Of a stretch of DNA of 64,000 nt, positions 1 through 64,000 are shown piece by piece. Below the pieces are notes generated by a model. The model worked only from the letters and a program-made list of their open reading frames with translations. It made no database searches and was not told the origin of the DNA. The position numbers and the translations under genes were made by a program. Position 1 is the first letter of the stretch. Each line of letters opens with the position of its first letter. The stretch is from contig BLLK01000019.1 in the NCBI GenBank assembly GCA_021927905.1, forward strand, positions 620,001 to 684,000, read 5' to 3'. The stretch is from Chaetoceros tenuissimus (Eukaryota > Bacillariophyta > Thalassiosirophyceae > Chaetocerotales > Chaetocerotaceae).

Positions 1-1158
1 GATGCGAACAGACATCGTATCGAAACTCTCGAAAGAACCTTTTTGGAAAAGGACAAGCTGATCAAGTCATTGGAAAAGACTCTTAGAGAAAAGGAGCTTC
101 TCAACTCTAATCTATCCCAGAGTTTGGAGCATACACGCGATACCCTCAACTCAAAAATTAACGAATTGCAAGAAGATAGCAAAACCAACGATGATATTGC
201 AGATCAAAAGTTTCAAGAACTATCCCAAAGAGTGTCCGATCTTTCTATAGTGACTGAGACATTAAAACATGAAAAGACCACTCTCTCAGAAAAGCTCAAG
301 GAGGAAAAAGAGTACAGGGAGCGCCTTCATCGAAAGAATAAACTTCTGAAGGTTGCCTTGACAGACAATGACAAAAAGGTTCGCGAAGAAATGAAGGAAT
401 TGGAATTCACTATGAATTCTACAATTTCAAGATTAGAATCAAAACGACAGAAAACACTTGAGATTGAAAAAGAACAAATGAGTACACTTTTGAATGAATT
501 GGAGGACGAAAATGAAACCTACAAGATTCGTGTAACTCAATTGGAGAGTACAATTCGACGTCTAGAACGTCAGTCAAAGGTTCGAAGCAATATGTCTTCA
601 TCTGGATCTGTCCATTCACATTCCAACACCGCAGATGTTGCTGATTTGCAAAAGGAGAATGAAAGATTGAAACGAAGAATTGCAAGAATGGAGCAAAGGC
701 AGCCACTGGGAGACAATATGTCTGTGGGAAGTGGACGAAGCTTCAGAGAACGTGAAGGGGGATACGGAAGAGACGAACCTTACTACTATGCTGAACTTCA
801 ATCAGAACGGGCTCGTCGTATCAAGGCTGAAGAATTTGCTGCAGCAATGGCAGCTCGAGCCAAGGCTGGAATGGAAAAACGCAATGAAGAGATTATGGGA
901 CTTCGTATGCAAGTTTCTACAATGGAAAATGCAAAGGAGAATTATGACAACCAACGTCAGTTATTATTAGGGACTGCGCCCTCAATATCTCGAAATAAGG
1001 ATCAGCTTCATTTGTTATCTCAAGAACGCGATGAAGCAAAGGAGGAGGCCAACCAATACAAAGCCATCGCTGAAAAGTTAAATAGTCAAGTGATTGCTAT
1101 GCATGGTGCAATTGGGAATGATATCATTGAAAACGAAGAAGAAGAAGAAAGTTATTAA
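1..1158 (+). CDS. Long coiled-coil protein, 3' part (5' end outside window)
   Basis: The reading frame is open from base 1, so the gene begins upstream; 385 codons are visible before the TAA. Nearly the whole visible protein is charged heptad-rich coiled coil (Glu/Lys/Leu rich, about residues 1-190), broken by a Ser/His/Gly-rich linker (about 195-260, with SSSGSVHSHSN and GSGRSFRERE) and followed by a second helical stretch and an acidic tail ending EEEEESY. No enzymatic motif is visible. Such architecture is typical of cytoskeletal, centrosomal or golgin-like scaffolds, but I cannot assign a family. The first internal start-like codon is a TTG and not a real start. Confidence 0.8.
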   Translation, partial: DANRHRIETLERTFLEKDKLIKSLEKTLREKELLNSNLSQSLEHTRDTLNSKINELQEDSKTNDDIADQKFQELSQRVSDLSIVTETLKHEKTTLSEKLKEEKEYRERLHRKNKLLKVALTDNDKKVREEMKELEFTMNSTISRLESKRQKTLEIEKEQMSTLLNELEDENETYKIRVTQLESTIRRLERQSKVRSNMSSSGSVHSHSNTADVADLQKENERLKRRIARMEQRQPLGDNMSVGSGRSFREREGGYGRDEPYYYAELQSERARRIKAEEFAAAMAARAKAGMEKRNEEIMGLRMQVSTMENAKENYDNQRQLLLGTAPSISRNKDQLHLLSQERDEAKEEANQYKAIAEKLNSQVIAMHGAIGNDIIENEEEEESY

Positions 1159-1586
1159 AAATGGGGAAATATATTTTTCATGATCAATATTGAATAATAA
1201 AAATTTTAAAGAAACATTTTTGAAAGAGTATTTTTGTATTTGGTTTCATCTATGCGTTCCTTTTACGCCTACGAAAAAGATTTTCATTCGCATAAAGAAA
1301 AGAAAAATTGAAATTTACACTAGACTTGCTATTGGCAGTTTATGTCAAATAATAATGTAAAAAGGATGCGGATGGAACAGAAAGCAGAAAAATGAAGTAG
1401 ATTTATAACGCTAAAAAGCCGTTATTTTAGATCAGGATAGAGCATGATAGAAAATATGTCAAGAAGGGCTTCGGGTTCTGTAAAATACCGTAAAAACTCT
1501 GGCACCACCTTTTCAAAACCACATCTCTTCTAAATCAAATATCTCATTCTTAAACAAGTACTCCTCCCTCTAAGTAGCCTTACACT
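1159..1586. other. Intergenic, AT-rich
   Basis: This holds the 3' flank of the coiled-coil gene and the presumed promoter of the F-box-like/ankyrin gene. I see no gene, RNA or repeat in it. Confidence 0.5.
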
Positions 1587-3712
1587 ATGATAGTTATGAT
1601 TCGGGTTTCATCTTGGAACAGATTTTTCGATCGACTTTTATCCTACTACTCTCCTCAGAAGCGACTAAGCTCTCTCGATACCAAACACCTAGAAGAAGAA
1701 ACTGCTTCATCTGGTATAAAAGTACCCGATGATTGGCTGTTACCTCAAGCTCAAAGCGCTACTACAAACTCAAGTTGCTCTATACAAGATGATCTTGCTC
1801 CAGAAATTCTGAGACATATTTTCTCTTTTGTTGGCGGCCGCGAATATAGATTCGTAGGAACTGTATCCAAGTCTTTCCGCATCCACTATATATTGCGCAA
1901 TATCCGGAGAAAGTTACTAGCTCCGCTTTTGCCGGATTTTCTGTAGATCTTGCAAAGACCTACTACGACGAGCAGAAATTTATTCCAGGATATAATCAAA
2001 TCAGTGATAAAGAAAAGAAGATCAAAATCATCACGAGAGAGGCAATACTCAAACACAACTTTGATGTACTGGAATGGCTAATCACAAGAAAGTGGATGAG
2101 TCATGAATTGAAAACATGTATTTTTGACACTTCTATTCGTACAGGCAAAGTTGAATATCTTCGATATCTCTTGAGTAAAGAATCAGACTTGGCCAATACA
2201 GTCAGTGTCTCGTCTATTGAATATGCAGCTTTACATGGTCACTTGGCTGTTTTACAGTTCCTTTTTGAGAATTGCTATATACATAACAATATTCAATCAT
2301 CTAGAGCTTGTGAAAATGCTGCAAAACGTGGTCATTTAGAATGCCTTCAATACTTGCATGACCAAGGGATTGAATTGGATGGAATGTGTTATTATAGAGC
2401 TGCACAAGGAGACCATTTGGATTGCATTCAGTATTTGCACGAGAAACATTGTCCTTGGTTTTTGCCTTGGGATCATAATAATGAATTCGTCGAACCTGCA
2501 CAGCTTTTAGAAATGGGAGAGATGGGTGTCAAGAGCAGTTTCAGATGTCTCCAATACTTGCACGAGCATGTCTGGCGATCACATTTGTACCCAAAATTTC
2601 TAGATGGTGCAATGATTAGTGGCAATATCCAATGTATTCAATATATAGAGAATAAGACTGAACAAAGGGAAAGGTCCATTATTCAGACGCCGTCACCATG
2701 GGCTGTGAGATTTGGATATGCTGCACTATCTGGGAATTTGGAGTGTCTTCAATATTTGCATCAGAAAGGGTACCCTTTGAGCGAAGCACTAACTCGAGCA
2801 GCTTCAAGCGTAGGATCGATCGCATGTCTTCGATACTTGCACGAGAATAATTGCCCTCTAGATGGACAATGCTGTATGATTGAAGCAACAAAAGCTGGTT
2901 CGCTCGAGTGCCTTCAATATTTACACGATATTGGCTATAAAACGAAATCTGAGGAGTGCTGTCAAGCGGCAATACAGTGGGGACACCTACATTGTTTGCA
3001 ATATCTTCATAAAAAGGGCTATCAATGGAATAAAAAAGACTCTTGCTACGTAGCAGTCAGAAATCAACAAATGCCATGCCTACAATATCTTCATGAAAAT
3101 GGCTGTGATCTGTCTCCAGAGTTGTATTGGGTATGTATATGGATGATTGTATACCGAGTTGGCAAGATTTCAGAAACTGTAATTTGCTTGCAATATCTGC
3201 AAAACGCTGTTGTGGATACTCCTTTTACTGCAATAAAATTGGCACTTGAGCACAACATGGAGAGTATGTTTCAGTACTTCAACTTAGATGCTTTTTTGAA
3301 CGATGATGCCATTGGAAAGAGACCTAGAAAGAAATCTTTTCTCAAAGCAATTCGCAACAAATGGTCTTTGATCACTCTTCGTAGACTCTACAAGGACGAG
3401 TGGGAAAATGACCCAATGTTCTGCATAGAAGCTGCACAATATGGGAGTTTACAAATTCTAGAATATTTGTTAAATAATGGGTTCCAAGCTTCAATGGATA
3501 TTTGCAATGATGCAGCTGAAAGTGGATACATTGATTGTTTGAAGTTTCTACATGAAAGAGGGTTCGTTGTGAACCAAGAAACATTGGATGCTGCAAATAC
3601 TTCTGATTGTATAAAATATTGTTCCGATTATGTAAGACAACTGAGACCTCGAAAGCGATCCGCATCTGATGCATTTGATGACAAAGTTCTTTCAGAAGAA
3701 GAAGAAATCTGA
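1587..3712 (+). CDS. F-box-like / ankyrin-repeat protein, interrupted by one frameshift
   Basis: The first part (ATG at 1587, 119 codons) carries an F-box-like segment, LAPEILRHIFSFVGG followed by VSKSF, the usual N-terminus of this diatom family. The second part is open to 3712 and holds about a dozen degenerate ankyrin-type repeats with the core CLQYLHEKGC. The two are in different frames. Comparison with the paralog at 3970 puts the break near 1885-1895, where this copy has two extra bases between the SKSF and AQYPEK segments; past that point the frame reads straight on into the second part. Expected role: repeat-mediated protein binding, possibly a substrate adaptor for ubiquitin ligases. 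With more than 530 clean codons after the break it is either a recent pseudogene or an assembly error. First of three tandem copies. Confidence 0.75.
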
Positions 3713-3969
3713 CATGTAGAAGAGAAGGTGAATGCTTGACTAAAGTAAGATATGCTCTACGTATGTACTTTGAAGTGCATGATACGTCATTGGAGAAGTA
3801 GATCTAAATAGTATCTAAACATAAGGCCTTTGATGATGTCTTGACATTTTTGGGCTTCTTTCATCCACGAATTGAATTGATGATACTCTAGAACCATTAT
3901 GGAAATCACTCGATAGTGATTCATTCTTCGAAATTGAAACCTGTAAATCTTCAACATACATCTGTTAGA

Positions 3970-4731
3970 ATGAATGGTCCTTATGATGAATGCAGCATCT
4001 CATGCAAAGCAGAATCAAGTTGTTGTTTGGAAACCTGCCTTCATCCAGACATTTTGAGGTACATCTTTACTTTTGTAGGCGGATATGAATATAGATATAT
4101 GTCAATAATATCGAAAACTTTCCATCATCTATATATTGAGCAATACCCAGATAAGCTTACAAGTGTTACCTTGGCCGGATTGTCTGTCTACCATGCAAAT
4201 GTATTCTATAACGAAGCAAACACATACTGTTTCCAAAAATTCAGATGGTATCGTTGCAGTACAGTACTAAAGAAAATAGAATACATTCTAAAGTTTTCAA
4301 TACTTAATGGAAATGTTGACGTTGTCGAATGGATATTTGAAAACGTGAAAGAAATGAATTACTACTACTCAAACCAACTTAAAATGTTTGCATTCCAGAT
4401 TGCAGCTAAAACTGGTAGAAAAGATAGTCTCCAAAGTATTTTTGTTGACAAATGGAAGTACGATATATATTTTTGTCGGAAAGCTGTACAAGAAGGAAAT
4501 TTGCAACTTGTAAAGAATCTATTGGAAATTGGTTTCTTGACTCCGAAGACCATCTGTGTCACAGCCGCTAGGAAAGGACATGTTGATATTTTAAAATATT
4601 TACATCAAAGAGGATGCAAGCTGACTCGGAAAGTCATAGATGCTGCTATTACTAATGATCAAGTTGAGTGTATAGAGTACTGCAGTGAGCAAGGAGTGAA
4701 ACCCTCAGATCGTTGGAAATTTGTATCATGA
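3970..4731 (+). CDS. Short F-box-like / ankyrin-repeat protein
   Basis: A 253-residue paralog of the preceding gene. The first ATG in frame is at 3970 (MNGPYDEC); the frame is open a little further upstream but without an ATG. It has the F-box-like block HPDILRYIFTFVGG and SKTFHHLY, a spacer, and three or four ankyrin-type repeats at the end (AARKGHVDILKYLHQRGC, then ITNDQVECIEYCSEQG). It is much shorter than its neighbour, as though the central repeats were lost by unequal recombination. Intact reading frame; role presumably protein-protein interaction. Confidence 0.75.
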   Translation: MNGPYDECSISCKAESSCCLETCLHPDILRYIFTFVGGYEYRYMSIISKTFHHLYIEQYPDKLTSVTLAGLSVYHANVFYNEANTYCFQKFRWYRCSTVLKKIEYILKFSILNGNVDVVEWIFENVKEMNYYYSNQLKMFAFQIAAKTGRKDSLQSIFVDKWKYDIYFCRKAVQEGNLQLVKNLLEIGFLTPKTICVTAARKGHVDILKYLHQRGCKLTRKVIDAAITNDQVECIEYCSEQGVKPSDRWKFVS

Positions 4732-5306
4732 GGAAACCATAGCGAGTATATTCTTGAACATGTTCAAATCGAGAAAAGTCATTTGTATCGAAAAGACTTA
4801 TTTCCAATATGAATCTATTTCTATTTCTAAAGGTTGAAACATAAGTACCTTCAATGGAAGGCGCACATCTACTTTCATTATACTTGTTGTTTCTACTACA
4901 TATTACATGTCGAGAATGAAAATGGGCTTTTACGTGCAACATTAAAATGCTTGATTTTTACTCCATCATCTGAACAACTACATCATATTATTTTATGTTC
5001 ATCATGCCATCAATTGAGGACAGAGGCCATTTTACAGAGCACAAAAGAATGATCAAACGAAAGATTTCGTCATTGGACGAGGCAAGGCCTTTACATGACA
5101 TGTTGACATGTTCGAGATTCTCGTTTTTTGGAGAACAAAAAGGAAGAGTGCATCGTTACAATTGTTCCTTGATCATGATCGATGATCGAGGAAGTAACGT
5201 TCATGTTGTGTACATACGAGTAGCTAGAGCAACCATGAAAGCACACAAGATCGAATGTACTTACTACGAATTACCATGAATAATTGTAGTAAAACAACTC
5301 AAAACA
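4732..5306. other. Intergenic between ankyrin paralogs
   Basis: Short open frames occur on both strands but none resembles the ankyrin family or any family I know. I see no other structure. Confidence 0.4.
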
Positions 5307-6033
5307 CTTGTAGAACCTAGTGGCAGCATCACAAACAATGAACTAAACACCACAGCAGAATCAAATTTCTGTTTGGAAACTTACCTTCAACGACCTGAGA
5401 TTCTGAGATACATCTTTACCTTTGTAGGCATAGATGAGAATCGACTAATAGCTGTCTCAAAAACATTCCAGCATCTCTACACTAAAGAATATCCAAAGAA
5501 GCTCATATTCTTTCATAAAGCAAGAAGATACTTGGCATACAAAATGGACAATTTACCTTCGTGCGACAGACAAAGTGCATTCCATGTAGAATGGTCAAAA
5601 TATGAAACAATGGAATCAATGATGAAGTCGCTGAATGGGTCTTGGAATTGCTTACAATGGAATTGGATCAATATTGGTTAGATATGCTGAAAAAAAATCA
5701 TTCAAGGTCGCCAGCAAATCCAACAGAAAAGACTGCCTCCAATGCCTTTTCATTGGCAAATGGAAATACGATGTAACATTTTGTCGAAAAGCTGTGCAGT
5801 AAGGGAATGTAAACCTCGTAATGAACCTGCTAGATATTGGCTTTTGGTCTTCAAAAACATTTGCGTCACAGCTGCCAGACAAGGCAATATTGAAATGTTG
5901 AAATATTTACATCAACGAGGATGTAAGCTCACTCGTCATGCACTTGATGCAGCTTGAGTGCATACAATATTGTACAGAGCAAGGAGTGAAATCAACACAC
6001 CTTATACAATGGCTGCAGTTACGCGAATTTTAA
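5307..6033 (+). pseudogene. Decayed F-box-like / ankyrin paralog
   Basis: Third tandem copy. The start region is recognisable (LRYIFTFVG near 5401, SKTFQHLYTKEYPKKL after it) and so is the end (NICVTAARQGNIEMLKYL near 5850, CKLTRHALDAA, then CIQYCTEQGVK near 5955). These blocks lie in different frames separated by stop codons and small indels, and no in-frame ATG precedes the F-box block. It aligns along its whole length with the short intact copy at 3970, so it derives from that shorter version rather than from the long one. Confidence 0.8.
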
Positions 6034-6716
6034 TCATCCAGAATATAGAAAATATGGATTGAATTCATTTCCTTTCATTTCTTGCTTCCATTCCTCCTAT
6101 AATAAAAGTAGATATAAAATATAATATCCATCCATTATTTCTCATTGTAGAATGAATCAACACACTAATCTACTATTCAAGTTCCATAAAAACAATCAAA
6201 CCAGAAATAGAAAAGTGACTCCAAAAACCATCTCTTTTCCAACAGTTTACTACCGTTATATTTTGGCGCGAACCACAGCGCCAAGAATTGAAGAGATCTC
6301 CAGTGATTTTTATGGCGCAGTCATCTCTTATCCACGTCGCAATGGAAGAGTATGTTGATGTAATTACAAGAACAAAAGAAGATACCAATTCATATCATTC
6401 CAATTGACTTCATTAGATAGTCCATCGCTTCTCTTATTATTTCTGGCTAGTTTGAAAAAAAGAGCCGAGCTTCAATTTTCAAAACTTCCATCAAGAGACG
6501 TGTCATCGATTTTCTAGAAACTACACAAAATCACGACACATCTTTTTTCCATCGTTGCCACTACTCGTATCTATTTTCAAAGGACGAACGCGACCATCCA
6601 TTACTCAGTTCTTTTATAAATATATATTTTCAATTCTAATTTCAGTCCCAGAATCAAAGTCAATTTCAAAAAGAATCCTAAAGCTCAACACAGCCAACAC
6701 ATACAATACATCACTG
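6034..6716. other. Intergenic / upstream region of the two-SANT gene
   Basis: No gene is visible here. The only notable structure is the GC-rich inverted repeat at 6261-6287, reported separately. The translated frame opens at about 6555 but has no ATG before 6717. Confidence 0.45.
6261..6287. promoter_or_regulatory. Inverted pair of E2F-like sites
   Basis: TTTTGGCGCG and GCGCCAAGAA face each other across a 7-base spacer in otherwise AT-rich DNA. Each half contains TTGGCGC, matching the E2F/DP consensus TTTSSCGC (known for animals and plants). It lies about 430 bases before the start of the two-SANT gene. Function is inferred from the motif only. Confidence 0.3.
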
Positions 6717-9700
6717 ATGAACATGTCAACTCCTGAAAAGAAGAATGAGACCGACAATTCGGATTTCCTTCCGCCTCCGAGTACCAATCGACAAAAGGGA
6801 GATCCTAAACAAAATCAAATGGATAATAAAAGCATCACTGTCAAGCCACCACAAGCTGCTGCTACTAATAATTCCACCAAGGAAAGCTTCACTCCTCCGA
6901 TTCCAAACATTGCCGTCTCACCCGAAGTCGCGGCAAGAAGACAAGCAGCGGCAAGAGCTTATGCACTCTCTACTACTAATACTCCCATGCATGAAATCAT
7001 TCATCGAACCAATCAACAACAACAACAAATTAGAACTACACAGCAAGTTCAATCTCAAATTCAAAATTCGGTACCAACAGCGGCAGCCGCATACCTCCCT
7101 CCGAAATCATCCACACCCCTGAAACAAAATAACATGCGAACCATTATGCCAACCTACATGAATATGAATGCACCGATACCCTACCCAGCACCCTACTATC
7201 ATCCAATGTACACCAATCCCATGATGTTATATGATATGAATATGCAACCTCAACAACCACAGACTGTATACAATAGTGAAATGCAACAGCGACAACATCA
7301 GATTGAAAAATTAATGGATGTAGGTGATGATGAATATGCGAATTTTATGAAAAGTATCATGACGGATGATTTAATGTCACTTGCATATTCGGAAAATGAA
7401 GATGATGAAGAGTTTCAATTGGAAGAAGATGAAGAAGAAGAAGAAAAGGAGGAGGAGGATGAAAAGACGAATGAAGATCGTAAAGATTCGGTGGATAGTG
7501 CATCACAGACGGACAATTCATTAGGATTCGATGATGACTTTTTATTAGATCCTTTAGCTTTAGAAGAAGAATTGGGAGGGTTATTGGAAGAAGATATGGA
7601 GGCAGCTGTGAATTCACTCATTCAACAAGAGGAAGTATCCGAAAATGTCAATCCACAACGCAACATGGCCCCATTGCCTTCCTTCTATTCCTCTCCGAAA
7701 AAACTTGAGAAAATTGGATCGCCCATTTCGAAAAATGCAACCAAAGTTGCCAAAACGGCATTGAGGTTTCCAACTCCGACTCAAGGGCAGGTTATGAAAT
7801 TGCAATCGCTCATGAATCAACATTATCAAATTGCGATTCAAGGTGCGACTCTTGCAGCTAGGTCGGCACATCGATCTGCGTTTGCTACAAATAATTCTTT
7901 GAAAAGTGGGAAACGGAAACGGATCGAAACGTTCTTTTGTTCCGGGGAGAATGGGGATGATTTGGCGGGGATTTTAGATGGAGCTGTGACAATGCTTCAA
8001 GATTTGGATAAGAATCGGAAAGATGCAATTCGGTATGCTATTCAAATGAGACGGATAAAGGCTAGAATGGATGCTTCTTCTTCGGAACCTAAACATGGAT
8101 TTTATCCATCTTCTGCTCCTATTCATTCGAGAAATACATCTGTTTACAATCATGGTGGAGAATATTCTCAGCAGGGGATTTTGACTCGATCTGTATTTTC
8201 AAGGACATTGATGGAATCAGACATGTTAAATCCTGACTATGGAAGTGTCACTGCACCAGTGGACCATGCGGGTGTTTCAGAATCTTCCAATTCCATGCTG
8301 GGAGCAGCGACAGTCTTTGGTGCAAAGGGACTGGCTCGTTTGAATGACACATTTGCAGTCATTGACAATAGTCTTAGTGAATATTCCAACAAGATTTCAG
8401 TTTGTATCAATGCTCCACCATTGACAAGAACTACATTACCCATTCAAGATTCAGAGAATATATTTTTGGAACCTCATCATGGAAGGGCTTGTGAATTGCT
8501 CTTGAATCGTGCAAAAGCGGATTATAACAAAGATTTGATTCCAGAATACAAGGATCTAGCAACTATGTTGACATATCCTGCAGAAGTTGATGGAGGTGAA
8601 AATGGTGGTCCTTTGAATGAAAATGAACAACTTTGTTTGAGACAGAATAAGCATCAATTTACTGCTGCCGAGGATAATTTGATTCTAAGAGGAGTGGTGA
8701 GTTGTTTTCTTCGTTTTATTTATTTACAGTGTTTTCTCCTAAATCCGTACTCACTATATACACTTTAGAACATTTATGGTGAGAAGGAATGGGTACTCAT
8801 TGCAGATCGATTTTTACCTGATCGAACTGTTAGTGCAATTTCACAAAGATATTGGAGGCTTTGTCTATTGATTTACAAAGGTAATGGTATTCAAATTGAT
8901 CAACAGGGAAATCTTGTCGAAGGAAAGGCCACTGCAATCGAAGATTTCAATGAAACTCTCATCCAAAAGACTTTGAAGCCTGTCACAAAACCTGCTGTTT
9001 TTGGACTTTATCGATGGAGTATGGAAGAAGATATTCTCTTGCTGAAAGCTGTTCCACTTATGGGACGCATGTTTGCAGAAATAGGGAAAAGATTCATCCC
9101 ATATAGAGATAGAGGAGCACTGCGTAAAAGATATCAAGTTCTTGAAAGACGAGTCAAAAGTGTTGTGAAGAGGGATAAGAAATATGGTATCAACCCAAAG
9201 GCAAAGAAAATCCTTCTCCCAAAAACTGGTTCAGGTGTTACGGTACCAAAGGTTCCTACTCCTAATAAAACCATTGCTCGAAGCATGTACTCACGACCAA
9301 TTTCTAGTGTACCACCTATTACTACTACAATCAATAAAGCTGCACCATTAGTGGCACAGCCAAGACCTCAAGTACAGCAGCCAAAACCTCAAGTACAGCA
9401 GCCAACAAGACCTCAAGTACAACCTAAGCCAAACCCACAACAACTGATTAAACCAATAAACCCACCAGCTACAACTACAAAAGTAACAAAGAAAGTCCAA
9501 ACGCAAATCCCCGCAAAGCCTTTGCAGAAGTCACAGCAGTTAACACAGCAGCTCTTTCCTCGCAATCCAAGCAAGTCCTTGTATAGTGCTGTGACAAACA
9601 ATCAACAGGGGCAGTCACATCCACAGCCTCAATCAAGACAACCGTATCAACAAACTACACATGGACAACCATATCCAGTTGCAGAACAAGGTCAACCATA

Positions 9701-10550
9701 TCCAGTTGCACAACAAGGTCAACCGTATCCAGTCGCGCAACTAGGACAACAGTATCCAGTCGCGCAACAAGGACAACCGTATCCACTAGCGCAACAAGGA
9801 CAGCCAAATTCAGGTGTATATCAACAATACTTCCCTAGACCTCAATCAGCAATCAATTTTTCTGCTAGTCCTGGTCCTTACACTGCAATGATGCGCAATT
9901 CAAATGGACTTCATCCATCTAATGTCCAAAAGAAAATGCAAAACAACGCTCCGATTCATGCCCCTACACCTGCACCAGCCCCAACAAAAGGCAAGGACGA
10001 CAGTTACTCTGCATTCAAGGGAGTTATTGAGGGAGAATATTCAGCCCATTTTACGTCTGATTTTCAAAAGAAAACAACTACTGGTGCCGAATACTCCAAC
10101 TTCCCTAATTTCAGTAAGCTTTTGGCTTCATCACCCTCGAGAGCTAATGCACCCCAGCCATCGAATGAATATCAGTTTCTACCAAGTATGGATTACAATA
10201 ACAACTCTCTGAGTGGACTGTCAGTTCTTGATGGAGCAGAAAGTAACCTTGTTGCACCTACCAATAACAGAAAGGAGAAGATCTTTGACTCTGTTCTGAG
10301 TCGTGCAGCAAAGGAATCACCTTCATTTAATAGAAAGCTGAACTCTCCATCAAAGAGTGCAGCTGGAGATTTGCCATCAATGAGGAATACTATTGATGAT
10401 GATGAAATTGATGCAATCAATGCATTGAAAGATATGGGTAAAATCAGGGACAAAGCTACAAAAGAGCAAAGCAAACCTAAGGGAAGGAAGCTTACATTTT
10501 TCGATAAGGCGATTGGGAACAAGAAGAAAAAGCCTGAAGTTCATTTGTAG
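6717..10550 (+). CDS. Two-SANT (Myb-like) nuclear protein, GON4L-like; two exons
   Basis: Exon 1 is 6717-8696 and exon 2 is 8769-10550, joined over a 72-nt intron with donor GTGAGT and acceptor TTTAG; 1253 residues. The intron lies inside the first SANT repeat (FTAAEDNLILRGV | NIYGEKEWVLIADRFLP, residues about 646-700). A second SANT-like repeat follows (YRWSMEEDILLLKA to RKRYQVLERR, about 740-790). Two SANT units separated by a linker, the second with the FIPYRDRGALRKRY motif, resemble the GON4-like chromatin regulators. The N-terminus is Gln/Asn/Pro rich with an acidic Glu tract near 7400-7470; the C-terminus has PQVQQP repeats and a five-unit minisatellite. Likely a nuclear transcription or chromatin factor. 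The start is the first in-frame ATG. Confidence 0.85.
9663..9797 (+). repeat. 27-bp coding minisatellite, five units
   Basis: Five in-frame copies encode GQPYPVAQQ with small variations (AEQ, AQL, GQQYP, PLAQQ), followed by a partial unit. The repeat lies in the disordered C-terminal half of the two-SANT protein; unit number is likely polymorphic. Confidence 0.9.
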
Positions 10551-10777
10551 ATCCTCTGTTTATGCTCGGTTCAATTTTGAAATAGTAATTCCTTTGCGAA
10601 TCAGGCACTTGACGTATTGATGCAAAGTTACAAAATGGATTGTCAACTATTTAAACATAAATTGGAAGGAAGATATGTCAACGACAAATATATAACCCAC
10701 TTTATTAAACTATTTCGCCAATGGTGAATCTCTATGAATATACTACCACGGTATAGACATGAAAGTTGTTACCTAAT

Positions 10778-11659
10778 TTACATTTGATGTGATGTAAATA
10801 ACTCTTGAAGTGAACTCGGTTGACCATCAGACGTCTTGGTGAAATCTGGAACAGCTTCAATACCTTCGAGTTTGCTACTTCTACTGCTAGAGCACTTTTG
10901 AAGATAACGCTTTTTCATGTATTGCTTGACCTTTGCAACTTTGGAACGGCTTGACTTGGTTCTATTCATACAAGCACGAAGGTCCTTTGCTCGAATTTCA
11001 TATTCCTTGACAAAGGAATGTACTAGTATCGAATCAAGGGGTGATTTCTTTTCGTTATGTTTATTATCACCTTTAGTGGCATCTACAAAGTGAAATACTT
11101 CAGAGATAATATTTGTAGCAAAAAGCTCACTGAAGCATTCTTCTTGTGTAGTAGTACCTTCTTCGGTCTCTGACGATAGATCATAATCAGTGTCGAAGCT
11201 AAAAGAATGAATTCTTTTGTCGTCACTTTTTGAGGAGATGGTGCTTTCTTTTGATCCTAGCGAGATTCCACAACATTCTTCATATTGCATTGGAGTATCT
11301 TTTTCTGCCTTGCAGGACACAGTTGAGGAACCATCATGCTGATCTGAGCCTTGTTCTTCTTGTGGTAGTAATGAAAGCTCTTTCTTTTTGAGTGTTTCAA
11401 AGAAGTTATTTGATTCTTTTTCGAGAGTAGAGAGCTGTTGCTCGATTGAAGAGTAATCATCTTGGTCGTTGTCAGGAAGGGCTAGGATGGTATGAAGAGA
11501 GGTATCAAGCAATAAGGCTTCCATTTCATCATTCCATTTGGCATCATCGGTTTTTGTGGTACCAAAAAGAATATCTGAGGATGACAAGATGTTCGGGTCA
11601 CCCAGCTCATGACTCGGAATACTGGAAAAATATTTGTGGTGAGTTGGCGTAGGAAACAT
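10778..11659 (-). CDS. Gene A copy 1, unknown diatom protein
   Basis: 293 residues from an ATG at 11659. Acidic and Ser-rich, no signal peptide or membrane segment. Two blocks are shared with copy 2 at 13463: a helical block SIEQQLSTLEKESNNFFETL, and a basic C-terminal block RAKDLRACMNRTKSSRSK followed by VAKVKQYMKKRY. Conservation is concentrated in those blocks while the rest has diverged strongly. It is divergently arranged with gene B at 12089 across a 429-bp shared promoter, and the pair is duplicated. I do not recognise a function; the basic tail could bind nucleic acid or membrane. Confidence 0.65.
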   Translation of the reverse strand: MFPTPTHHKYFSSIPSHELGDPNILSSSDILFGTTKTDDAKWNDEMEALLLDTSLHTILALPDNDQDDYSSIEQQLSTLEKESNNFFETLKKKELSLLPQEEQGSDQHDGSSTVSCKAEKDTPMQYEECCGISLGSKESTISSKSDDKRIHSFSFDTDYDLSSETEEGTTTQEECFSELFATNIISEVFHFVDATKGDNKHNEKKSPLDSILVHSFVKEYEIRAKDLRACMNRTKSSRSKVAKVKQYMKKRYLQKCSSSRSSKLEGIEAVPDFTKTSDGQPSSLQELFTSHQM

Positions 11660-12088
11660 TTTTCGAGTTGTTGTTGATGTATAGTGCTCTTTTGTTGATG
11701 TTTCTCTTTACAAATTGCAGTGCAATATATTTCAAACATTTATGAAGGAATACCAAATGAAAATACACCCCTGGCAAACTCAAAAACATCAAGGAAAATT
11801 ATTGAAGATTGCCTGCCTTGTACGCATGTATCAATCACAATGTCAAAAAGAAAGGAAGATCTTGATTCTTTTCTGTCAGAAATGAGGAGCACTTTTATAT
11901 CATCTTCTTTCTCGAAGGGAAAATGACGTCTACCATGAAGACGTTTTAACTCCTGGAACTTCAACTTGGAACTTCGTAAAAACTTCATTATGAAAATCAA
12001 TCATTCGAACTTCATTGCGGGCTACCTATCACTTTTATAACATCACGATACAGTCATATCGAAAACAGAACATCAAATTCTAAGCACC
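11660..12088. promoter_or_regulatory. Shared divergent promoter A1/B1
   Basis: The only sequence between the two divergent starts. It holds a palindromic pair, TGACGTC at 11924 facing AGACGT at 11938, spaced by TACCATGA, which is conserved in copy 2. TGACGTC is the CRE/bZIP core; related elements control CO2- and cAMP-responsive genes in Phaeodactylum. The last ~90 bases before gene B are nearly identical in both copies. Confidence 0.5.
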
Positions 12089-12748
12089 ATGCTAGAACCA
12101 CAAACTCATTCTAGAGACTCAATGATTAACCTTGAAATTCTACGTGATAGAAGAGTGATTGAGAGCAAGAGTTGCTTCTGGTCTATGTTACAATCTCATG
12201 CGGAGAAATTGACACTGTACTACTTCGATGAAGAGTCACGCATAAAAAATTCTTTATCTCATTTAGATGAAGAATGTATTGATGATAGTGATGCTCTCAT
12301 ACTGTTAGCTCTCATAAGAAATCAAGCGACTTGGCTGCTTGAATATATCACTCACAACCTAGAACTCCTTGCTACCTCAATTCTTGCATTTGATGAATAT
12401 CACAGTGTAGATACATATGAGGAAGAGATGACATACTTAGAAGATACTTATCCATTCATCGATGGACATAGACTACATACAATATTGAATTATGTTGACG
12501 GGTGGACTTTAGATCTTCAAGAAGAAAATCAAGAGCAGGAGGAGTGTTGTTTTCCTTCGCCAGGACGGCGGAGAAATAGCAGTAGGAGCATCAATTCTAC
12601 AAAGAGTAAACGTTCGAGTGTAAGGAGTGAGAGCCAGCATAATAAAGGCTCATTAAGAAATGGTAGTTTCAGAGGTTTCATATTCCTGCAACGACTAGGA
12701 ATCAAGAGCAAGTCATCATCATCATGGAGAATACAACATGTTACATAG
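12089..12748 (+). CDS. Gene B copy 1, unknown diatom protein
   Basis: 219 residues from an ATG at 12089. The N-terminal 150 residues are predicted helical and acidic (WSMLQSHAEKLTLYYFDEES, then ALIRNQATWLLEYITHNLEL, then TYPFIDGHRLHTILNYVDGW). The C-terminal 65 residues are Ser/Arg/Lys rich (GRRRNSSRSINSTKSKRSS) and look disordered and phosphorylatable. No known motif. The copy at 14709 is nearly identical at the DNA level, in contrast to the diverged gene A partners. Confidence 0.7.
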   Translation: MLEPQTHSRDSMINLEILRDRRVIESKSCFWSMLQSHAEKLTLYYFDEESRIKNSLSHLDEECIDDSDALILLALIRNQATWLLEYITHNLELLATSILAFDEYHSVDTYEEEMTYLEDTYPFIDGHRLHTILNYVDGWTLDLQEENQEQEECCFPSPGRRRNSSRSINSTKSKRSSVRSESQHNKGSLRNGSFRGFIFLQRLGIKSKSSSSWRIQHVT

Positions 12749-13462
12749 AGTAAGTTTGTACACACACACAGAATAACTAATAACACCGTAATTCGAAATT
12801 TAGGAATATTTAAAGATACTTACTTAGATAGGAAGGTTCTCAGTTCTCTCTGATTTCCCTACTACATTGCTATACACAAATTGAACGTTTTGGCAATGCT
12901 GACTCAGCAAGGGTAATTTAGACATATTCAAAGTTAAGGAAGGTTCTCGGTTCTCTCTACTTTCCCTACATTACTTAGATCTCAAAGGAATGTTTCTCTT
13001 TTTTTAAAACGGGGATCTTCAAGTGAAGAACAATCAATCAAAAAATAGGAAAGAAAAGAACAGAAACGCAAGCTTATTGAAGTATCAGAGAATCCGTTTT
13101 CCTGCAACCTAAGCCATCATCATCATGAAGAATGTGCACAACTTATTAAGATGACAAATCAATAGGAATTATAGCAAGTAAAACTTAATTTAGACTTTTG
13201 AAAAATGGCAAAGGTTCTCGGCTCGCTCTCCTTCCATTCCTCCTTTCCCTGCATGGCCAAATGGTCAGTCATCACTATGGTGACACTGCCATACATTCTT
13301 CGAACAAATTCAAAGCTCAGAGGAACTTAGGACCTTCAACATCATTGTGAATCATTTAATTTTCCCAACAGCTGTCAACAAAGAACAGAAGGAGAAAAAC
13401 ATATGTTCCTTGTAGTGTAGTCGAGTCTTGGAACCGAAATAAAGATGTTTTCATTCACAATG
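12749..13462. repeat. Decayed ~110-bp repeats and duplicated flank, copy 1
   Basis: Contains three decayed copies (12831, 12951, 13211) of a block starting GGAAGGTTCTCGGTTCTCTC and continuing TTTCCCTACATTG, two of them followed by a segment with GCTGACTCAGCA. From about 13,050 to 13,440 the sequence matches 20,070-20,460 (shared landmarks: CAACCTAAGCCAT, CTTCAACA, ACAAAGA, GAGAAAAACATATG). No gene is visible. Confidence 0.7.
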
Positions 13463-14302
13463 TCAAAGGAACTTAGGACTCAATTGACCATCGGACGTCT
13501 TTGTCACTCCTCTAACGGTTTCGAAAGCTCCAAGTTTGTTACTTCTACTAGAGTAACGCTTCTTCAGGTATTGCTTGACCTTTGCAACCTTGGAACGGCT
13601 TGACTTGCTTCTGTTCATACAAACACAAAGGTCCTTAGCTCTACTTTCATATTCCTTGACAAAATTATGATGTACCTCTTCAATTGATGAGGGCTTTTTG
13701 TTATACTCATAATAAGTTCTACTGTGATATTCGAGGTCAAATACTTCGGAGGGAAGATTTGTAGGATCAAGCTTGACAAAGAAGCCTTCTTCCTGTGTAG
13801 TACTACATTCTTCGGTCTCTGACAAGAGATCATGATCAGATTGTGTGAATTTCACATTCTCAAGAACGTTAAAGGAATTTACTTTTTTGCGCTCGCTTCT
13901 TGAGGAGATGGTGCTTTCTTTTGTTCCTAGCGTAATATCACAATAAACCTCATAATGCATCGTTGTATCTTGTCCTGATGCGTTGTGGGATACAGTTGAG
14001 GAACCATCATGCTGATCTGAGCATTTTTCTTGTTCGGCTTTCTTTTTGAGCGACTCAAAGAAGTCATTTGATTCTTTCTCGAGAGTATAGAGCTGTTGCT
14101 CAATTGAAGAGTCTTCACCTCCACTGTTATCCTCAGGAAGAGGAAGGATATAATGAAGAGAAGTATTTAGAAGCAATAATGCTTTCATTCTTTCGTTATT
14201 CCTATCAGTTATTGCACTCAGAAGATCATGTGATGATACTCTTTTCGAGTCACTCTGGTTATCAATAGATGTATGTTTGTGATGAGATTGCGCAGGAATC
14301 AT
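13463..14302 (-). CDS. Gene A copy 2, unknown diatom protein
   Basis: 279 residues from the ATG at 14302, chosen because MIPAQSHHKHTS aligns with the start of copy 1 (MFPTPTHHKYFSS); the frame stays open further upstream but only with a non-ATG start. It shares with copy 1 the SIEQQLYTLEKESNDFFESL block and the basic block RAKDLCVCMNRSKSSRSK plus VAKVKQYLKKRY. The middle, acidic region (SETEECSTTQEEGF) is alignable but diverged. It lacks the C-terminal extension of copy 1. Function unknown. Confidence 0.65.
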   Translation of the reverse strand: MIPAQSHHKHTSIDNQSDSKRVSSHDLLSAITDRNNERMKALLLLNTSLHYILPLPEDNSGGEDSSIEQQLYTLEKESNDFFESLKKKAEQEKCSDQHDGSSTVSHNASGQDTTMHYEVYCDITLGTKESTISSRSERKKVNSFNVLENVKFTQSDHDLLSETEECSTTQEEGFFVKLDPTNLPSEVFDLEYHSRTYYEYNKKPSSIEEVHHNFVKEYESRAKDLCVCMNRSKSSRSKVAKVKQYLKKRYSSRSNKLGAFETVRGVTKTSDGQLSPKFL

Positions 14303-14708
14303 TTTTCTAGGTATTTGTCTAAATGATGTAGTTCTTGTATGTGTACAGTTGTATTGTATATAAATCAGAACATAACTAGCAAATTCCCCGAATGGCGAGA
14401 ACAAACTAAATGTCAATAAGAAAGGAAGGTTTTATGAAATGTCAAAAAGAAAGGAAGATCTTGATTCTTTTCTGTCAGAAAAGAGAACCATCCTCTTTCT
14501 CGAAAGGAAAATGACGTCTACCATGAAGACGTTTGAACGGAACGTCTTTCCCCGAACTTCAACGAGAAGTTGCATGCATGCAGTTGTCAGAACTAAATTA
14601 TGAAAATCAATCATTCGAACTTAATTGCGGACGGGCCACATGAATTTATCACTTTTATAACATCACGATACAGTCATATCGAAAACAGAACATCAAATTC
14701 TAAGCACC
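14303..14708. promoter_or_regulatory. Shared divergent promoter A2/B2
   Basis: Counterpart of 11660-12088. TGACGTC at 14512 and the facing AGACGT are retained with the same spacing, as are AAAGGAAGATCTTGATTC and the ~90 bases before gene B. The middle has diverged and has small indels. Confidence 0.5.
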
Positions 14709-15374
14709 ATGCTAGAACCACAAACTCATTCTAGAGACTCAATGATTAACCTTGAAATTCTACGTGATAGAAGAGTGATTGAGAGCAAGAGTTGCTTCTG
14801 GTCTATGTTACAATCTCATGCGGAGAAATTGACACTGTACTACTTCGATGAAGAGTCACGCATAAAAAATTCTTTATCTCATTTAGATGAAGAATGTATT
14901 GATGATAGTGATGCTCTCGTACTGTTAGCTCTCATAAGAAATCAAGCGACTTGGCTGCTTGAATATATCACTCACAACCTAGAACTCCTTGCTACCTCAA
15001 TTCTTGCATTTGATGAATATCACAGTGTAGATACATATGAGGAAGAGATGACATACTTAGAAGATACTTATCCATTCATCGATGGACATAGACTACATAC
15101 AATATTGAATTATGTTGACGGGTGGACTTTAGATCTTCAAGAAGAAAATCAAGAGCAGAAGGAGGATTTTATTCCTTCGCCAGGACGGCGGAGAAATAGC
15201 AGTAGGAGCATCAATTCTACAAAGAGTAAACGTTCGAGTGTAAGGAGTGAGAGCCAGCTGCATAATAAAGGCTCATTAAGAAATGGTAGTTTCAGAGGTT
15301 TCATATTCCTGCAACGACTAGGAATCAAGAGCAAGTCATCATCATCATGGAGAATACAACATACAATATCATAG
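14709..15374 (+). CDS. Gene B copy 2, unknown diatom protein
   Basis: 221 residues. It differs from copy 1 mainly by an Ile/Val change near residue 71, a short stretch after the EENQEQ motif, one inserted residue in the Ser/Arg-rich region, and the last few residues. Identity at silent sites is as high as at replacement sites, so this is a very recent copy or has been homogenised by gene conversion. Function unknown, as for copy 1. Confidence 0.7.
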   Translation: MLEPQTHSRDSMINLEILRDRRVIESKSCFWSMLQSHAEKLTLYYFDEESRIKNSLSHLDEECIDDSDALVLLALIRNQATWLLEYITHNLELLATSILAFDEYHSVDTYEEEMTYLEDTYPFIDGHRLHTILNYVDGWTLDLQEENQEQKEDFIPSPGRRRNSSRSINSTKSKRSSVRSESQLHNKGSLRNGSFRGFIFLQRLGIKSKSSSSWRIQHTIS

Positions 15375-15507
15375 AGTGCCATCCTCATGAGGAATTTATA
15401 TACATGCAGAATAACTAATAACATCATAATTTAGGTAGTTATAGGACTTGGTTCTCTCTACTCAATTACGTAATGCCCAAATGTAAAGCTTCGCCAGTGC
15501 TTTGTTG
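15375..15507. repeat. Decayed ~110-bp repeat unit, left of transposon array
   Basis: One repeat unit (GGTTCTCTCTACT at about 15453, GCTTCGCCAGTGCTTTG at about 15488) is cut at 15515 by the transposon array and continues after it at 19655. Confidence 0.7.
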
Positions 15508-15515
15508 GCAATGAG

Positions 15516-16888
15516 GGCTTTGGTACCACTACGGGAGTTGATATTAAACTAGAAGCGAAAAAAAGGAGGAAAAAAGAGGGAGATTTTTCATTTCCAATGA
15601 CTTGCAGTCATTTTCAGTTCTCTTTCATTATTTGGCGTACGAAATTGAAAACATGACAACAATGCTCAATCGAATCGATGAAGGTATTACAAAAATACTA
15701 GATAGACTAATCCTGAATAAGATTTATATGTAGAATCTTTCCGCTTGAGCAAGATTTTGTATTTTTGTCGAATTTTATAGCGAAAGCAACAATCCTTTTC
15801 ATCTTATTGATTAGAACTAATTATTTTCTCCAATGAATACTTTTATAGCGCTTTTATTGTGTTCTATGGTAGAAATGTGCAATTCTTTTTATTGACATCG
15901 TATAGTATAGAAATAACAATGACGATTTGAAAATGATTTCAGTTGATCCCATTATAGTCGTCAAAAACATCTTTCTGCGTATCCTATATAATCTAAACCA
16001 TTTTGTGTCGAGATATAATAGCCAGTTGATTGTTGAGCTGTGTATTTTTAAATGTCAGCCGTTCCTTTTCGCAAGAGTATCCATTGGATACTTGCCCTCA
16101 TCTTGAATTTTTATACCCCTGACATTCGCACAAAGCACTGAATCGAGAATCTGATCAAGAAATTGCAACCTCATTTGATTCAATTCCTGCGTCGGTGAAT
16201 CCTTTTTGCCTTCTGTGGTAAGTGGTAGCATCAATTAATCCCTACACATCCAACAATTAAGCTGCTGCTCAAGATGCCTCTATTGGGAACAGGAGACTCA
16301 TCTTTAGTCTCACTTTCACATTATTGACAGACACATCCGATAATCAAATTGAAACAAATATGTGTAACCGTAATCATGAAAGAGAAAAGAGTCTTCCTCG
16401 CAAAGATATAATGATGCACCTTCTTGACCTATCTTTACTAACCCGTAGCAGTTGCTTATATTTCCTCATTTTCCTGTATCCTTTTCGTATACTTCGAACC
16501 TTTCACACTACATCTTCGCAGCTAAGTTATTTTTAGTATATATCAAATTGGTATTTGAGTATGATACAGTGAAATGAATTCACAATAGCATTTCGAATGA
16601 ATGAAAATATGAGTTTCAATGTATCTTGATAATGACTGCGGAAAAATGAGGTCATAGCACATTTAGTTCGAGTAAGTACGGCAGTTAAATCGAGCTTAAA
16701 AAAGTTCTCGTTATCATTAATAAAGCTCTCTTTATCATTAATAAGGAGCGATGTGATTGGCTATCAGAGCATTATCATTAATAAATGCATAGAGTTAGCT
16801 CTGTCAACGCATTGACACCGACGTACTTGAGTACCAGCACTAACAACTGATATTATTAATGATAAGCTCCCGTAGTGGTTCTGTAGCC
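15516..16888. mobile_element. Non-autonomous TIR element, unit 1
   Basis: The left end reads GGCTTTGGTACCACTACGGG and the right end, reverse complemented, reads GGCTACAGAACCACTACGGG: a 22-bp imperfect terminal inverted repeat. The last 180 bp holds four copies of TTATCATTAATAA (16711, 16732, 16772 forward; 16853-16865 reverse), the kind of subterminal motif transposases bind. The longest frame (70 codons at 16324) has no domain. Non-autonomous. Confidence 0.85.
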
Positions 16889-16894
16889 GCAATG

Positions 16895-18267
16895 GGCTTT
16901 GGTACCACTACGGGAGTTGATATTAAACTAGAAGCGAAAAAAAGGAGGAAAAAAGAGGGAGATTTTTCATTTCCAATGACTTGCAGTCATTTTCAGTTCT
17001 CTTTCATTATTTGGCGTACGAAATTGAAAACATGACAACAATGCTCAATCGAATCGATGAAGGTATTACAAAAATACTAGATAGACTAATCCTGAATAAG
17101 ATTTATATGTAGAATCTTTCCGCTTGAGCAAGATTTTGTATTTTTGTCGAATTTTATAGCGAAAGCAACAATCCTTTTCATCTTATTGATTAGAACTAAT
17201 TATTTTCTCCAATGAATACTTTTATAGCGCTTTTATTGTGTTCTATGGTAGAAATGTGCAATTCTTTTTATTGACATCGTATAGTATAGAAATAACAATG
17301 ACGATTTGAAAATGATTTCAGTTGATCCCATTATAGTCGTCAAAAACATCTTTCTGCGTATCCTATATAATCTAAACCATTTTGTGTCGAGATATAATAG
17401 CCAGTTGATTGTTGAGCTGTGTATTTTTAAATGTCAGCCGTTCCTTTTCGCAAGAGTATCCATTGGATACTTGCCCTCATCTTGAATTTTTATACCCCTG
17501 ACATTCGCACAAAGCACTGAATCGAGAATCTGATCAAGAAATTGCAACCTCATTTGATTCAATTCCTGCGTCGGTGAATCCTTTTTGCCTTCTGTGGTAA
17601 GTGGTAGCATCAATTAATCCCTACACATCCAACAATTAAGCTGCTGCTCAAGATGCCTCTATTGGGAACAGGAGACTCATCTTTAGTCTCACTTTCACAT
17701 TATTGACAGACACATCCGATAATCAAATTGAAACAAATATGTGTAACCGTAATCATGAAAGAGAAAAGAGTCTTCCTCGCAAAGATATAATGATGCACCT
17801 TCTTGACCTATCTTTACTAACCCGTAGCAGTTGCTTATATTTCCTCATTTTCCTGTATCCTTTTCGTATACTTCGAACCTTTCACACTACATCTTCGCAG
17901 CTAAGTTATTTTTAGTATATATCAAATTGGTATTTGAGTATGATACAGTGAAATGAATTCACAATAGCATTTCGAATGAATGAAAATATGAGTTTCAATG
18001 TATCTTGATAATGACTGCGGAAAAATGAGGTCATAGCACATTTAGTTCGAGTAAGTACGGCAGTTAAATCGAGCTTAAAAAAGTTCTCGTTATCATTAAT
18101 AAAGCTCTCTTTATCATTAATAAGGAGCGATGTGATTGGCTATCAGAGCATTATCATTAATAAATGCATAGAGTTAGCTCTGTCAACGCATTGACACCGA
18201 CGTACTTGAGTACCAGCACTAACAACTGATATTATTAATGATAAGCTCCCGTAGTGGTTCTGTAGCC
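16895..18267. mobile_element. Non-autonomous TIR element, unit 2
   Basis: Same as unit 1 shifted by 1379 bp. I found no difference from unit 1 in the parts compared by eye. Flanked on both sides by GCAATG. Confidence 0.85.
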
Positions 18268-18273
18268 GCAATG

Positions 18274-19646
18274 GGCTTTGGTACCACTACGGGAGTTGAT
18301 ATTAAACTAGAAGCGAAAAAAAGGAGGAAAAAAGAGGGAGATTTTTCATTTCCAATGACTTGCAGTCATTTTCAGTTCTCTTTCATTATTTGGCGTACGA
18401 AATTGAAAACATGACAACAATGCTCAATCGAATCGATGAAGGTATTACAAAAATACTAGATAGACTAATCCTGAATAAGATTTATATGTAGAATCTTTCC
18501 GCTTGAGCAAGATTTTGTATTTTTGTCGAATTTTATAGCGAAAGCAACAATCCTTTTCATCTTATTGATTAGAACTAATTATTTTCTCCAATGAATACTT
18601 TTATAGCGCTTTTATTGTGTTCTATGGTAGAAATGTGCAATTCTTTTTATTGACATCGTATAGTATAGAAATAACAATGACGATTTGAAAATGATTTCAG
18701 TTGATCCCATTATAGTCGTCAAAAACATCTTTCTGCGTATCCTATATAATCTAAACCATTTTGTGTCGAGATATAATAGCCAGTTGATTGTTGAGCTGTG
18801 TATTTTTAAATGTCAGCCGTTCCTTTTCGCAAGAGTATCCATTGGATACTTGCCCTCATCTTGAATTTTTATACCCCTGACATTCGCACAAAGCACTGAA
18901 TCGAGAATCTGATCAAGAAATTGCAACCTCATTTGATTCAATTCCTGCGTCGGTGAATCCTTTTTGCCTTCTGTGGTAAGTGGTAGCATCAATTAATCCC
19001 TACACATCCAACAATTAAGCTGCTGCTCAAGATGCCTCTATTGGGAACAGGAGACTCATCTTTAGTCTCACTTTCACATTATTGACAGACACATCCGATA
19101 ATCAAATTGAAACAAATATGTGTAACCGTAATCATGAAAGAGAAAAGAGTCTTCCTCGCAAAGATATAATGATGCACCTTCTTGACCTATCTTTACTAAC
19201 CCGTAGCAGTTGCTTATATTTCCTCATTTTCCTGTATCCTTTTCGTATACTTCGAACCTTTCACACTACATCTTCGCAGCTAAGTTATTTTTAGTATATA
19301 TCAAATTGGTATTTGAGTATGATACAGTGAAATGAATTCACAATAGCATTTCGAATGAATGAAAATATGAGTTTCAATGTATCTTGATAATGACTGCGGA
19401 AAAATGAGGTCATAGCACATTTAGTTCGAGTAAGTACGGCAGTTAAATCGAGCTTAAAAAAGTTCTCGTTATCATTAATAAAGCTCTCTTTATCATTAAT
19501 AAGGAGCGATGTGATTGGCTATCAGAGCATTATCATTAATAAATGCATAGAGTTAGCTCTGTCAACGCATTGACACCGACGTACTTGAGTACCAGCACTA
19601 ACAACTGATATTATTAATGATAAGCTCCCGTAGTGGTTCTGTAGCC
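18274..19646. mobile_element. Non-autonomous TIR element, unit 3
   Basis: Same as units 1 and 2. Its right end abuts the full 8-bp target duplication GCAATGAG at 19647-19654. Confidence 0.85.
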
Positions 19647-19654
19647 GCAATGAG

Positions 19655-20480
19655 AATTGATACTTTGACATTTAGAAAGTTTTAGGAAGGTTCTCAGTTC
19701 TCTTTGCTTTCCCTTCATTTGTATTGCCCACGTCTGCAAAACTTCGCCGGTGCTGAGTCAGCATTACCAAATCCGTTTTAAAATGGGAAGGTTTTTGGTT
19801 GTCTCGACCTCCCCTACATTGTTTAATACCTAACGCCTCCTAAGCTTCGCTGGTGGCTTGTCAGCACTGACCAACTTGATTCTTTAGACATTTAGAAAGT
19901 AGATAGGAAGGTCCTTGGTTCTCTCTACATTCCTTAAGCCCAAATGTTAAAAGCTTCCTCAGCATTGATGAGCCCGAGTCAGCACTAACAAACTTGATAC
20001 AGTTCCCAATCTAACTCAGAGGAAGGTTCCTTTTTGAAAACGGAATGAGAAATCAGATAGGAAAAGAGTGTGAAGAAGCATTCAATTTTCTTTGCAACCT
20101 AAGCCATTATCATAAGGAGAAAACAATATGAATAACATGACAGATTTTGAATAGTTAGAATAAGATTAATATCTTTCAATATCTTTCACATTTGGAAAGT
20201 ATACGTAGGAAGGGTTCTCGGTTCTCTCATCTTTCCCTACATTGCTGAGTCATCACTCCGAAGACACTTTCATACATCTTCCAAAAGAAATTCAAAAGTT
20301 TAAGGAACTCAGGATCTTCAACAGCAAGTTACGAATCTTTCTATTCTTTCAGCAGCTGCCCAACAAAGAGTAGAATGGAGAGAAAACATATGCTTCTTCT
20401 TTGTCTTGTTGGGAAGGTTCTACAACCAGAAACCAGAGATTTTTGATGTTTTCATTTACGAACAAAACTTTGGTCTTTTC
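19655..20480. repeat. Decayed ~110-bp repeats and duplicated flank, copy 2
   Basis: Four further copies of the GGAAGGTTCTC / CCCTACATTG block lie at about 19684, 19787, 19906 and 20208, alternating with a segment containing CTTCGCTGGTG, GTCAGCACT and AACTTGAT, then GACATTTAGAAAG. From about 20,070 the sequence parallels 13,050-13,440. This is the 3' flank of the second A/B duplication unit. Confidence 0.7.
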
Positions 20481-21606
20481 TGATGTTTACAACTCTATTA
20501 ATTCCAAAGTCATTCTACAACACTGCTCCTTAATTTTTCTGTTTCCAGTGTCTTGACTTCTGACTCTAGATCTACGCAGCGAGTCAACAAAGGTTGCCAG
20601 AAGTTCAGCAATAAGTGCCCATTGTTTTTAAAGAGTAACGACACCCTCCAGTAAGAAACCTCATTTTCAAACATAAGTTTCAACGCAGTATTTCAGCTGC
20701 AAAGTAGATTCAGGACTATCATTCTTTCGCCAAAGTGTCCATACCACACGAGTATATCACTGATCTTTTCAAGAAGATTCTTCTCTACGGTAGCAGTAGA
20801 ATCAAGCTCTTCATAACTAGAGAAGAAAACTCCAGATTCTACTCCATCAAGAGAGTTTATAAGTGTTTCCATTGACACAAATGATATTCATATACAAATA
20901 TATAGATTGAAACATCTCAAAAGGCAACTGCTCCAGTAACGTCTAGAAAGAGATCAAACTATTAGTTCAAGTATAGATGGAACATTTGATTTATTGAAAA
21001 TTATTGGAGCTCAGACTGCAGTTAAAAAATTTGTTCAGCCCACATTGACCAAGGCCTTCGGGTGAAAATATGCTCGAAAGCACCATCATCATTACTCGCT
21101 CGATTCATAGTTTGTATAGGATCAAAAAACAGAAAGGGTACTCACTTCTCGCTTCTTGTAGTTGCCTTATCACAAATTTTTTGCCATAAACGCAGCAATT
21201 AAACTAAGCCATTTTCTAAGAGCCTCAATAGTATAACAAGTAGTACTCTCAGCTCATCATCTCTGAACTAGTATCGCGACTCAGTGCTGTGTGGTAGGAA
21301 CAGTTCATCCTATTAGTTCATGTAGAGGAGGAAGAGAGTACCTACCTTACACCAAGCGTGTAAACAAAACGTGAGGAGGAGAATTTTTCACAGAGTTTCC
21401 CTTTTGGGTTGGGGCTTCAAAATTTGACATGGCTAAAATAGATTGCGCGCAAAAATGCATCAATGACGAATCCAGAATGACGAAAGGAAATATTTTTCGT
21501 TGTGGTGGTTGTGCACCTCTATCATCATCTATCCATCATTGTATGTGCACCACATGCCACATGACTACAAGTAGTAATCATAAAATCAACAGTATTCTTT
21601 AGAATC
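20481..21606. other. Intergenic; no convincing gene
   Basis: A third gene A would be expected here on the minus strand if the duplication had continued, but homology to gene A stops near 20,460. A 59-codon minus frame (20872-20693) has no relatives in the window. The last 200 bp, from about 21,403, are the promoter of the next gene and are duplicated at 23,597. Confidence 0.4.
21403..21606 (+). promoter_or_regulatory. Promoter of ankyrin-like paralog 1, duplicated block
   Basis: Starts CCCTTTTGGGTTGGGG, then TTGACATGGCTAAAATAGA and GCGCGCAAAA; the same order recurs at 23597 before paralog 2. Both genes begin with TTTAGAATCATGTCCGACAC. Conservation of a non-coding block through duplication suggests the core promoter and 5' leader. 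Confidence 0.5.
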
Positions 21607-23232
21607 ATGTCCGACACTGAAAGCGAAAGCACTGAACCCTCCTCCGTTCTAGACTATATTGAAGTCATAGAGAATGAACTATCGCAGATGAAAACTTTGA
21701 TAGAAGATGGATCTAGAACTATACTAGAATATGCTGTATTTTGCGAGAAAAGCTGCAAACAAATTCAAAGTATAGTTTCCTCTATGCAGGAGAAGATGGC
21801 CGACATCGGTAGCTTTTACTATGACGACTTGAAACATTTTTTACAAAGTTATTCTTTATATCCAAGAGACGAATTTTGGCAAATGTTTGAAGATAAACTG
21901 AATGAGATTGGAGATGATGTTGAGTGCAGAAAGAAGGCGCTGCAATTTTCTGATGAGGGAGGAATGAGAAATCTTATTCACCATGTTTGTGCTTTCAACC
22001 CGCCAGTATCTACGTTAGAGTTACTGATTGAAAAGACCACTTTTCCGGAGAAAAAGATTTGGTCTTTTAAGTACAATCACTACTCACAAACAAGCGATGG
22101 AGAATATCCATTACATATATTGTTGCAAAATGGGGCATCTTTTGAGACTGTCAAATTCTTGGTTGAAAAAGATACTTCGAATAATAAGGAAACTTTGCAG
22201 TGTCCGGATTGGAGCGGGCGTATTACATTAGTGGGAGCGCTTGTTTCTAACAGGGACAGCTATGATGACTTTGATGAATACATGAAAATTCTCAAGTACA
22301 TTGTGAAGCAGTCAGAGGATGCTAGTCCCTTTCGCAAAAGTTTAGTATACCAACATACAAAAGATGATTATGAAAGTTACCCAATCAATCTTTGTTGGGA
22401 AAAATATAAAGAGGATGGAGTTCCCGATTCAGAAATAATCGAGAAAGAAGATATTCAGTATTTGCTGAAAGCAATGTGCTATTACTGTGGTGAGAGAGGA
22501 TGGGGAAGGCCAGTAGTGCCAAGTAGGAATATTGATGATATTTCTCTTCTTGAAGCATTCTTACGAAGTTACATTTGCTTTCAGAAATCTGTTCTAAAAA
22601 ATGACATATTCCCGAAGCTTCTTCGTAGTGATGGCGAATATAGAGATTGCAGAGATTATCTATTCTCAAAAGATGCAGATGGAAAATATGCAATATTCAA
22701 GTTGCTGTCATATGAGAACTACTGTCTCATTCCTTCTTGTACTGTATCAGATTCAAAATCAATTGGCAAATTAATTGACGTCATACGTGTGCTTCTCCAT
22801 TTTGCTCCTGATGTTGCCAAAATTAAGGATGACGAAGGTTTCTTACCATTACATATTATTTCAGATGCCCAGCTGTTTCCGTATTTTAATCGTTTTAGGC
22901 GTAACCAACGATGGAAACTTGCAAAGATATTTGTCGAAGCAAATCCTGATGCTGTTTCAACTATAGATGGTAGAACCGGACTTTTACCATTTATGCTTGC
23001 TATGAGAGATTATAGGCTAAGAGAGAAAACAGAAAGGCCATCAAGATATGATTTTCCTGAAATCGACCCCGAGGATTATTCTGATTATGATTCTGACGAT
23101 GGTCGTACTTTCACAAGTCTTACTGCATCATATCTCATGCTACGACAATGCCCTGATGTAATCCAAGATTCTGGTAAATCTATTGAGAGGTCGACAAAGC
23201 GCCAAAAAATCGAAAAAGATGTCTCGAAATAG
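21607..23232 (+). CDS. Ankyrin-like repeat protein, tandem paralog 1
   Basis: 541 residues from an ATG at 21607. The N-terminal 75 residues are helical (IENELSQMKTLIEDGS). Then come degenerate ankyrin-type units of the kind expanded in diatoms: LIHHVCAFNPPVSTLELLIE, GEYPLHILLQNGASFETVKF, INLCWEKYKEDG, DDEGFLPLHIISDA and AVSTIDGRTGLLPFMLAMRD. The tail is basic (KSIERSTKRQKIEKDVSK) and may act as a nuclear localisation signal. No catalytic motif. Intact. Its only close relative here is the copy at 24867. Confidence 0.8.
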   Translation: MSDTESESTEPSSVLDYIEVIENELSQMKTLIEDGSRTILEYAVFCEKSCKQIQSIVSSMQEKMADIGSFYYDDLKHFLQSYSLYPRDEFWQMFEDKLNEIGDDVECRKKALQFSDEGGMRNLIHHVCAFNPPVSTLELLIEKTTFPEKKIWSFKYNHYSQTSDGEYPLHILLQNGASFETVKFLVEKDTSNNKETLQCPDWSGRITLVGALVSNRDSYDDFDEYMKILKYIVKQSEDASPFRKSLVYQHTKDDYESYPINLCWEKYKEDGVPDSEIIEKEDIQYLLKAMCYYCGERGWGRPVVPSRNIDDISLLEAFLRSYICFQKSVLKNDIFPKLLRSDGEYRDCRDYLFSKDADGKYAIFKLLSYENYCLIPSCTVSDSKSIGKLIDVIRVLLHFAPDVAKIKDDEGFLPLHIISDAQLFPYFNRFRRNQRWKLAKIFVEANPDAVSTIDGRTGLLPFMLAMRDYRLREKTERPSRYDFPEIDPEDYSDYDSDDGRTFTSLTASYLMLRQCPDVIQDSGKSIERSTKRQKIEKDVSK

Positions 23233-23239
23233 GATTTGA

Positions 23240-23560
23240 ACGATTATCTGCAAACATGAATTAGTTTAGATATGGGTTTCACACACTTCATCGAATGAAA
23301 CATCGCTACTATAATTAGCGAGTCTTGTTGGTTTAGCATATCCAAACTCTTTTGCAAAATATAGTGGAGCTTGCAATGACAGATGGCTCAGCAGAAAGCC
23401 GCCATCTTCTAATCTTCAATGAACCTTTTCGACATGTTGAAAGTGTATTTCTCTATCAACTTGGTATTTCGAGAGAGTTTTGCATTGGGCCAGTGATGGC
23501 GTTTGCAAATGACTTAATAAGAGTTTCAGCACCTCGACAGCAAAAAAAAATGACGAAACC
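23240..23560 (-). pseudogene. Truncated 3' remnant of the class-3 lipase
   Basis: On the minus strand this matches, with deletions, the last coding segment of the lipase at 26493-26900: SFANAITGP corresponds to SFAIAISGP, and the stretches around AKEFGYA and the CENPY end are recognisable in the DNA. It begins just after the GHSLGG region and lacks everything upstream, so the duplication that produced the two ankyrin-like paralogs carried only the end of the neighbouring lipase, which then decayed. Confidence 0.75.
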
Positions 23561-23596
23561 CGGTGAAGAAGGTATGGTAGGGGGCACACAATTTGC

Positions 23597-23688
23597 CCTT
23601 TTGGGTTGGGGTTTCAAAAATTGACATGGCTAAAATAGACTACGCGCAAAATCATCTCATCTACCTTCATCATCTTACCTATTACGTA
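23597..23688 (+). promoter_or_regulatory. Promoter block of ankyrin-like paralog 2, displaced by a transposon
   Basis: Equivalent of 21403-21480. It now sits 1.2 kb from its gene because a 1109-bp element lies between it and the leader. Confidence 0.55.
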
Positions 23689-24797
23689 CCAGTTTAGTGG
23701 CTAATTGGACCCGCCCTAGTATGGCAAGTACGTTGACAATCCATTGACTCTCGTGCAACGGAAGGGACCGATTCGTTGGTAAATAGACCCACCTTGACGA
23801 AAACCTCATATATATCAATACATATTAATTCAACAAATAAATTCAAGTATGGAACATATATATTTAAGTTTCAACTAAAGCGCTATGTGTTGGTTATAAA
23901 GAAATTTGAGATTTTTTCACTTCTAATTGTACCATACTTGAATCGGTCCCACACATCGAACTCAGAAAACGGTCCTAGTATGAAAGTACGTACGTGAGAA
24001 TACATGAAATATCTCAACCAAATGAACAGATAAAGACTACGTTTATTTATACATTTCATTGATCATAAATCTGTGACAATAGTAGAATCTGTATGTTCTT
24101 ATTTGTTTTTTAGACAGAGTGTTGCATGTTCTATGTCCCAGCTTGTATATTTTTTCAAGCGCATTTGCAATGGTACCATAGTTGTCCGTTCGTTCTCGTT
24201 CTTGAGCAGGACTTTACCCTTCTTTGTACAATTAATTAATGCTTTTCAAGTCAAATTCAATTCCTCAAATCTATATACTTTCAAACAATCTATATCATGT
24301 GTCCACCGTACCTAAGAACGCTAACTTCATTGATAAAATGAAGAAGAAAGTGGAATTATCCCTAGCCAATATTGGAAGCTGACTTTTTCACATGCCCCTT
24401 GTCTTTGCCCTTCATATTGCGCCTAGAAGAACGAACCTGATACTCAACCCATGATAGATTCTGTTTCATATGATATCGTAGAGCTTAAGTTCAAAATCCG
24501 TCTCGCGTCTGAGATCATCAACTGCTCAAAATCAACATTTTACATTTGGGACCGATAAAACTTGGAATCGACGACAATCCTGTCCCATATGTATTTCACC
24601 TTCATAATCGCGTACTACATCAATTTGAACCAAACCAAGTTATACACATGTACAAAACATGTATTAGGATGAAGTAGTTGTGTTGGATTGAGTGTTCGAC
24701 TTTATTTTGGCAGTGATTGTAAGTCTTGTATATGGGTCTTGTAGAAATTTTGGAGCAGTTGGAAAATGGGACCGAGTCCCATTAGCCACAAAACAGG
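23689..24797. mobile_element. Non-autonomous TIR element with TA target duplication (Tc1/mariner-like)
   Basis: The left end is CCAGTTTAGTGGCTAAT and the right end, reverse complemented, is CCTGTTTTGTGGCTAAT; similarity continues to about 27 bp. TA lies directly outside both ends (23687-23688 and 24798-24799). Copies of GGGACCG or its complement recur inside. No frame exceeds 80 codons and no transposase motif is visible. It splits the duplicated promoter of the ankyrin-like paralog 2, whereas paralog 1 has no counterpart. The TA duplication suggests Tc1/mariner, but that assignment rests on the ends alone. Confidence 0.75.
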
Positions 24798-24866
24798 TAG
24801 TCTAGTAGCTTTAGTTAATCAAAAGTAAAACTATCATCATAAACCAACATCTATCTCTTTAGAATC

Positions 24867-26465
24867 ATGTCCGACACTGAAAGCAATGAAACCTCTTTTC
24901 TAGACATTATTGGACGTATGGAGGATGAACTATCGCAGATAAAAACTTTAATATTAGAAGGATCTAGAACTGAACTAGAAAATGCTGTATTGTGTGAGAA
25001 ATGCTGGCTACAAATTGAAGGAATGGTATCTGAAATGCAGCACAAGATTGGCGAAATTAGTAACGATTACCATGAAAGCTTGAGAAATTTTTTACTTACT
25101 ACTCAGTCTGAGGAATATCCAAGAGACGATTTTTGGCTAAAGTTTGAAAATAAACTGAATGAGATTGGAGATGATGTTGAGTGTAGAAAGAAAGCACTGG
25201 AACATTATGACAGCACAGATGGAAAAAGGCTGATTCATCATGTTTGCAGTATGAATCCACCAGTATCTACTTTAGAGTTACTGGTTGAGCTCACATCCTT
25301 TCCAGACCCAGACTATTATGAGAAGTACAACCACTTGTCAGAAGCAGGCGATGGAGAATATCCAGTGCATATATTGTTACAAAATGGGGCATCTTTTGAT
25401 AATGTTAAATTTCTACTTGAAAAAGATACTTCAAAGGAAACTTTGAACAATTTTCGTCCTGGAAGTATATCAACAGTTGGAACGCTTATTCTTCACAAGG
25501 ATAGTTACGACGACTTTAATGAATACATGAAAATTCTCAAGTACACTGTGCAGCAATCAGCCGATGATGACTCCTACAAAGAAATTTTATTTCATAGAAA
25601 TGTGAAGGAAGAGAAAAAAAGTCTCCCAATTCATCTTTGTTGGGAAAAATATAAAGAGGAGGGATTTCTCGATTCAGATATAATCGAGAAAGAAGATATT
25701 CAGTATTTGCTGAAAGCAATGTGCTATTATGCGGATGTCAGGAAAGAAAAATGTAACAGGGCATATACAAAAGTTAAGGAAGGGGAAGAAGAGAATACAA
25801 TCAAAAGCATTGAGGATATTTCTCTTCTTGAAGCTCTCTTAAGGTCTTCCCAATGCTTTGACATGCCAATTATAGAAAATGTACTTTCGAAGCTTCTCAA
25901 TGGTGACAATGAACACAGAGACTGTAGAGAGTACCTTTTCACAAAAGACTCAGAAGGGAAATATCCAATATTTAGATTGTTACAATATAGTGACTATAGC
26001 ATCTTTCCTGACTGGTCTTTAAATTTTTTGGAATTTCCTCGTATGATTCGAACGCTTCTCAAGTTTGCTCCTGATCTTTCCCAAATTAAGGATGACGAAG
26101 GATTCCTACTTTTGCATATTGTTTCTGATTCGCGACTTCTTACCTATCTAGGACGGATACGTAGGGAACTCGTAGAGATGATTGTCAAAGCAAATCTTGA
26201 TGCTGTTTCAACTATAGATGGTCGAACTGGACTTTTACCATTTATGCTTGCTGTGAGAGGCGCACCAGAGTATTGGTTGAATCAGAAAACGGAAAAAACA
26301 ACCAAATACGACTTTCCTGAAGTTGACTTTGAGGAGGATTTTAATTGCAATCTTTCAGCATCATATCTCCTGCTACGACAATGCCCTGATGTAATCCAAG
26401 TTTCTAGTAAATCTATTGAGAGGTCGAAAAAGCGCCAAAAAATCGAAAAAGATGCCTCGAAATAG
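24867..26465 (+). CDS. Ankyrin-like repeat protein, tandem paralog 2
   Basis: 532 residues from an ATG at 24867. It aligns with paralog 1 from end to end: MSDTES, ELSQIKTLILEGSRTELE, GEYPVHILLQNGASFDNVKF, EKEDIQYLLKAMCYY, AVSTIDGRTGLLPFMLAVRG and KSIERSKKRQKIEKDASK. It lacks the acidic insert YSDYDSDDGRTF near the end of paralog 1 and has a Lys/Glu-rich insert near 25740-25810. Intact despite the transposon 70 bp upstream of its start, so its expression may differ from that of paralog 1. Confidence 0.8.
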   Translation: MSDTESNETSFLDIIGRMEDELSQIKTLILEGSRTELENAVLCEKCWLQIEGMVSEMQHKIGEISNDYHESLRNFLLTTQSEEYPRDDFWLKFENKLNEIGDDVECRKKALEHYDSTDGKRLIHHVCSMNPPVSTLELLVELTSFPDPDYYEKYNHLSEAGDGEYPVHILLQNGASFDNVKFLLEKDTSKETLNNFRPGSISTVGTLILHKDSYDDFNEYMKILKYTVQQSADDDSYKEILFHRNVKEEKKSLPIHLCWEKYKEEGFLDSDIIEKEDIQYLLKAMCYYADVRKEKCNRAYTKVKEGEEENTIKSIEDISLLEALLRSSQCFDMPIIENVLSKLLNGDNEHRDCREYLFTKDSEGKYPIFRLLQYSDYSIFPDWSLNFLEFPRMIRTLLKFAPDLSQIKDDEGFLLLHIVSDSRLLTYLGRIRRELVEMIVKANLDAVSTIDGRTGLLPFMLAVRGAPEYWLNQKTEKTTKYDFPEVDFEEDFNCNLSASYLLLRQCPDVIQVSSKSIERSKKRQKIEKDASK

Positions 26466-26492
26466 AATTTGAACGATCGTCTTAAACATGAA

Positions 26493-29319
26493 TTAATTTG
26501 AATATGGATTTTCACACACTTCTTCAAATGAAGCATTGTTTGTAGAATATGACACTCTAGTTGGTTCAGCATATCCAAACTCTTTTGCACAAGCACATGG
26601 AACAGGTCTACCTTTTGATCCACAAACATAGTTGAGCTCGCAGAATGTCTGCAGTGACATATGGCACAGAAGAAAGCCGCTATCTTCTAATCTACAATCG
26701 ATCTTTTCATATCTTTTCGAAGGATCATCAATCATGGGAACAATATCTCCAGTAGGTAACACATTGAAAGTGTATTTATCTATATCAAATTCAGAGATAC
26801 GTGGAGAAAAAGTATTTCGAGAGAGTTTTGCATTTGGACCGCTGATAGCGATAGCAAATGACTAAGTTTGGGCACCTGAAATCATGGCGATACCTCCACC
26901 AAGACTACAACCAAAAAGAACAATGTGAGATGAATCCGTGTCGAAAATTCCAATGAATTCAATTACACTTACCTATGACCTGTAATATAAATCTCATCAT
27001 ACAGTTCGAGCTCTTTTACGTGATTGATAAATGCTGTGGTTTGCTTGTAAAAGGAAACCTTCTCCAAACTACTAGACTCAAGCTTTGCTACAATTTCAAC
27101 TAGAAACTCAAATAGTGGTGTAAGAATGTTGCCTATCGGGATGAAACTTCGTGACAACTGAGAAATCAAAGCTCCTGCCCATAGTTGTATGTCGCTCATC
27201 ACATCAAAAAGGTTCAATGTTCCTCGAATTGAAACAACTCCGACACCTTTATCCGGAAAACCAATGAATTTGTAGCTAACTGCACTCTTTGAGTTTAGTT
27301 CCTCATACTCTTCAAGAAATTTTTTACAAGGTATTCATGATTGATGACATTGATATCTTGAAACCATGCGTCTAAAGTGGCATTTGTAATATCATTGGTC
27401 TCATAGGCGAGTGTTGATAGAAAACTGTAGTCCACGAGTGTTGTTGAAGAGGTATCAACTGCCCCATTCGACATTTCACAACTTGAATATTGAAAAGTTC
27501 CTTGGCCTTTATATTCAAAGTCCGATGTATAACGCAACCCGTACTCTCTACCATTACCTCCCTGAAGTAAAAAGGCACTCACAGTAAGCATCCCAAACAC
27601 AAAACTAAAGAACATAAAAATGCTTTTCCAAACTTTTCTAGCCTTCCCAGAACTAATACCAGATGTTATCTTGAGTATATGGTTGCTACTCCAGTCTTGT
27701 CGACGAGAAGAGAACATGCCTTTCAGCCCATCTGTAGAACCAAGCTCGCCCAACGCAACAGGAGAGCTGAAATATCCCATACAGAGACAGAATACGGACA
27801 ACACGCAGAAAAGCAACCCAACAGGTACATTCCCAGACACAAAAAGAGATATCGCAGGAAAGAAGAAAAATATAGTCAGCCTGAAAATGAACATGAAGAT
27901 GCAATAGCCTTCTGACGGCTCCGTCACTTGAAATCTGCCGTGAACGTGGTACAGCAATTTATTTTCTTCGTCATTGCCTGAATCTTGCTTTTCAGTATCA
28001 TTCACTCGATACAACGAGTTGAAGGTTGCCATTTCTTGTTTGTATAATTCTTGTTTTTGAATCTTATTCACTTGATACAATGACTTGATTGTACCAATGA
28101 GCTCTCTTATCAATGATACAATATAGAGCAACGTGACAACAATAACGATTATCAGGTTGAACCGAAACCATACCAGAATTGCAATAAGAATAAGCAGTTT
28201 CGATGCCAGCATTGCGAAATAGCAAATTGTAGAACTAATCTTTTGAAGCCATTTTTCCATGTAGAAATGCCATGGAGACTGGAGTCTTAACGTTTCTCCA
28301 AAAGAATCGATCCAAACCCCAAGTGAATTTGTTTCGGAGGGCATAGTTTTGATAAACTTCTTCCACTTGGAAAATGCGCTTCGGAGTTTGAACAATAGTG
28401 TAAAATGGCGTCAGCTTTGCAAGCAAAATAGTGAGTTGCGAACGTAAACTGGTGGAGTCAAACGCAAATTCTCTATCTCTTGCGTGGATGTATGATTCTC
28501 CCTCTGGGTATTCATGATGATCAAGAGATCTATATTCTACAGTTTGAATTCCAGACAAATTTTGCTTCATAGCCCATAACCAAAGAGTGTATGCTACATT
28601 CGGACTATAATGTGAGGAGTGCGTAGAATCCACGTTGGATAGATTTCTGTCCTTCTCAGCTTTTACTAATCTCAATGAGAAATCCATGTCTTTGTAAATG
28701 AATACAATGTAAAAGACAAGGAAATAGACAAATGTTCCGATTTGACAAGAAACCAATTTGTAATACCACCAACGTGTTGATGATTCCACAAGAAGGCATA
28801 CTGCACAGGTCAAGAGTGGCGCAATTACATAAAATAGTGCTGAAATCCAATCAATCATGTAACCGAGATCATGTGGAATGACTGCCTTGAGAAACATATG
28901 GCCATGCATTCCAATTCTCTTTCACAAATACCGAAGCAATGGCCTGTAGAATAAAGTTTCTTTCAGGTATATTGTAGTCTTTGAGTATTAAAAAAGAAAA
29001 CAGTAATACTTACCATTGTATTGGATAATCCATAAATGAGAATAGGTAAAGAGCATACGGAGGAAGTTAAAACTACAACTATCCCAGCAGCATCCAAGTC
29101 TTCACCAATATGATGGAGTCCAGTTCTACTTGCAATGCCCAAGAATACAAAGAGAAGAACTTGAATTCCAAATGAAGCTAAGGCAAAGATCATCAGAAAT
29201 GCAAAGAATGCGTAAATCCCACGAGTGAGGTACAACCCAAATGTACCTTCGTGTGAATATTTCGCAGTGATGACATTCGTAGATTCATCCTTTTCTAGAA
29301 CGAGAGAAGACATGCCCAT
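26493..29319 (-). pseudogene. Membrane-anchored class-3 lipase, interrupted copy
   Basis: The N-terminus (ATG at 29319) has two membrane segments; exon 1 ends at 29014 with a GTAAGT donor. A long membrane region follows (28943 down to about 27400). The C-terminal lipase domain contains the nucleophile elbow GH-SLGG, with the Ser codon split by a 68-nt intron (26905-26972), then SFAIAISGPNAKLS, the probable acid in TGDIVPMID and the His in LCHMSLQTF. So a full Ser-Asp-His triad is visible. The reading frame is broken: a shift just after 28943, one near 28390, one in an A6 run near 27330, and a TAG shortly after GHSLGG (near 26880). Family role: triacylglycerol or galactolipid hydrolysis at membranes. 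Either a young pseudogene or a gene with assembly indels. Confidence 0.7.
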
Positions 29320-30297
29320 ATCAAAGATATGTACATCTTTGTCGTGGTATTTGAGATAGGTGGATGGTTAGCAGGTGGAAGAGATTGAACTAGGATAGAA
29401 TCATAAAAAGCAGGTCGAGGAGGTCCAGCTAGAATGAAAGCACTGGAATCATGGTAGACATGAATGCACTGATACTGGTACCACCGTGAGCCTCTCCCCT
29501 CTTGTCATGCTATGATCTTTACGTTCATACGTATGTGGTTTCATTTTGTGATTGACAGTTAAAAACAGTTAACATAAGAAGGGCTTGACACGCTCCGCCA
29601 CTCAATTGAGAGGGTTGGTATTTTCATGTCGATACACAACAACACATGATGCAAAGAACAACTTGTCTACTTTACTTACATTCTACAAGCAACAACATTG
29701 ACCAGAGCACCCATCAAACTGCCGTACACGATGCTTTTTATTCCAAATTACATTCAAAGCTTTGTTGAAAATTGGACGGTTGTAAGGGAGCCTCTCCTCA
29801 AAACCATTCCTTGGATTCACTTAGCTTCCGGATTGGTGATTTGAAGATATTTTGAACATAAAGGTGAGACAATCAATTCTTTTCATTAATTTTTTAAATA
29901 TTTATCAATTTAATATACATAAATGAACATTGTTTATTCAATGTGCTTTGGCTAACAACGTTCTTGTTCTACTTACATAGTAGTAGCAATGAAAGGATTT
30001 TGCACTTTCTTCATGATTCGATTTTGGAGGACTCGGTAGGCCCCTCTTGGGGAAGTAGGCTCTTCTCCTGGAAGAGAGACATCTCTTTCCCAACAACCGC
30101 GCTTCTTCACTTTTCTCAAAACCAACACTGTTTGAAATGCAGTCAGTGCATTGCTCTAACCATTTAACCTAATTGATCTCTCAAGGTGTCCACATTTAGA
30201 GGCAGAAGAGACTTATTAAGGAATCAACAATCAAAGAATTAGGTAAGCCGACGATCTCATGTGTTATTTGAAAAATTCAAATGAGTTTTCCGAATGA
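29320..30297. other. Intergenic between divergent genes
   Basis: AT-rich, with a pyrimidine-rich stretch near 29880. Promoter sequences of the lipase (minus) and of the zinc-finger gene (plus) are expected here. I see no gene, RNA or repeat. Confidence 0.4.
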
Positions 30298-32924
30298 ATG
30301 CCTTACCAACACTCTCACTCTCACCTTCTGCCATCACTCTCACAATGCAATAGAATGCCACCACTTTGCAGTGGTTGTGGAGGAAGATTCGATACCCGTG
30401 ATAAGTTTGAGAGACTTTCCAAAATTCAGGAAAGTAGAACCAAAGCTGATGAAACTAAGGGAGATACCGGAACTATACTCGTTGTACGTTGCAATTATTG
30501 TATTCTTACACACAGCTTATACCTCTGTAATGATGAAACAACAATTCAACGCGCAACCAACAAGATACCTGAAGGACGTAATGGTGACCGATTGAAACTT
30601 TCAGTCGATCATACTATTAAAGAAGTGAAGCGTGCAAAGGAAGCAAGGAAACCGAAAGATCCTCCTTTGCTTGATAAGACTAATCAAACTACTAAAGGAG
30701 TGAAGCGTGCAAAGAAAGCAAAGAAACCAAAAGGTCCTCCTCTCCTTGATGATAAGACTAAACAAGCTTGCAAAATTTTGAATCGAGCCCTCCCTGATTT
30801 TGTGAAAAATGGAAAGGGAAGAGACTACATGGCGAAGAATCCAGGATGCTCCGCTTACGACTTTATTTTCGAACGCATTTCTCCTAGTATGATCTGTAGT
30901 GTTTTAAAAAGTTGTGCCCCAGAGTTCATGAAAGCTAGAGGTCTTCACGATGTTGAGGAAAAATGTCAATGCTCTCGAGGTTGTAAACACATTCTTCCAA
31001 CCGAAGAGAGTGAGAGAAGCTTTTTACCAGTCTTGAAAGGAAGTCCAATTCCTGTTGCAAAATGTTGTCTCTATACACTAATTTGGAATGATGACCCTCG
31101 TATCCCCACAAGCCTTGCAAAAGAAAAGAAGTCTGTTAAAGGTGGCATGGTAGCTTACAATGAAAATAACCCGAAAGGGCCAACAGCTGTTCAACTTTGT
31201 AAGCAAGGTAATATTTATCCACTCGAGGGTTTCTTCTCCTCTCCCCGTCAAGCGGAGAAACTTGGTGGTATTCAGAAAGCAAAGGAAAGGCTTGGATTCT
31301 ATCTTCAAGATAAGAAAAAGGATAATTCAAGATCTTCATTTTCTTCTAGGAAAACTGATGAAGATAGAAGGTTACAGAATAGAGAAATAGCCAAAACGGC
31401 GAGACAGACAGCGCATTACAACTGCCCTGATGAAATGTTCAAAAGAACTATGAGATCTAGAAGAGGCCAGGTAATGAGAGGTAAGTCTTCAACCGTTCTA
31501 TTACTTTTCAAGTTTTGAAACCTTTTAACAAGTAGTTGTTTGTAGGTGTTCTAGGTAATGAAAGTCCTCTTACTCTTTTACTTTTGAATGCAACAAATGG
31601 CTTTGTCAATGGATTCATGCTGCAGTATGCCATTATGTTTCTTCTTGAGGATGGGGTTGATGTTTCGAGTAAAGAAGAGCTTGACAAGGAACTTGAAATC
31701 AAGACCCAAGGTGATGAAATAGTCCCAATGAACAGTTTGGAAGACTACGCCATAATGCTAAGTCTCATGAATTTTCAGTTTTCACCTGGAACAGTAAATC
31801 AAAAAAAGTATACTTACACTACTAAGGAGTGTGTTGAGATTCTCATTGAACTGATCAAGATATTTAATGTCTTACATTACAAACAAGTCCAAACAAAAGA
31901 ACAAGGAATGCAGTTCGCGAAGGACAATCGAGAAAGATTGAAAAAATTGTTTGATGAATCAAATAAATTCAGAACCACCGATATCAACAAGGTCGAGTGG
32001 ATCACTAAGAATGAAGTGACAAGAATCATTTCAAAAGCTGGGCTTCCTAAATTAGAGTTGTCTTTGACAAGTAAGCCATGGAATGACCTCAGCGAAGAAG
32101 AGCAGCGAATTCATCGTTTGAATGGTTATAAAGCTGCGGAAAAGTATTTCAACCAGTGGAATAGATACGGGTACGGTGCAACACGCTCAAGAGAATTGAT
32201 TAAGGAAATGGAAGAAGACGAAAAGAAACCTGCAGCAATTAGCAGCAAGAAGAGCAGTTCAACCAGTAGCAGCAAGAAGAGCAGTTCAACCAGTAGCAGC
32301 AAGAAGAGTAGTTCAACCAGTAGCAGCAAGAAGAGCAGTTCGACCATTAGCGGCTGGATGAGCAGTTCAACCAGTAGCAGCAAGAAGAGCAGTTCGACCA
32401 TTAGCGGCTGGATGAGTAGTTCAACCAGTAGCAGCAAGAAGAGTAGTTCAACCAGTAGCAGCAAGAAGAGCAGTTCGACCATTAGCGGCTGGATGAGCAG
32501 TTCAACCAGTAGCAGCAAGAAGAGCAGTTCAACCAGTAGCAGCAAGAAGAGTAGTTCAACCAGTAGCAGCAAGAAGAGTAGTTCAACCAGTAGCAGCAAG
32601 AAGAGCAGTTCAACTACTAGCAGCAAGAAGAGCAGATTCAAAACGACCACTGCAACTTCAAAGACATCTGCAACAAGAAAGAGAAAGTTCACCTCAACTT
32701 CTGTGTCTAAAAAGAAGGCAAAGAAAGGATTTCTCGATGATTCGGATGAAGAGTTTTTGGAGGACTCTTCTGTCGAGTCTCATTTCGATGAAGATAAGAT
32801 GTTGGGGGATGACGAATCTATTGTATCCATGCCTGATAGAGATAGATGGATTTGCAGTACATGTACTTATGCAAACGAGAAAAAACATAGTAGATGCAAA
32901 ATGTGTAATACCTTTCGAGAATAG
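30298..32924 (+). CDS. RanBP2-type zinc-finger protein with Ser/Lys repeat; two exons
   Basis: Exons 30298-31480 and 31546-32924; a 65-nt intron (GTAAGT...TTTGTAG) splits a Gly codon. 853 residues. An alternative ATG at 30355 would give MPPLCSGCGG as the start. The N-terminus has paired cysteines CSGCGG and CNYC that could bind zinc. Next come Lys-rich repeats (EVKRAKEARKPKDPPLL and GVKRAKKAKKPKGPPLL), a unique domain with further Cys pairs (CQCSRGCKH), a second unique domain in exon 2, 14 units of SSSTSSSKK, a basic stretch, an acidic stretch, and a C-terminal RanBP2/NZF finger: W-x-C-x2-C, then N, then C-x2-C (WICSTCTYANEKKHSRCKMC). NZF fingers bind ubiquitin or RNA. Probably nuclear. Role unknown. 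Confidence 0.75.
32253..32630 (+). repeat. 27-bp coding minisatellite, 14 units
   Basis: Exactly 14 units of 27 bp. Eleven encode SSSTSSSKK or a one-residue variant; three encode SSSTISGWM, at unit positions 4, 6 and 9. The interspersed variant points to repeated unequal exchange of unit pairs. Confidence 0.9.
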
Positions 32925-33085
32925 GTAAAACGTATATGCTAGATAGCGATTCTTCTCCTTTGGGTGATGGAGGAGGAACGAATATATTTGAAGGAGCAAC
33001 TGCATCTACGATGCGATGAGATTTGGAATTTCATCTTGTAGTTGGTGCAAAGTTGAATAAATACACAACAGTAACGATTGGATCT

Positions 33086-33601
33086 TTATTGTGAGTGATA
33101 TAAAATAAGACATATAAATTTACAAAGCTGCGACACGACTTTTTCGAAATTTCCCTTCACCTTTGCGCCATGCCGAGAAATCCAATCCATAAGGCTCACG
33201 TCGTCTTCGAGAATCAACTCTTTACCAACTTGATGAACAGAGTAGCTTAGTTTTGCTCTGTCTGATTTGGTCTTGTAGTAGGAAAATCTTTTAAAGTTTT
33301 CATCTTTTTCTTCTTTGGCAATTTCAGCTGGCAGAAAATCTTCGATAAATTGATCGTCACTTTTCAAAGAGGATCTAGACTCCTCATCCCTTTGATTTGC
33401 ATTTTCATTCTCGGAGGTAGGAATATTGAACTTAACTAATGACAGCATTCTTGGAGATCTATTTCTAATACTAAGTAGAGATGAGTAAGAAGAAGTTGTG
33501 TCCTTACCGTCTTTACCCCCCTCCTTGTTCGCGTTGGAGAGGATCACAATGCTTGTATGATGCCCGTATTCTTTCTGAGAAGAACTTCTGCTCGTAATCA
33601 T
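33086..33601 (-). CDS. Small hypothetical protein, 5' exon possibly missing
   Basis: 171 residues from an ATG at 33601 (MITSRSSSQKEYG). Hydrophilic, Lys/Ser rich in the first half, with LEDDVSLMDWISRHGAKVKG near the end and a hydrophobic last turn. Directly upstream on the minus strand is CTCTTATTGTTTCAG, a good splice acceptor, so the real start may lie in an upstream exon that I could not identify. No family recognised. Confidence 0.45.
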   Translation of the reverse strand: MITSRSSSQKEYGHHTSIVILSNANKEGGKDGKDTTSSYSSLLSIRNRSPRMLSLVKFNIPTSENENANQRDEESRSSLKSDDQFIEDFLPAEIAKEEKDENFKRFSYYKTKSDRAKLSYSVHQVGKELILEDDVSLMDWISRHGAKVKGNFEKVVSQLCKFICLILYHSQ

Positions 33602-34009
33602 TAATTTACCCTGAAACAATAAGAGATGGAGAAAGATTACACTAATAGCTCAGAGATGTTAATCTTCATCTATTGTGTAGATGTGGCAGATTAAAAATAA
33701 TGTTCGATATCTAAATCATGTATGCAGCTTTAGAATTTATCTTACCTTTTCTCAAGTTGAAATGAATTCTTTCATAAGTACGTACCTACATATGACCAAA
33801 TGAATAAATCAATGGAAAATAGCCCATCTTACGACTTTTACTGAGGATCATCTTCAACTAGACATCACGATCTAAGAAAATGACAACACTAAAATAGACG
33901 ACACAAAAATCTTTTTCTTTTTACACCGTGCACCTCTCCTCGCTGTTGAGCGAAGAAAGATACATCCAAAAATAGGTCCATCATTATCGCTTTGTATGAT
34001 ACTTGACCA
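33602..34009. other. Intergenic between divergent genes
   Basis: May hold an upstream exon of the minus-strand hypothetical gene (a GTAAGA donor-like site lies near 33745 on that strand) and the promoter of the subtilase. Nothing else seen. Confidence 0.35.
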
Positions 34010-35881
34010 ATGAAGAGAATTTCACTTCAATATGCCGTTTTTTTCGCGTTCGGGGCTTTTCTCTTCATTCTTGTATCTCACAATTCAATAGTAGATGATG
34101 GACACAGCAGCCATGATGAGAACTCTCTCACTGGAAAAGAATCGGCATCGGAACTAAACTTTGAGAATGCATTTCGAAGCATAGAGGAAGAAGATATCGA
34201 GATAAACATGGACAATACCTTGGAACAAACAAGATTAGATGATTTGGACGAAGATAGATTTATTGTGAAATACAAAGAAGGATCAATTATATATTCACAA
34301 AGAATAGAATCTGCAGATTGAAATGAAATAGACGGAGGTAACCGCAAACTAAAACATTTGGATGAAAATGAAACAGATAGAAAATTGTACACAGCACATG
34401 CATACAACTTTCTTGGGGAAGATTACTTGGAAATTATACATGGGCAAAAGATACAAGCTGCACTTTGGGAATTGCATCCAGATGTGGAATACGTTGAACA
34501 AGATTCTAAAATGTTTTTGATGCAGAATGGACGAGGAAATGAAGTAAGACCATATGGACTTTTACATTCTCAGGCATTAAAAGTTTCTGATGAATATGTC
34601 GGAAATAGAAAGGTTTGTATCGTAGATACTGGATATGATAGATCTCATCCAGACTTACCGTCGGGAGATTGGGTTACAGGATCATCAGCTTCGAAAAAAG
34701 TACCATGGTGTGAAGATGGAATTGGTCACGGGTAAGTTCAGATCAAAGTTGGCTTGTATAGAGTTTCCTTTTGTTTGGTAAATTCTCACTGATTGGTTGG
34801 TAGAACGCACATTGCAGGAATAATAGGAGGGTTAGGAAACAATGGTAGAGGTGTTATGGGAGTCATTCGTAATGGAATGCTCAAACTTCATATAGTGAGG
34901 GTATTTGATGACAAGAAGAAATGGGTTTGGAAATCTAGAATGATTGCGGCAGTTGAAGAATGTGCAAAGAATGATTCGAATATAATAAGCCTTTCTATCG
35001 GATCATCAAAACCAACCAAGTTCGAAGCAAAAACATACGAACGCTTGCTGAAAAAGAAAAATATATTAGTCATAGCTGCAGGAGGTAATTCAGGAGACTC
35101 TACTTATTCATATCCAGCCATGTCATGAGTGTGGCAGCGGTGAATGCCAGTGGTAGAAAAGCAAAGTTCTCATCATTTAATGACAAAATTGATATCGCTG
35201 CCGCTGGAGTAAATGTTTACTCTACTTTACCAAACAATCAGTATGGTTTTATGAGTGGGACTTCATATAGTGCGCCATACGTTGTGGGAGTTGCTGCATT
35301 AATCTGGAGTTTTGACACAAGTAAAAGTGCCAAAGATGTGTGGGATGCATTGGTGACTAGTGCAAATGACAAGGGGCAACCAGGATACGATGAAAAGTTT
35401 GGACATGGTACAGTGAATGCATTAGGAGCGGCAAAAATACTAGGGTATCAACCGCCATGCACGGACAATCCTGTAAACTGGTCATTAAATTTGTTTACTT
35501 TGAGTGTAGACTGTGATTGGTTTTACGTAAACGAAAGCTTTTGTTCATGGTTTGGTGGCGATGACTATATAGGGACAAATGGACAAATTGGCAACATTGC
35601 ATGCTGTGTGTGCAATGGTGGAACAAGAACAGCTGCTGATAATATACTTAAAGCCTGCAAAGATGATGATGATTGGTATGATAGGTAAGTTTGCAGCATC
35701 TTTTCACCAAAGAAAAGTGCGTTCTTGTCCTCTAAATATTTTCACTTTGAACAGCGATGGCGAAAGATTCAATTGTGAATGGTACTCTCAGAAAGATACA
35801 CGATGTTCCAAGTTTGGAAGGAGATTTAGAAACTTTGGGAAAACAGCTTCTGAGGTATGTTGTATTTGTAAGGACAAGTAA
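34010..35881 (+). pseudogene. Secreted subtilisin-like protease (S8) with Cys-rich tail, interrupted
   Basis: ATG at 34010 followed by a signal peptide (YAVFFAFGAFLFILVS). Next is an I9-type inhibitor propeptide (RFIVKYKEGS to WELHPDVEYVEQDSK), then the S8 domain with all catalytic parts: Asp in VDTGYDRSHPDL, His in GHGTHIAGI (across a 72-nt intron, 34732-34803), the oxyanion Asn in AAGGNSG, and Ser in SGTSYSAPYVVG. After a second intron (35685-35754, 70 nt) the protein ends in two Cys-rich modules of the form C-x-W-Y ... ACCVC / VCCICKD, a pattern I know from diatom secreted proteins. Two lesions: an in-frame TGA at 34319 in the propeptide, and a frame change at about 35120 where the expected YPASYPSVMSVAAV segment is shortened to YPA-MSVAAV. 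Otherwise well preserved, so inactivation is recent, or the assembly is wrong there. Confidence 0.75.
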
Positions 35882-36110
35882 ACAGAAAACAGGATTGAAG
35901 AGGCGCAGATTGATTTGAAATTATTATTGGTCCGGTGATAAAAGCAATTCGCAGTATCCCTAGCCTCAATGTTCGGCAGTCGTGGAAATGCCAGACAAAT
36001 TTTCAAAAGCAGAGCATCGTTATAAATACTCGTAAAGATACAAAAGACAGCATATATTAGGGATGTGGTCTGTCATAAGAGGGTAAAAATAAACAAATAC
36101 ACATATTAAT

Positions 36111-38618
36111 TTATGCATCTTTGCCTCGACTCTCTTTCAATAATCTATCAAGGCATTTTCTAGTTTCTACTGTATTAGCATGATGAGCACCAAGTACGGC
36201 TTCCCTTTTCAAAAGACACTTTCTGAAGAGAATTTCTGCTTTTTCATGTTTCCCCTTGTTCTCGTACATAACAGCAAGATTGTGAATAGACTGCAAGGTT
36301 TCGGGATGATTAGATCCAAGGATAGCTTCTCTTTTCGAAAGACATTCTCTGTACAATAGTTCAGCTTCATCGTACTTGCCTTGCCTACTATACAATCCAG
36401 CGAGATTACCAATTGATTGTAAAGTTTCAGGGTGATCAGATCCAAGGGTATCTTCTCTTTTCGATAGACAATCTTTTAGCAATTTTTCAGCAGTTTCATA
36501 TTCTGCTAGTCTGCAGTGCAAAGTAGCAAGATTATTTATTGTTTGCAAAGTATCAGAATGCGTCACGCCAAGTATAGCCTTCATCTTTCCAATACATTCT
36601 TCATATTGCCGTTTTGACTTTTCATAGTCCTTTTTCCTACTATACAACCCAGCAAGATTGTTCATAGACTTCAATGTCTCTGGATGAGATTCTCCTAAAT
36701 TATTCTCTCTTCTTGATAAGCAATCTTGATAAAGAGGCTCTGCTTCATCATACCTCCCCTGACTATGGTACAAATTAGCTAGATTGTTCATAGACTGCAA
36801 AGTGTCCATATGATTGGCTCCAAGTAAAGTTTTCCTTCTAGATAAGCAGTCTTCAAAGAGCGGTTCAGCCTTGTCATAATTCCCTTGCTTACAATACAGA
36901 GCCCCAAGATTGTTGATAGAAGTCAGCGTGTCAGGATCATCAGGTCCAAGTAACGTCCTCCTTTTTGAAAGGCAGTATCGAAAGAGAGATTCAGCCTTAT
37001 CATATTTTCCTTGATTCTCATACAATGTGGCAAGCTTGTTCATTGATTTCAACGTTTTGGGATGATCTTCCCCAGCTATCTTCTGATTCTTTGACAAACA
37101 ATCTTGAAAGAACGGTTCTGTTTTGTCATAATCCCCTTGCCTATAATACAATCCAGCTAGATTGCTTAGAGAAGTAAGTGTATCGGGATGATAATGTCCT
37201 AGAATCTCCTCCCTTTTGGATAAACATTCTTTATACAGTGGCTCTGCTTTATCATATTCACCTTGAGCATTGTATAAAACAGCGAGGTTACTCATTGAGC
37301 TCAAAGTATCTGGATGATAAGGCCCCAATATATTCTCTCTCTTTGACAAACAATCTCTACATATCGGTTCAGCAGTATCATATTCCCCTAATCTGTAATA
37401 CAACCCAGCAAGGTTACGAATACTTTCCAATGTGTCAGGATTATTACTGCCTAGCACTATCTCCCTTTTCGAAAGACATTCTCTAAGTAGTTGCTCTGCT
37501 TTGTCATATTTCCCTTGACTAAAACATAATTCCGCGAGGCTATTCATGGCTTGCAAAGTATCGGCATTATAAGGACGTAGGATACTGGTCCTAGAGGAAA
37601 GGCAATCCTCCAACAGCGGCTCTGCTTCGTCATATTTTCCTTGATCTTTATACAAATTTCCCACAAGAAATTTGAAATCTACTTGATCAAGCGACCATTC
37701 TTCAAGTTTTCCTAATTCCTTTAGCCCTAGTTCCAGAACCCAATTTCGCATTTGTTCAAGAATAATTAAGTTCAATTTTGCGAACCCGACTTCATTCCTC
37801 ATTACTGAATGTATACGCACTTCATCTGTATAATTGGTAGCTTCACTTCTTTCCGCATTGACAATACTCAGCATTTTGTTTATGATTTTAGTGGGTCCAT
37901 TTTTGCATTCTTGAATAAAATCATGTTGCTCCTTGCTACCCATTGTAATCTCGAACTTCGTGCTAGAAGGAGCTGAACAATACGATTCATAAATACACCA
38001 TGCACGTGTATATGCCAGTGGATCTCTCCAATTAGGTACGACCACTACAGTATGACCAATTTCTACAATTGCATTCTTGAATGTAGTGGCCCACCATTCG
38101 GAAGGTAAATTAGAAGATAAGTTTTGATTATAGGAGAGTAAATCAAACCAGATAATTGTATCCGGTTCATCTTTGAAATGTTCTGCCAACACATCAAGAA
38201 CATCCAAAAATTTGCACTGCCATGCATGGGAAATGAATACAGTGGCAGTTGCAACTACTTCTTCCGCCTTATTAGATTTTGTCTTTTTAAGAATCATATC
38301 ACAGTAAGAAAGTTTACATCTTTTCGTTTTCGGTTTGATGAATTGATTGCACACATCTGTAGTGGTGAGTCCTTCCAAAGCTTTTCTACCGCCGCAATCG
38401 TGTATAAATTGATTCAAGATATACGATAGCTTGATTCCATTTTTTGGAAATGGAATATTTTCCATGGATGCAGCGTTTGGATTCTCCGTGTCGCTCTTTA
38501 CAGTTCTCCTGATGATGGGATTCGTGTCAATCACAATATCAGCTTCATTAGGATTCTCCTTCCTTCCCTGCCGATTGTAGGCATCTCGAACTGCTGCATC
38601 ACTTGCACAGTTTCCCAT
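36111..38618 (-). CDS. N-myristoylation-type TIR-like / tetratricopeptide repeat protein
   Basis: 835 residues from an ATG at 38618. It starts MGNCASDA: Gly2 with Ser6 fits N-myristoylation and Cys4 fits palmitoylation, which would anchor the protein to a membrane. Residues 60-110 form a GG-containing module (CGGRKALEGLTTTDVC). Residues about 124-215 look TIR-like: ATVFISHAW, IIWFDLLSYNQ, IGHTVVVVPNWRDP and TRAWCIYESYC, where W207-x3-E211 corresponds to the WxxxE catalytic motif of NADase TIRs (inference). From about 316 there are 12 kinesin-light-chain-type TPRs of 42 residues (NLAGLYYRQGDYDKAEPL pattern), almost perfectly regular. Single exon, intact. Likely a membrane-tethered signalling scaffold, perhaps a sensor. 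Confidence 0.85.
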   Translation of the reverse strand: MGNCASDAAVRDAYNRQGRKENPNEADIVIDTNPIIRRTVKSDTENPNAASMENIPFPKNGIKLSYILNQFIHDCGGRKALEGLTTTDVCNQFIKPKTKRCKLSYCDMILKKTKSNKAEEVVATATVFISHAWQCKFLDVLDVLAEHFKDEPDTIIWFDLLSYNQNLSSNLPSEWWATTFKNAIVEIGHTVVVVPNWRDPLAYTRAWCIYESYCSAPSSTKFEITMGSKEQHDFIQECKNGPTKIINKMLSIVNAERSEATNYTDEVRIHSVMRNEVGFAKLNLIILEQMRNWVLELGLKELGKLEEWSLDQVDFKFLVGNLYKDQGKYDEAEPLLEDCLSSRTSILRPYNADTLQAMNSLAELCFSQGKYDKAEQLLRECLSKREIVLGSNNPDTLESIRNLAGLYYRLGEYDTAEPICRDCLSKRENILGPYHPDTLSSMSNLAVLYNAQGEYDKAEPLYKECLSKREEILGHYHPDTLTSLSNLAGLYYRQGDYDKTEPFFQDCLSKNQKIAGEDHPKTLKSMNKLATLYENQGKYDKAESLFRYCLSKRRTLLGPDDPDTLTSINNLGALYCKQGNYDKAEPLFEDCLSRRKTLLGANHMDTLQSMNNLANLYHSQGRYDEAEPLYQDCLSRRENNLGESHPETLKSMNNLAGLYSRKKDYEKSKRQYEECIGKMKAILGVTHSDTLQTINNLATLHCRLAEYETAEKLLKDCLSKREDTLGSDHPETLQSIGNLAGLYSRQGKYDEAELLYRECLSKREAILGSNHPETLQSIHNLAVMYENKGKHEKAEILFRKCLLKREAVLGAHHANTVETRKCLDRLLKESRGKDA

Positions 38619-39046
38619 TCTGCTATAGTATGTGTGTCGTTAGATAGTTAGTTAGTTAGCTTAAAGTTCGTAATAGAAATAACTATAGAGGAATACGAGT
38701 ATGGTTGTTCTAGTTACCTCTTTCAAAAGAAAAGAGTGAAAGAAAAATGTTGGATGTCAACGTGTCAACATCAAAAAGGAGAATCTTTTGACGACTGTCA
38801 AAATACGTCACAGAGGAAAAAGGCCTAATGACATAGGTCCAACCATGACCCACATGATTCCCCAAGTAAAAATACAACTACTACGGATTTCCTATGAAAA
38901 ATAATACCATAAATATCTTTATGTGCTTTTTATATACATATTAATTTGTGAGTAAATGAGGATCTCAGGAAGTCGAAATGTTTAGAGATTCTCTCCACAT
39001 ACGCAATAAACCAATGTCATTTGGAAACTAACATGTACTTTTATGA
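38619..39046. other. Intergenic
   Basis: Promoter of the TIR-TPR gene (minus) and 3' flank of the sulfatase. A short TTAG/TTAGTTAG run lies near 38641-38657. Nothing else seen. Confidence 0.4.
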
Positions 39047-41614
39047 TTAAGTGCCATATAAAATGAAAGTTGTCAGAATTACCAAATGCGAGGATAACCA
39101 AAACGAAAATGATTTAGAAGCAGACTTTTGTAGAGTACCATTGTTGGACGGTATTGCTGATTTGCTATTGCTCGGTAATGATGATGGACTCGAAGACGTA
39201 GTAGTGCTTGGAGATTCTGTAGGATCATGAGACGGCATGGCTGATTTGCTATTACTAGGTAATGACGATGGCCTTGAAGACATGGTAATGCTTGGAGATT
39301 CTGTAGGATCATGAGACGGTAAGGCTGATTTGCTATTGCTTGGTAATGATGATGGACTCGAAGACGTAGTAGTGCTTGGAGATTCTGTAGGATCATGAGA
39401 CGGTAAAGCTGAGTTGCCATTGCTCGGTAATGATGATGGCCTTGAAGACACGGTAGTGCTTGGAGATTCTGTAGGATCATGAGACGGTAAAGCTGAGTTG
39501 TCATTGCTCGGCAATGATGATGGTCGGGAGGATATAATAGCACTTGGTAGTGGAGATGAAGAAGGTGGCTCTTTGTGAGATGATAATGTAGTTGGAAAGG
39601 CCGAATGTATGCTTGATGGTACAGAACTTGGGACGTCTGTTGCAGTTTGTGAGGTAGTAGTAGATGGCGAATACGAAGGTCTTGAGCTAGATATAGATGA
39701 AGGTTCTGATGAAGAGGAACCAGACGGCTCTAGTGAGGGTAGAAAAGATGGTTCAAACGATTTTCGCATCGAGGGCTTACTACTGAAAGAAGGTAAATAA
39801 CTTGAAGATGGGGACTGTGAAGGTTGTGGACTTGATGTCGGACTAGGGCTTAAAGATGGTTCATGAGATAAAAATCGATCAGGATAGTACGGGTTTTCAC
39901 CAGAATCTTTGTACAAACGGCATGAATCTCGAAATCTTCCACATACTGAATTGCATTTAATTTCACCAAGAATCATAGTTTCACATCTAGCCCCATCATC
40001 TTCTATGAAGTATTCACAAGTTACATTCATTCCTTGATCAGGTTCAGCTGCTAAAAGTTCAAAGTGCCCCTCAACATCTAAAGGGCAAACTCCAATCTGA
40101 CGCAACTTTGAACTCAGATGCTCTTTTAAATTGTTGTAAAACCAGGAGTCCTCGCGAAGTAAATTTCTTTCTTCCTTCACATCATTTTTGAGATTAAACA
40201 GATATTCTTCCTTGGGATTAGTATATGTGATGACGTATTTGTAGTGACCGTATCGGATAGCCTGCGACTGTGACTGCTTATCCCAAATCCAAATGCCATA
40301 GTATTTTCGATCACTGGCAGACTGCTCCGATCTAGCATGATTAGCAAAACTTATCGAATCTTGAGCAGATCCATTTGGAATATCGAAACCAGCGAAGTCT
40401 CCAAGGGTAGCATATATATCATTGAGACCAACTAATCCTGTTCTCTTTTCGTCAGCTGGCAAAATTCCATCGTATCGCATAATCAAGGGTATGGTATGTC
40501 CACCTTCCCAAATTTCGTTCTTACCACCGCGGAAATGACGACCAAATTCATCTCTATGACCAAAATGAACAAGGCCTCCATTGTCGCTTGTGAAGATGAT
40601 TAATGTATTGTTCATTAAACTACGATCTTCAATAGACGATATCATTGACCCTACAACCAAATCCATTTCATATAACATATCTAGATGAGGATGACTAAAA
40701 GTCCCTGCTACAGGAGTACCATCGGTATAGAACTTTGTTGGAGAATGAGGTGCATGGACTTGTCCAAGACCCACATATAAAAAGAAAGGATCTGCTGTAT
40801 CGTGGTTCTCTAAGAAATCATCTACTTCCTTGACTAGTCTCATATTATATTCTGTTGAGTCCCAATTAGGATCTCCTTCACCTGCTTTTGAAATGATAGA
40901 TTCGCCATTGTCATTTACTGTATACGTTCCCTTCTGCCAAAACTTGATGTTATCTATATCGGTTTGCAAATGGCCATTACGAAAAAATGAGTACGGTGCA
41001 GACTGAATTCCTGACATTGTATAGAATGATTCGTCAAACCCAATATCGTTTGGACCACCTTCCATAGGTTTGTTCCAATCAATATTGCAACAGCTCAATG
41101 GGCGTTGTTTATCCTCACTATATGTTCCTCCAGATGGCACTCTACCTCCTAAATGCCATTTGCCGAACATACCAGTATGGTAATTTAATTGATCCTTGAG
41201 TACTTGTGCAATACTTTTCTGGTTATTGATGAATTGATTTTGTCCCGCTTTGAAATTCCATGATCCATTTTTAAGGAAACCTCTATGCGGATAGTTTCCT
41301 GACAACAGCATGTATCTACTCGGTGCACATAGAGGTGAAGCATGAGCATCCATAAACGTAACACCCTTAGACTGAAGCTTTTGGATATTTGTCATAGGGA
41401 CTATGTTGTCGCCCCAATAAGGGATATCAGATGTCCCTACATCATCAGCAAGTATAAGAAGGATGTTTGGTTTATTCCGTTCTAAAATTTTTCGTCCAGA
41501 GTTGTTATCTTGTATCTTTTTCACAATTGAATTTTCTACTTTATTTGCATTACATAGAAGTGCAAGGAGCAGCAACTGAGGAAGAATAATCATAATGGCA
41601 AAGACCGCTTTCAT
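39047..41614 (-). CDS. Secreted sulfatase with Ser/Pro repeat tail
   Basis: 855 residues from the ATG at 41614 (MKAVFAIMIILPQLLLLALL, signal peptide); the frame extends six codons further only through a TTG. The S1 sulfatase signature is present: metal ligands in LLILADDVGTSD (D57, D58), C96 in SPLCAPSR (C-x-P-S-R, the cysteine converted to formylglycine), GKWHLGGR, and FTSDNGG. A Cys-rich segment (RCETMILGEIKCNSVCGRF) follows the catalytic domain, then about 260 Ser/Pro/Thr-rich residues with 28-residue tandem repeats. The end is hydrophobic (WLSSHLVILTTFILYGT), like a GPI-attachment signal or membrane anchor. Expected role: removal of sulfate from sulfated polysaccharides at the cell surface or wall. 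Confidence 0.9.
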   Translation of the reverse strand: MKAVFAIMIILPQLLLLALLCNANKVENSIVKKIQDNNSGRKILERNKPNILLILADDVGTSDIPYWGDNIVPMTNIQKLQSKGVTFMDAHASPLCAPSRYMLLSGNYPHRGFLKNGSWNFKAGQNQFINNQKSIAQVLKDQLNYHTGMFGKWHLGGRVPSGGTYSEDKQRPLSCCNIDWNKPMEGGPNDIGFDESFYTMSGIQSAPYSFFRNGHLQTDIDNIKFWQKGTYTVNDNGESIISKAGEGDPNWDSTEYNMRLVKEVDDFLENHDTADPFFLYVGLGQVHAPHSPTKFYTDGTPVAGTFSHPHLDMLYEMDLVVGSMISSIEDRSLMNNTLIIFTSDNGGLVHFGHRDEFGRHFRGGKNEIWEGGHTIPLIMRYDGILPADEKRTGLVGLNDIYATLGDFAGFDIPNGSAQDSISFANHARSEQSASDRKYYGIWIWDKQSQSQAIRYGHYKYVITYTNPKEEYLFNLKNDVKEERNLLREDSWFYNNLKEHLSSKLRQIGVCPLDVEGHFELLAAEPDQGMNVTCEYFIEDDGARCETMILGEIKCNSVCGRFRDSCRLYKDSGENPYYPDRFLSHEPSLSPSPTSSPQPSQSPSSSYLPSFSSKPSMRKSFEPSFLPSLEPSGSSSSEPSSISSSRPSYSPSTTTSQTATDVPSSVPSSIHSAFPTTLSSHKEPPSSSPLPSAIISSRPSSLPSNDNSALPSHDPTESPSTTVSSRPSSLPSNGNSALPSHDPTESPSTTTSSSPSSLPSNSKSALPSHDPTESPSITMSSRPSSLPSNSKSAMPSHDPTESPSTTTSSSPSSLPSNSKSAIPSNNGTLQKSASKSFSFWLSSHLVILTTFILYGT
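39146..39532 (-). repeat. 84-bp coding minisatellite in the sulfatase tail
   Basis: Four complete 28-residue units of the type SSRPSSLPSNSKSALPSHDP-TESPSTTT and one partial unit. They differ in a few positions (NDN/NGN/NSK; TTV/TTT/ITM). The antisense strand is also open here, which is a by-product of the repeat. Confidence 0.9.
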
Positions 41615-42044
41615 AGCTGAAATTGATTCCAATAAAACAACTTGATTGGCCCCTTATTCTATCTGCTGCCATATTAGAAAAGATTTCAGATTCTAGATGT
41701 GACGATGTGACACTTTGATAAAAGGTCTGAAAATAAGTAATGATGTCTAACGTTAAAAAGCTGTTATTTGAGTACCATAGTACGTACATCAGTGATGTCA
41801 ATTTTTAAAATTATCACCCAGTACGTACAGAAGGTGGATCTTCTATCAACATCACCACGCTGACGAGCAGACACAAGACAGAACAAGTATCTTTCCTTGA
41901 TATCCCTAATTAATTCATCGTAGCAACAACAAAAAACAAGAACTCACCCCAATCATCCGCACACAATACTTATTATTGTTGGTGATAGTAAAACCAAGGT
42001 AAAACGATTTTTGCTACTGTAGCGCAGCCACATTACGAGATACC
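41615..42044. other. Intergenic, divergent promoter region
   Basis: Separates the sulfatase (minus) from the urea transporter (plus). Short GTACGTAC-like repeats occur near 41781 and 41820. No gene seen. Confidence 0.4.
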
Positions 42045-44339
42045 ATGGAAACTAGCAAAGGAGAAGCTCTACGATCCAGTGGTAAAAACGAGGATGAAAG
42101 ATCAACCGATGAACAAATAAATAATATCACGACAGAAAATAAAAAGGAGCACGTTCAGTTTGAAAATCCAAACATAGTAAACGAGCTAGGAACCAATGAG
42201 TTTAGAGCATGGAAAAATAGTGCGATTGTTGCTGCGGCAAATGCACACGACTTGACATCCTCAAGCACCATCAAGACCAAAGAGATTCAAGGATGGAGAA
42301 AGTCTAGTACTTTACAGAAGCCGGCACTGCGGTTTGATGCTGCAGCTACAGTTCCTATTAGGACTACTAGCGATTTCGATAAACTTGGAATATCCATCAG
42401 TCCGCGAAAATGTCAACTATGGGATAGGCTTATTGAAAATAATGAGGGAAGTGTAGGTTCTTCTCCGGCAATGAATGCAACTCCTTCAAACCAAGACCGC
42501 TCAAAAATGGATAAACAAAAAAGTTTGAGCTGTGATATCTTTAGCGTTTATTTCCATGACTACCATACTGGTATATTGAGTGCTGAGAAAAGCAACAAAG
42601 CGAATTTGATTCAGACAGCGTGGAATACAATAAACGGGACAATGTCATGGCTAAATAAATGGCTTGATCATGAAAATACCACATTCCTAACGACTGCACT
42701 TACGTATACGGATTGGTGTTTGAGAGGCATCGGACAAATCTTTTTCTGCAACAATCCATTATCTGGAGCATTGATCTTAGCAGGATTGTTCATCCAAAGC
42801 TCAAGAGTGGCAGTACACTGCATTTTTGCTGTGCTTACTGCTACGTTATCTGCTAGAGCTCTTGGATTCGAAAAAGCGCTCATTTCTTCAGGTCTTTTTG
42901 GTTATAATGCTGCTCTGATAGGGATAGGGCTTGCATCTTTTCATAGCTTGGAGGTTCATGGAGGATACGCACCTGTCATTATTGCATGCGTCATGATTGC
43001 CTCTATTTTGAGCGTAATCATATTTTCAAGTCTCAGCAAGGTTCTTTTGGCATACGAAACTTCGCCAATGACTTTGCCATTTGATATCGTAGTGTCATTA
43101 ATTCTTTTAGCATCGAATTCTATGGCTAATGTTGAGTTCGGAGCAGTTATACCTCCATCTTTACCATCCTACACAATAGACCAAGATGCTCCCGATTACG
43201 ACCTCAATGTCTCTACTTTTATTAGAATTGCATTTCGGGGAATTGGACAGATTGTATTCGCTACAGACCCTGCTGCAATAGCACTGGTTCTTGCAGGGTT
43301 GGTAGTGTGCTCTCGTCTGATTGCTGTTGCGGCTCTTGCCGGCTCAGTGCTGGGTACTGGAATATCCATATTGGTAGGTTTGAACGCTGAAGAAGTTCAC
43401 CTCGGACTATACAGTTATTGCTGTGCATTAACCTTCATCGGAACTATGGTGTTCTATGTACCTACACTAATGAGCATTTTATTGGCAGCTATTGGAGTAT
43501 TATTCACTGTGATTTTTCAAGCGGCACTTTCTAGTTTGTTTCAGATTTCAGGGCTGCCAGTGAATTCGTTTCCATTTAGTTTCATTATAATCTCATTTGT
43601 CCTATGTCAAGGTAATGCCAAAGCATTTATTGGAGTCCCATTGGAAAGTATTACCCTTCCTGAAGATCATCTAAAACGAGTGAGGCTGTTGAGAGATGGG
43701 TTCCATTTGTTCTTCGAGGCTCTTCGTGCATACGACGATGGAGTAGGCAAAATCGCTAAAGCCGATAGATCTAAAAAGGTGCTGACCAAGTTATATAAAA
43801 CATTGAATTTCGATACAAAAGTTGAAACAGACAAAATTGGAAAAAATGCCTTGCAAATGTTTGAAAATATGCAAAAGAAAAGTGACAAAGATTACATTAC
43901 TTTTGACGACTTTGAGGAACTTCTCGCAAATCTCGGCATGACTGGAAAGGATGGATTATCTTCTGCAAAGAGAGCATTATCACTAATGGACTTTGACAAC
44001 AATAATATGTTTTTAAGAGAGGAATGGGTCGTTTTTTGTCGACTAAGTTATGAATTACAAAAGATTCATGATATTGTATCTACATTCTTCCAGTTTGTCG
44101 ACACCAATGGGGATGGACATATCCATGTTGAAGATTTGAATCAAGCACTGAGTTATCTAAGTGAACCCAAGCTCAACTTTGCAGAGATGAAAGTAATCGG
44201 AAGAATTGCAAACCGTCCTGAAGAATTTGAGAGCCGTGAAATGACGACTTTTGTTTCAATTGAAACTCTCAAAACTCTGGTCAAAAAGTTTCAAAATCAG
44301 CAATCTTCACAGAGAAACAGTAATGATGAGGGAGTTTAA
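42045..44339 (+). CDS. Urea transporter (UT family) with C-terminal EF-hands
   Basis: 764 residues from an ATG at 42045. Residues 1-200 are hydrophilic and probably cytoplasmic. Residues about 220-520 are hydrophobic and show the two-fold repeat of the SLC14/UT fold: LRGIGQIFFCNNPLSGALIL and FRGIGQIVFATDPAAIALVL open the two halves, GLFGYNAALIGIG and GLYSYCCALTFIG are the matching selectivity segments. After the membrane part there are two EF-hand loops: D649-F-D-N-N-N-M-F-L-R-E-E660 and the canonical D686-T-N-G-D-G-H-I-H-V-E-D697. UT proteins are channel-like facilitators of urea; the EF-hands suggest calcium control. Single exon, intact. Urea uptake fits diatoms, which have a urea cycle and urease. 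Confidence 0.9.
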   Translation: METSKGEALRSSGKNEDERSTDEQINNITTENKKEHVQFENPNIVNELGTNEFRAWKNSAIVAAANAHDLTSSSTIKTKEIQGWRKSSTLQKPALRFDAAATVPIRTTSDFDKLGISISPRKCQLWDRLIENNEGSVGSSPAMNATPSNQDRSKMDKQKSLSCDIFSVYFHDYHTGILSAEKSNKANLIQTAWNTINGTMSWLNKWLDHENTTFLTTALTYTDWCLRGIGQIFFCNNPLSGALILAGLFIQSSRVAVHCIFAVLTATLSARALGFEKALISSGLFGYNAALIGIGLASFHSLEVHGGYAPVIIACVMIASILSVIIFSSLSKVLLAYETSPMTLPFDIVVSLILLASNSMANVEFGAVIPPSLPSYTIDQDAPDYDLNVSTFIRIAFRGIGQIVFATDPAAIALVLAGLVVCSRLIAVAALAGSVLGTGISILVGLNAEEVHLGLYSYCCALTFIGTMVFYVPTLMSILLAAIGVLFTVIFQAALSSLFQISGLPVNSFPFSFIIISFVLCQGNAKAFIGVPLESITLPEDHLKRVRLLRDGFHLFFEALRAYDDGVGKIAKADRSKKVLTKLYKTLNFDTKVETDKIGKNALQMFENMQKKSDKDYITFDDFEELLANLGMTGKDGLSSAKRALSLMDFDNNNMFLREEWVVFCRLSYELQKIHDIVSTFFQFVDTNGDGHIHVEDLNQALSYLSEPKLNFAEMKVIGRIANRPEEFESREMTTFVSIETLKTLVKKFQNQQSSQRNSNDEGV

Positions 44340-44651
44340 TTTTTTTAAATGAATGCAATCATAAACGTTAAGAAAGGGCACTAAGGTCCAGATAGAGAAG
44401 CGTTAATAATTCAGACCTTAGCAATGAGAGCAAGGTAAACAGTTTAAGAAAACGTTAAATTGACTATTTTGGTCCGAAACACGTCATAGTTTCCAATGAC
44501 GTCTAATGTTCAACATAACGACAACGACAATGTTTCAAGTTTCAAACTCCACCAGCTTGCTGTTAGATTTAAGATTTATGCACTTCCGAGTACTCTAATT
44601 GAAACTAGTCCCTTTATCATTAAGAAACTACCTCTATAGGTAATACGAGAA
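44340..44651. other. Intergenic with a CRE-like motif
   Basis: Contains ACGTCA at 44481 and TGACGTC at 44498, a CRE/bZIP core 150 bp before the oxidoreductase gene. No gene seen. Confidence 0.4.
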
Positions 44652-45467
44652 ATGAAAATAGATGTAAATAGCAGAAGTGGACACACCAACATGGATCAAG
44701 AAAAGGGCAAAATCTTGATCATTGGAGCAAGCTATGCTGGACTTGCTCTCGGCAATATACTCTCTAGAAATGAAATACCTTTTCTCATTATAGACAACAA
44801 GACACCTCCATTCACATATATAACCGGTGGATCTAAATTTAATCTACCATCACTCCAAAAGATTCTTCAAGGACTAGAGTTACAACTTTCCAAAAATGAG
44901 TCATCGCCATCTAGAGAGACAATCATTACTACATTATTGCAAAGAATAAAATGTCATATACGATATGGTGAAAAAGTATATAGTATTGAAAAATGCAAAG
45001 ATGGATATTATATCCATCATGTAGAAGTTACAAATGCTTACAAGAATTCTAGAAATTGGAAAGGAGAAAGAATGCAAAGATCAGGACCATTTGCGACAGT
45101 CATTGGTGCGGATGGTGTACTTTCTATATGTCGAACGTGTGGGATAGATGATACATATCTGATTGGTGATGCTCGTTGGGTCAATGATCGGTTTTACGAT
45201 CTTGGATTCCGACGAATAGATCGAGGAGCCGATTTGGCAATGTTGGACGGAATAGAATTTGGAAATATATTGGTTGATTGCTACGAGAAGTCATCTACAT
45301 TTCAATTGAATGGTATTTATAAGCAAAAGTATTGTGCATATGGTCTTTTTCAAAAGTCAAAGAGGAGGAAACGAGTTATGCAGAGTTTATTTGTTCTGCT
45401 TGTGTCTCGCATCTTGTATTTGATCTTATGGAATGATGCTGGTAATAGTGAATCAAATAGAAGATAG
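44652..45467 (+). CDS. Compact FAD-dependent oxidoreductase (PHBH-like fold)
   Basis: 271 residues; ATG at 44652, with a second possible start at residue 14 (MDQEKGK). The dinucleotide-binding segment is ILIIGASYAGLALGNIL (G25-A-S-Y-A-G30), with an acidic residue, D48, ending the second strand (FLIID). VIGADGVLS matches the DG motif and LIGDARW the GD motif of flavoprotein hydroxylases; RGADLAMLDG follows at the expected distance. The C-terminus has a hydrophobic helix (LFVLLVSRILYLILW), possibly a membrane anchor. At 271 residues it is shorter than typical hydroxylases (about 390-450), so the substrate-binding sheet is reduced. Substrate unknown. Confidence 0.75.
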   Translation: MKIDVNSRSGHTNMDQEKGKILIIGASYAGLALGNILSRNEIPFLIIDNKTPPFTYITGGSKFNLPSLQKILQGLELQLSKNESSPSRETIITTLLQRIKCHIRYGEKVYSIEKCKDGYYIHHVEVTNAYKNSRNWKGERMQRSGPFATVIGADGVLSICRTCGIDDTYLIGDARWVNDRFYDLGFRRIDRGADLAMLDGIEFGNILVDCYEKSSTFQLNGIYKQKYCAYGLFQKSKRRKRVMQSLFVLLVSRILYLILWNDAGNSESNRR

Positions 45468-45748
45468 ATATTTTAAAGTCAAAAAATATGTCATAGCTAT
45501 GGTGTATTTTTAATGTTTTCAAATGCCTAGATTCAGAATGATTTTTTTACTTTTTCTCTCTTTTCAATTGCATGTCCAGTAAACGGTCGAATAACCTCTC
45601 GATGTCAACGTGTCAAGAACAAGAACACCTTTTACAAACAAGCTGAAATTGTCCGAAAACTACAACTTTCACATCTCATATTCAATCAGTTCACAAGATA
45701 CAATCATATCTATTACAATACATCACATTATAAACTTCCTATGCAATC

Positions 45749-46387
45749 ATGTCTTCTGCAATCTATGACCAAGCTCTCAACAAAGCGTTCTTGCCTCGCC
45801 TTTCAGATGATTTCCTTCAAGCACATCCAACACTGACAGAATCAAACACAGCAGCAACAGGCTTCTTTTCAACACTCGCCGTGTTGATATGTACTCTCCT
45901 AATCTCAGAAGCATTCTGCCTCTGCCTGCTTCAAATAGTATCCAAAATTACATGGTATGGCTTCTATAGCGACTTTCCCTCAATTCAATCCTTTTTTATT
46001 GATCCATACGATGAAGATTGTATACGAGAACAGAGACCCGTCATATCCGAAGAACAAATTGAATCTTCCTTAATAACTATGACATGGAATGACAAGTATT
46101 GCCAGCCTTGTAATACTACTAAAGAATATTGTGCAAGTGTCAACTGTGCCATTTGCTTAAATGATTATGAAGACAAGGATGAGATTAGTCGATCAAGATA
46201 CTGCAAGCATTATATGCATACATCGTGTTATAAGCTATGGCTAACCAAAGGGAAGAATACAAGTTGTCCATACTGTCGCACGGAGGTTCTAGGAATGAAT
46301 GGTCAAAGCAAAAGATTTTCTCTTAGTGATTCTAGAAGAAGCTCCATTCGTAATTCAATTAGACTTGGTCTATCATCAGATTATTGA
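45749..46387 (+). CDS. Membrane RING-H2 E3 ubiquitin ligase
   Basis: 212 residues from an ATG at 45749. One membrane segment near residues 36-66 (TLAVLICTLLISEAFCLCLL). A RING-H2 finger follows: C133, C136, C152, H154, H157, C160, C173, C176 (C3H2C3 order). The H-H spacing of two residues matches the family. The Ser/Arg-rich tail (DSRRSSIRNSIRLGL) is probably phosphorylated. The architecture resembles plant ATL-type ligases. Ubiquitin ligase activity at a membrane is inferred. Confidence 0.85.
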   Translation: MSSAIYDQALNKAFLPRLSDDFLQAHPTLTESNTAATGFFSTLAVLICTLLISEAFCLCLLQIVSKITWYGFYSDFPSIQSFFIDPYDEDCIREQRPVISEEQIESSLITMTWNDKYCQPCNTTKEYCASVNCAICLNDYEDKDEISRSRYCKHYMHTSCYKLWLTKGKNTSCPYCRTEVLGMNGQSKRFSLSDSRRSSIRNSIRLGLSSDY

Positions 46388-46514
46388 GCATGTCGAAAGA
46401 AAATCTTTTTTAAAAACCTATGGGAGATGATGACTCCTGACATGTCAACCTATCAAGAAACAGTGTAGCATAAATCTGTACAAATAGATATCATTTATAT
46501 TGAACAATGTACAT

Positions 46515-47900
46515 TTAACGTCTATTAAGGACCTCCCGGTCTATGGAAAAGGTACCACTAAAGCCAAGAGAGGAAGTAAAGCGTCCTGACAGACTATTGC
46601 CATTTTTCAACTTGCCTTTGACTTTCACTTCAAAATCTTCATACTTTTCTGTCCATTTCAGTTTGTATTCTCCATTACCAACTTTATGCCACGTACCATT
46701 CACTGTGTACAGACCGTCAATGGAATCTTTTCCAGAACCACTGATGAATCCATTCTGTTTGAAATTTAGTCTAGTTCTCACAGTTTGTTTGATAGTTTTT
46801 CCATCAACTTTTTCAGAAGAGGAACCTTTGAATACTCCACTTATTGGAGGAGTCACAGTATCAAGTTCTTTTGTATCATCTTTGTTTCTTTTTTCTTCAT
46901 TCTGCGGTGGCATTCCACTACCAAATGATAAATAGTCTCTGTTGTCTCTTCTTGTGAGCACACGCAAACCAAGTACTGCACCGGGAATATCTAAATAGTA
47001 ATGATTGGGAAAACTCTTTTTCTCAATTGGTTCGTATCTTGTGTCCATAGGGACTGCAGTAAATTTGCAATTCTTTTCATCAATATTGGTAGCTAGAGCA
47101 CGAACTGGAAAGTCACCACTTTGCAAGTCTCTTCCAAGGAATTCCGGTAAATTATAGTATGGATAATATATATCAATTTCTTCATTCTCATTTGGGAAAT
47201 TATGACACATTTTTAAACTTTGTGATGGCTCAATTTTTTCATAGGAACGAAAAGGTCTCACATAGCTAGGTAACGCTTCATCTTCGTCATAGTAATGTCT
47301 ATAGCGATAATAGTCATCATCGCGAGCACTTCCCGAGCTACGATAATAGTGATCACTGTGTACACTTCCCGAGCTGCTTCTTCGTGAACTACTTGATGAA
47401 CTTCTTCTAGAGCTGCTACGTGAGCTACTTCTAGAGCTGCTATGGGAATGAGAGCCTCCTCCATGTCCACCACCGCCTTTTGCTGCCGCAGGTACAGGAT
47501 TCAACAAAAGTGCACTAGATAAAAGCAATATTGACACAGCAGCTTTGGAATCTTCTACATCGATTTTACCATCACCATTTACATCCAACATCTTTGAAAA
47601 TGATTGAAGGAGTATCTTGAGATCTTCAGCATCAATTTTACCATCATTGTTGAGGTCAAGTAAAGCTCGGATGTTTGTAGATAAGGTAGCAAAAGGGTTG
47701 TTGATATCGCTGGTGGATAATGGAGACTGCGTTAGTAAATATTTCTTGGACTGCTTTCCATCAAGACCATATATTTTTGCAGCTACAGCTTCTTCTTCCT
47801 TTGGAGAAGTTTTGGGTTTGACAAAAGTCTTTGGATTGCTAAATGCAATTGAAGCTTGTACATATGCAAGGAGCAGTGTCCACTTGAATAGAAGTCGCAT
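46515..47900 (-). CDS. Plastid-targeted EF-hand membrane protein, family member 1
   Basis: 461 residues from an ATG at 47900. The signal peptide ends QASIAFSNPK; cleavage before Phe20 in an A-F context is the diatom bipartite plastid signal. Two canonical EF-hand loops follow: D82-L-N-N-D-G-K-I-D-A-E-D93 and D106-V-N-G-D-G-K-I-D-V-E-D117, directly joined to a membrane helix (AVSILLLSSALLLNPVPAAA, about 119-139). Next comes a Gly/His/Ser/Arg-rich stretch, a family core (NEEIDIYYPYYNLPEF, FPVRALATN, FTAVPMDTRYEPIEKKSFP), and a beta-rich end (GSGKDSIDGLYTVNGTW, LSGRFTSSLGFSGTF). I do not know the family. It suggests a calcium-binding plastid membrane protein. Longest of four members. Confidence 0.75.
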   Translation of the reverse strand: MRLLFKWTLLLAYVQASIAFSNPKTFVKPKTSPKEEEAVAAKIYGLDGKQSKKYLLTQSPLSTSDINNPFATLSTNIRALLDLNNDGKIDAEDLKILLQSFSKMLDVNGDGKIDVEDSKAAVSILLLSSALLLNPVPAAAKGGGGHGGGSHSHSSSRSSSRSSSRRSSSSSSRRSSSGSVHSDHYYRSSGSARDDDYYRYRHYYDEDEALPSYVRPFRSYEKIEPSQSLKMCHNFPNENEEIDIYYPYYNLPEFLGRDLQSGDFPVRALATNIDEKNCKFTAVPMDTRYEPIEKKSFPNHYYLDIPGAVLGLRVLTRRDNRDYLSFGSGMPPQNEEKRNKDDTKELDTVTPPISGVFKGSSSEKVDGKTIKQTVRTRLNFKQNGFISGSGKDSIDGLYTVNGTWHKVGNGEYKLKWTEKYEDFEVKVKGKLKNGNSLSGRFTSSLGFSGTFSIDREVLNRR

Positions 47901-48376
47901 TGTAAGATATCGGTTCTTTAGGCTTTGGGTTTTTCAATCACTCCAATTTATGAGAACATCTAATACTCGTCAACAAGAGCGTTTAGAGTTCATTTCTGTT
48001 CTTGGCTTGGCTTTGATTGAAATATTCTTTTTGATGATGACGTATGCAATTATGATTGATTGCATTATTCTGTCTTATTGACTCGAGTCAAATCATGACA
48101 TGAGCTAAATTCTAACTAATTCATAAGAATGACTTTTGAAAATTCATATATAAAATTCGCATGTCCATACTTGCGTGTTCCATTTATTGGTAACTAAATT
48201 AGGCTACGTAAACATCCTCTTAGAAAAGGTTGCACAGAGCAGCGTAGGTTAGACACCGAATTTCATTCCAAAGATAATTCAAGCAAATCTCTCACAAGTG
48301 TAAGGTACGGCTTAACTATTATCAGGTCCGGCCTAATGATTATATTATACTCTTAATTGGTATCTTTATATCAAAA
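47901..48376. other. Intergenic between family members 1 and 2
   Basis: AT-rich promoter region of member 1 and 3' flank of member 2. No gene or repeat recognised. Confidence 0.4.
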
Positions 48377-49582
48377 CTATTCAGAATATCTACCAACGAC
48401 AAAGGTACCACTGATTCTACGAGATGAAGTAAAGCGTCCTGACAGAATATTACCCTTTTTCAACTTGCCCTCAACTTCGACCTCAAAATCTTTATACCTT
48501 TCTGTCCATTCCACTTCGTATTCTCCATTACCAACTTCTTCCCATGTACCCTTTACTGAATACCGTCCATCAATGGAATCTTTTCCAGAACCGCTGATGT
48601 AACCATTCTGCGTGAAATTTAGTCTCACTCTTTGTTTGATAGTTTTTCCATGTACATTTTCAGAAGAGAAGCCTCGGTAAAATCCACTTCTTGTATAGTC
48701 AATGGGATCATCTGTCAACGTATTTTGAATCTTTTGCAAAATCATGATTGTCTCTTCTCTTGCAAGCATATACATACCAAAGATGGTATAAATAACTGGC
48801 CATATGGTGATTGGTGTATACTTTGCATCACTGCGGACTGCAGTACTAATCTCTTCTTCAATATTGGTAGATAGAGCTCGTGCTTGAAAGCCACCTGTAT
48901 CCTTGTCTCGATTTGCATGAACTGGTTTTGGTGTGTTTAACTTTGGATAAAACATATCATTATCACCTGGCAAAGTTGAGTATACTTTCGATTGTCCCTC
49001 ATTTTTTGCATATTTGTTTGCATTAGACATGGTATAATCGACCTTGTATACATCTTCAAACAATGGCATGCCCGGGTCCGCCACACTTCCTCCTCCAAAG
49101 GAACCTCCTCCAAAGGAACCTCCTCTAAAGGAACCCCCTCCTCCTAAACCTAATGCTCCCGCAGCTACAGGATTCAACAAAAGTGCACTCACCAACAACA
49201 ATACTGAAATAATAGCTTTGGAATCCCCTACATCAACATTGCCAGTGCAATTGACATCCAACATCTTCGTAAGTGGATGAAACATTATTTTGACATCTTC
49301 AGTATCAATTTTGCCATCATCGTTGAAGTCGAGAAAAGCTCGGATGTCAAAAGATACTGTGCCAAAAGGGTTGCTGCTATTGCTGAAAAAAGACGGATGT
49401 AGCAGATGTTTCATCACAGGCTTAACCTCATTACTACATACTTCATCTCCAATACACTCTCTGATCTGAGCATTTTCTTTCGTTGTTACAGTCCTAAATT
49501 GAATGGAAGGTTTTGGAATGCTAAATGCAATTGATGCTTGCATGTATGCAATGAGCAATGCACTCTTGAATAGTAATCTCAT
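48377..49582 (-). CDS. Plastid-targeted EF-hand membrane protein, family member 2
   Basis: 401 residues from the ATG at 49582, chosen because MRLLFK is the start shared by members 1, 2 and 4; a longer start at 49681 would bury the signal peptide 33 residues in. Signal peptide ends QASIAFSIPK. EF-hand 1 is intact (DFNDDGKIDTED); EF-hand 2 is degenerate (DVNCTGNVDVGD, Thr at position 5, Gly at 11). A membrane helix follows (AIISVLLLVSALLLNPVAAG), then FRGGSFGGGSFGGGS repeats, the family core (FQARALSTN, WPVIYTIFGMYMLAREET) and the beta-rich end (GSGKDSIDGRYSVKGTW). Confidence 0.75.
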   Translation of the reverse strand: MRLLFKSALLIAYMQASIAFSIPKPSIQFRTVTTKENAQIRECIGDEVCSNEVKPVMKHLLHPSFFSNSSNPFGTVSFDIRAFLDFNDDGKIDTEDVKIMFHPLTKMLDVNCTGNVDVGDSKAIISVLLLVSALLLNPVAAGALGLGGGGSFRGGSFGGGSFGGGSVADPGMPLFEDVYKVDYTMSNANKYAKNEGQSKVYSTLPGDNDMFYPKLNTPKPVHANRDKDTGGFQARALSTNIEEEISTAVRSDAKYTPITIWPVIYTIFGMYMLAREETIMILQKIQNTLTDDPIDYTRSGFYRGFSSENVHGKTIKQRVRLNFTQNGYISGSGKDSIDGRYSVKGTWEEVGNGEYEVEWTERYKDFEVEVEGKLKKGNILSGRFTSSRRISGTFVVGRYSE

Positions 49583-49767
49583 TTTGATATTGGATTTCTC
49601 AATCTTATGAGATTGTTTGGAAGCTCGAAAACGCGAAAGCTGATTTGACATGTTCCTTGTTGTTCTTGATACATTATGCATGATCTAAATTGACATTCTC
49701 CAATGACTAAGGTATACATGACCTATAGATTTTTTTGCTGGGAATAAAATGGATAGCGTATTGCAAA

Positions 49768-50515
<748 letters not shown>

Positions 50516-51529
50516 GCGTGCCTCTATTGCTGTATATTTGTATCAGACTGTTTGTAGGTTCGATTCTTTCGACATTTGTCTTTCTTTCAAAGGTTGTCAA
50601 TGGCATCACGTTGTTATGTACAATATAAGAAGGAAGAAACGCATCTACTTAGATGAAGTATTCTTCTAGACCGAGTTCAGGTTATCTCGTTATCTCGTTG
50701 CCTTCTCTCGTAGCATCCATATACTCTTGAATCATATACCACCATTCCTACTTCTTTCGGCACATCGGAGAAGGCAATTCTGTCATCTCCTATCACCGCC
50801 ACTTGTACTCTTCTTCCAAATCCATAAAAAGAAGAATAATCACCATTTTCAAATATTAAAGTTTTTGATTGCCAACAGTTGTTGTTTTAGTCTTTGATCA
50901 AAGATGGATGAACTCTTGTTTTATTGCATGATGATGGTTGTGATGGTTCCTCTGTGTAAAGAGAACAAGAGAACTGTACTTACGTACGTGTGATACTTGT
51001 ATTGTCCCCCTAAATAATGCAGTGACCCAAAAGGTAAAGTATGGTTATGGGATTCAATTTTGCCGCCGATGGGGCTGGAGCGTATATTTACGTGTTAATT
51101 AAATGGCTAGAGATGAGTCCCGTAAAGGCTGGAGACTAACAAATTCGTCTTAAATTAAATGGCTAGTCAAAATGAATCCCATTGGTGCTGGAGTTACTTT
51201 CTGGCTCTAAGTTTGAGGGGGGATATTTGTGTACGTCTGAGGTTGTACTGGGCTCCTTCCTTGTCTACTACTCATCCTATCATCCATCAGCTTATTCAAA
51301 AAGGCCAAAAGGAAAATAAAGAAAAGATCTGCTCTCTATTCTCTGATCCTCATATCTCATATCTCAATTGAATCGTTTTATTTTGTGAGTATTTCATTTT
51401 TTCTCACTCTTCATTTGGAAAACGTTAGAATTGAGGGAATGGCGATCCGGCGATTGAATTGGATAGATTGAGTTATTACAATCTGGGACAAGGAATTGTG
51501 TAGGACATTTGTTCAGCCTCTTCAAATCA
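50516..51529. other. Intergenic, no recognised gene
   Basis: The longest frame (51159-51371) has no recognisable content. Near 51095-51170 the sentence TTAAATTAAATGGCTAG is repeated twice (51098 and 51151), a short local duplication. Nothing else seen. Confidence 0.4.
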
Positions 51530-51960
51530 CAGACAATGATGTATCTACTTGATAATGCCAAAAATGGAGATTCGACTTATGCTGTTGGCGATTTGGTTCG
51601 TGAAAATGGGGAAATGTTCTGTATATGATGGGAAAATTGCCAAAGTCCGCGGCAAAGATTCCTATGATATAGATTTCGATGACGGAGATAAGAAGAAGGC
51701 AGTTCCTCTTCAAAATATCAAAGCAGTAAATGTTGACGATATTTGTGCAAAAACATCGAGATCAGAATCAAATATGTTGAAGAAGTAGGGGTGCCTTCCT
51801 GGACATTACTTTCAAAAATTAGAAAAGGGTTGTATACAGAGGACATTGCAGAGTATGCAATTCAAAATGGTTTGCTTGAAACTCCTGGATTGGAGTGGGC
51901 TAAGAAGGTATGGAACATGCATATATTTTTTCAATTTTGCAACTCACTGACTTACAACAT
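51530..51960 (+). pseudogene. Tudor-like domain gene fragment
   Basis: Read in two frames it shows a diatom-type Tudor-like module: AVGDLVRENG in one frame and YDGKIAKVRGKDSYDIDFDD-GDKKKAV in the other, the usual G-D-x-V ... G-x-I ... Y-x-I-x-F/Y-D-D-G-D pattern. A helical segment follows in a third frame (YTEDIAEYAIQNGLLETPG). No complete gene remains. Likely a decayed or partly duplicated host gene; an intron cannot be excluded at GAAGGTATGG (51906). Confidence 0.5.
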
Positions 51961-52661
51961 GTTGTAAATATTCAAGTATTGTCGCAATGCTGAAATTGTC
52001 GAGATCTGAATATTTTCAAAAAGAGAGGAAATTTTGTTGCTACTCATTCCATTCTGGTGAAATCAATTACATCTCTCGCACTTCGTTTGACAAAATGTCC
52101 TGTACCTTTTGAACAAACACGCTTGTTTCTTCTTTCGCAAGAGCATACATACCAAAGATAGTAAAAACAATTGGCCAAATAGTGGGATCAGGATAAGCTT
52201 TCTTCTCAATCGGAGCATACTTTGTATTCGTAGGGACTGCAGTGAATGTACATTTCTTTTCATCGACGTTAGTAGCTACAGCAAACTGAAAATGACCTGT
52301 AAACCAGTTTCGATTTGCATGAATTGATTTTGGTGCGTTCGAATATGGGTAAAAAATATCGATTTCTTCATTCTCTTCGGGCAAATACGAACATTTATGG
52401 TGTCCCCATTTTCTGTCATGAAGTCTAACATAGTCAGGGTAATCGTTCCGCATGTCAGCAGGTCCCGATGGTACATACCATCCTCCTCCTCCAAACCTAG
52501 TGCTCCCGCAGGTACAGGATTGAACAATAGTACACCAGACAACAACAATATTGAAATAATAGCTTTAAAATCCATTTTTTGAATTTTGCCATTGCCATTC
52601 ATATCCAACATCTCCATAGGTGACTGAAACATTATTTTGATATTTTGAGCATCATTTTTAA

Positions 52662-52926
52662 CAGCAAGTTGTGTAAGAATACCGATTTTGTGCTGCAAAG
52701 TGAAAATCTAATTTCGGCTCCAATCGACGCGCAATAAAAAAGTAATACCTTTCTAAAAGCTCTTTTTACGCTTGTTTCAAAACTGTAATCGACGAGAGCG
52801 CGCATGCTTTCTGAGTCGAGAAATTTAGCTTTTCGCAAGACGAGATTGTCACTTTTTCAAATATTTGGTGTTGAGTCGCAACCATATTTCTCGCCACAAA
52901 ATGAGTTGACGATTCCGAGAAGTTAC
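52662..52926 (+). repeat. Left long terminal inverted repeat
   Basis: Pairs with 53226-53493 in inverted orientation. The outer ~170 bp are very similar. The inner part has diverged and then converges again at CAACCATATTTCTCGCCAC. Confidence 0.85.
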
Positions 52927-53225
52927 ATAATGTTCATTTCAATAGTTTTCTAAAGATTTATATATTTATATTTGTTGTAGATTTACTTCAAAATTATTTA
53001 TTTGAGTGTGTAGAAGAGATGGTCGATTCATGATTCAAAATTGGCTTCAAATTCACTCGATTTCACAGACAATGACGGAGATTGTGCCATTGTTGGTACA
53101 GTCCGTACGTACGAGAAAGAATCAAAGAAAATCCCTCCAAAGAGGCAATCGATAGAAATACTTGCTTTTACTCTATGGTCAAACTAATTACATATTCATT
53201 CAAAGAATAACTTCAAGAATTTATT

Positions 53226-53493
53226 TGTAACTTCTCGCGTTCGTCAACTCAGTTTGTGGCGAGAAATATGGTTGCAACCAAACTGTGACATGAACGAAGT
53301 AAGCTACTTTAGAGGTTACTTTCTCAACTCAGAGAGCATGCGCGCTCTCGTCGATTACAGTTTTGAAACAAGCGTACAAAGAGCTTTTGAAAAGGTATTA
53401 CTACTTTATCGCGCGTCGATTGGAGCCGAAATTGGCATTTTCACTTTGCAGCAAAAACTCACAAAAATCAGGTATTCTTACACGACTCTGCTG
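53226..53493 (-). repeat. Right long terminal inverted repeat
   Basis: Inverted partner of 52662-52926. The divergent patch of about 40 bp lies between GAGAAAGTAACCTC and GGTTGCAACC. Confidence 0.85.
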
Positions 53494-53995
53494 TTAACAT
53501 TATTGTTGAGGTCGAGTAAAGCTCGTATGCTGGTAGATAAGGCAGTACATTGTTTCCTGCTATTGCTCGAAAAGGACTGAGTTAGCAGATTTTTTACAGG
53601 CTGTCCCTCAAGAATAGAAATATCACATCCAATACACTCTCTCATCTTAGCATTTTCTTTCGTTGTTGCAGTCCTATACTGAATGAAGGTCTTTGGATTG
53701 CTAAATGCAATTGATGAGTGCGTGCATGCAAGTAGCACTGTACACTTGGAAAGTACTCTCATGAAAGATCTAGGATTTCTCAAATTTATGAAAGTTCGAA
53801 AACGCGATAGCTGTTGGATGTGTTCCTTTTTGTTCTTGATGTACTATGCATGATATAGTCTGATTTGACTATTCTGATGTACGCATGACCTATTCGATTT
53901 GAATCATTTCATTTTTAAAATATTCTTAATGGTATTACCGTCCGACATTTGAATCCTCTCCATCATCACTAATCATTCCATTCTGGCGAAATCAA

Positions 53996-54940
53996 TTATG
54001 TCTCTCGCACTTCGTTTGACAAAATGTCTTGTACCTTTTGAACAAACACACTTGTTTCTTCTCTTGCAAGAGCATACATCCCAACGATCGTGTAAACAAT
54101 CGGCCACATGGAGGGGAAAGGATAAGCTCTCTCATCAATCGGTGCAAGGCTTGTATCCATGGGGACAGCAGTGAATGTTTGTTTCTTTGAGTCGACTTTG
54201 GTAGCCAGAGCACGAACTGGAAAGTCGCCTGTCATCTTGTTTCGATTAGTATGGATTGATTTTGGTGCGTCAGGGTACGGATAAAAAATATAAATTTCTT
54301 CATTCTCCTCAGGCAAAGTGGAGCATACTTTCGAGAAGCGCAAATCTTTCAAGAGTTGCTCAATTCCTGCACCATTTTCTTTAGTAGGTCTTACATAGTT
54401 AGGGAGGTCGTTTCGCATTTCAGGAGGGTCAGTCAATCTGAGTATTACCGATTCTCCATGTACTCTACCAGTGTAAACTTCTCCAAGGAAATTTCCTATT
54501 GCAGCACCTCCTATTGCTTCTGCAGCTAAAGGATTGAACAAAAGAGCACTCACCAACAGCAATACTGAAATAATAGCTTTGGAATCCCCTACATCAAATT
54601 TGCCAGTGCCATTCGCATCCAACATCTTCATAAGTGGATGAAACATTATTTTGAGATCTTCAGCATCAATTTTACCATTATTGTTGAGGTCGAGAAAAGC
54701 TCGGATGTCAATAGATACTGTAGCAAAAGGGTTATTGCTATTACTGGAAGAAGACGGAGGCAGCAGATGTTTCACAGGCTTTCCCTCATTACTACATACT
54801 TCATCTCTAATACTATCTCTCATCTTAGCATTTTCTTTCGCTGCTGCAGTCCTAAAATGAATGGAAGGTTTTGGAATGCTAAATGCAACTGATGCTTGCA
54901 TGTATGCAATGAGCATTGTACTCTTGAATAGTAATCTCAT
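53996..54940 (-). CDS. Plastid-targeted EF-hand membrane protein, family member 4
   Basis: 314 residues from an ATG at 54940. Signal peptide ends QASVAFSIPK (A-F plastid cleavage context). EF-hand 1 (DLNNNGKIDAED) is canonical and EF-hand 2 (DANGTGKFDVGD) degenerate. The membrane helix AIISVLLLVSALLFNPLAAE follows, then the family core: PEENEEIYIFYPYPDAPKSI, FPVRALATK, FTAVPMDTSLAPIDERAYP and WPIVYTIVGMYALAREET. It ends SNEVRET without the beta-rich tail. The N-terminal third is almost the same as in member 2, including the CIGDEVCSNE-type Cys pair, which could form a disulfide. Confidence 0.75.
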   Translation of the reverse strand: MRLLFKSTMLIAYMQASVAFSIPKPSIHFRTAAAKENAKMRDSIRDEVCSNEGKPVKHLLPPSSSSNSNNPFATVSIDIRAFLDLNNNGKIDAEDLKIMFHPLMKMLDANGTGKFDVGDSKAIISVLLLVSALLFNPLAAEAIGGAAIGNFLGEVYTGRVHGESVILRLTDPPEMRNDLPNYVRPTKENGAGIEQLLKDLRFSKVCSTLPEENEEIYIFYPYPDAPKSIHTNRNKMTGDFPVRALATKVDSKKQTFTAVPMDTSLAPIDERAYPFPSMWPIVYTIVGMYALAREETSVFVQKVQDILSNEVRET

Positions 54941-55322
54941 TTTGATCTTGGATTTCTCAATCTTATGAGATTGTTTAGAAGCTCGAAAACGCGATACCGT
55001 AGCTGATTTGACATGTTCCTTTTTGTTCTTGATGCACTATGCATGATCTGAATTGATTTGAATGTTCTTCGTTTTCCAATGACTAAGGTATGCATGACCT
55101 ATTAGATTTTTTGCTGGCATTTTTCTCAGTACGACAATGCGGCTAAATTCTACTTAATTCGTCAGTTCGGACTTTTTTGAAACTAGTTAATCAAGAAGAA
55201 ACAGTAGCTTTGGTTTCCGGTTTAAAGTATGCTCGCGAATGCTTTCTACACGACACAGTTAGAAACTCATGAATTGTCCTCAATACTATGGGTCCGGCTA
55301 GAAAGGTAGTCTAGGTCTATTT
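54941..55322. other. Intergenic
   Basis: The first ~150 bp resemble the region upstream of member 2 (ATGAGATTGTTTGGAAGCTCG type sequence and GACTAAGGTATRCATGACC), so the promoter was duplicated with the gene. Nothing else seen. Confidence 0.5.
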
Positions 55323-56888
55323 CTACAAAGAAGTAATGTCATTTAAGCTTGAATGACTCAAATCAATTTTTCTAACACTCGTTTCATTACTTGGATAAAA
55401 CCAATCCAATATCAACTCGTTCAACTCTTGGCGATAATGTCTACCGTCACCCTCGCCAGTATAATATGCAGACAAGTAGTAGACATTGTACAAGTCCAAA
55501 TATTCCATATTCAACTTATTCATCAAAACTTTCTGCTGTTCATGTAAGAACCTCACTCTCGATTGGCTCAAATACCGAGTACTATTGACACATGCTTCAT
55601 ATTCATACAAAGCCTCTGTACAATTCACACGATGCATATGAAGTGCACTTGGACTCTTCCAATAAAATTGCCGCCTACGATAAGTCCCTCTTGTCTTTTC
55701 AACAAACGTTCGACATGCCTCTAGATGATTTGTAAAATTTCTCCCCTGCACATTGTCCACCATCAAAACATCCCAAATCGCAGACCCTAGAATAATCGCA
55801 ACATTACTTTCATATTTCAACAATTGTTTACGGTGCATCCTTTGAAACATGGTTCCTATATGTTTGACACGATCCATACGGAATTCAGTCCGAATATTCG
55901 CTTGAAAGTAGGTATTATTTTTCATAAATAAATGTTGATCTTGTGGTACTCCCAACTCATCCATTTTACGTTGATCCTTGATCATTTGCAACATTGTCGA
56001 ATCTCCAAAGAAAATGACCAATGGCCATGGTGACAAATTGGGCAATTTCGGTGGATGAAATGTAGTCAAATGGGGTATTGGTACAGAATCTTGTATAAAA
56101 GTTCGTACAGTTGCACCAGAGTCTTTCCAATGATATTTTTCAGGTTGAGGAATCATACCTATTCCACAAGTATATTCTAAATAAATCGTCAATCTTCCAG
56201 TTCCGCTTAAATTTTCTGGGGATGGATTCATGGGAGTTGTACTAAATGAAAGTAGGTAGCTTCCATTCTCTTGATCGTAAATGAATGCTACTGCATGTGG
56301 CGGTACTTCTGTATTGTTTTTGAGAGTGATATTATCCGTGTATGTAATATAAAACTCGTCGCCTCCTTTATTTTTCTTGACACCATATTCATCCAATGTA
56401 TATAATATCCAGTGTGTCTCATTATGAGTATGTATATGGAACTGAACAGATGGCTTACAATTTTCAAGAGGGGATATGTATGGCTCCTTTACAACTATTG
56501 TATTGAGCAATTGACTTTGAATAGATAGATCAGGTGACGACGGCAGTGTGCATATTCTGCTTTTGTCAATGACATCTTCTCTGTGTTCACCTTTTTGAGA
56601 ATCAATCGCAGTCAAGACACCATCGCCATCATTGACTACTTGATCGAGGGGCATTTCTTTATTTGCGTCAGGGTCAATAGGTACATGATCATCACTAGCA
56701 TGAACCGATAAATGACTCTTGACAAACTCCCTTCTTCTGAATTCAACTTCTTTTTGCAAGTAAATATTGTCATGCAAGTTACCTATTCGAGCCATCATGA
56801 TTAGGAAATAGAGAGAAAGTGTTGTGATGATACATGTTGTGTACAGTACTCGTCGTGAAGTATACCGCCTCTCATTTTCACTTCTCAT
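55323..56888 (-). CDS. Type II membrane PC-esterase / TBL-like protein
   Basis: 521 residues from the ATG at 56888; the frame extends upstream only from a TTG. A single membrane anchor lies near residues 13-34 (LYTTCIITTLSLYFLIMM), as in Golgi type II enzymes. The catalytic part has the SGNH-type Ser block LVIFFGDSTMLQMI and, near the end, DGRHYRQELNELIL, which supplies the Asp-x-x-His pair. This is the arrangement of PC-esterase/TRICHOME-BIREFRINGENCE-like and CASD1-type O-acetyltransferases. A role in acetylation of polysaccharides or glycans in the secretory pathway is inferred. A middle domain of about 150 residues (beta-rich, YITYTDNITLKNNTEVPPHA) is not one I recognise. Confidence 0.75.
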   Translation of the reverse strand: MRSENERRYTSRRVLYTTCIITTLSLYFLIMMARIGNLHDNIYLQKEVEFRRREFVKSHLSVHASDDHVPIDPDANKEMPLDQVVNDGDGVLTAIDSQKGEHREDVIDKSRICTLPSSPDLSIQSQLLNTIVVKEPYISPLENCKPSVQFHIHTHNETHWILYTLDEYGVKKNKGGDEFYITYTDNITLKNNTEVPPHAVAFIYDQENGSYLLSFSTTPMNPSPENLSGTGRLTIYLEYTCGIGMIPQPEKYHWKDSGATVRTFIQDSVPIPHLTTFHPPKLPNLSPWPLVIFFGDSTMLQMIKDQRKMDELGVPQDQHLFMKNNTYFQANIRTEFRMDRVKHIGTMFQRMHRKQLLKYESNVAIILGSAIWDVLMVDNVQGRNFTNHLEACRTFVEKTRGTYRRRQFYWKSPSALHMHRVNCTEALYEYEACVNSTRYLSQSRVRFLHEQQKVLMNKLNMEYLDLYNVYYLSAYYTGEGDGRHYRQELNELILDWFYPSNETSVRKIDLSHSSLNDITSL

Positions 56889-57174
56889 CTTTTTTGCAGC
56901 GCTTTCATCTGATATTGTTTTGGGACAGAGTTGAAGTATTACTTTATATTTTATTAATGGTAAAAAGAATATAAGGATATGAAAGCCCACTTTTCCAATG
57001 CGTGAGGTGTGTTGCAAAGTTCATAACCTCGACATCAACTGAACTATCAATGCAGCGAAAATAGAAGATCGGATGACGTTTTTTGGATCATCACAGAGAA
57101 ACAACGAGAGGAAATCAAAAAGATATGCTATTGAAATGATGTTACATTGCCATAGAAATCATTAAAGAATTAAG

Positions 57175-57954
57175 ATGAAGCCAAGAATAACATCTCTATG
57201 CTTGCCACTCATTTCTGTGCTTCTTACCAGCAGTGAAGAAGCTTTGGCATTCAATGCAAATGCTCCAAACACCAAAAGAGTCACCAGAGCAAATTTTCAA
57301 CATCAACTCATTGGAGGCATCGCTGCAGCCATTGTAACTAGTTCCACTATCTTTCCTGATCCATCACAAGCAGTAGAATATGCACAAAATACACCAACTG
57401 AAAAAGCAGCGACATCGGCAGGAAGAAGAGGGTGTAAAACAGTCACCACACCTTCCAATACAATCGTAACATGTACCGGTGACATTCTAGAATATGCACA
57501 AAACCCAGATGGAAGATTGTCCAAAGTCTCTGCTACTGAAAATGGAGTTAGTACAAGTAGCGTCAAGAATCCATCGCGTTATTCCCCTCCATGGAGTTAT
57601 CTCACTGAAACTTCTGATTCCAGAGTCGCTTGGAATTCCCTTGTCAAAACGGTGAATAAAATTCCAGGAGCTGAAATTGTCAAACTGACGGATTCGTATT
57701 TGCACGCGACTGTACCTACTGAATTTCCGGCGGGAGATGGATCTAGTAATTATCTTGATGATTTGGAGTTTGTACTCAAGCCAGATGATAATTTAGTTTT
57801 ATATAGAAGTGCATCGAGAACTTCGAACTTTGTATATCCCTTGACTCAACCGGTGAGTGATCGGAATACAAATCTGAAACGACTTGATCGGATTAGAAAT
57901 AGTCTAGGATGGGGACTAATGGGTCAGCAACAAACTGGATCCAATAGAATCTAA
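57175..57954 (+). CDS. Plastid DUF1499-family protein
   Basis: 259 residues from an ATG at 57175. The signal peptide ends [11 protein letters not shown], a diatom A-F plastid cleavage site, and a second hydrophobic stretch ([16 protein letters not shown], then PSQAVEYA) looks like a thylakoid-lumen signal. The mature part has the DUF1499 pattern: [61 protein letters not shown] and [14 protein letters not shown]. The family has no settled function; many algal members are predicted lumenal. Single exon, intact. Confidence 0.85.
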
Positions 57955-57992
57955 CTTTTAATATAGATTATATATTATAAGAGTAGTATTGC

Positions 57993-59576
57993 TCATCCTG
58001 TGAAGCCTCGTAGTAATACCTCGAAGGTCGTTGGAATTGTCATAATTTCGATTGTGCTTACATCCTGATTCATGCTACTTAACAATTCTCGTAATTCATT
58101 ATGGCGTTGGACGCGATGTATATATTTTGAAGATGGATCTGTCCATATTCCTGTAGTCATGGAGCGTAAAATAATGCCTTTTAAATTCTTGACTTGGCTT
58201 TCCTCATAGGTCAGGCGATGATTTAATTCTCTAGACACTTTGCTAAATGACTGCTCGTTTATATTTCCCGAGTTTAGGGCTTTAAGTTGTTGCTTGATAT
58301 CACGAACATTCTTGGAATGGGCATGATATCGATCTAAATTGTTTTGAAAGGATGTCCGAGTACATTTTGGGAAATCAATAGTGTTGATTCCTCCATTGAG
58401 TCCTTCATTCATCATTTTACGAATGTCCTCATCGACTTGACAAAGTTCAACTTTTGTTTCTTCAATCAATTCTTGGCTATTGAGACTTTTACTTTCTTTT
58501 CGCTTCTTATTGCTTACGCATGAACATCGTTGACCAAATTGGATGCTGCTCATTGTTTCGTGATGCATCGCAGCATCTTCCGTCGCTGTAATAATTACCG
58601 AAGTTATGCATCTTCCACCAAGTGATTGTTTGAGCAACATGGTCAAAACCGAATCTCGATACGGAACAAAAGGCTGTCCCTTGGCCAAGGCAGTAATACA
58701 TCTGCCAAGAGTAGTCAGGGAAGTATTGATATTTCGTGCTTCTGCAGCTTGACAATCTATGGAACCAGACTTTACGATTCGTTCCGATCCAGCCAAATCT
58801 ACCAACATGTATTTTCCATTATGTAAAGATGGAATTGATAATGTCAATACACAATGACTTCGACTTGAGCGTTCATTCAATTTATGAGACTTTGCAATAC
58901 GAGTAGCTTCGACAATCATCATAAATTCCACCAAGTCATGAATGCTTCGAATTGTTTTCACGGATGCACCAGTTAATTCATAACTATCCAATTTCTTTGT
59001 AACTACCGTAGCAGGTGGAATCCACTTTCCCTTTGCATCTCTTTTAATAGATGAACATTCAAGATATGTTCCTTTCCCACTCACTTTGGAAGATCGTCCA
59101 AACCCAGCAATGGAAATCTTTTGTTTGTCTTCATTCATGAGATCAAAACATTGATCCATGTACACTTCTACAGCAGTAGCAGAAATACATGATACATTCT
59201 TTAGAAGCGACAAGACAACTCTAGGAAATATTCCCCATGTATTTGGAATGTCAAATTCTTGAAAGTTTTCATTGGCATCGTCAAGGCAATTCATATGAAA
59301 GGAATTCATGGGTCCAAAGAGTGTGTAAGTTTTACCCGAACCTGTTTGACCATAGCAAAATGTTGTACAATTGTATCCATTTATAAAATCCTTTATAGAA
59401 TCTAAAGCAATTTCTTCAAAGCTTTCAAGTTGATCCTGTTGAGGTGTCAAAATGTTTGTAATCTTTTTCATTTGCGAGGGGTCTACTTTTAGACTGTGAG
59501 AAGTATCATTTGCTAATGGTCGGAATCTAAGTGATGTTGTAATTGATATATTTGTTTCCTTTTGTTTTGTCTTCAT
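57993..59576 (-). CDS. Kinesin motor protein
   Basis: 527 residues from an ATG at 59576. Motor domain from about 10 to 352: P-loop YGQTGSGKTYT (G76-T83), switch I NERSSRSH (234-241), switch II LVDLAGSER (258-266), and the microtubule-binding segment FVPYRDSVLTMLLKQSLGG. Hydrolyses ATP to move along microtubules. After the motor there is a short helical tail (to 527) with no recognisable cargo domain, so it is shorter than most kinesins (often 600 or more residues). The subfamily is not clear from motifs alone. Its 3' end lies 38 bp from the convergent DUF1499 gene. Confidence 0.9.
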   Translation of the reverse strand: MKTKQKETNISITTSLRFRPLANDTSHSLKVDPSQMKKITNILTPQQDQLESFEEIALDSIKDFINGYNCTTFCYGQTGSGKTYTLFGPMNSFHMNCLDDANENFQEFDIPNTWGIFPRVVLSLLKNVSCISATAVEVYMDQCFDLMNEDKQKISIAGFGRSSKVSGKGTYLECSSIKRDAKGKWIPPATVVTKKLDSYELTGASVKTIRSIHDLVEFMMIVEATRIAKSHKLNERSSRSHCVLTLSIPSLHNGKYMLVDLAGSERIVKSGSIDCQAAEARNINTSLTTLGRCITALAKGQPFVPYRDSVLTMLLKQSLGGRCITSVIITATEDAAMHHETMSSIQFGQRCSCVSNKKRKESKSLNSQELIEETKVELCQVDEDIRKMMNEGLNGGINTIDFPKCTRTSFQNNLDRYHAHSKNVRDIKQQLKALNSGNINEQSFSKVSRELNHRLTYEESQVKNLKGIILRSMTTGIWTDPSSKYIHRVQRHNELRELLSSMNQDVSTIEIMTIPTTFEVLLRGFTG

Positions 59577-60043
59577 AATGTTTCATTGTTCATGTTCTTT
59601 TTGGTAATTTGTTTTTCTATGCTGTGAGAATTAATGAATCAATCACGACTGATGTCTTTTATTATTTATAGGAGAATATTGATGGCCTAGCTATAGGGCA
59701 AGTACAAGCTTTGATTGTAGAGTGTGAAAAGTAAATGTGTTGAAGTATACTCGTGATGCCAAAACCACGATGGAATTATTATAAGGGTAAAAAATGAGAA
59801 GGGTGAAGTTGGGACTTGTAAAGCTTCTCGTCATTGGATCTCATGTCATCTTCTTTCTTTCCCTTTCTTTTCGCAAATCTTACTAAACTATTGATCCATA
59901 TCTCGGTATCTTTGCCGCCTTCATTATCAATTATCAATCATCAACTGATGTTCACTTGTTCACTTCAGTCAATAATTCGAAGGTGTCAATAGCCTTTTCA
60001 TCTACTAGCCAGGCTTTGACTATATCTGTTGACAAAAGGCAAG
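59577..60043. other. Intergenic, promoter region of LRR paralog 1
   Basis: Contains the conserved promoter landmarks also found before paralogs 2 and 3: a pyrimidine stretch TTTCTTTCCCTTTCTTTTC near 59855, CTTACTAAACTATTGATC near 59880, and the module listed separately. Part of it (GGGCAAGTACAAGCTTTG near 59697) recurs at 61030. Confidence 0.6.
59981..60043 (+). promoter_or_regulatory. LRR-family promoter/leader module, copy 1
   Basis: GGTGTCAATAGCCTTTTCAT starts 63 bases before the ATG; the same module lies 61 bases before the ATGs of paralogs 2 and 3. The fixed distance suggests the core promoter or transcription start. Confidence 0.55.
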
Positions 60044-60883
60044 ATGAGTGTCGCCACCGTCGATGGACTTGTGACTCTTTTTTATGACGGCTCGAAGAAA
60101 CTATGGAACTACGAACTAGATGAAGAGTGGGAGGACCAATTAGCAGAGCACCACGAGGATGAAGATTTTTCGGAGTGGGAATCATGGGATCTATCCAATG
60201 AATGTAAACGATATGTGAGAGAGCGACAATCATGGCAGCAGATAATTGTGGTGGAAGGGGTGACAGAGATTACGGAAGCCACCTTTTCTCTTTGTTTTAA
60301 TATCCAGAGAGTCATACTTGCCAGCACTGTGATTCAGATTCATAAATTTGCTTTCTTTCGGTGCACAAGTCTCGTTTATATCAAGTGGTCAGTCAACTTG
60401 GAGTTTATTGGATATAAATCATTTGATCAGTGTAACTTCTCAAGTGTCTTTCTTCCACCAACATGCAGAATAGTCCAACTATGGGCATTTGCAGAAAATA
60501 AAAACTTGAATATTTTCAATATTCCACAAGATACAGAGTTTGAAGGCTTTCCTTTCATATTATCAAAATTTGTTGAAAAATGTCCATTTCGGAACAGTCC
60601 TACATTATCATATTCTGCTGATTGTGAAGAAGCAAATACCTGGATGAAAAACATCAACAATCACGAAGACTATGCCTTACACAGAGTATGCTCATCCTAT
60701 CGGCCATTGAAAGAAATAATCATGTCAATCATTGAAAAGAAAGGGCTAGGGGCATTCAAAACAGAGAACAGTATTGGCATCACCCCGTCGCAGTACTTGA
60801 AGGAAAATCCGTACACAGATGTGACGGAGCAGGATATCATTCATGATTACCTCATGAAGATGCTGGGAGAGGTGGTTGTATAG
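60044..60883 (+). CDS. BspA-type leucine-rich-repeat protein, paralog 1
   Basis: 279 residues. The ATG at 60044 (MSVATVDGLVTLFYDG) aligns with the starts of the other two copies; the frame is open five codons further only from a TTG. After the family signature ATVDGLVTLFYDGSKKLW comes an acidic stretch, then LRR_5 (BspA-like) units of about 23 residues: IIVVEGVTEITEATFSLC, RVILASTVIQIHKFAFFRC, LEFIGYKSFDQCNFSSVFL, and PPTCRIVQLWAFAENKNL. The last 70 residues form a conserved helical domain (TWMKNINNHEDYALHRVCSS, IGITPSQYLKENPY). Probably binding or scaffolding; no signal peptide. Large families of this type are known in Chaetoceros. Confidence 0.85.
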   Translation: MSVATVDGLVTLFYDGSKKLWNYELDEEWEDQLAEHHEDEDFSEWESWDLSNECKRYVRERQSWQQIIVVEGVTEITEATFSLCFNIQRVILASTVIQIHKFAFFRCTSLVYIKWSVNLEFIGYKSFDQCNFSSVFLPPTCRIVQLWAFAENKNLNIFNIPQDTEFEGFPFILSKFVEKCPFRNSPTLSYSADCEEANTWMKNINNHEDYALHRVCSSYRPLKEIIMSIIEKKGLGAFKTENSIGITPSQYLKENPYTDVTEQDIIHDYLMKMLGEVVV

Positions 60884-61398
60884 ATCAAAAGTAAAATAAT
60901 ATAATAAGGCTTTGATAAAGGCATTCTGAATTTTCTATATCAAAGCAAGATACTGTTTATATCAAGAAAAGATTGAAGCTCTATTTATACATTATTCTAG
61001 ACCTGGTGCTTTTACGTCTTTCCCTATAGTGGGCAAGTACAAGCTTTGAATTGTAGAGTGTGAAGCTACTGTGTCTTGAGACAATACTCTGTGATGCCAA
61101 CCAAGATTGCGATGAAGTAGTAGGAAGGAAAAAAATGAGAAGGGTGAAGATGGCCACTCTCGTCATTGGATACTTTACATGCCATCTATCTTCTTTCTTT
61201 CCCTTTCTTTTCTCTCTCTCGAAACCTTACTAAACTATTGATCACATCCTCGTTGCATACTGCATAAGGTACTTTGTTGGTTGCACTGCTGTTTGACATT
61301 ATTCGATATCAACTGATGTTCTACTTAGTCAAATAAAAGGTGCCAATAGCCTTTTCATTTTCTAGCTAGCTTTTGATTATCTATTCGCAAAAGGGAGG
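60884..61398. other. Intergenic between LRR paralogs 1 and 2
   Basis: Repeats the promoter landmarks of the first paralog and the 3' landmark TTTTCTATATCAAAGCAAGA, which also occurs after paralog 2. No gene seen. Confidence 0.6.
61338..61398 (+). promoter_or_regulatory. LRR-family promoter/leader module, copy 2
   Basis: GGTGCCAATAGCCTTTTCAT followed by TTCTAGCTAGC, ending GGGAGG directly before the ATG. Confidence 0.55.
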
Positions 61399-62232
61399 AT
61401 GAGAGTCGCTACAGTCGATGGTCTTGTGACCCTTTTTTACGACGGCTCGAAGGAACTATGGAACGAGGAATTACATGAAGAGTGGGAGTATGAATTTGAG
61501 GAGCACGAGGATAAAGAGATTGTAAATTGGGAATCATGGAATCTATCTTATGAATGCAAACAGTATTTGAGAGAAAGATTTCCGTGGCAGCAAATCATAG
61601 TGATGGAAGGCGTTACTGTGATTCCCAAATACACCTTCTCTTATTGTTGGAATATCCAGAGAGTCACATTTGCCAACACGGTAATTCGAATTGAAAGAGA
61701 GGCTTTCCTTCGGTGCAAAAGTCTCATTGACATTCAGTGGTCAGACAACTTGGAGTATATTGGAATTCAATCATTCGAGAAATGTAACTTGTCAAGCGTC
61801 TTTCTCCCACCAAGATGTAGATTTGTTTCAGGATGGGCATTTGGATTCAATGAAAACTTGACTATTTTCAATGTTCCACAAGATACAGTGCTTGAGAATG
61901 GTTTACCTTTCATAAGAGCAAAATTTTTTGACAAATCTCCATTTCCTAACACTTTTCGAACATGTATTGATCATCCCGAAGAAATAAATACCTGGATGAA
62001 AAACATCAACAATCACAAAGACTATGCTTTGCACAGAGCATGCTCGTCCTATCAACCATTGAAAGAAGTAATCATGTCAATCATCGAAAACAAAGGCCTA
62101 CGTGCATTTAAAACAGAGAACAGCATAGGTATAACTCCGTCGCAATACTTGAAGGAAAATCCGTACACAGATGTGACGGAGAATGATATCATTCATGATT
62201 ACCTCATAAAGATGATGGGAGAAGTTGTATAG
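61399..62232 (+). CDS. BspA-type leucine-rich-repeat protein, paralog 2
   Basis: 277 residues from an ATG at 61399 (MRVATVDGLVTLFYDG). LRR units: IIVMEGVTVIPKYTFSYC, RVTFANTVIRIEREAFLRC, LEYIGIQSFEKCNLSSVFL and PPRCRFVSGWAFGFNENL. The C-terminal helical domain is the most conserved part (TWMKNINNHKDYALHRACSS). It differs from paralog 1 mainly in the region just after the repeats (VLENGLPFIRAKFF), the part most likely to determine ligand choice. Confidence 0.85.
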   Translation: MRVATVDGLVTLFYDGSKELWNEELHEEWEYEFEEHEDKEIVNWESWNLSYECKQYLRERFPWQQIIVMEGVTVIPKYTFSYCWNIQRVTFANTVIRIEREAFLRCKSLIDIQWSDNLEYIGIQSFEKCNLSSVFLPPRCRFVSGWAFGFNENLTIFNVPQDTVLENGLPFIRAKFFDKSPFPNTFRTCIDHPEEINTWMKNINNHKDYALHRACSSYQPLKEVIMSIIENKGLRAFKTENSIGITPSQYLKENPYTDVTENDIIHDYLIKMMGEVV

Positions 62233-62718
62233 AATAACCAGTAGTATAACAATATAATAATGCTTTCATCAAGAGTATTATAGATTTTCTATATCAAAGC
62301 AAGAAATTTTTTATATCAAGCAAAGAACGAAGATTTTGTTCATCATTCTAGACCGGTGCGGTTATGTCTTTCAAGAAAAGAGGATGAATATGAAATGGAA
62401 ATAGATCACTCTCTGTTTTAAAATTGTGAAGTTGACATTTTATTTATTTGAGCAATAACATCAAAGTTTTAGGATTATTCTTAATGACTTTTCATATATG
62501 GATATGGAAATTTTTAACACAAGACGTCATTGTGTGTCTTCTTTTCTTTCCCTTTCCTAGAAACCTTACTAAACTATTGACCATTTCGCATCTTCGCACT
62601 GCATCATCGATTTGCGTTTTTTGTTCATTCTCAATCATCAACTTTGTAAACATAAAAAGGTGTCAATAGCCTTTTCATCTTCTAGCTAGCCTTGACTTTA
62701 TCTATTTCCGAAGGGAGG
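62233..62718. other. Intergenic between LRR paralogs 2 and 3
   Basis: Same landmarks as the other two inter-paralog regions, with about 100 bases near 62,380-62,520 unique to this interval. No gene seen. Confidence 0.55.
62658..62718 (+). promoter_or_regulatory. LRR-family promoter/leader module, copy 3
   Basis: GGTGTCAATAGCCTTTTCAT followed by CTTCTAGCTAGCC, ending GGGAGG directly before the ATG. Confidence 0.55.
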
Positions 62719-63558
62719 ATGAGGGTCGCCACCGTCGATGGTCTCGTGACTCTCTTTTATGACGGATCGAAGGAACTCTTCAATTCTCAACTAGAAAGGG
62801 AATGGGAGAATGAATTTGCAGAGTATGGGCAAATAGACTTTGGGAATTGGGAATCATGGGATCTATCCAATGATTGCAAGCAGTATTTGAGAGAAAGGTC
62901 TTCATGGGAGCAGATAATAGTGGTGGAAGGGGTCACTATGATTCCCATATTTACCTTCTACAATTGTGCGAATATCCAAAGAGTCATACTTTCCAACACG
63001 GTAATTCGAGTTCAATATTATGCTTTCAAATGTTGCAAAAGTCTTGTTTATATGAAACTTTCAATAAACTTGGAACAAATCGACGACTGTGCATTTGAGG
63101 GATGTAATCTTGCAAGCGTCTTTCTTCCACCAAGATGCAGATTTGTTGGAGGATGGGCATTTGGACACAATCACAACTTGAATATTGTCAGTGTTGCCCA
63201 GGATACAGAGATTGGTAGTGGTGCTTTCTTCAGAGTAAAATTTCTTGGAAAATTTCCATTTCATCACAGTTTATATGAATGGCCTCAATATTACGAACAT
63301 TATGAAGAAATACATACCTGGATGAAAAACATCAACAATCACGAAGACTATGCCTTACACAGAGCATGTTCATCCTATCAGCCACTGAAAGAAGTGATCA
63401 TGTCAATTATCGAAAACAAAGGCATACGGGCATTTAAAACAGAGAACAGCATTGGCATCACCCCGTCGGAGTACTTGAAGGAAAACCCGTACACAGAAGT
63501 TACCGAGCAGGATATCATTCATGATTACCTCATGAAGATGATGGGAGAGGTTGTATAG
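62719..63558 (+). CDS. BspA-type leucine-rich-repeat protein, paralog 3
   Basis: 279 residues. The ATG at 62719 is chosen by alignment with the other copies; an upstream in-frame ATG-like start would add nine residues (MTLSISEGR) that overlap the conserved leader. LRR units: IIVVEGVTMIPIFTFYNC, RVILSNTVIRVQYYAFKCC, LEQIDDCAFEGCNLASVFL and PPRCRFVGGWAFGHNHNL. The variable part is EIGSGAFFRVKFLGKFPFHH with an extra WPQYYEHYEE segment. C-terminal domain as in the other copies. Confidence 0.85.
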   Translation: MRVATVDGLVTLFYDGSKELFNSQLEREWENEFAEYGQIDFGNWESWDLSNDCKQYLRERSSWEQIIVVEGVTMIPIFTFYNCANIQRVILSNTVIRVQYYAFKCCKSLVYMKLSINLEQIDDCAFEGCNLASVFLPPRCRFVGGWAFGHNHNLNIVSVAQDTEIGSGAFFRVKFLGKFPFHHSLYEWPQYYEHYEEIHTWMKNINNHEDYALHRACSSYQPLKEVIMSIIENKGIRAFKTENSIGITPSEYLKENPYTEVTEQDIIHDYLMKMMGEVV

Positions 63559-63824
63559 AATAAGTAGTGTAAAACAAAATAATAATGCTTTCATCAAGAG
63601 TATTATCAATTTACTATATTGAAGCAAGATACTGCATGTAAGAAGGGTGAAGTAGGACTTGAATGCCAAGCTCGTCATTGGATATTGTCATCTACAAATC
63701 TTACTAAACTATTGATCATTTTGTATCTTTACTCGTAAGTCCGTCGTTTTGCACATTATTTGATTGATTCATAGTAGTATGTAATTTTGTAATCGAAACT
63801 TTCTGCAAAACACTGATTTGTATA
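63559..63824. other. Intergenic with a fourth partial promoter copy
   Basis: CAAATCTTACTAAACTATTG near 63696 is the landmark found upstream of each LRR paralog, but the GTGTCAATAGCC module is missing. It now lies before a TPR gene. Confidence 0.5.
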
Positions 63825-64000
63825 ATGACTGAAAATGATTTTGATGCACAGTACGAGAAAGCTCGTGCTCTAAAAGAAAATGGAACTAAAGAATTTCTAG
63901 CAAGTGATTTTCATGCAGCAGAGCACTACTATGAAGAAGCTGCTCAATCCTTTGAGGATATTCATAATCAACTTCTGCACTCTGAATCTGATGTACAAGA
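63825..64000 (+). CDS. TPR-domain protein, 5' part (runs out of window)
   Basis: ATG at 63825, open to the window end (58 complete codons). It begins MTENDFDAQYEKARALKENG and continues TKEFLASDFHAAEHYYEEAA, which is the first helix pair of a cochaperone-type tetratricopeptide repeat (K-x-x-G-x-x-x-F/Y ... Y-x-x-A). Such N-termini occur in STIP1-, TOMM34- and RPAP3-like proteins. The rest of the gene is outside. Confidence 0.7.
   Translation, partial: MTENDFDAQYEKARALKENGTKEFLASDFHAAEHYYEEAAQSFEDIHNQLLHSESDVQ

Follow-up and report, generated by a model that had tools for sequence, protein, structure and literature searches.

In Drosophila melanogaster, dimers of transposable elements (TEs) are common, and hobo has reached 16 tandem copies (McGurk and Barbash 2018, as summarised in a 2025 review, PMC12628747). 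According to that review, which cites the same work, insertion site preference is the main route to dimers in Drosophila, and one mechanism stated there is repeated insertion at one site, enabled by target duplications. Class II elements are described as commonly making head-to-tail double insertions (PMC12368964), and tandem dimers and trimers arising from insertion beside an existing copy are mentioned in PMC9659126. Non-autonomous elements with terminal inverted repeats (TIRs) have also been tied to tandem repeats, for example, Xstir, miDNA4 and Tetris, in which internal parts of the element are tandemised (PMC9659126, PMC12628747, PMC4079207).

The array described here lies in a window of 64,000 nucleotides, the whole stretch of DNA analysed. 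Like the Drosophila dimers and the hobo array, it consists of DNA transposon copies standing head to tail at one target site, with subsequent expansion (PMC12628747, PMC12368964), whereas its host is probably a diatom and its spacers hold only six of the eight bases of the target duplication; a full duplication between copies is what the model of re-insertion into a target duplication would predict. It shares with Xstir, miDNA4 and Tetris the link between a non-autonomous TIR element and tandem repeats, but here the whole element from TIR to TIR plus 6 nt was tandemised. The 6-of-8 spacer and the probable diatom host are what is particular to this case. The initial annotation had called tandem amplification of such an element uncommon, which does not agree with the Drosophila literature, and a TE tandem array as a route to satellite DNA is an already established idea. 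A literature search found no paper that combines diatoms, Chaetoceros, MITEs, tandem arrangement and terminal inverted repeats, which does not by itself prove that nothing has been published. The locus offers a clean snapshot of the first steps from DNA transposon to tandem repeat, probably outside animals. Moreover, the 6-of-8 spacer means that simple recombination between target duplications cannot have founded the array, and it fixes the breakpoint at the element end, so that spacers from further arrays of this family can be used to test the mechanism.

Self-comparison of positions 15508-19654 resolved three 1373-bp units, arranged head to tail and 100% identical over their full length, with start-to-start spacings of 1379 and 1379 bp (Table 1). 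The unit, its ends, the target duplication and the spacers are direct readings. The 8-mer GCAATGAG flanks the array with the same letters on both sides, and this match cannot be extended in either direction. Both internal junctions carry GCAATG, the first six of the eight bases of the border 8-mer; the probability of this given 6-mer is 2.1e-4 from the base composition of the window, and an identical triplet of 1.4 kb cannot have arisen by chance. These readings agree exactly with the initial annotation, which had described three identical head-to-tail copies inside a single target duplication, bordered by a perfect 8-bp repeat and joined by GCAATG. Tandem Repeats Finder did not list the array, the longest period being 500 here. 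Complete element copies within one target site make this a tandem TE array; the full target duplication between copies that characterises the strict form of repeated insertion was absent from both junctions, which hold 6 of 8 bases, and three copies fall short of the long, many-copy arrays of satellite DNA. In addition, DNA folding of positions 16851-16932 placed spacer 1 in the loop of a strong TIR-TIR hairpin (-18 kcal/mol, z -6.42).

Table 1. Coordinates of the array and associated features in the window
Feature	Position	Strand	Basis
Left target site duplication GCAATGAG, 8 bp	15508..15515	+	Direct reading; same as 19647-19654
Unit 1, 1373-bp copy read as a non-autonomous DNA transposon	15516..16888	+	100% identical to units 2 and 3
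Left terminal inverted repeat of unit 1	15516..15542	+	18/22 and 21/27 positions match the right end
Right subterminal region of unit 1, TTATCATTAATAA x4 exact	16696..16865	+	Same in the other two units
Right terminal inverted repeat of unit 1	16862..16888	-	18/22 and 21/27 positions
Internal spacer 1, GCAATG	16889..16894	+	Six 5' bases of the 8-bp target duplication; hairpin loop
Unit 2	16895..18267	+	Letter-identical to units 1 and 3
Internal spacer 2, GCAATG	18268..18273	+	Direct reading
Unit 3	18274..19646	+	Letter-identical to units 1 and 2
Right target site duplication GCAATGAG	19647..19654	+	Same as 15508-15515
Degenerate intergenic repeat, empty-site paralogue	19842..19933	+	Alignment with the joined flanks spans the insertion point

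The target site before insertion was reconstructed by removing the array together with one 8-mer, joining the flanks and aligning them to the window. The joined flanks matched positions 19842-19933 across the insertion point (76% over 92 columns, E 1.4e-12), the alignment being ungapped at the point itself and having a gap of 2 bases two positions further right. They also matched positions 12856-12972 (68% over 126 columns, E 1e-11), with a 6-base gap further right. These two of the four non-self matches span the insertion point; the other two cover the right flank only. Because the joined flanks align across the insertion point to local repeats, the pre-insertion site was an ordinary repeat member, and on this alignment the entire array occupies a single target site. 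The repeat is a degenerate intergenic sequence found at about 12829, 12937, 15447, 19683, 19784, 19904 and 20207, with a core near TAGGAAGGTTCTCRGTTCTCTC and a start-to-start spacing of ~100-120 bp where tandem; the array sits in one member.

The ends of the unit are GGCTTTGGTACCACTACGGGAG and, on the opposite strand, GGCTACAGAACCACTACGGGAG, forming imperfect inverted repeats of ~22-27 bp that start with GG. Near the right end, TTATCATTAATAA occurs four times exactly per unit, three times in direct orientation (16711, 16732 and 16772 in unit 1) and once inverted (16853). At up to 2 mismatches, it has 18 matches in the window, 12 of them in the array, and all exact ones are in the array; this set could be candidate transposase-binding sites. 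The longest stop-to-stop stretch in the unit is 91 codons, the longest ATG ORF wholly inside it encodes 58 aa, and no recognisable transposase was found when the six longest stretches were compared with Pfam (best E 0.037, below the curated cut-off). Its TIRs, its target duplication of 8 bp and the lack of a recognisable transposase are the features that define non-autonomous cut-and-paste TIR transposons, and the unit is read as such an element.

Merlin elements are defined by a TIR starting with 5'-GG and an 8- or 9-bp target duplication, and have TIRs of 24-462 bp (23-29 bp in some families) that are commonly imperfect (PMC8101967). The unit shares with Merlin, as described there, the 5'-GG start, the 8-bp target duplication and short imperfect TIRs. 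At the Merlin length of ~24 bp or more, 19/24 and 21/27 TIR positions match, and similarity fades past position 22. Unlike Merlin, which encodes a DDE_Tnp_IS1595 transposase, the unit has none, so its ends are compatible with the Merlin superfamily without proving membership. A GG start and an 8-bp duplication are not exclusive to Merlin.

Models for the origin of the dimer were compared letter by letter. The dimer is recovered by a tandem duplication whose breakpoints, counted from the element ends, are (0,+6) or (-1,+5), which places the breakpoints at the left end of the element and 6 nt beyond its right end, with a one-base (G) ambiguity. The letters E-GCAATG-E-GCAATGAG, with E for the element, also result if the exact element inserts a second time into GCAATG in direct orientation, with a 6-bp stagger and abutting the right end. 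Among insertion models in direct orientation, with staggers of 0-12 and end shifts of up to 3 nt, 14 fit; all of them lie at the right border and none to the left of copy 1, and the exact element fits only with a stagger of 6. The other 13 require a trimmed or extended element, two of them with an 8-bp stagger, which fits only if the second copy lacks its last 2 nt or gains one left base and lacks its last 3 nt. Unequal exchange between the two 8-bp duplications was ruled out as the step from monomer to dimer, as it yields E-GCAATGAG-E with an 8-bp spacer. One insertion followed by in-place amplification, as initially proposed, is supported by the single site and by a spacer that matches its own duplication, but not with simple unequal exchange between the two duplications as the founding step. 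The accompanying argument that three separate insertions would leave different or complete duplications was too strong, since a second insertion with a 6-bp stagger yields exactly the observed letters.

Because the spacer repeats the site's own target duplication from its first to its sixth base, amplification most likely occurred in place; a concatemer made elsewhere and then inserted was judged unlikely, as it would match these bases only by chance (2.1e-4). Probably, a single insertion of a non-autonomous TIR element at GCAATGAG was followed by its tandemisation at that site in two steps, a transposase-associated formation of a dimer and then exchange or slippage to a trimer. In the first step, the left end of a copy would have been joined to the flank 6 nt past the resident right end, exactly or within 1 nt. 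Either the same site would have received a second insertion, with a stagger of 6 bp in place of 8, or ends would have been joined aberrantly in the course of excision and repair between sister copies, and the step is ambiguous between the two. A 6-bp stagger would be irregular if the family duplication, seen here at one array, is always 8 bp. The break at the element end suggests a transposase rather than a random duplication. In the second step, slippage or unequal exchange of the ordinary kind between the direct repeats of 1379 bp would have turned the dimer into a trimer, which would account for the identity of both spacers. Given this identity, the shortest history has a single founding event and subsequent unequal exchange, and two insertions of the same irregular kind, while possible, need more.

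The unit count of three rests on the assembly of one locus, and the units could partly be an assembly product. That the true locus holds one or two units, expanded to three by the assembler, nevertheless seems unlikely. The letter identity of the three units accords with such an expansion, and the published C. tenuissimus assembly was built by MaSuRCA from MiSeq and MinION reads together and then collapsed to a single haplotype by HaploMerger2 (PMC8613185), a procedure that may mis-size repeats if the window comes from it. However, a mere assembly duplication across the 8-mers would be expected to keep all eight bases, and the 2 bp missing from the spacer make it likely that one E-GCAATG-E junction or more is real and that a dimer or a circle therefore exists. 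A circle is the basis of another explanation, in which the element plus 6 nt of right flank was excised and circularised with a GCAATG junction, after which the resident copy took up, by recombination, a rolling-circle product or at least one circle. The (0,+6) breakpoints are also expected from such a junction, and identical spacers would be explained in one step, but excision of a circle and homologous reintegration at the very same locus are both required, and the sequence offers no reason to prefer this over simpler routes; we consider it quite improbable.

A replication-based tandem duplication without transposase, through template switching aided by the TIR-TIR hairpin or by 1-nt microhomology, is likewise quite improbable. 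The one-base (G) ambiguity at the breakpoint is consistent with it, and the fused TIRs give a strong hairpin, though this is present only after a dimer exists; a process that does not recognise element ends would break at the left terminus and 6 nt beyond the right one only by coincidence. Similarly little credence is given to a transposition system that routinely makes arrays, either through a circular or one-ended intermediate with ~6 nt of flank or by targeting its own right end with a shorter stagger. Tandem and circle intermediates occur for some bacterial insertion sequences, and a system of this kind would be their eukaryotic counterpart and would seed satellites directly.

The age of the array is only loosely bounded. 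Zero differences among three 1379-bp copies, at the Phaeodactylum tricornutum substitution rate of 4.77e-10 (PMC6604790), give an upper bound of ~1.5 million generations (95%), and gene conversion or assembly consensus could have homogenised the copies, which would loosen this bound further. The initial annotation had concluded a very recent amplification from the identity over 1373 bp, and "very recent" is a loose reading of it.

Relatives of the element were sought in the window and in sequence collections. At up to 3 mismatches, no other TIR cores were found in the window, all six matches being the array's own. Two TIR patterns gave 0 matches in the viral contigs, and the first pattern gave 3 matches in the genome contigs, all in prokaryote records, against 7.5 expected for uniform bases. 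Within the 7.2-8.0 kb covered at each of these loci, two (L001 and L003) had no second TIR core at up to 2 mismatches. The remaining one (L002) had a second core with 2 mismatches, which lies 5.3 kb upstream on the opposite strand and is ordered such that the two cores do not enclose an element. When the unit was compared with the three loci by Blastn, the ends alone aligned (E 0.008-0.32). All three were dropped as chance. The unit had no match among phages and plasmids. The lack of a relative above chance is as expected, because the collections searched hold viral, prokaryote and plasmid records. Additionally, no Rfam family reached its gathering threshold in positions 15000-20200.

The GC content along the window was 35-41% in 2-kb steps. 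The window contains 29 ATG ORFs of at least 200 aa, and eight of the 10 scanned against Pfam had matches at E up to 0.001. These were ankyrin repeats, TPR, sulfatase, a urea transporter with EF-hands, kinesin, LRR_5, RING and, below its curated cut-off, a RanBP zinc finger. The window is read as eukaryotic nuclear genome. C. tenuissimus is reported to have a GC content of 38.9% and abundant LRR5, RING, sulfatase and ankyrin genes (PMC8613185), and the window resembles the genome described there in both respects.

Several other repeats were observed in the window. A local tandem segmental duplication comprises two ORF pairs (10814-11525/13478-14189 and 11839-12793/14438-15431) in blocks that are 72.6% and 90.2% identical, and the transposon array begins ~77 bp beyond its right edge. 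Two tandem paralogous genes (21607-23232 and 24867-26465) are 72% identical at the DNA level, and the ORF at 24867-26465 had no Pfam match at E 0.001. Three tandem genes (60044-60883, 61399-62232 and 62719-63558) look alike by eye; the last, the only one of the three scanned against Pfam, encodes a BspA-type LRR_5 protein. Moreover, two tandem repeats with periods divisible by three lie within ORFs: a 27-bp repeat of 14.9 copies (32240-32641) in the ORF at 31617-32924, and an 84-bp repeat of 4.5 copies (39147-39523) in the C-terminal part of a sulfatase ORF.
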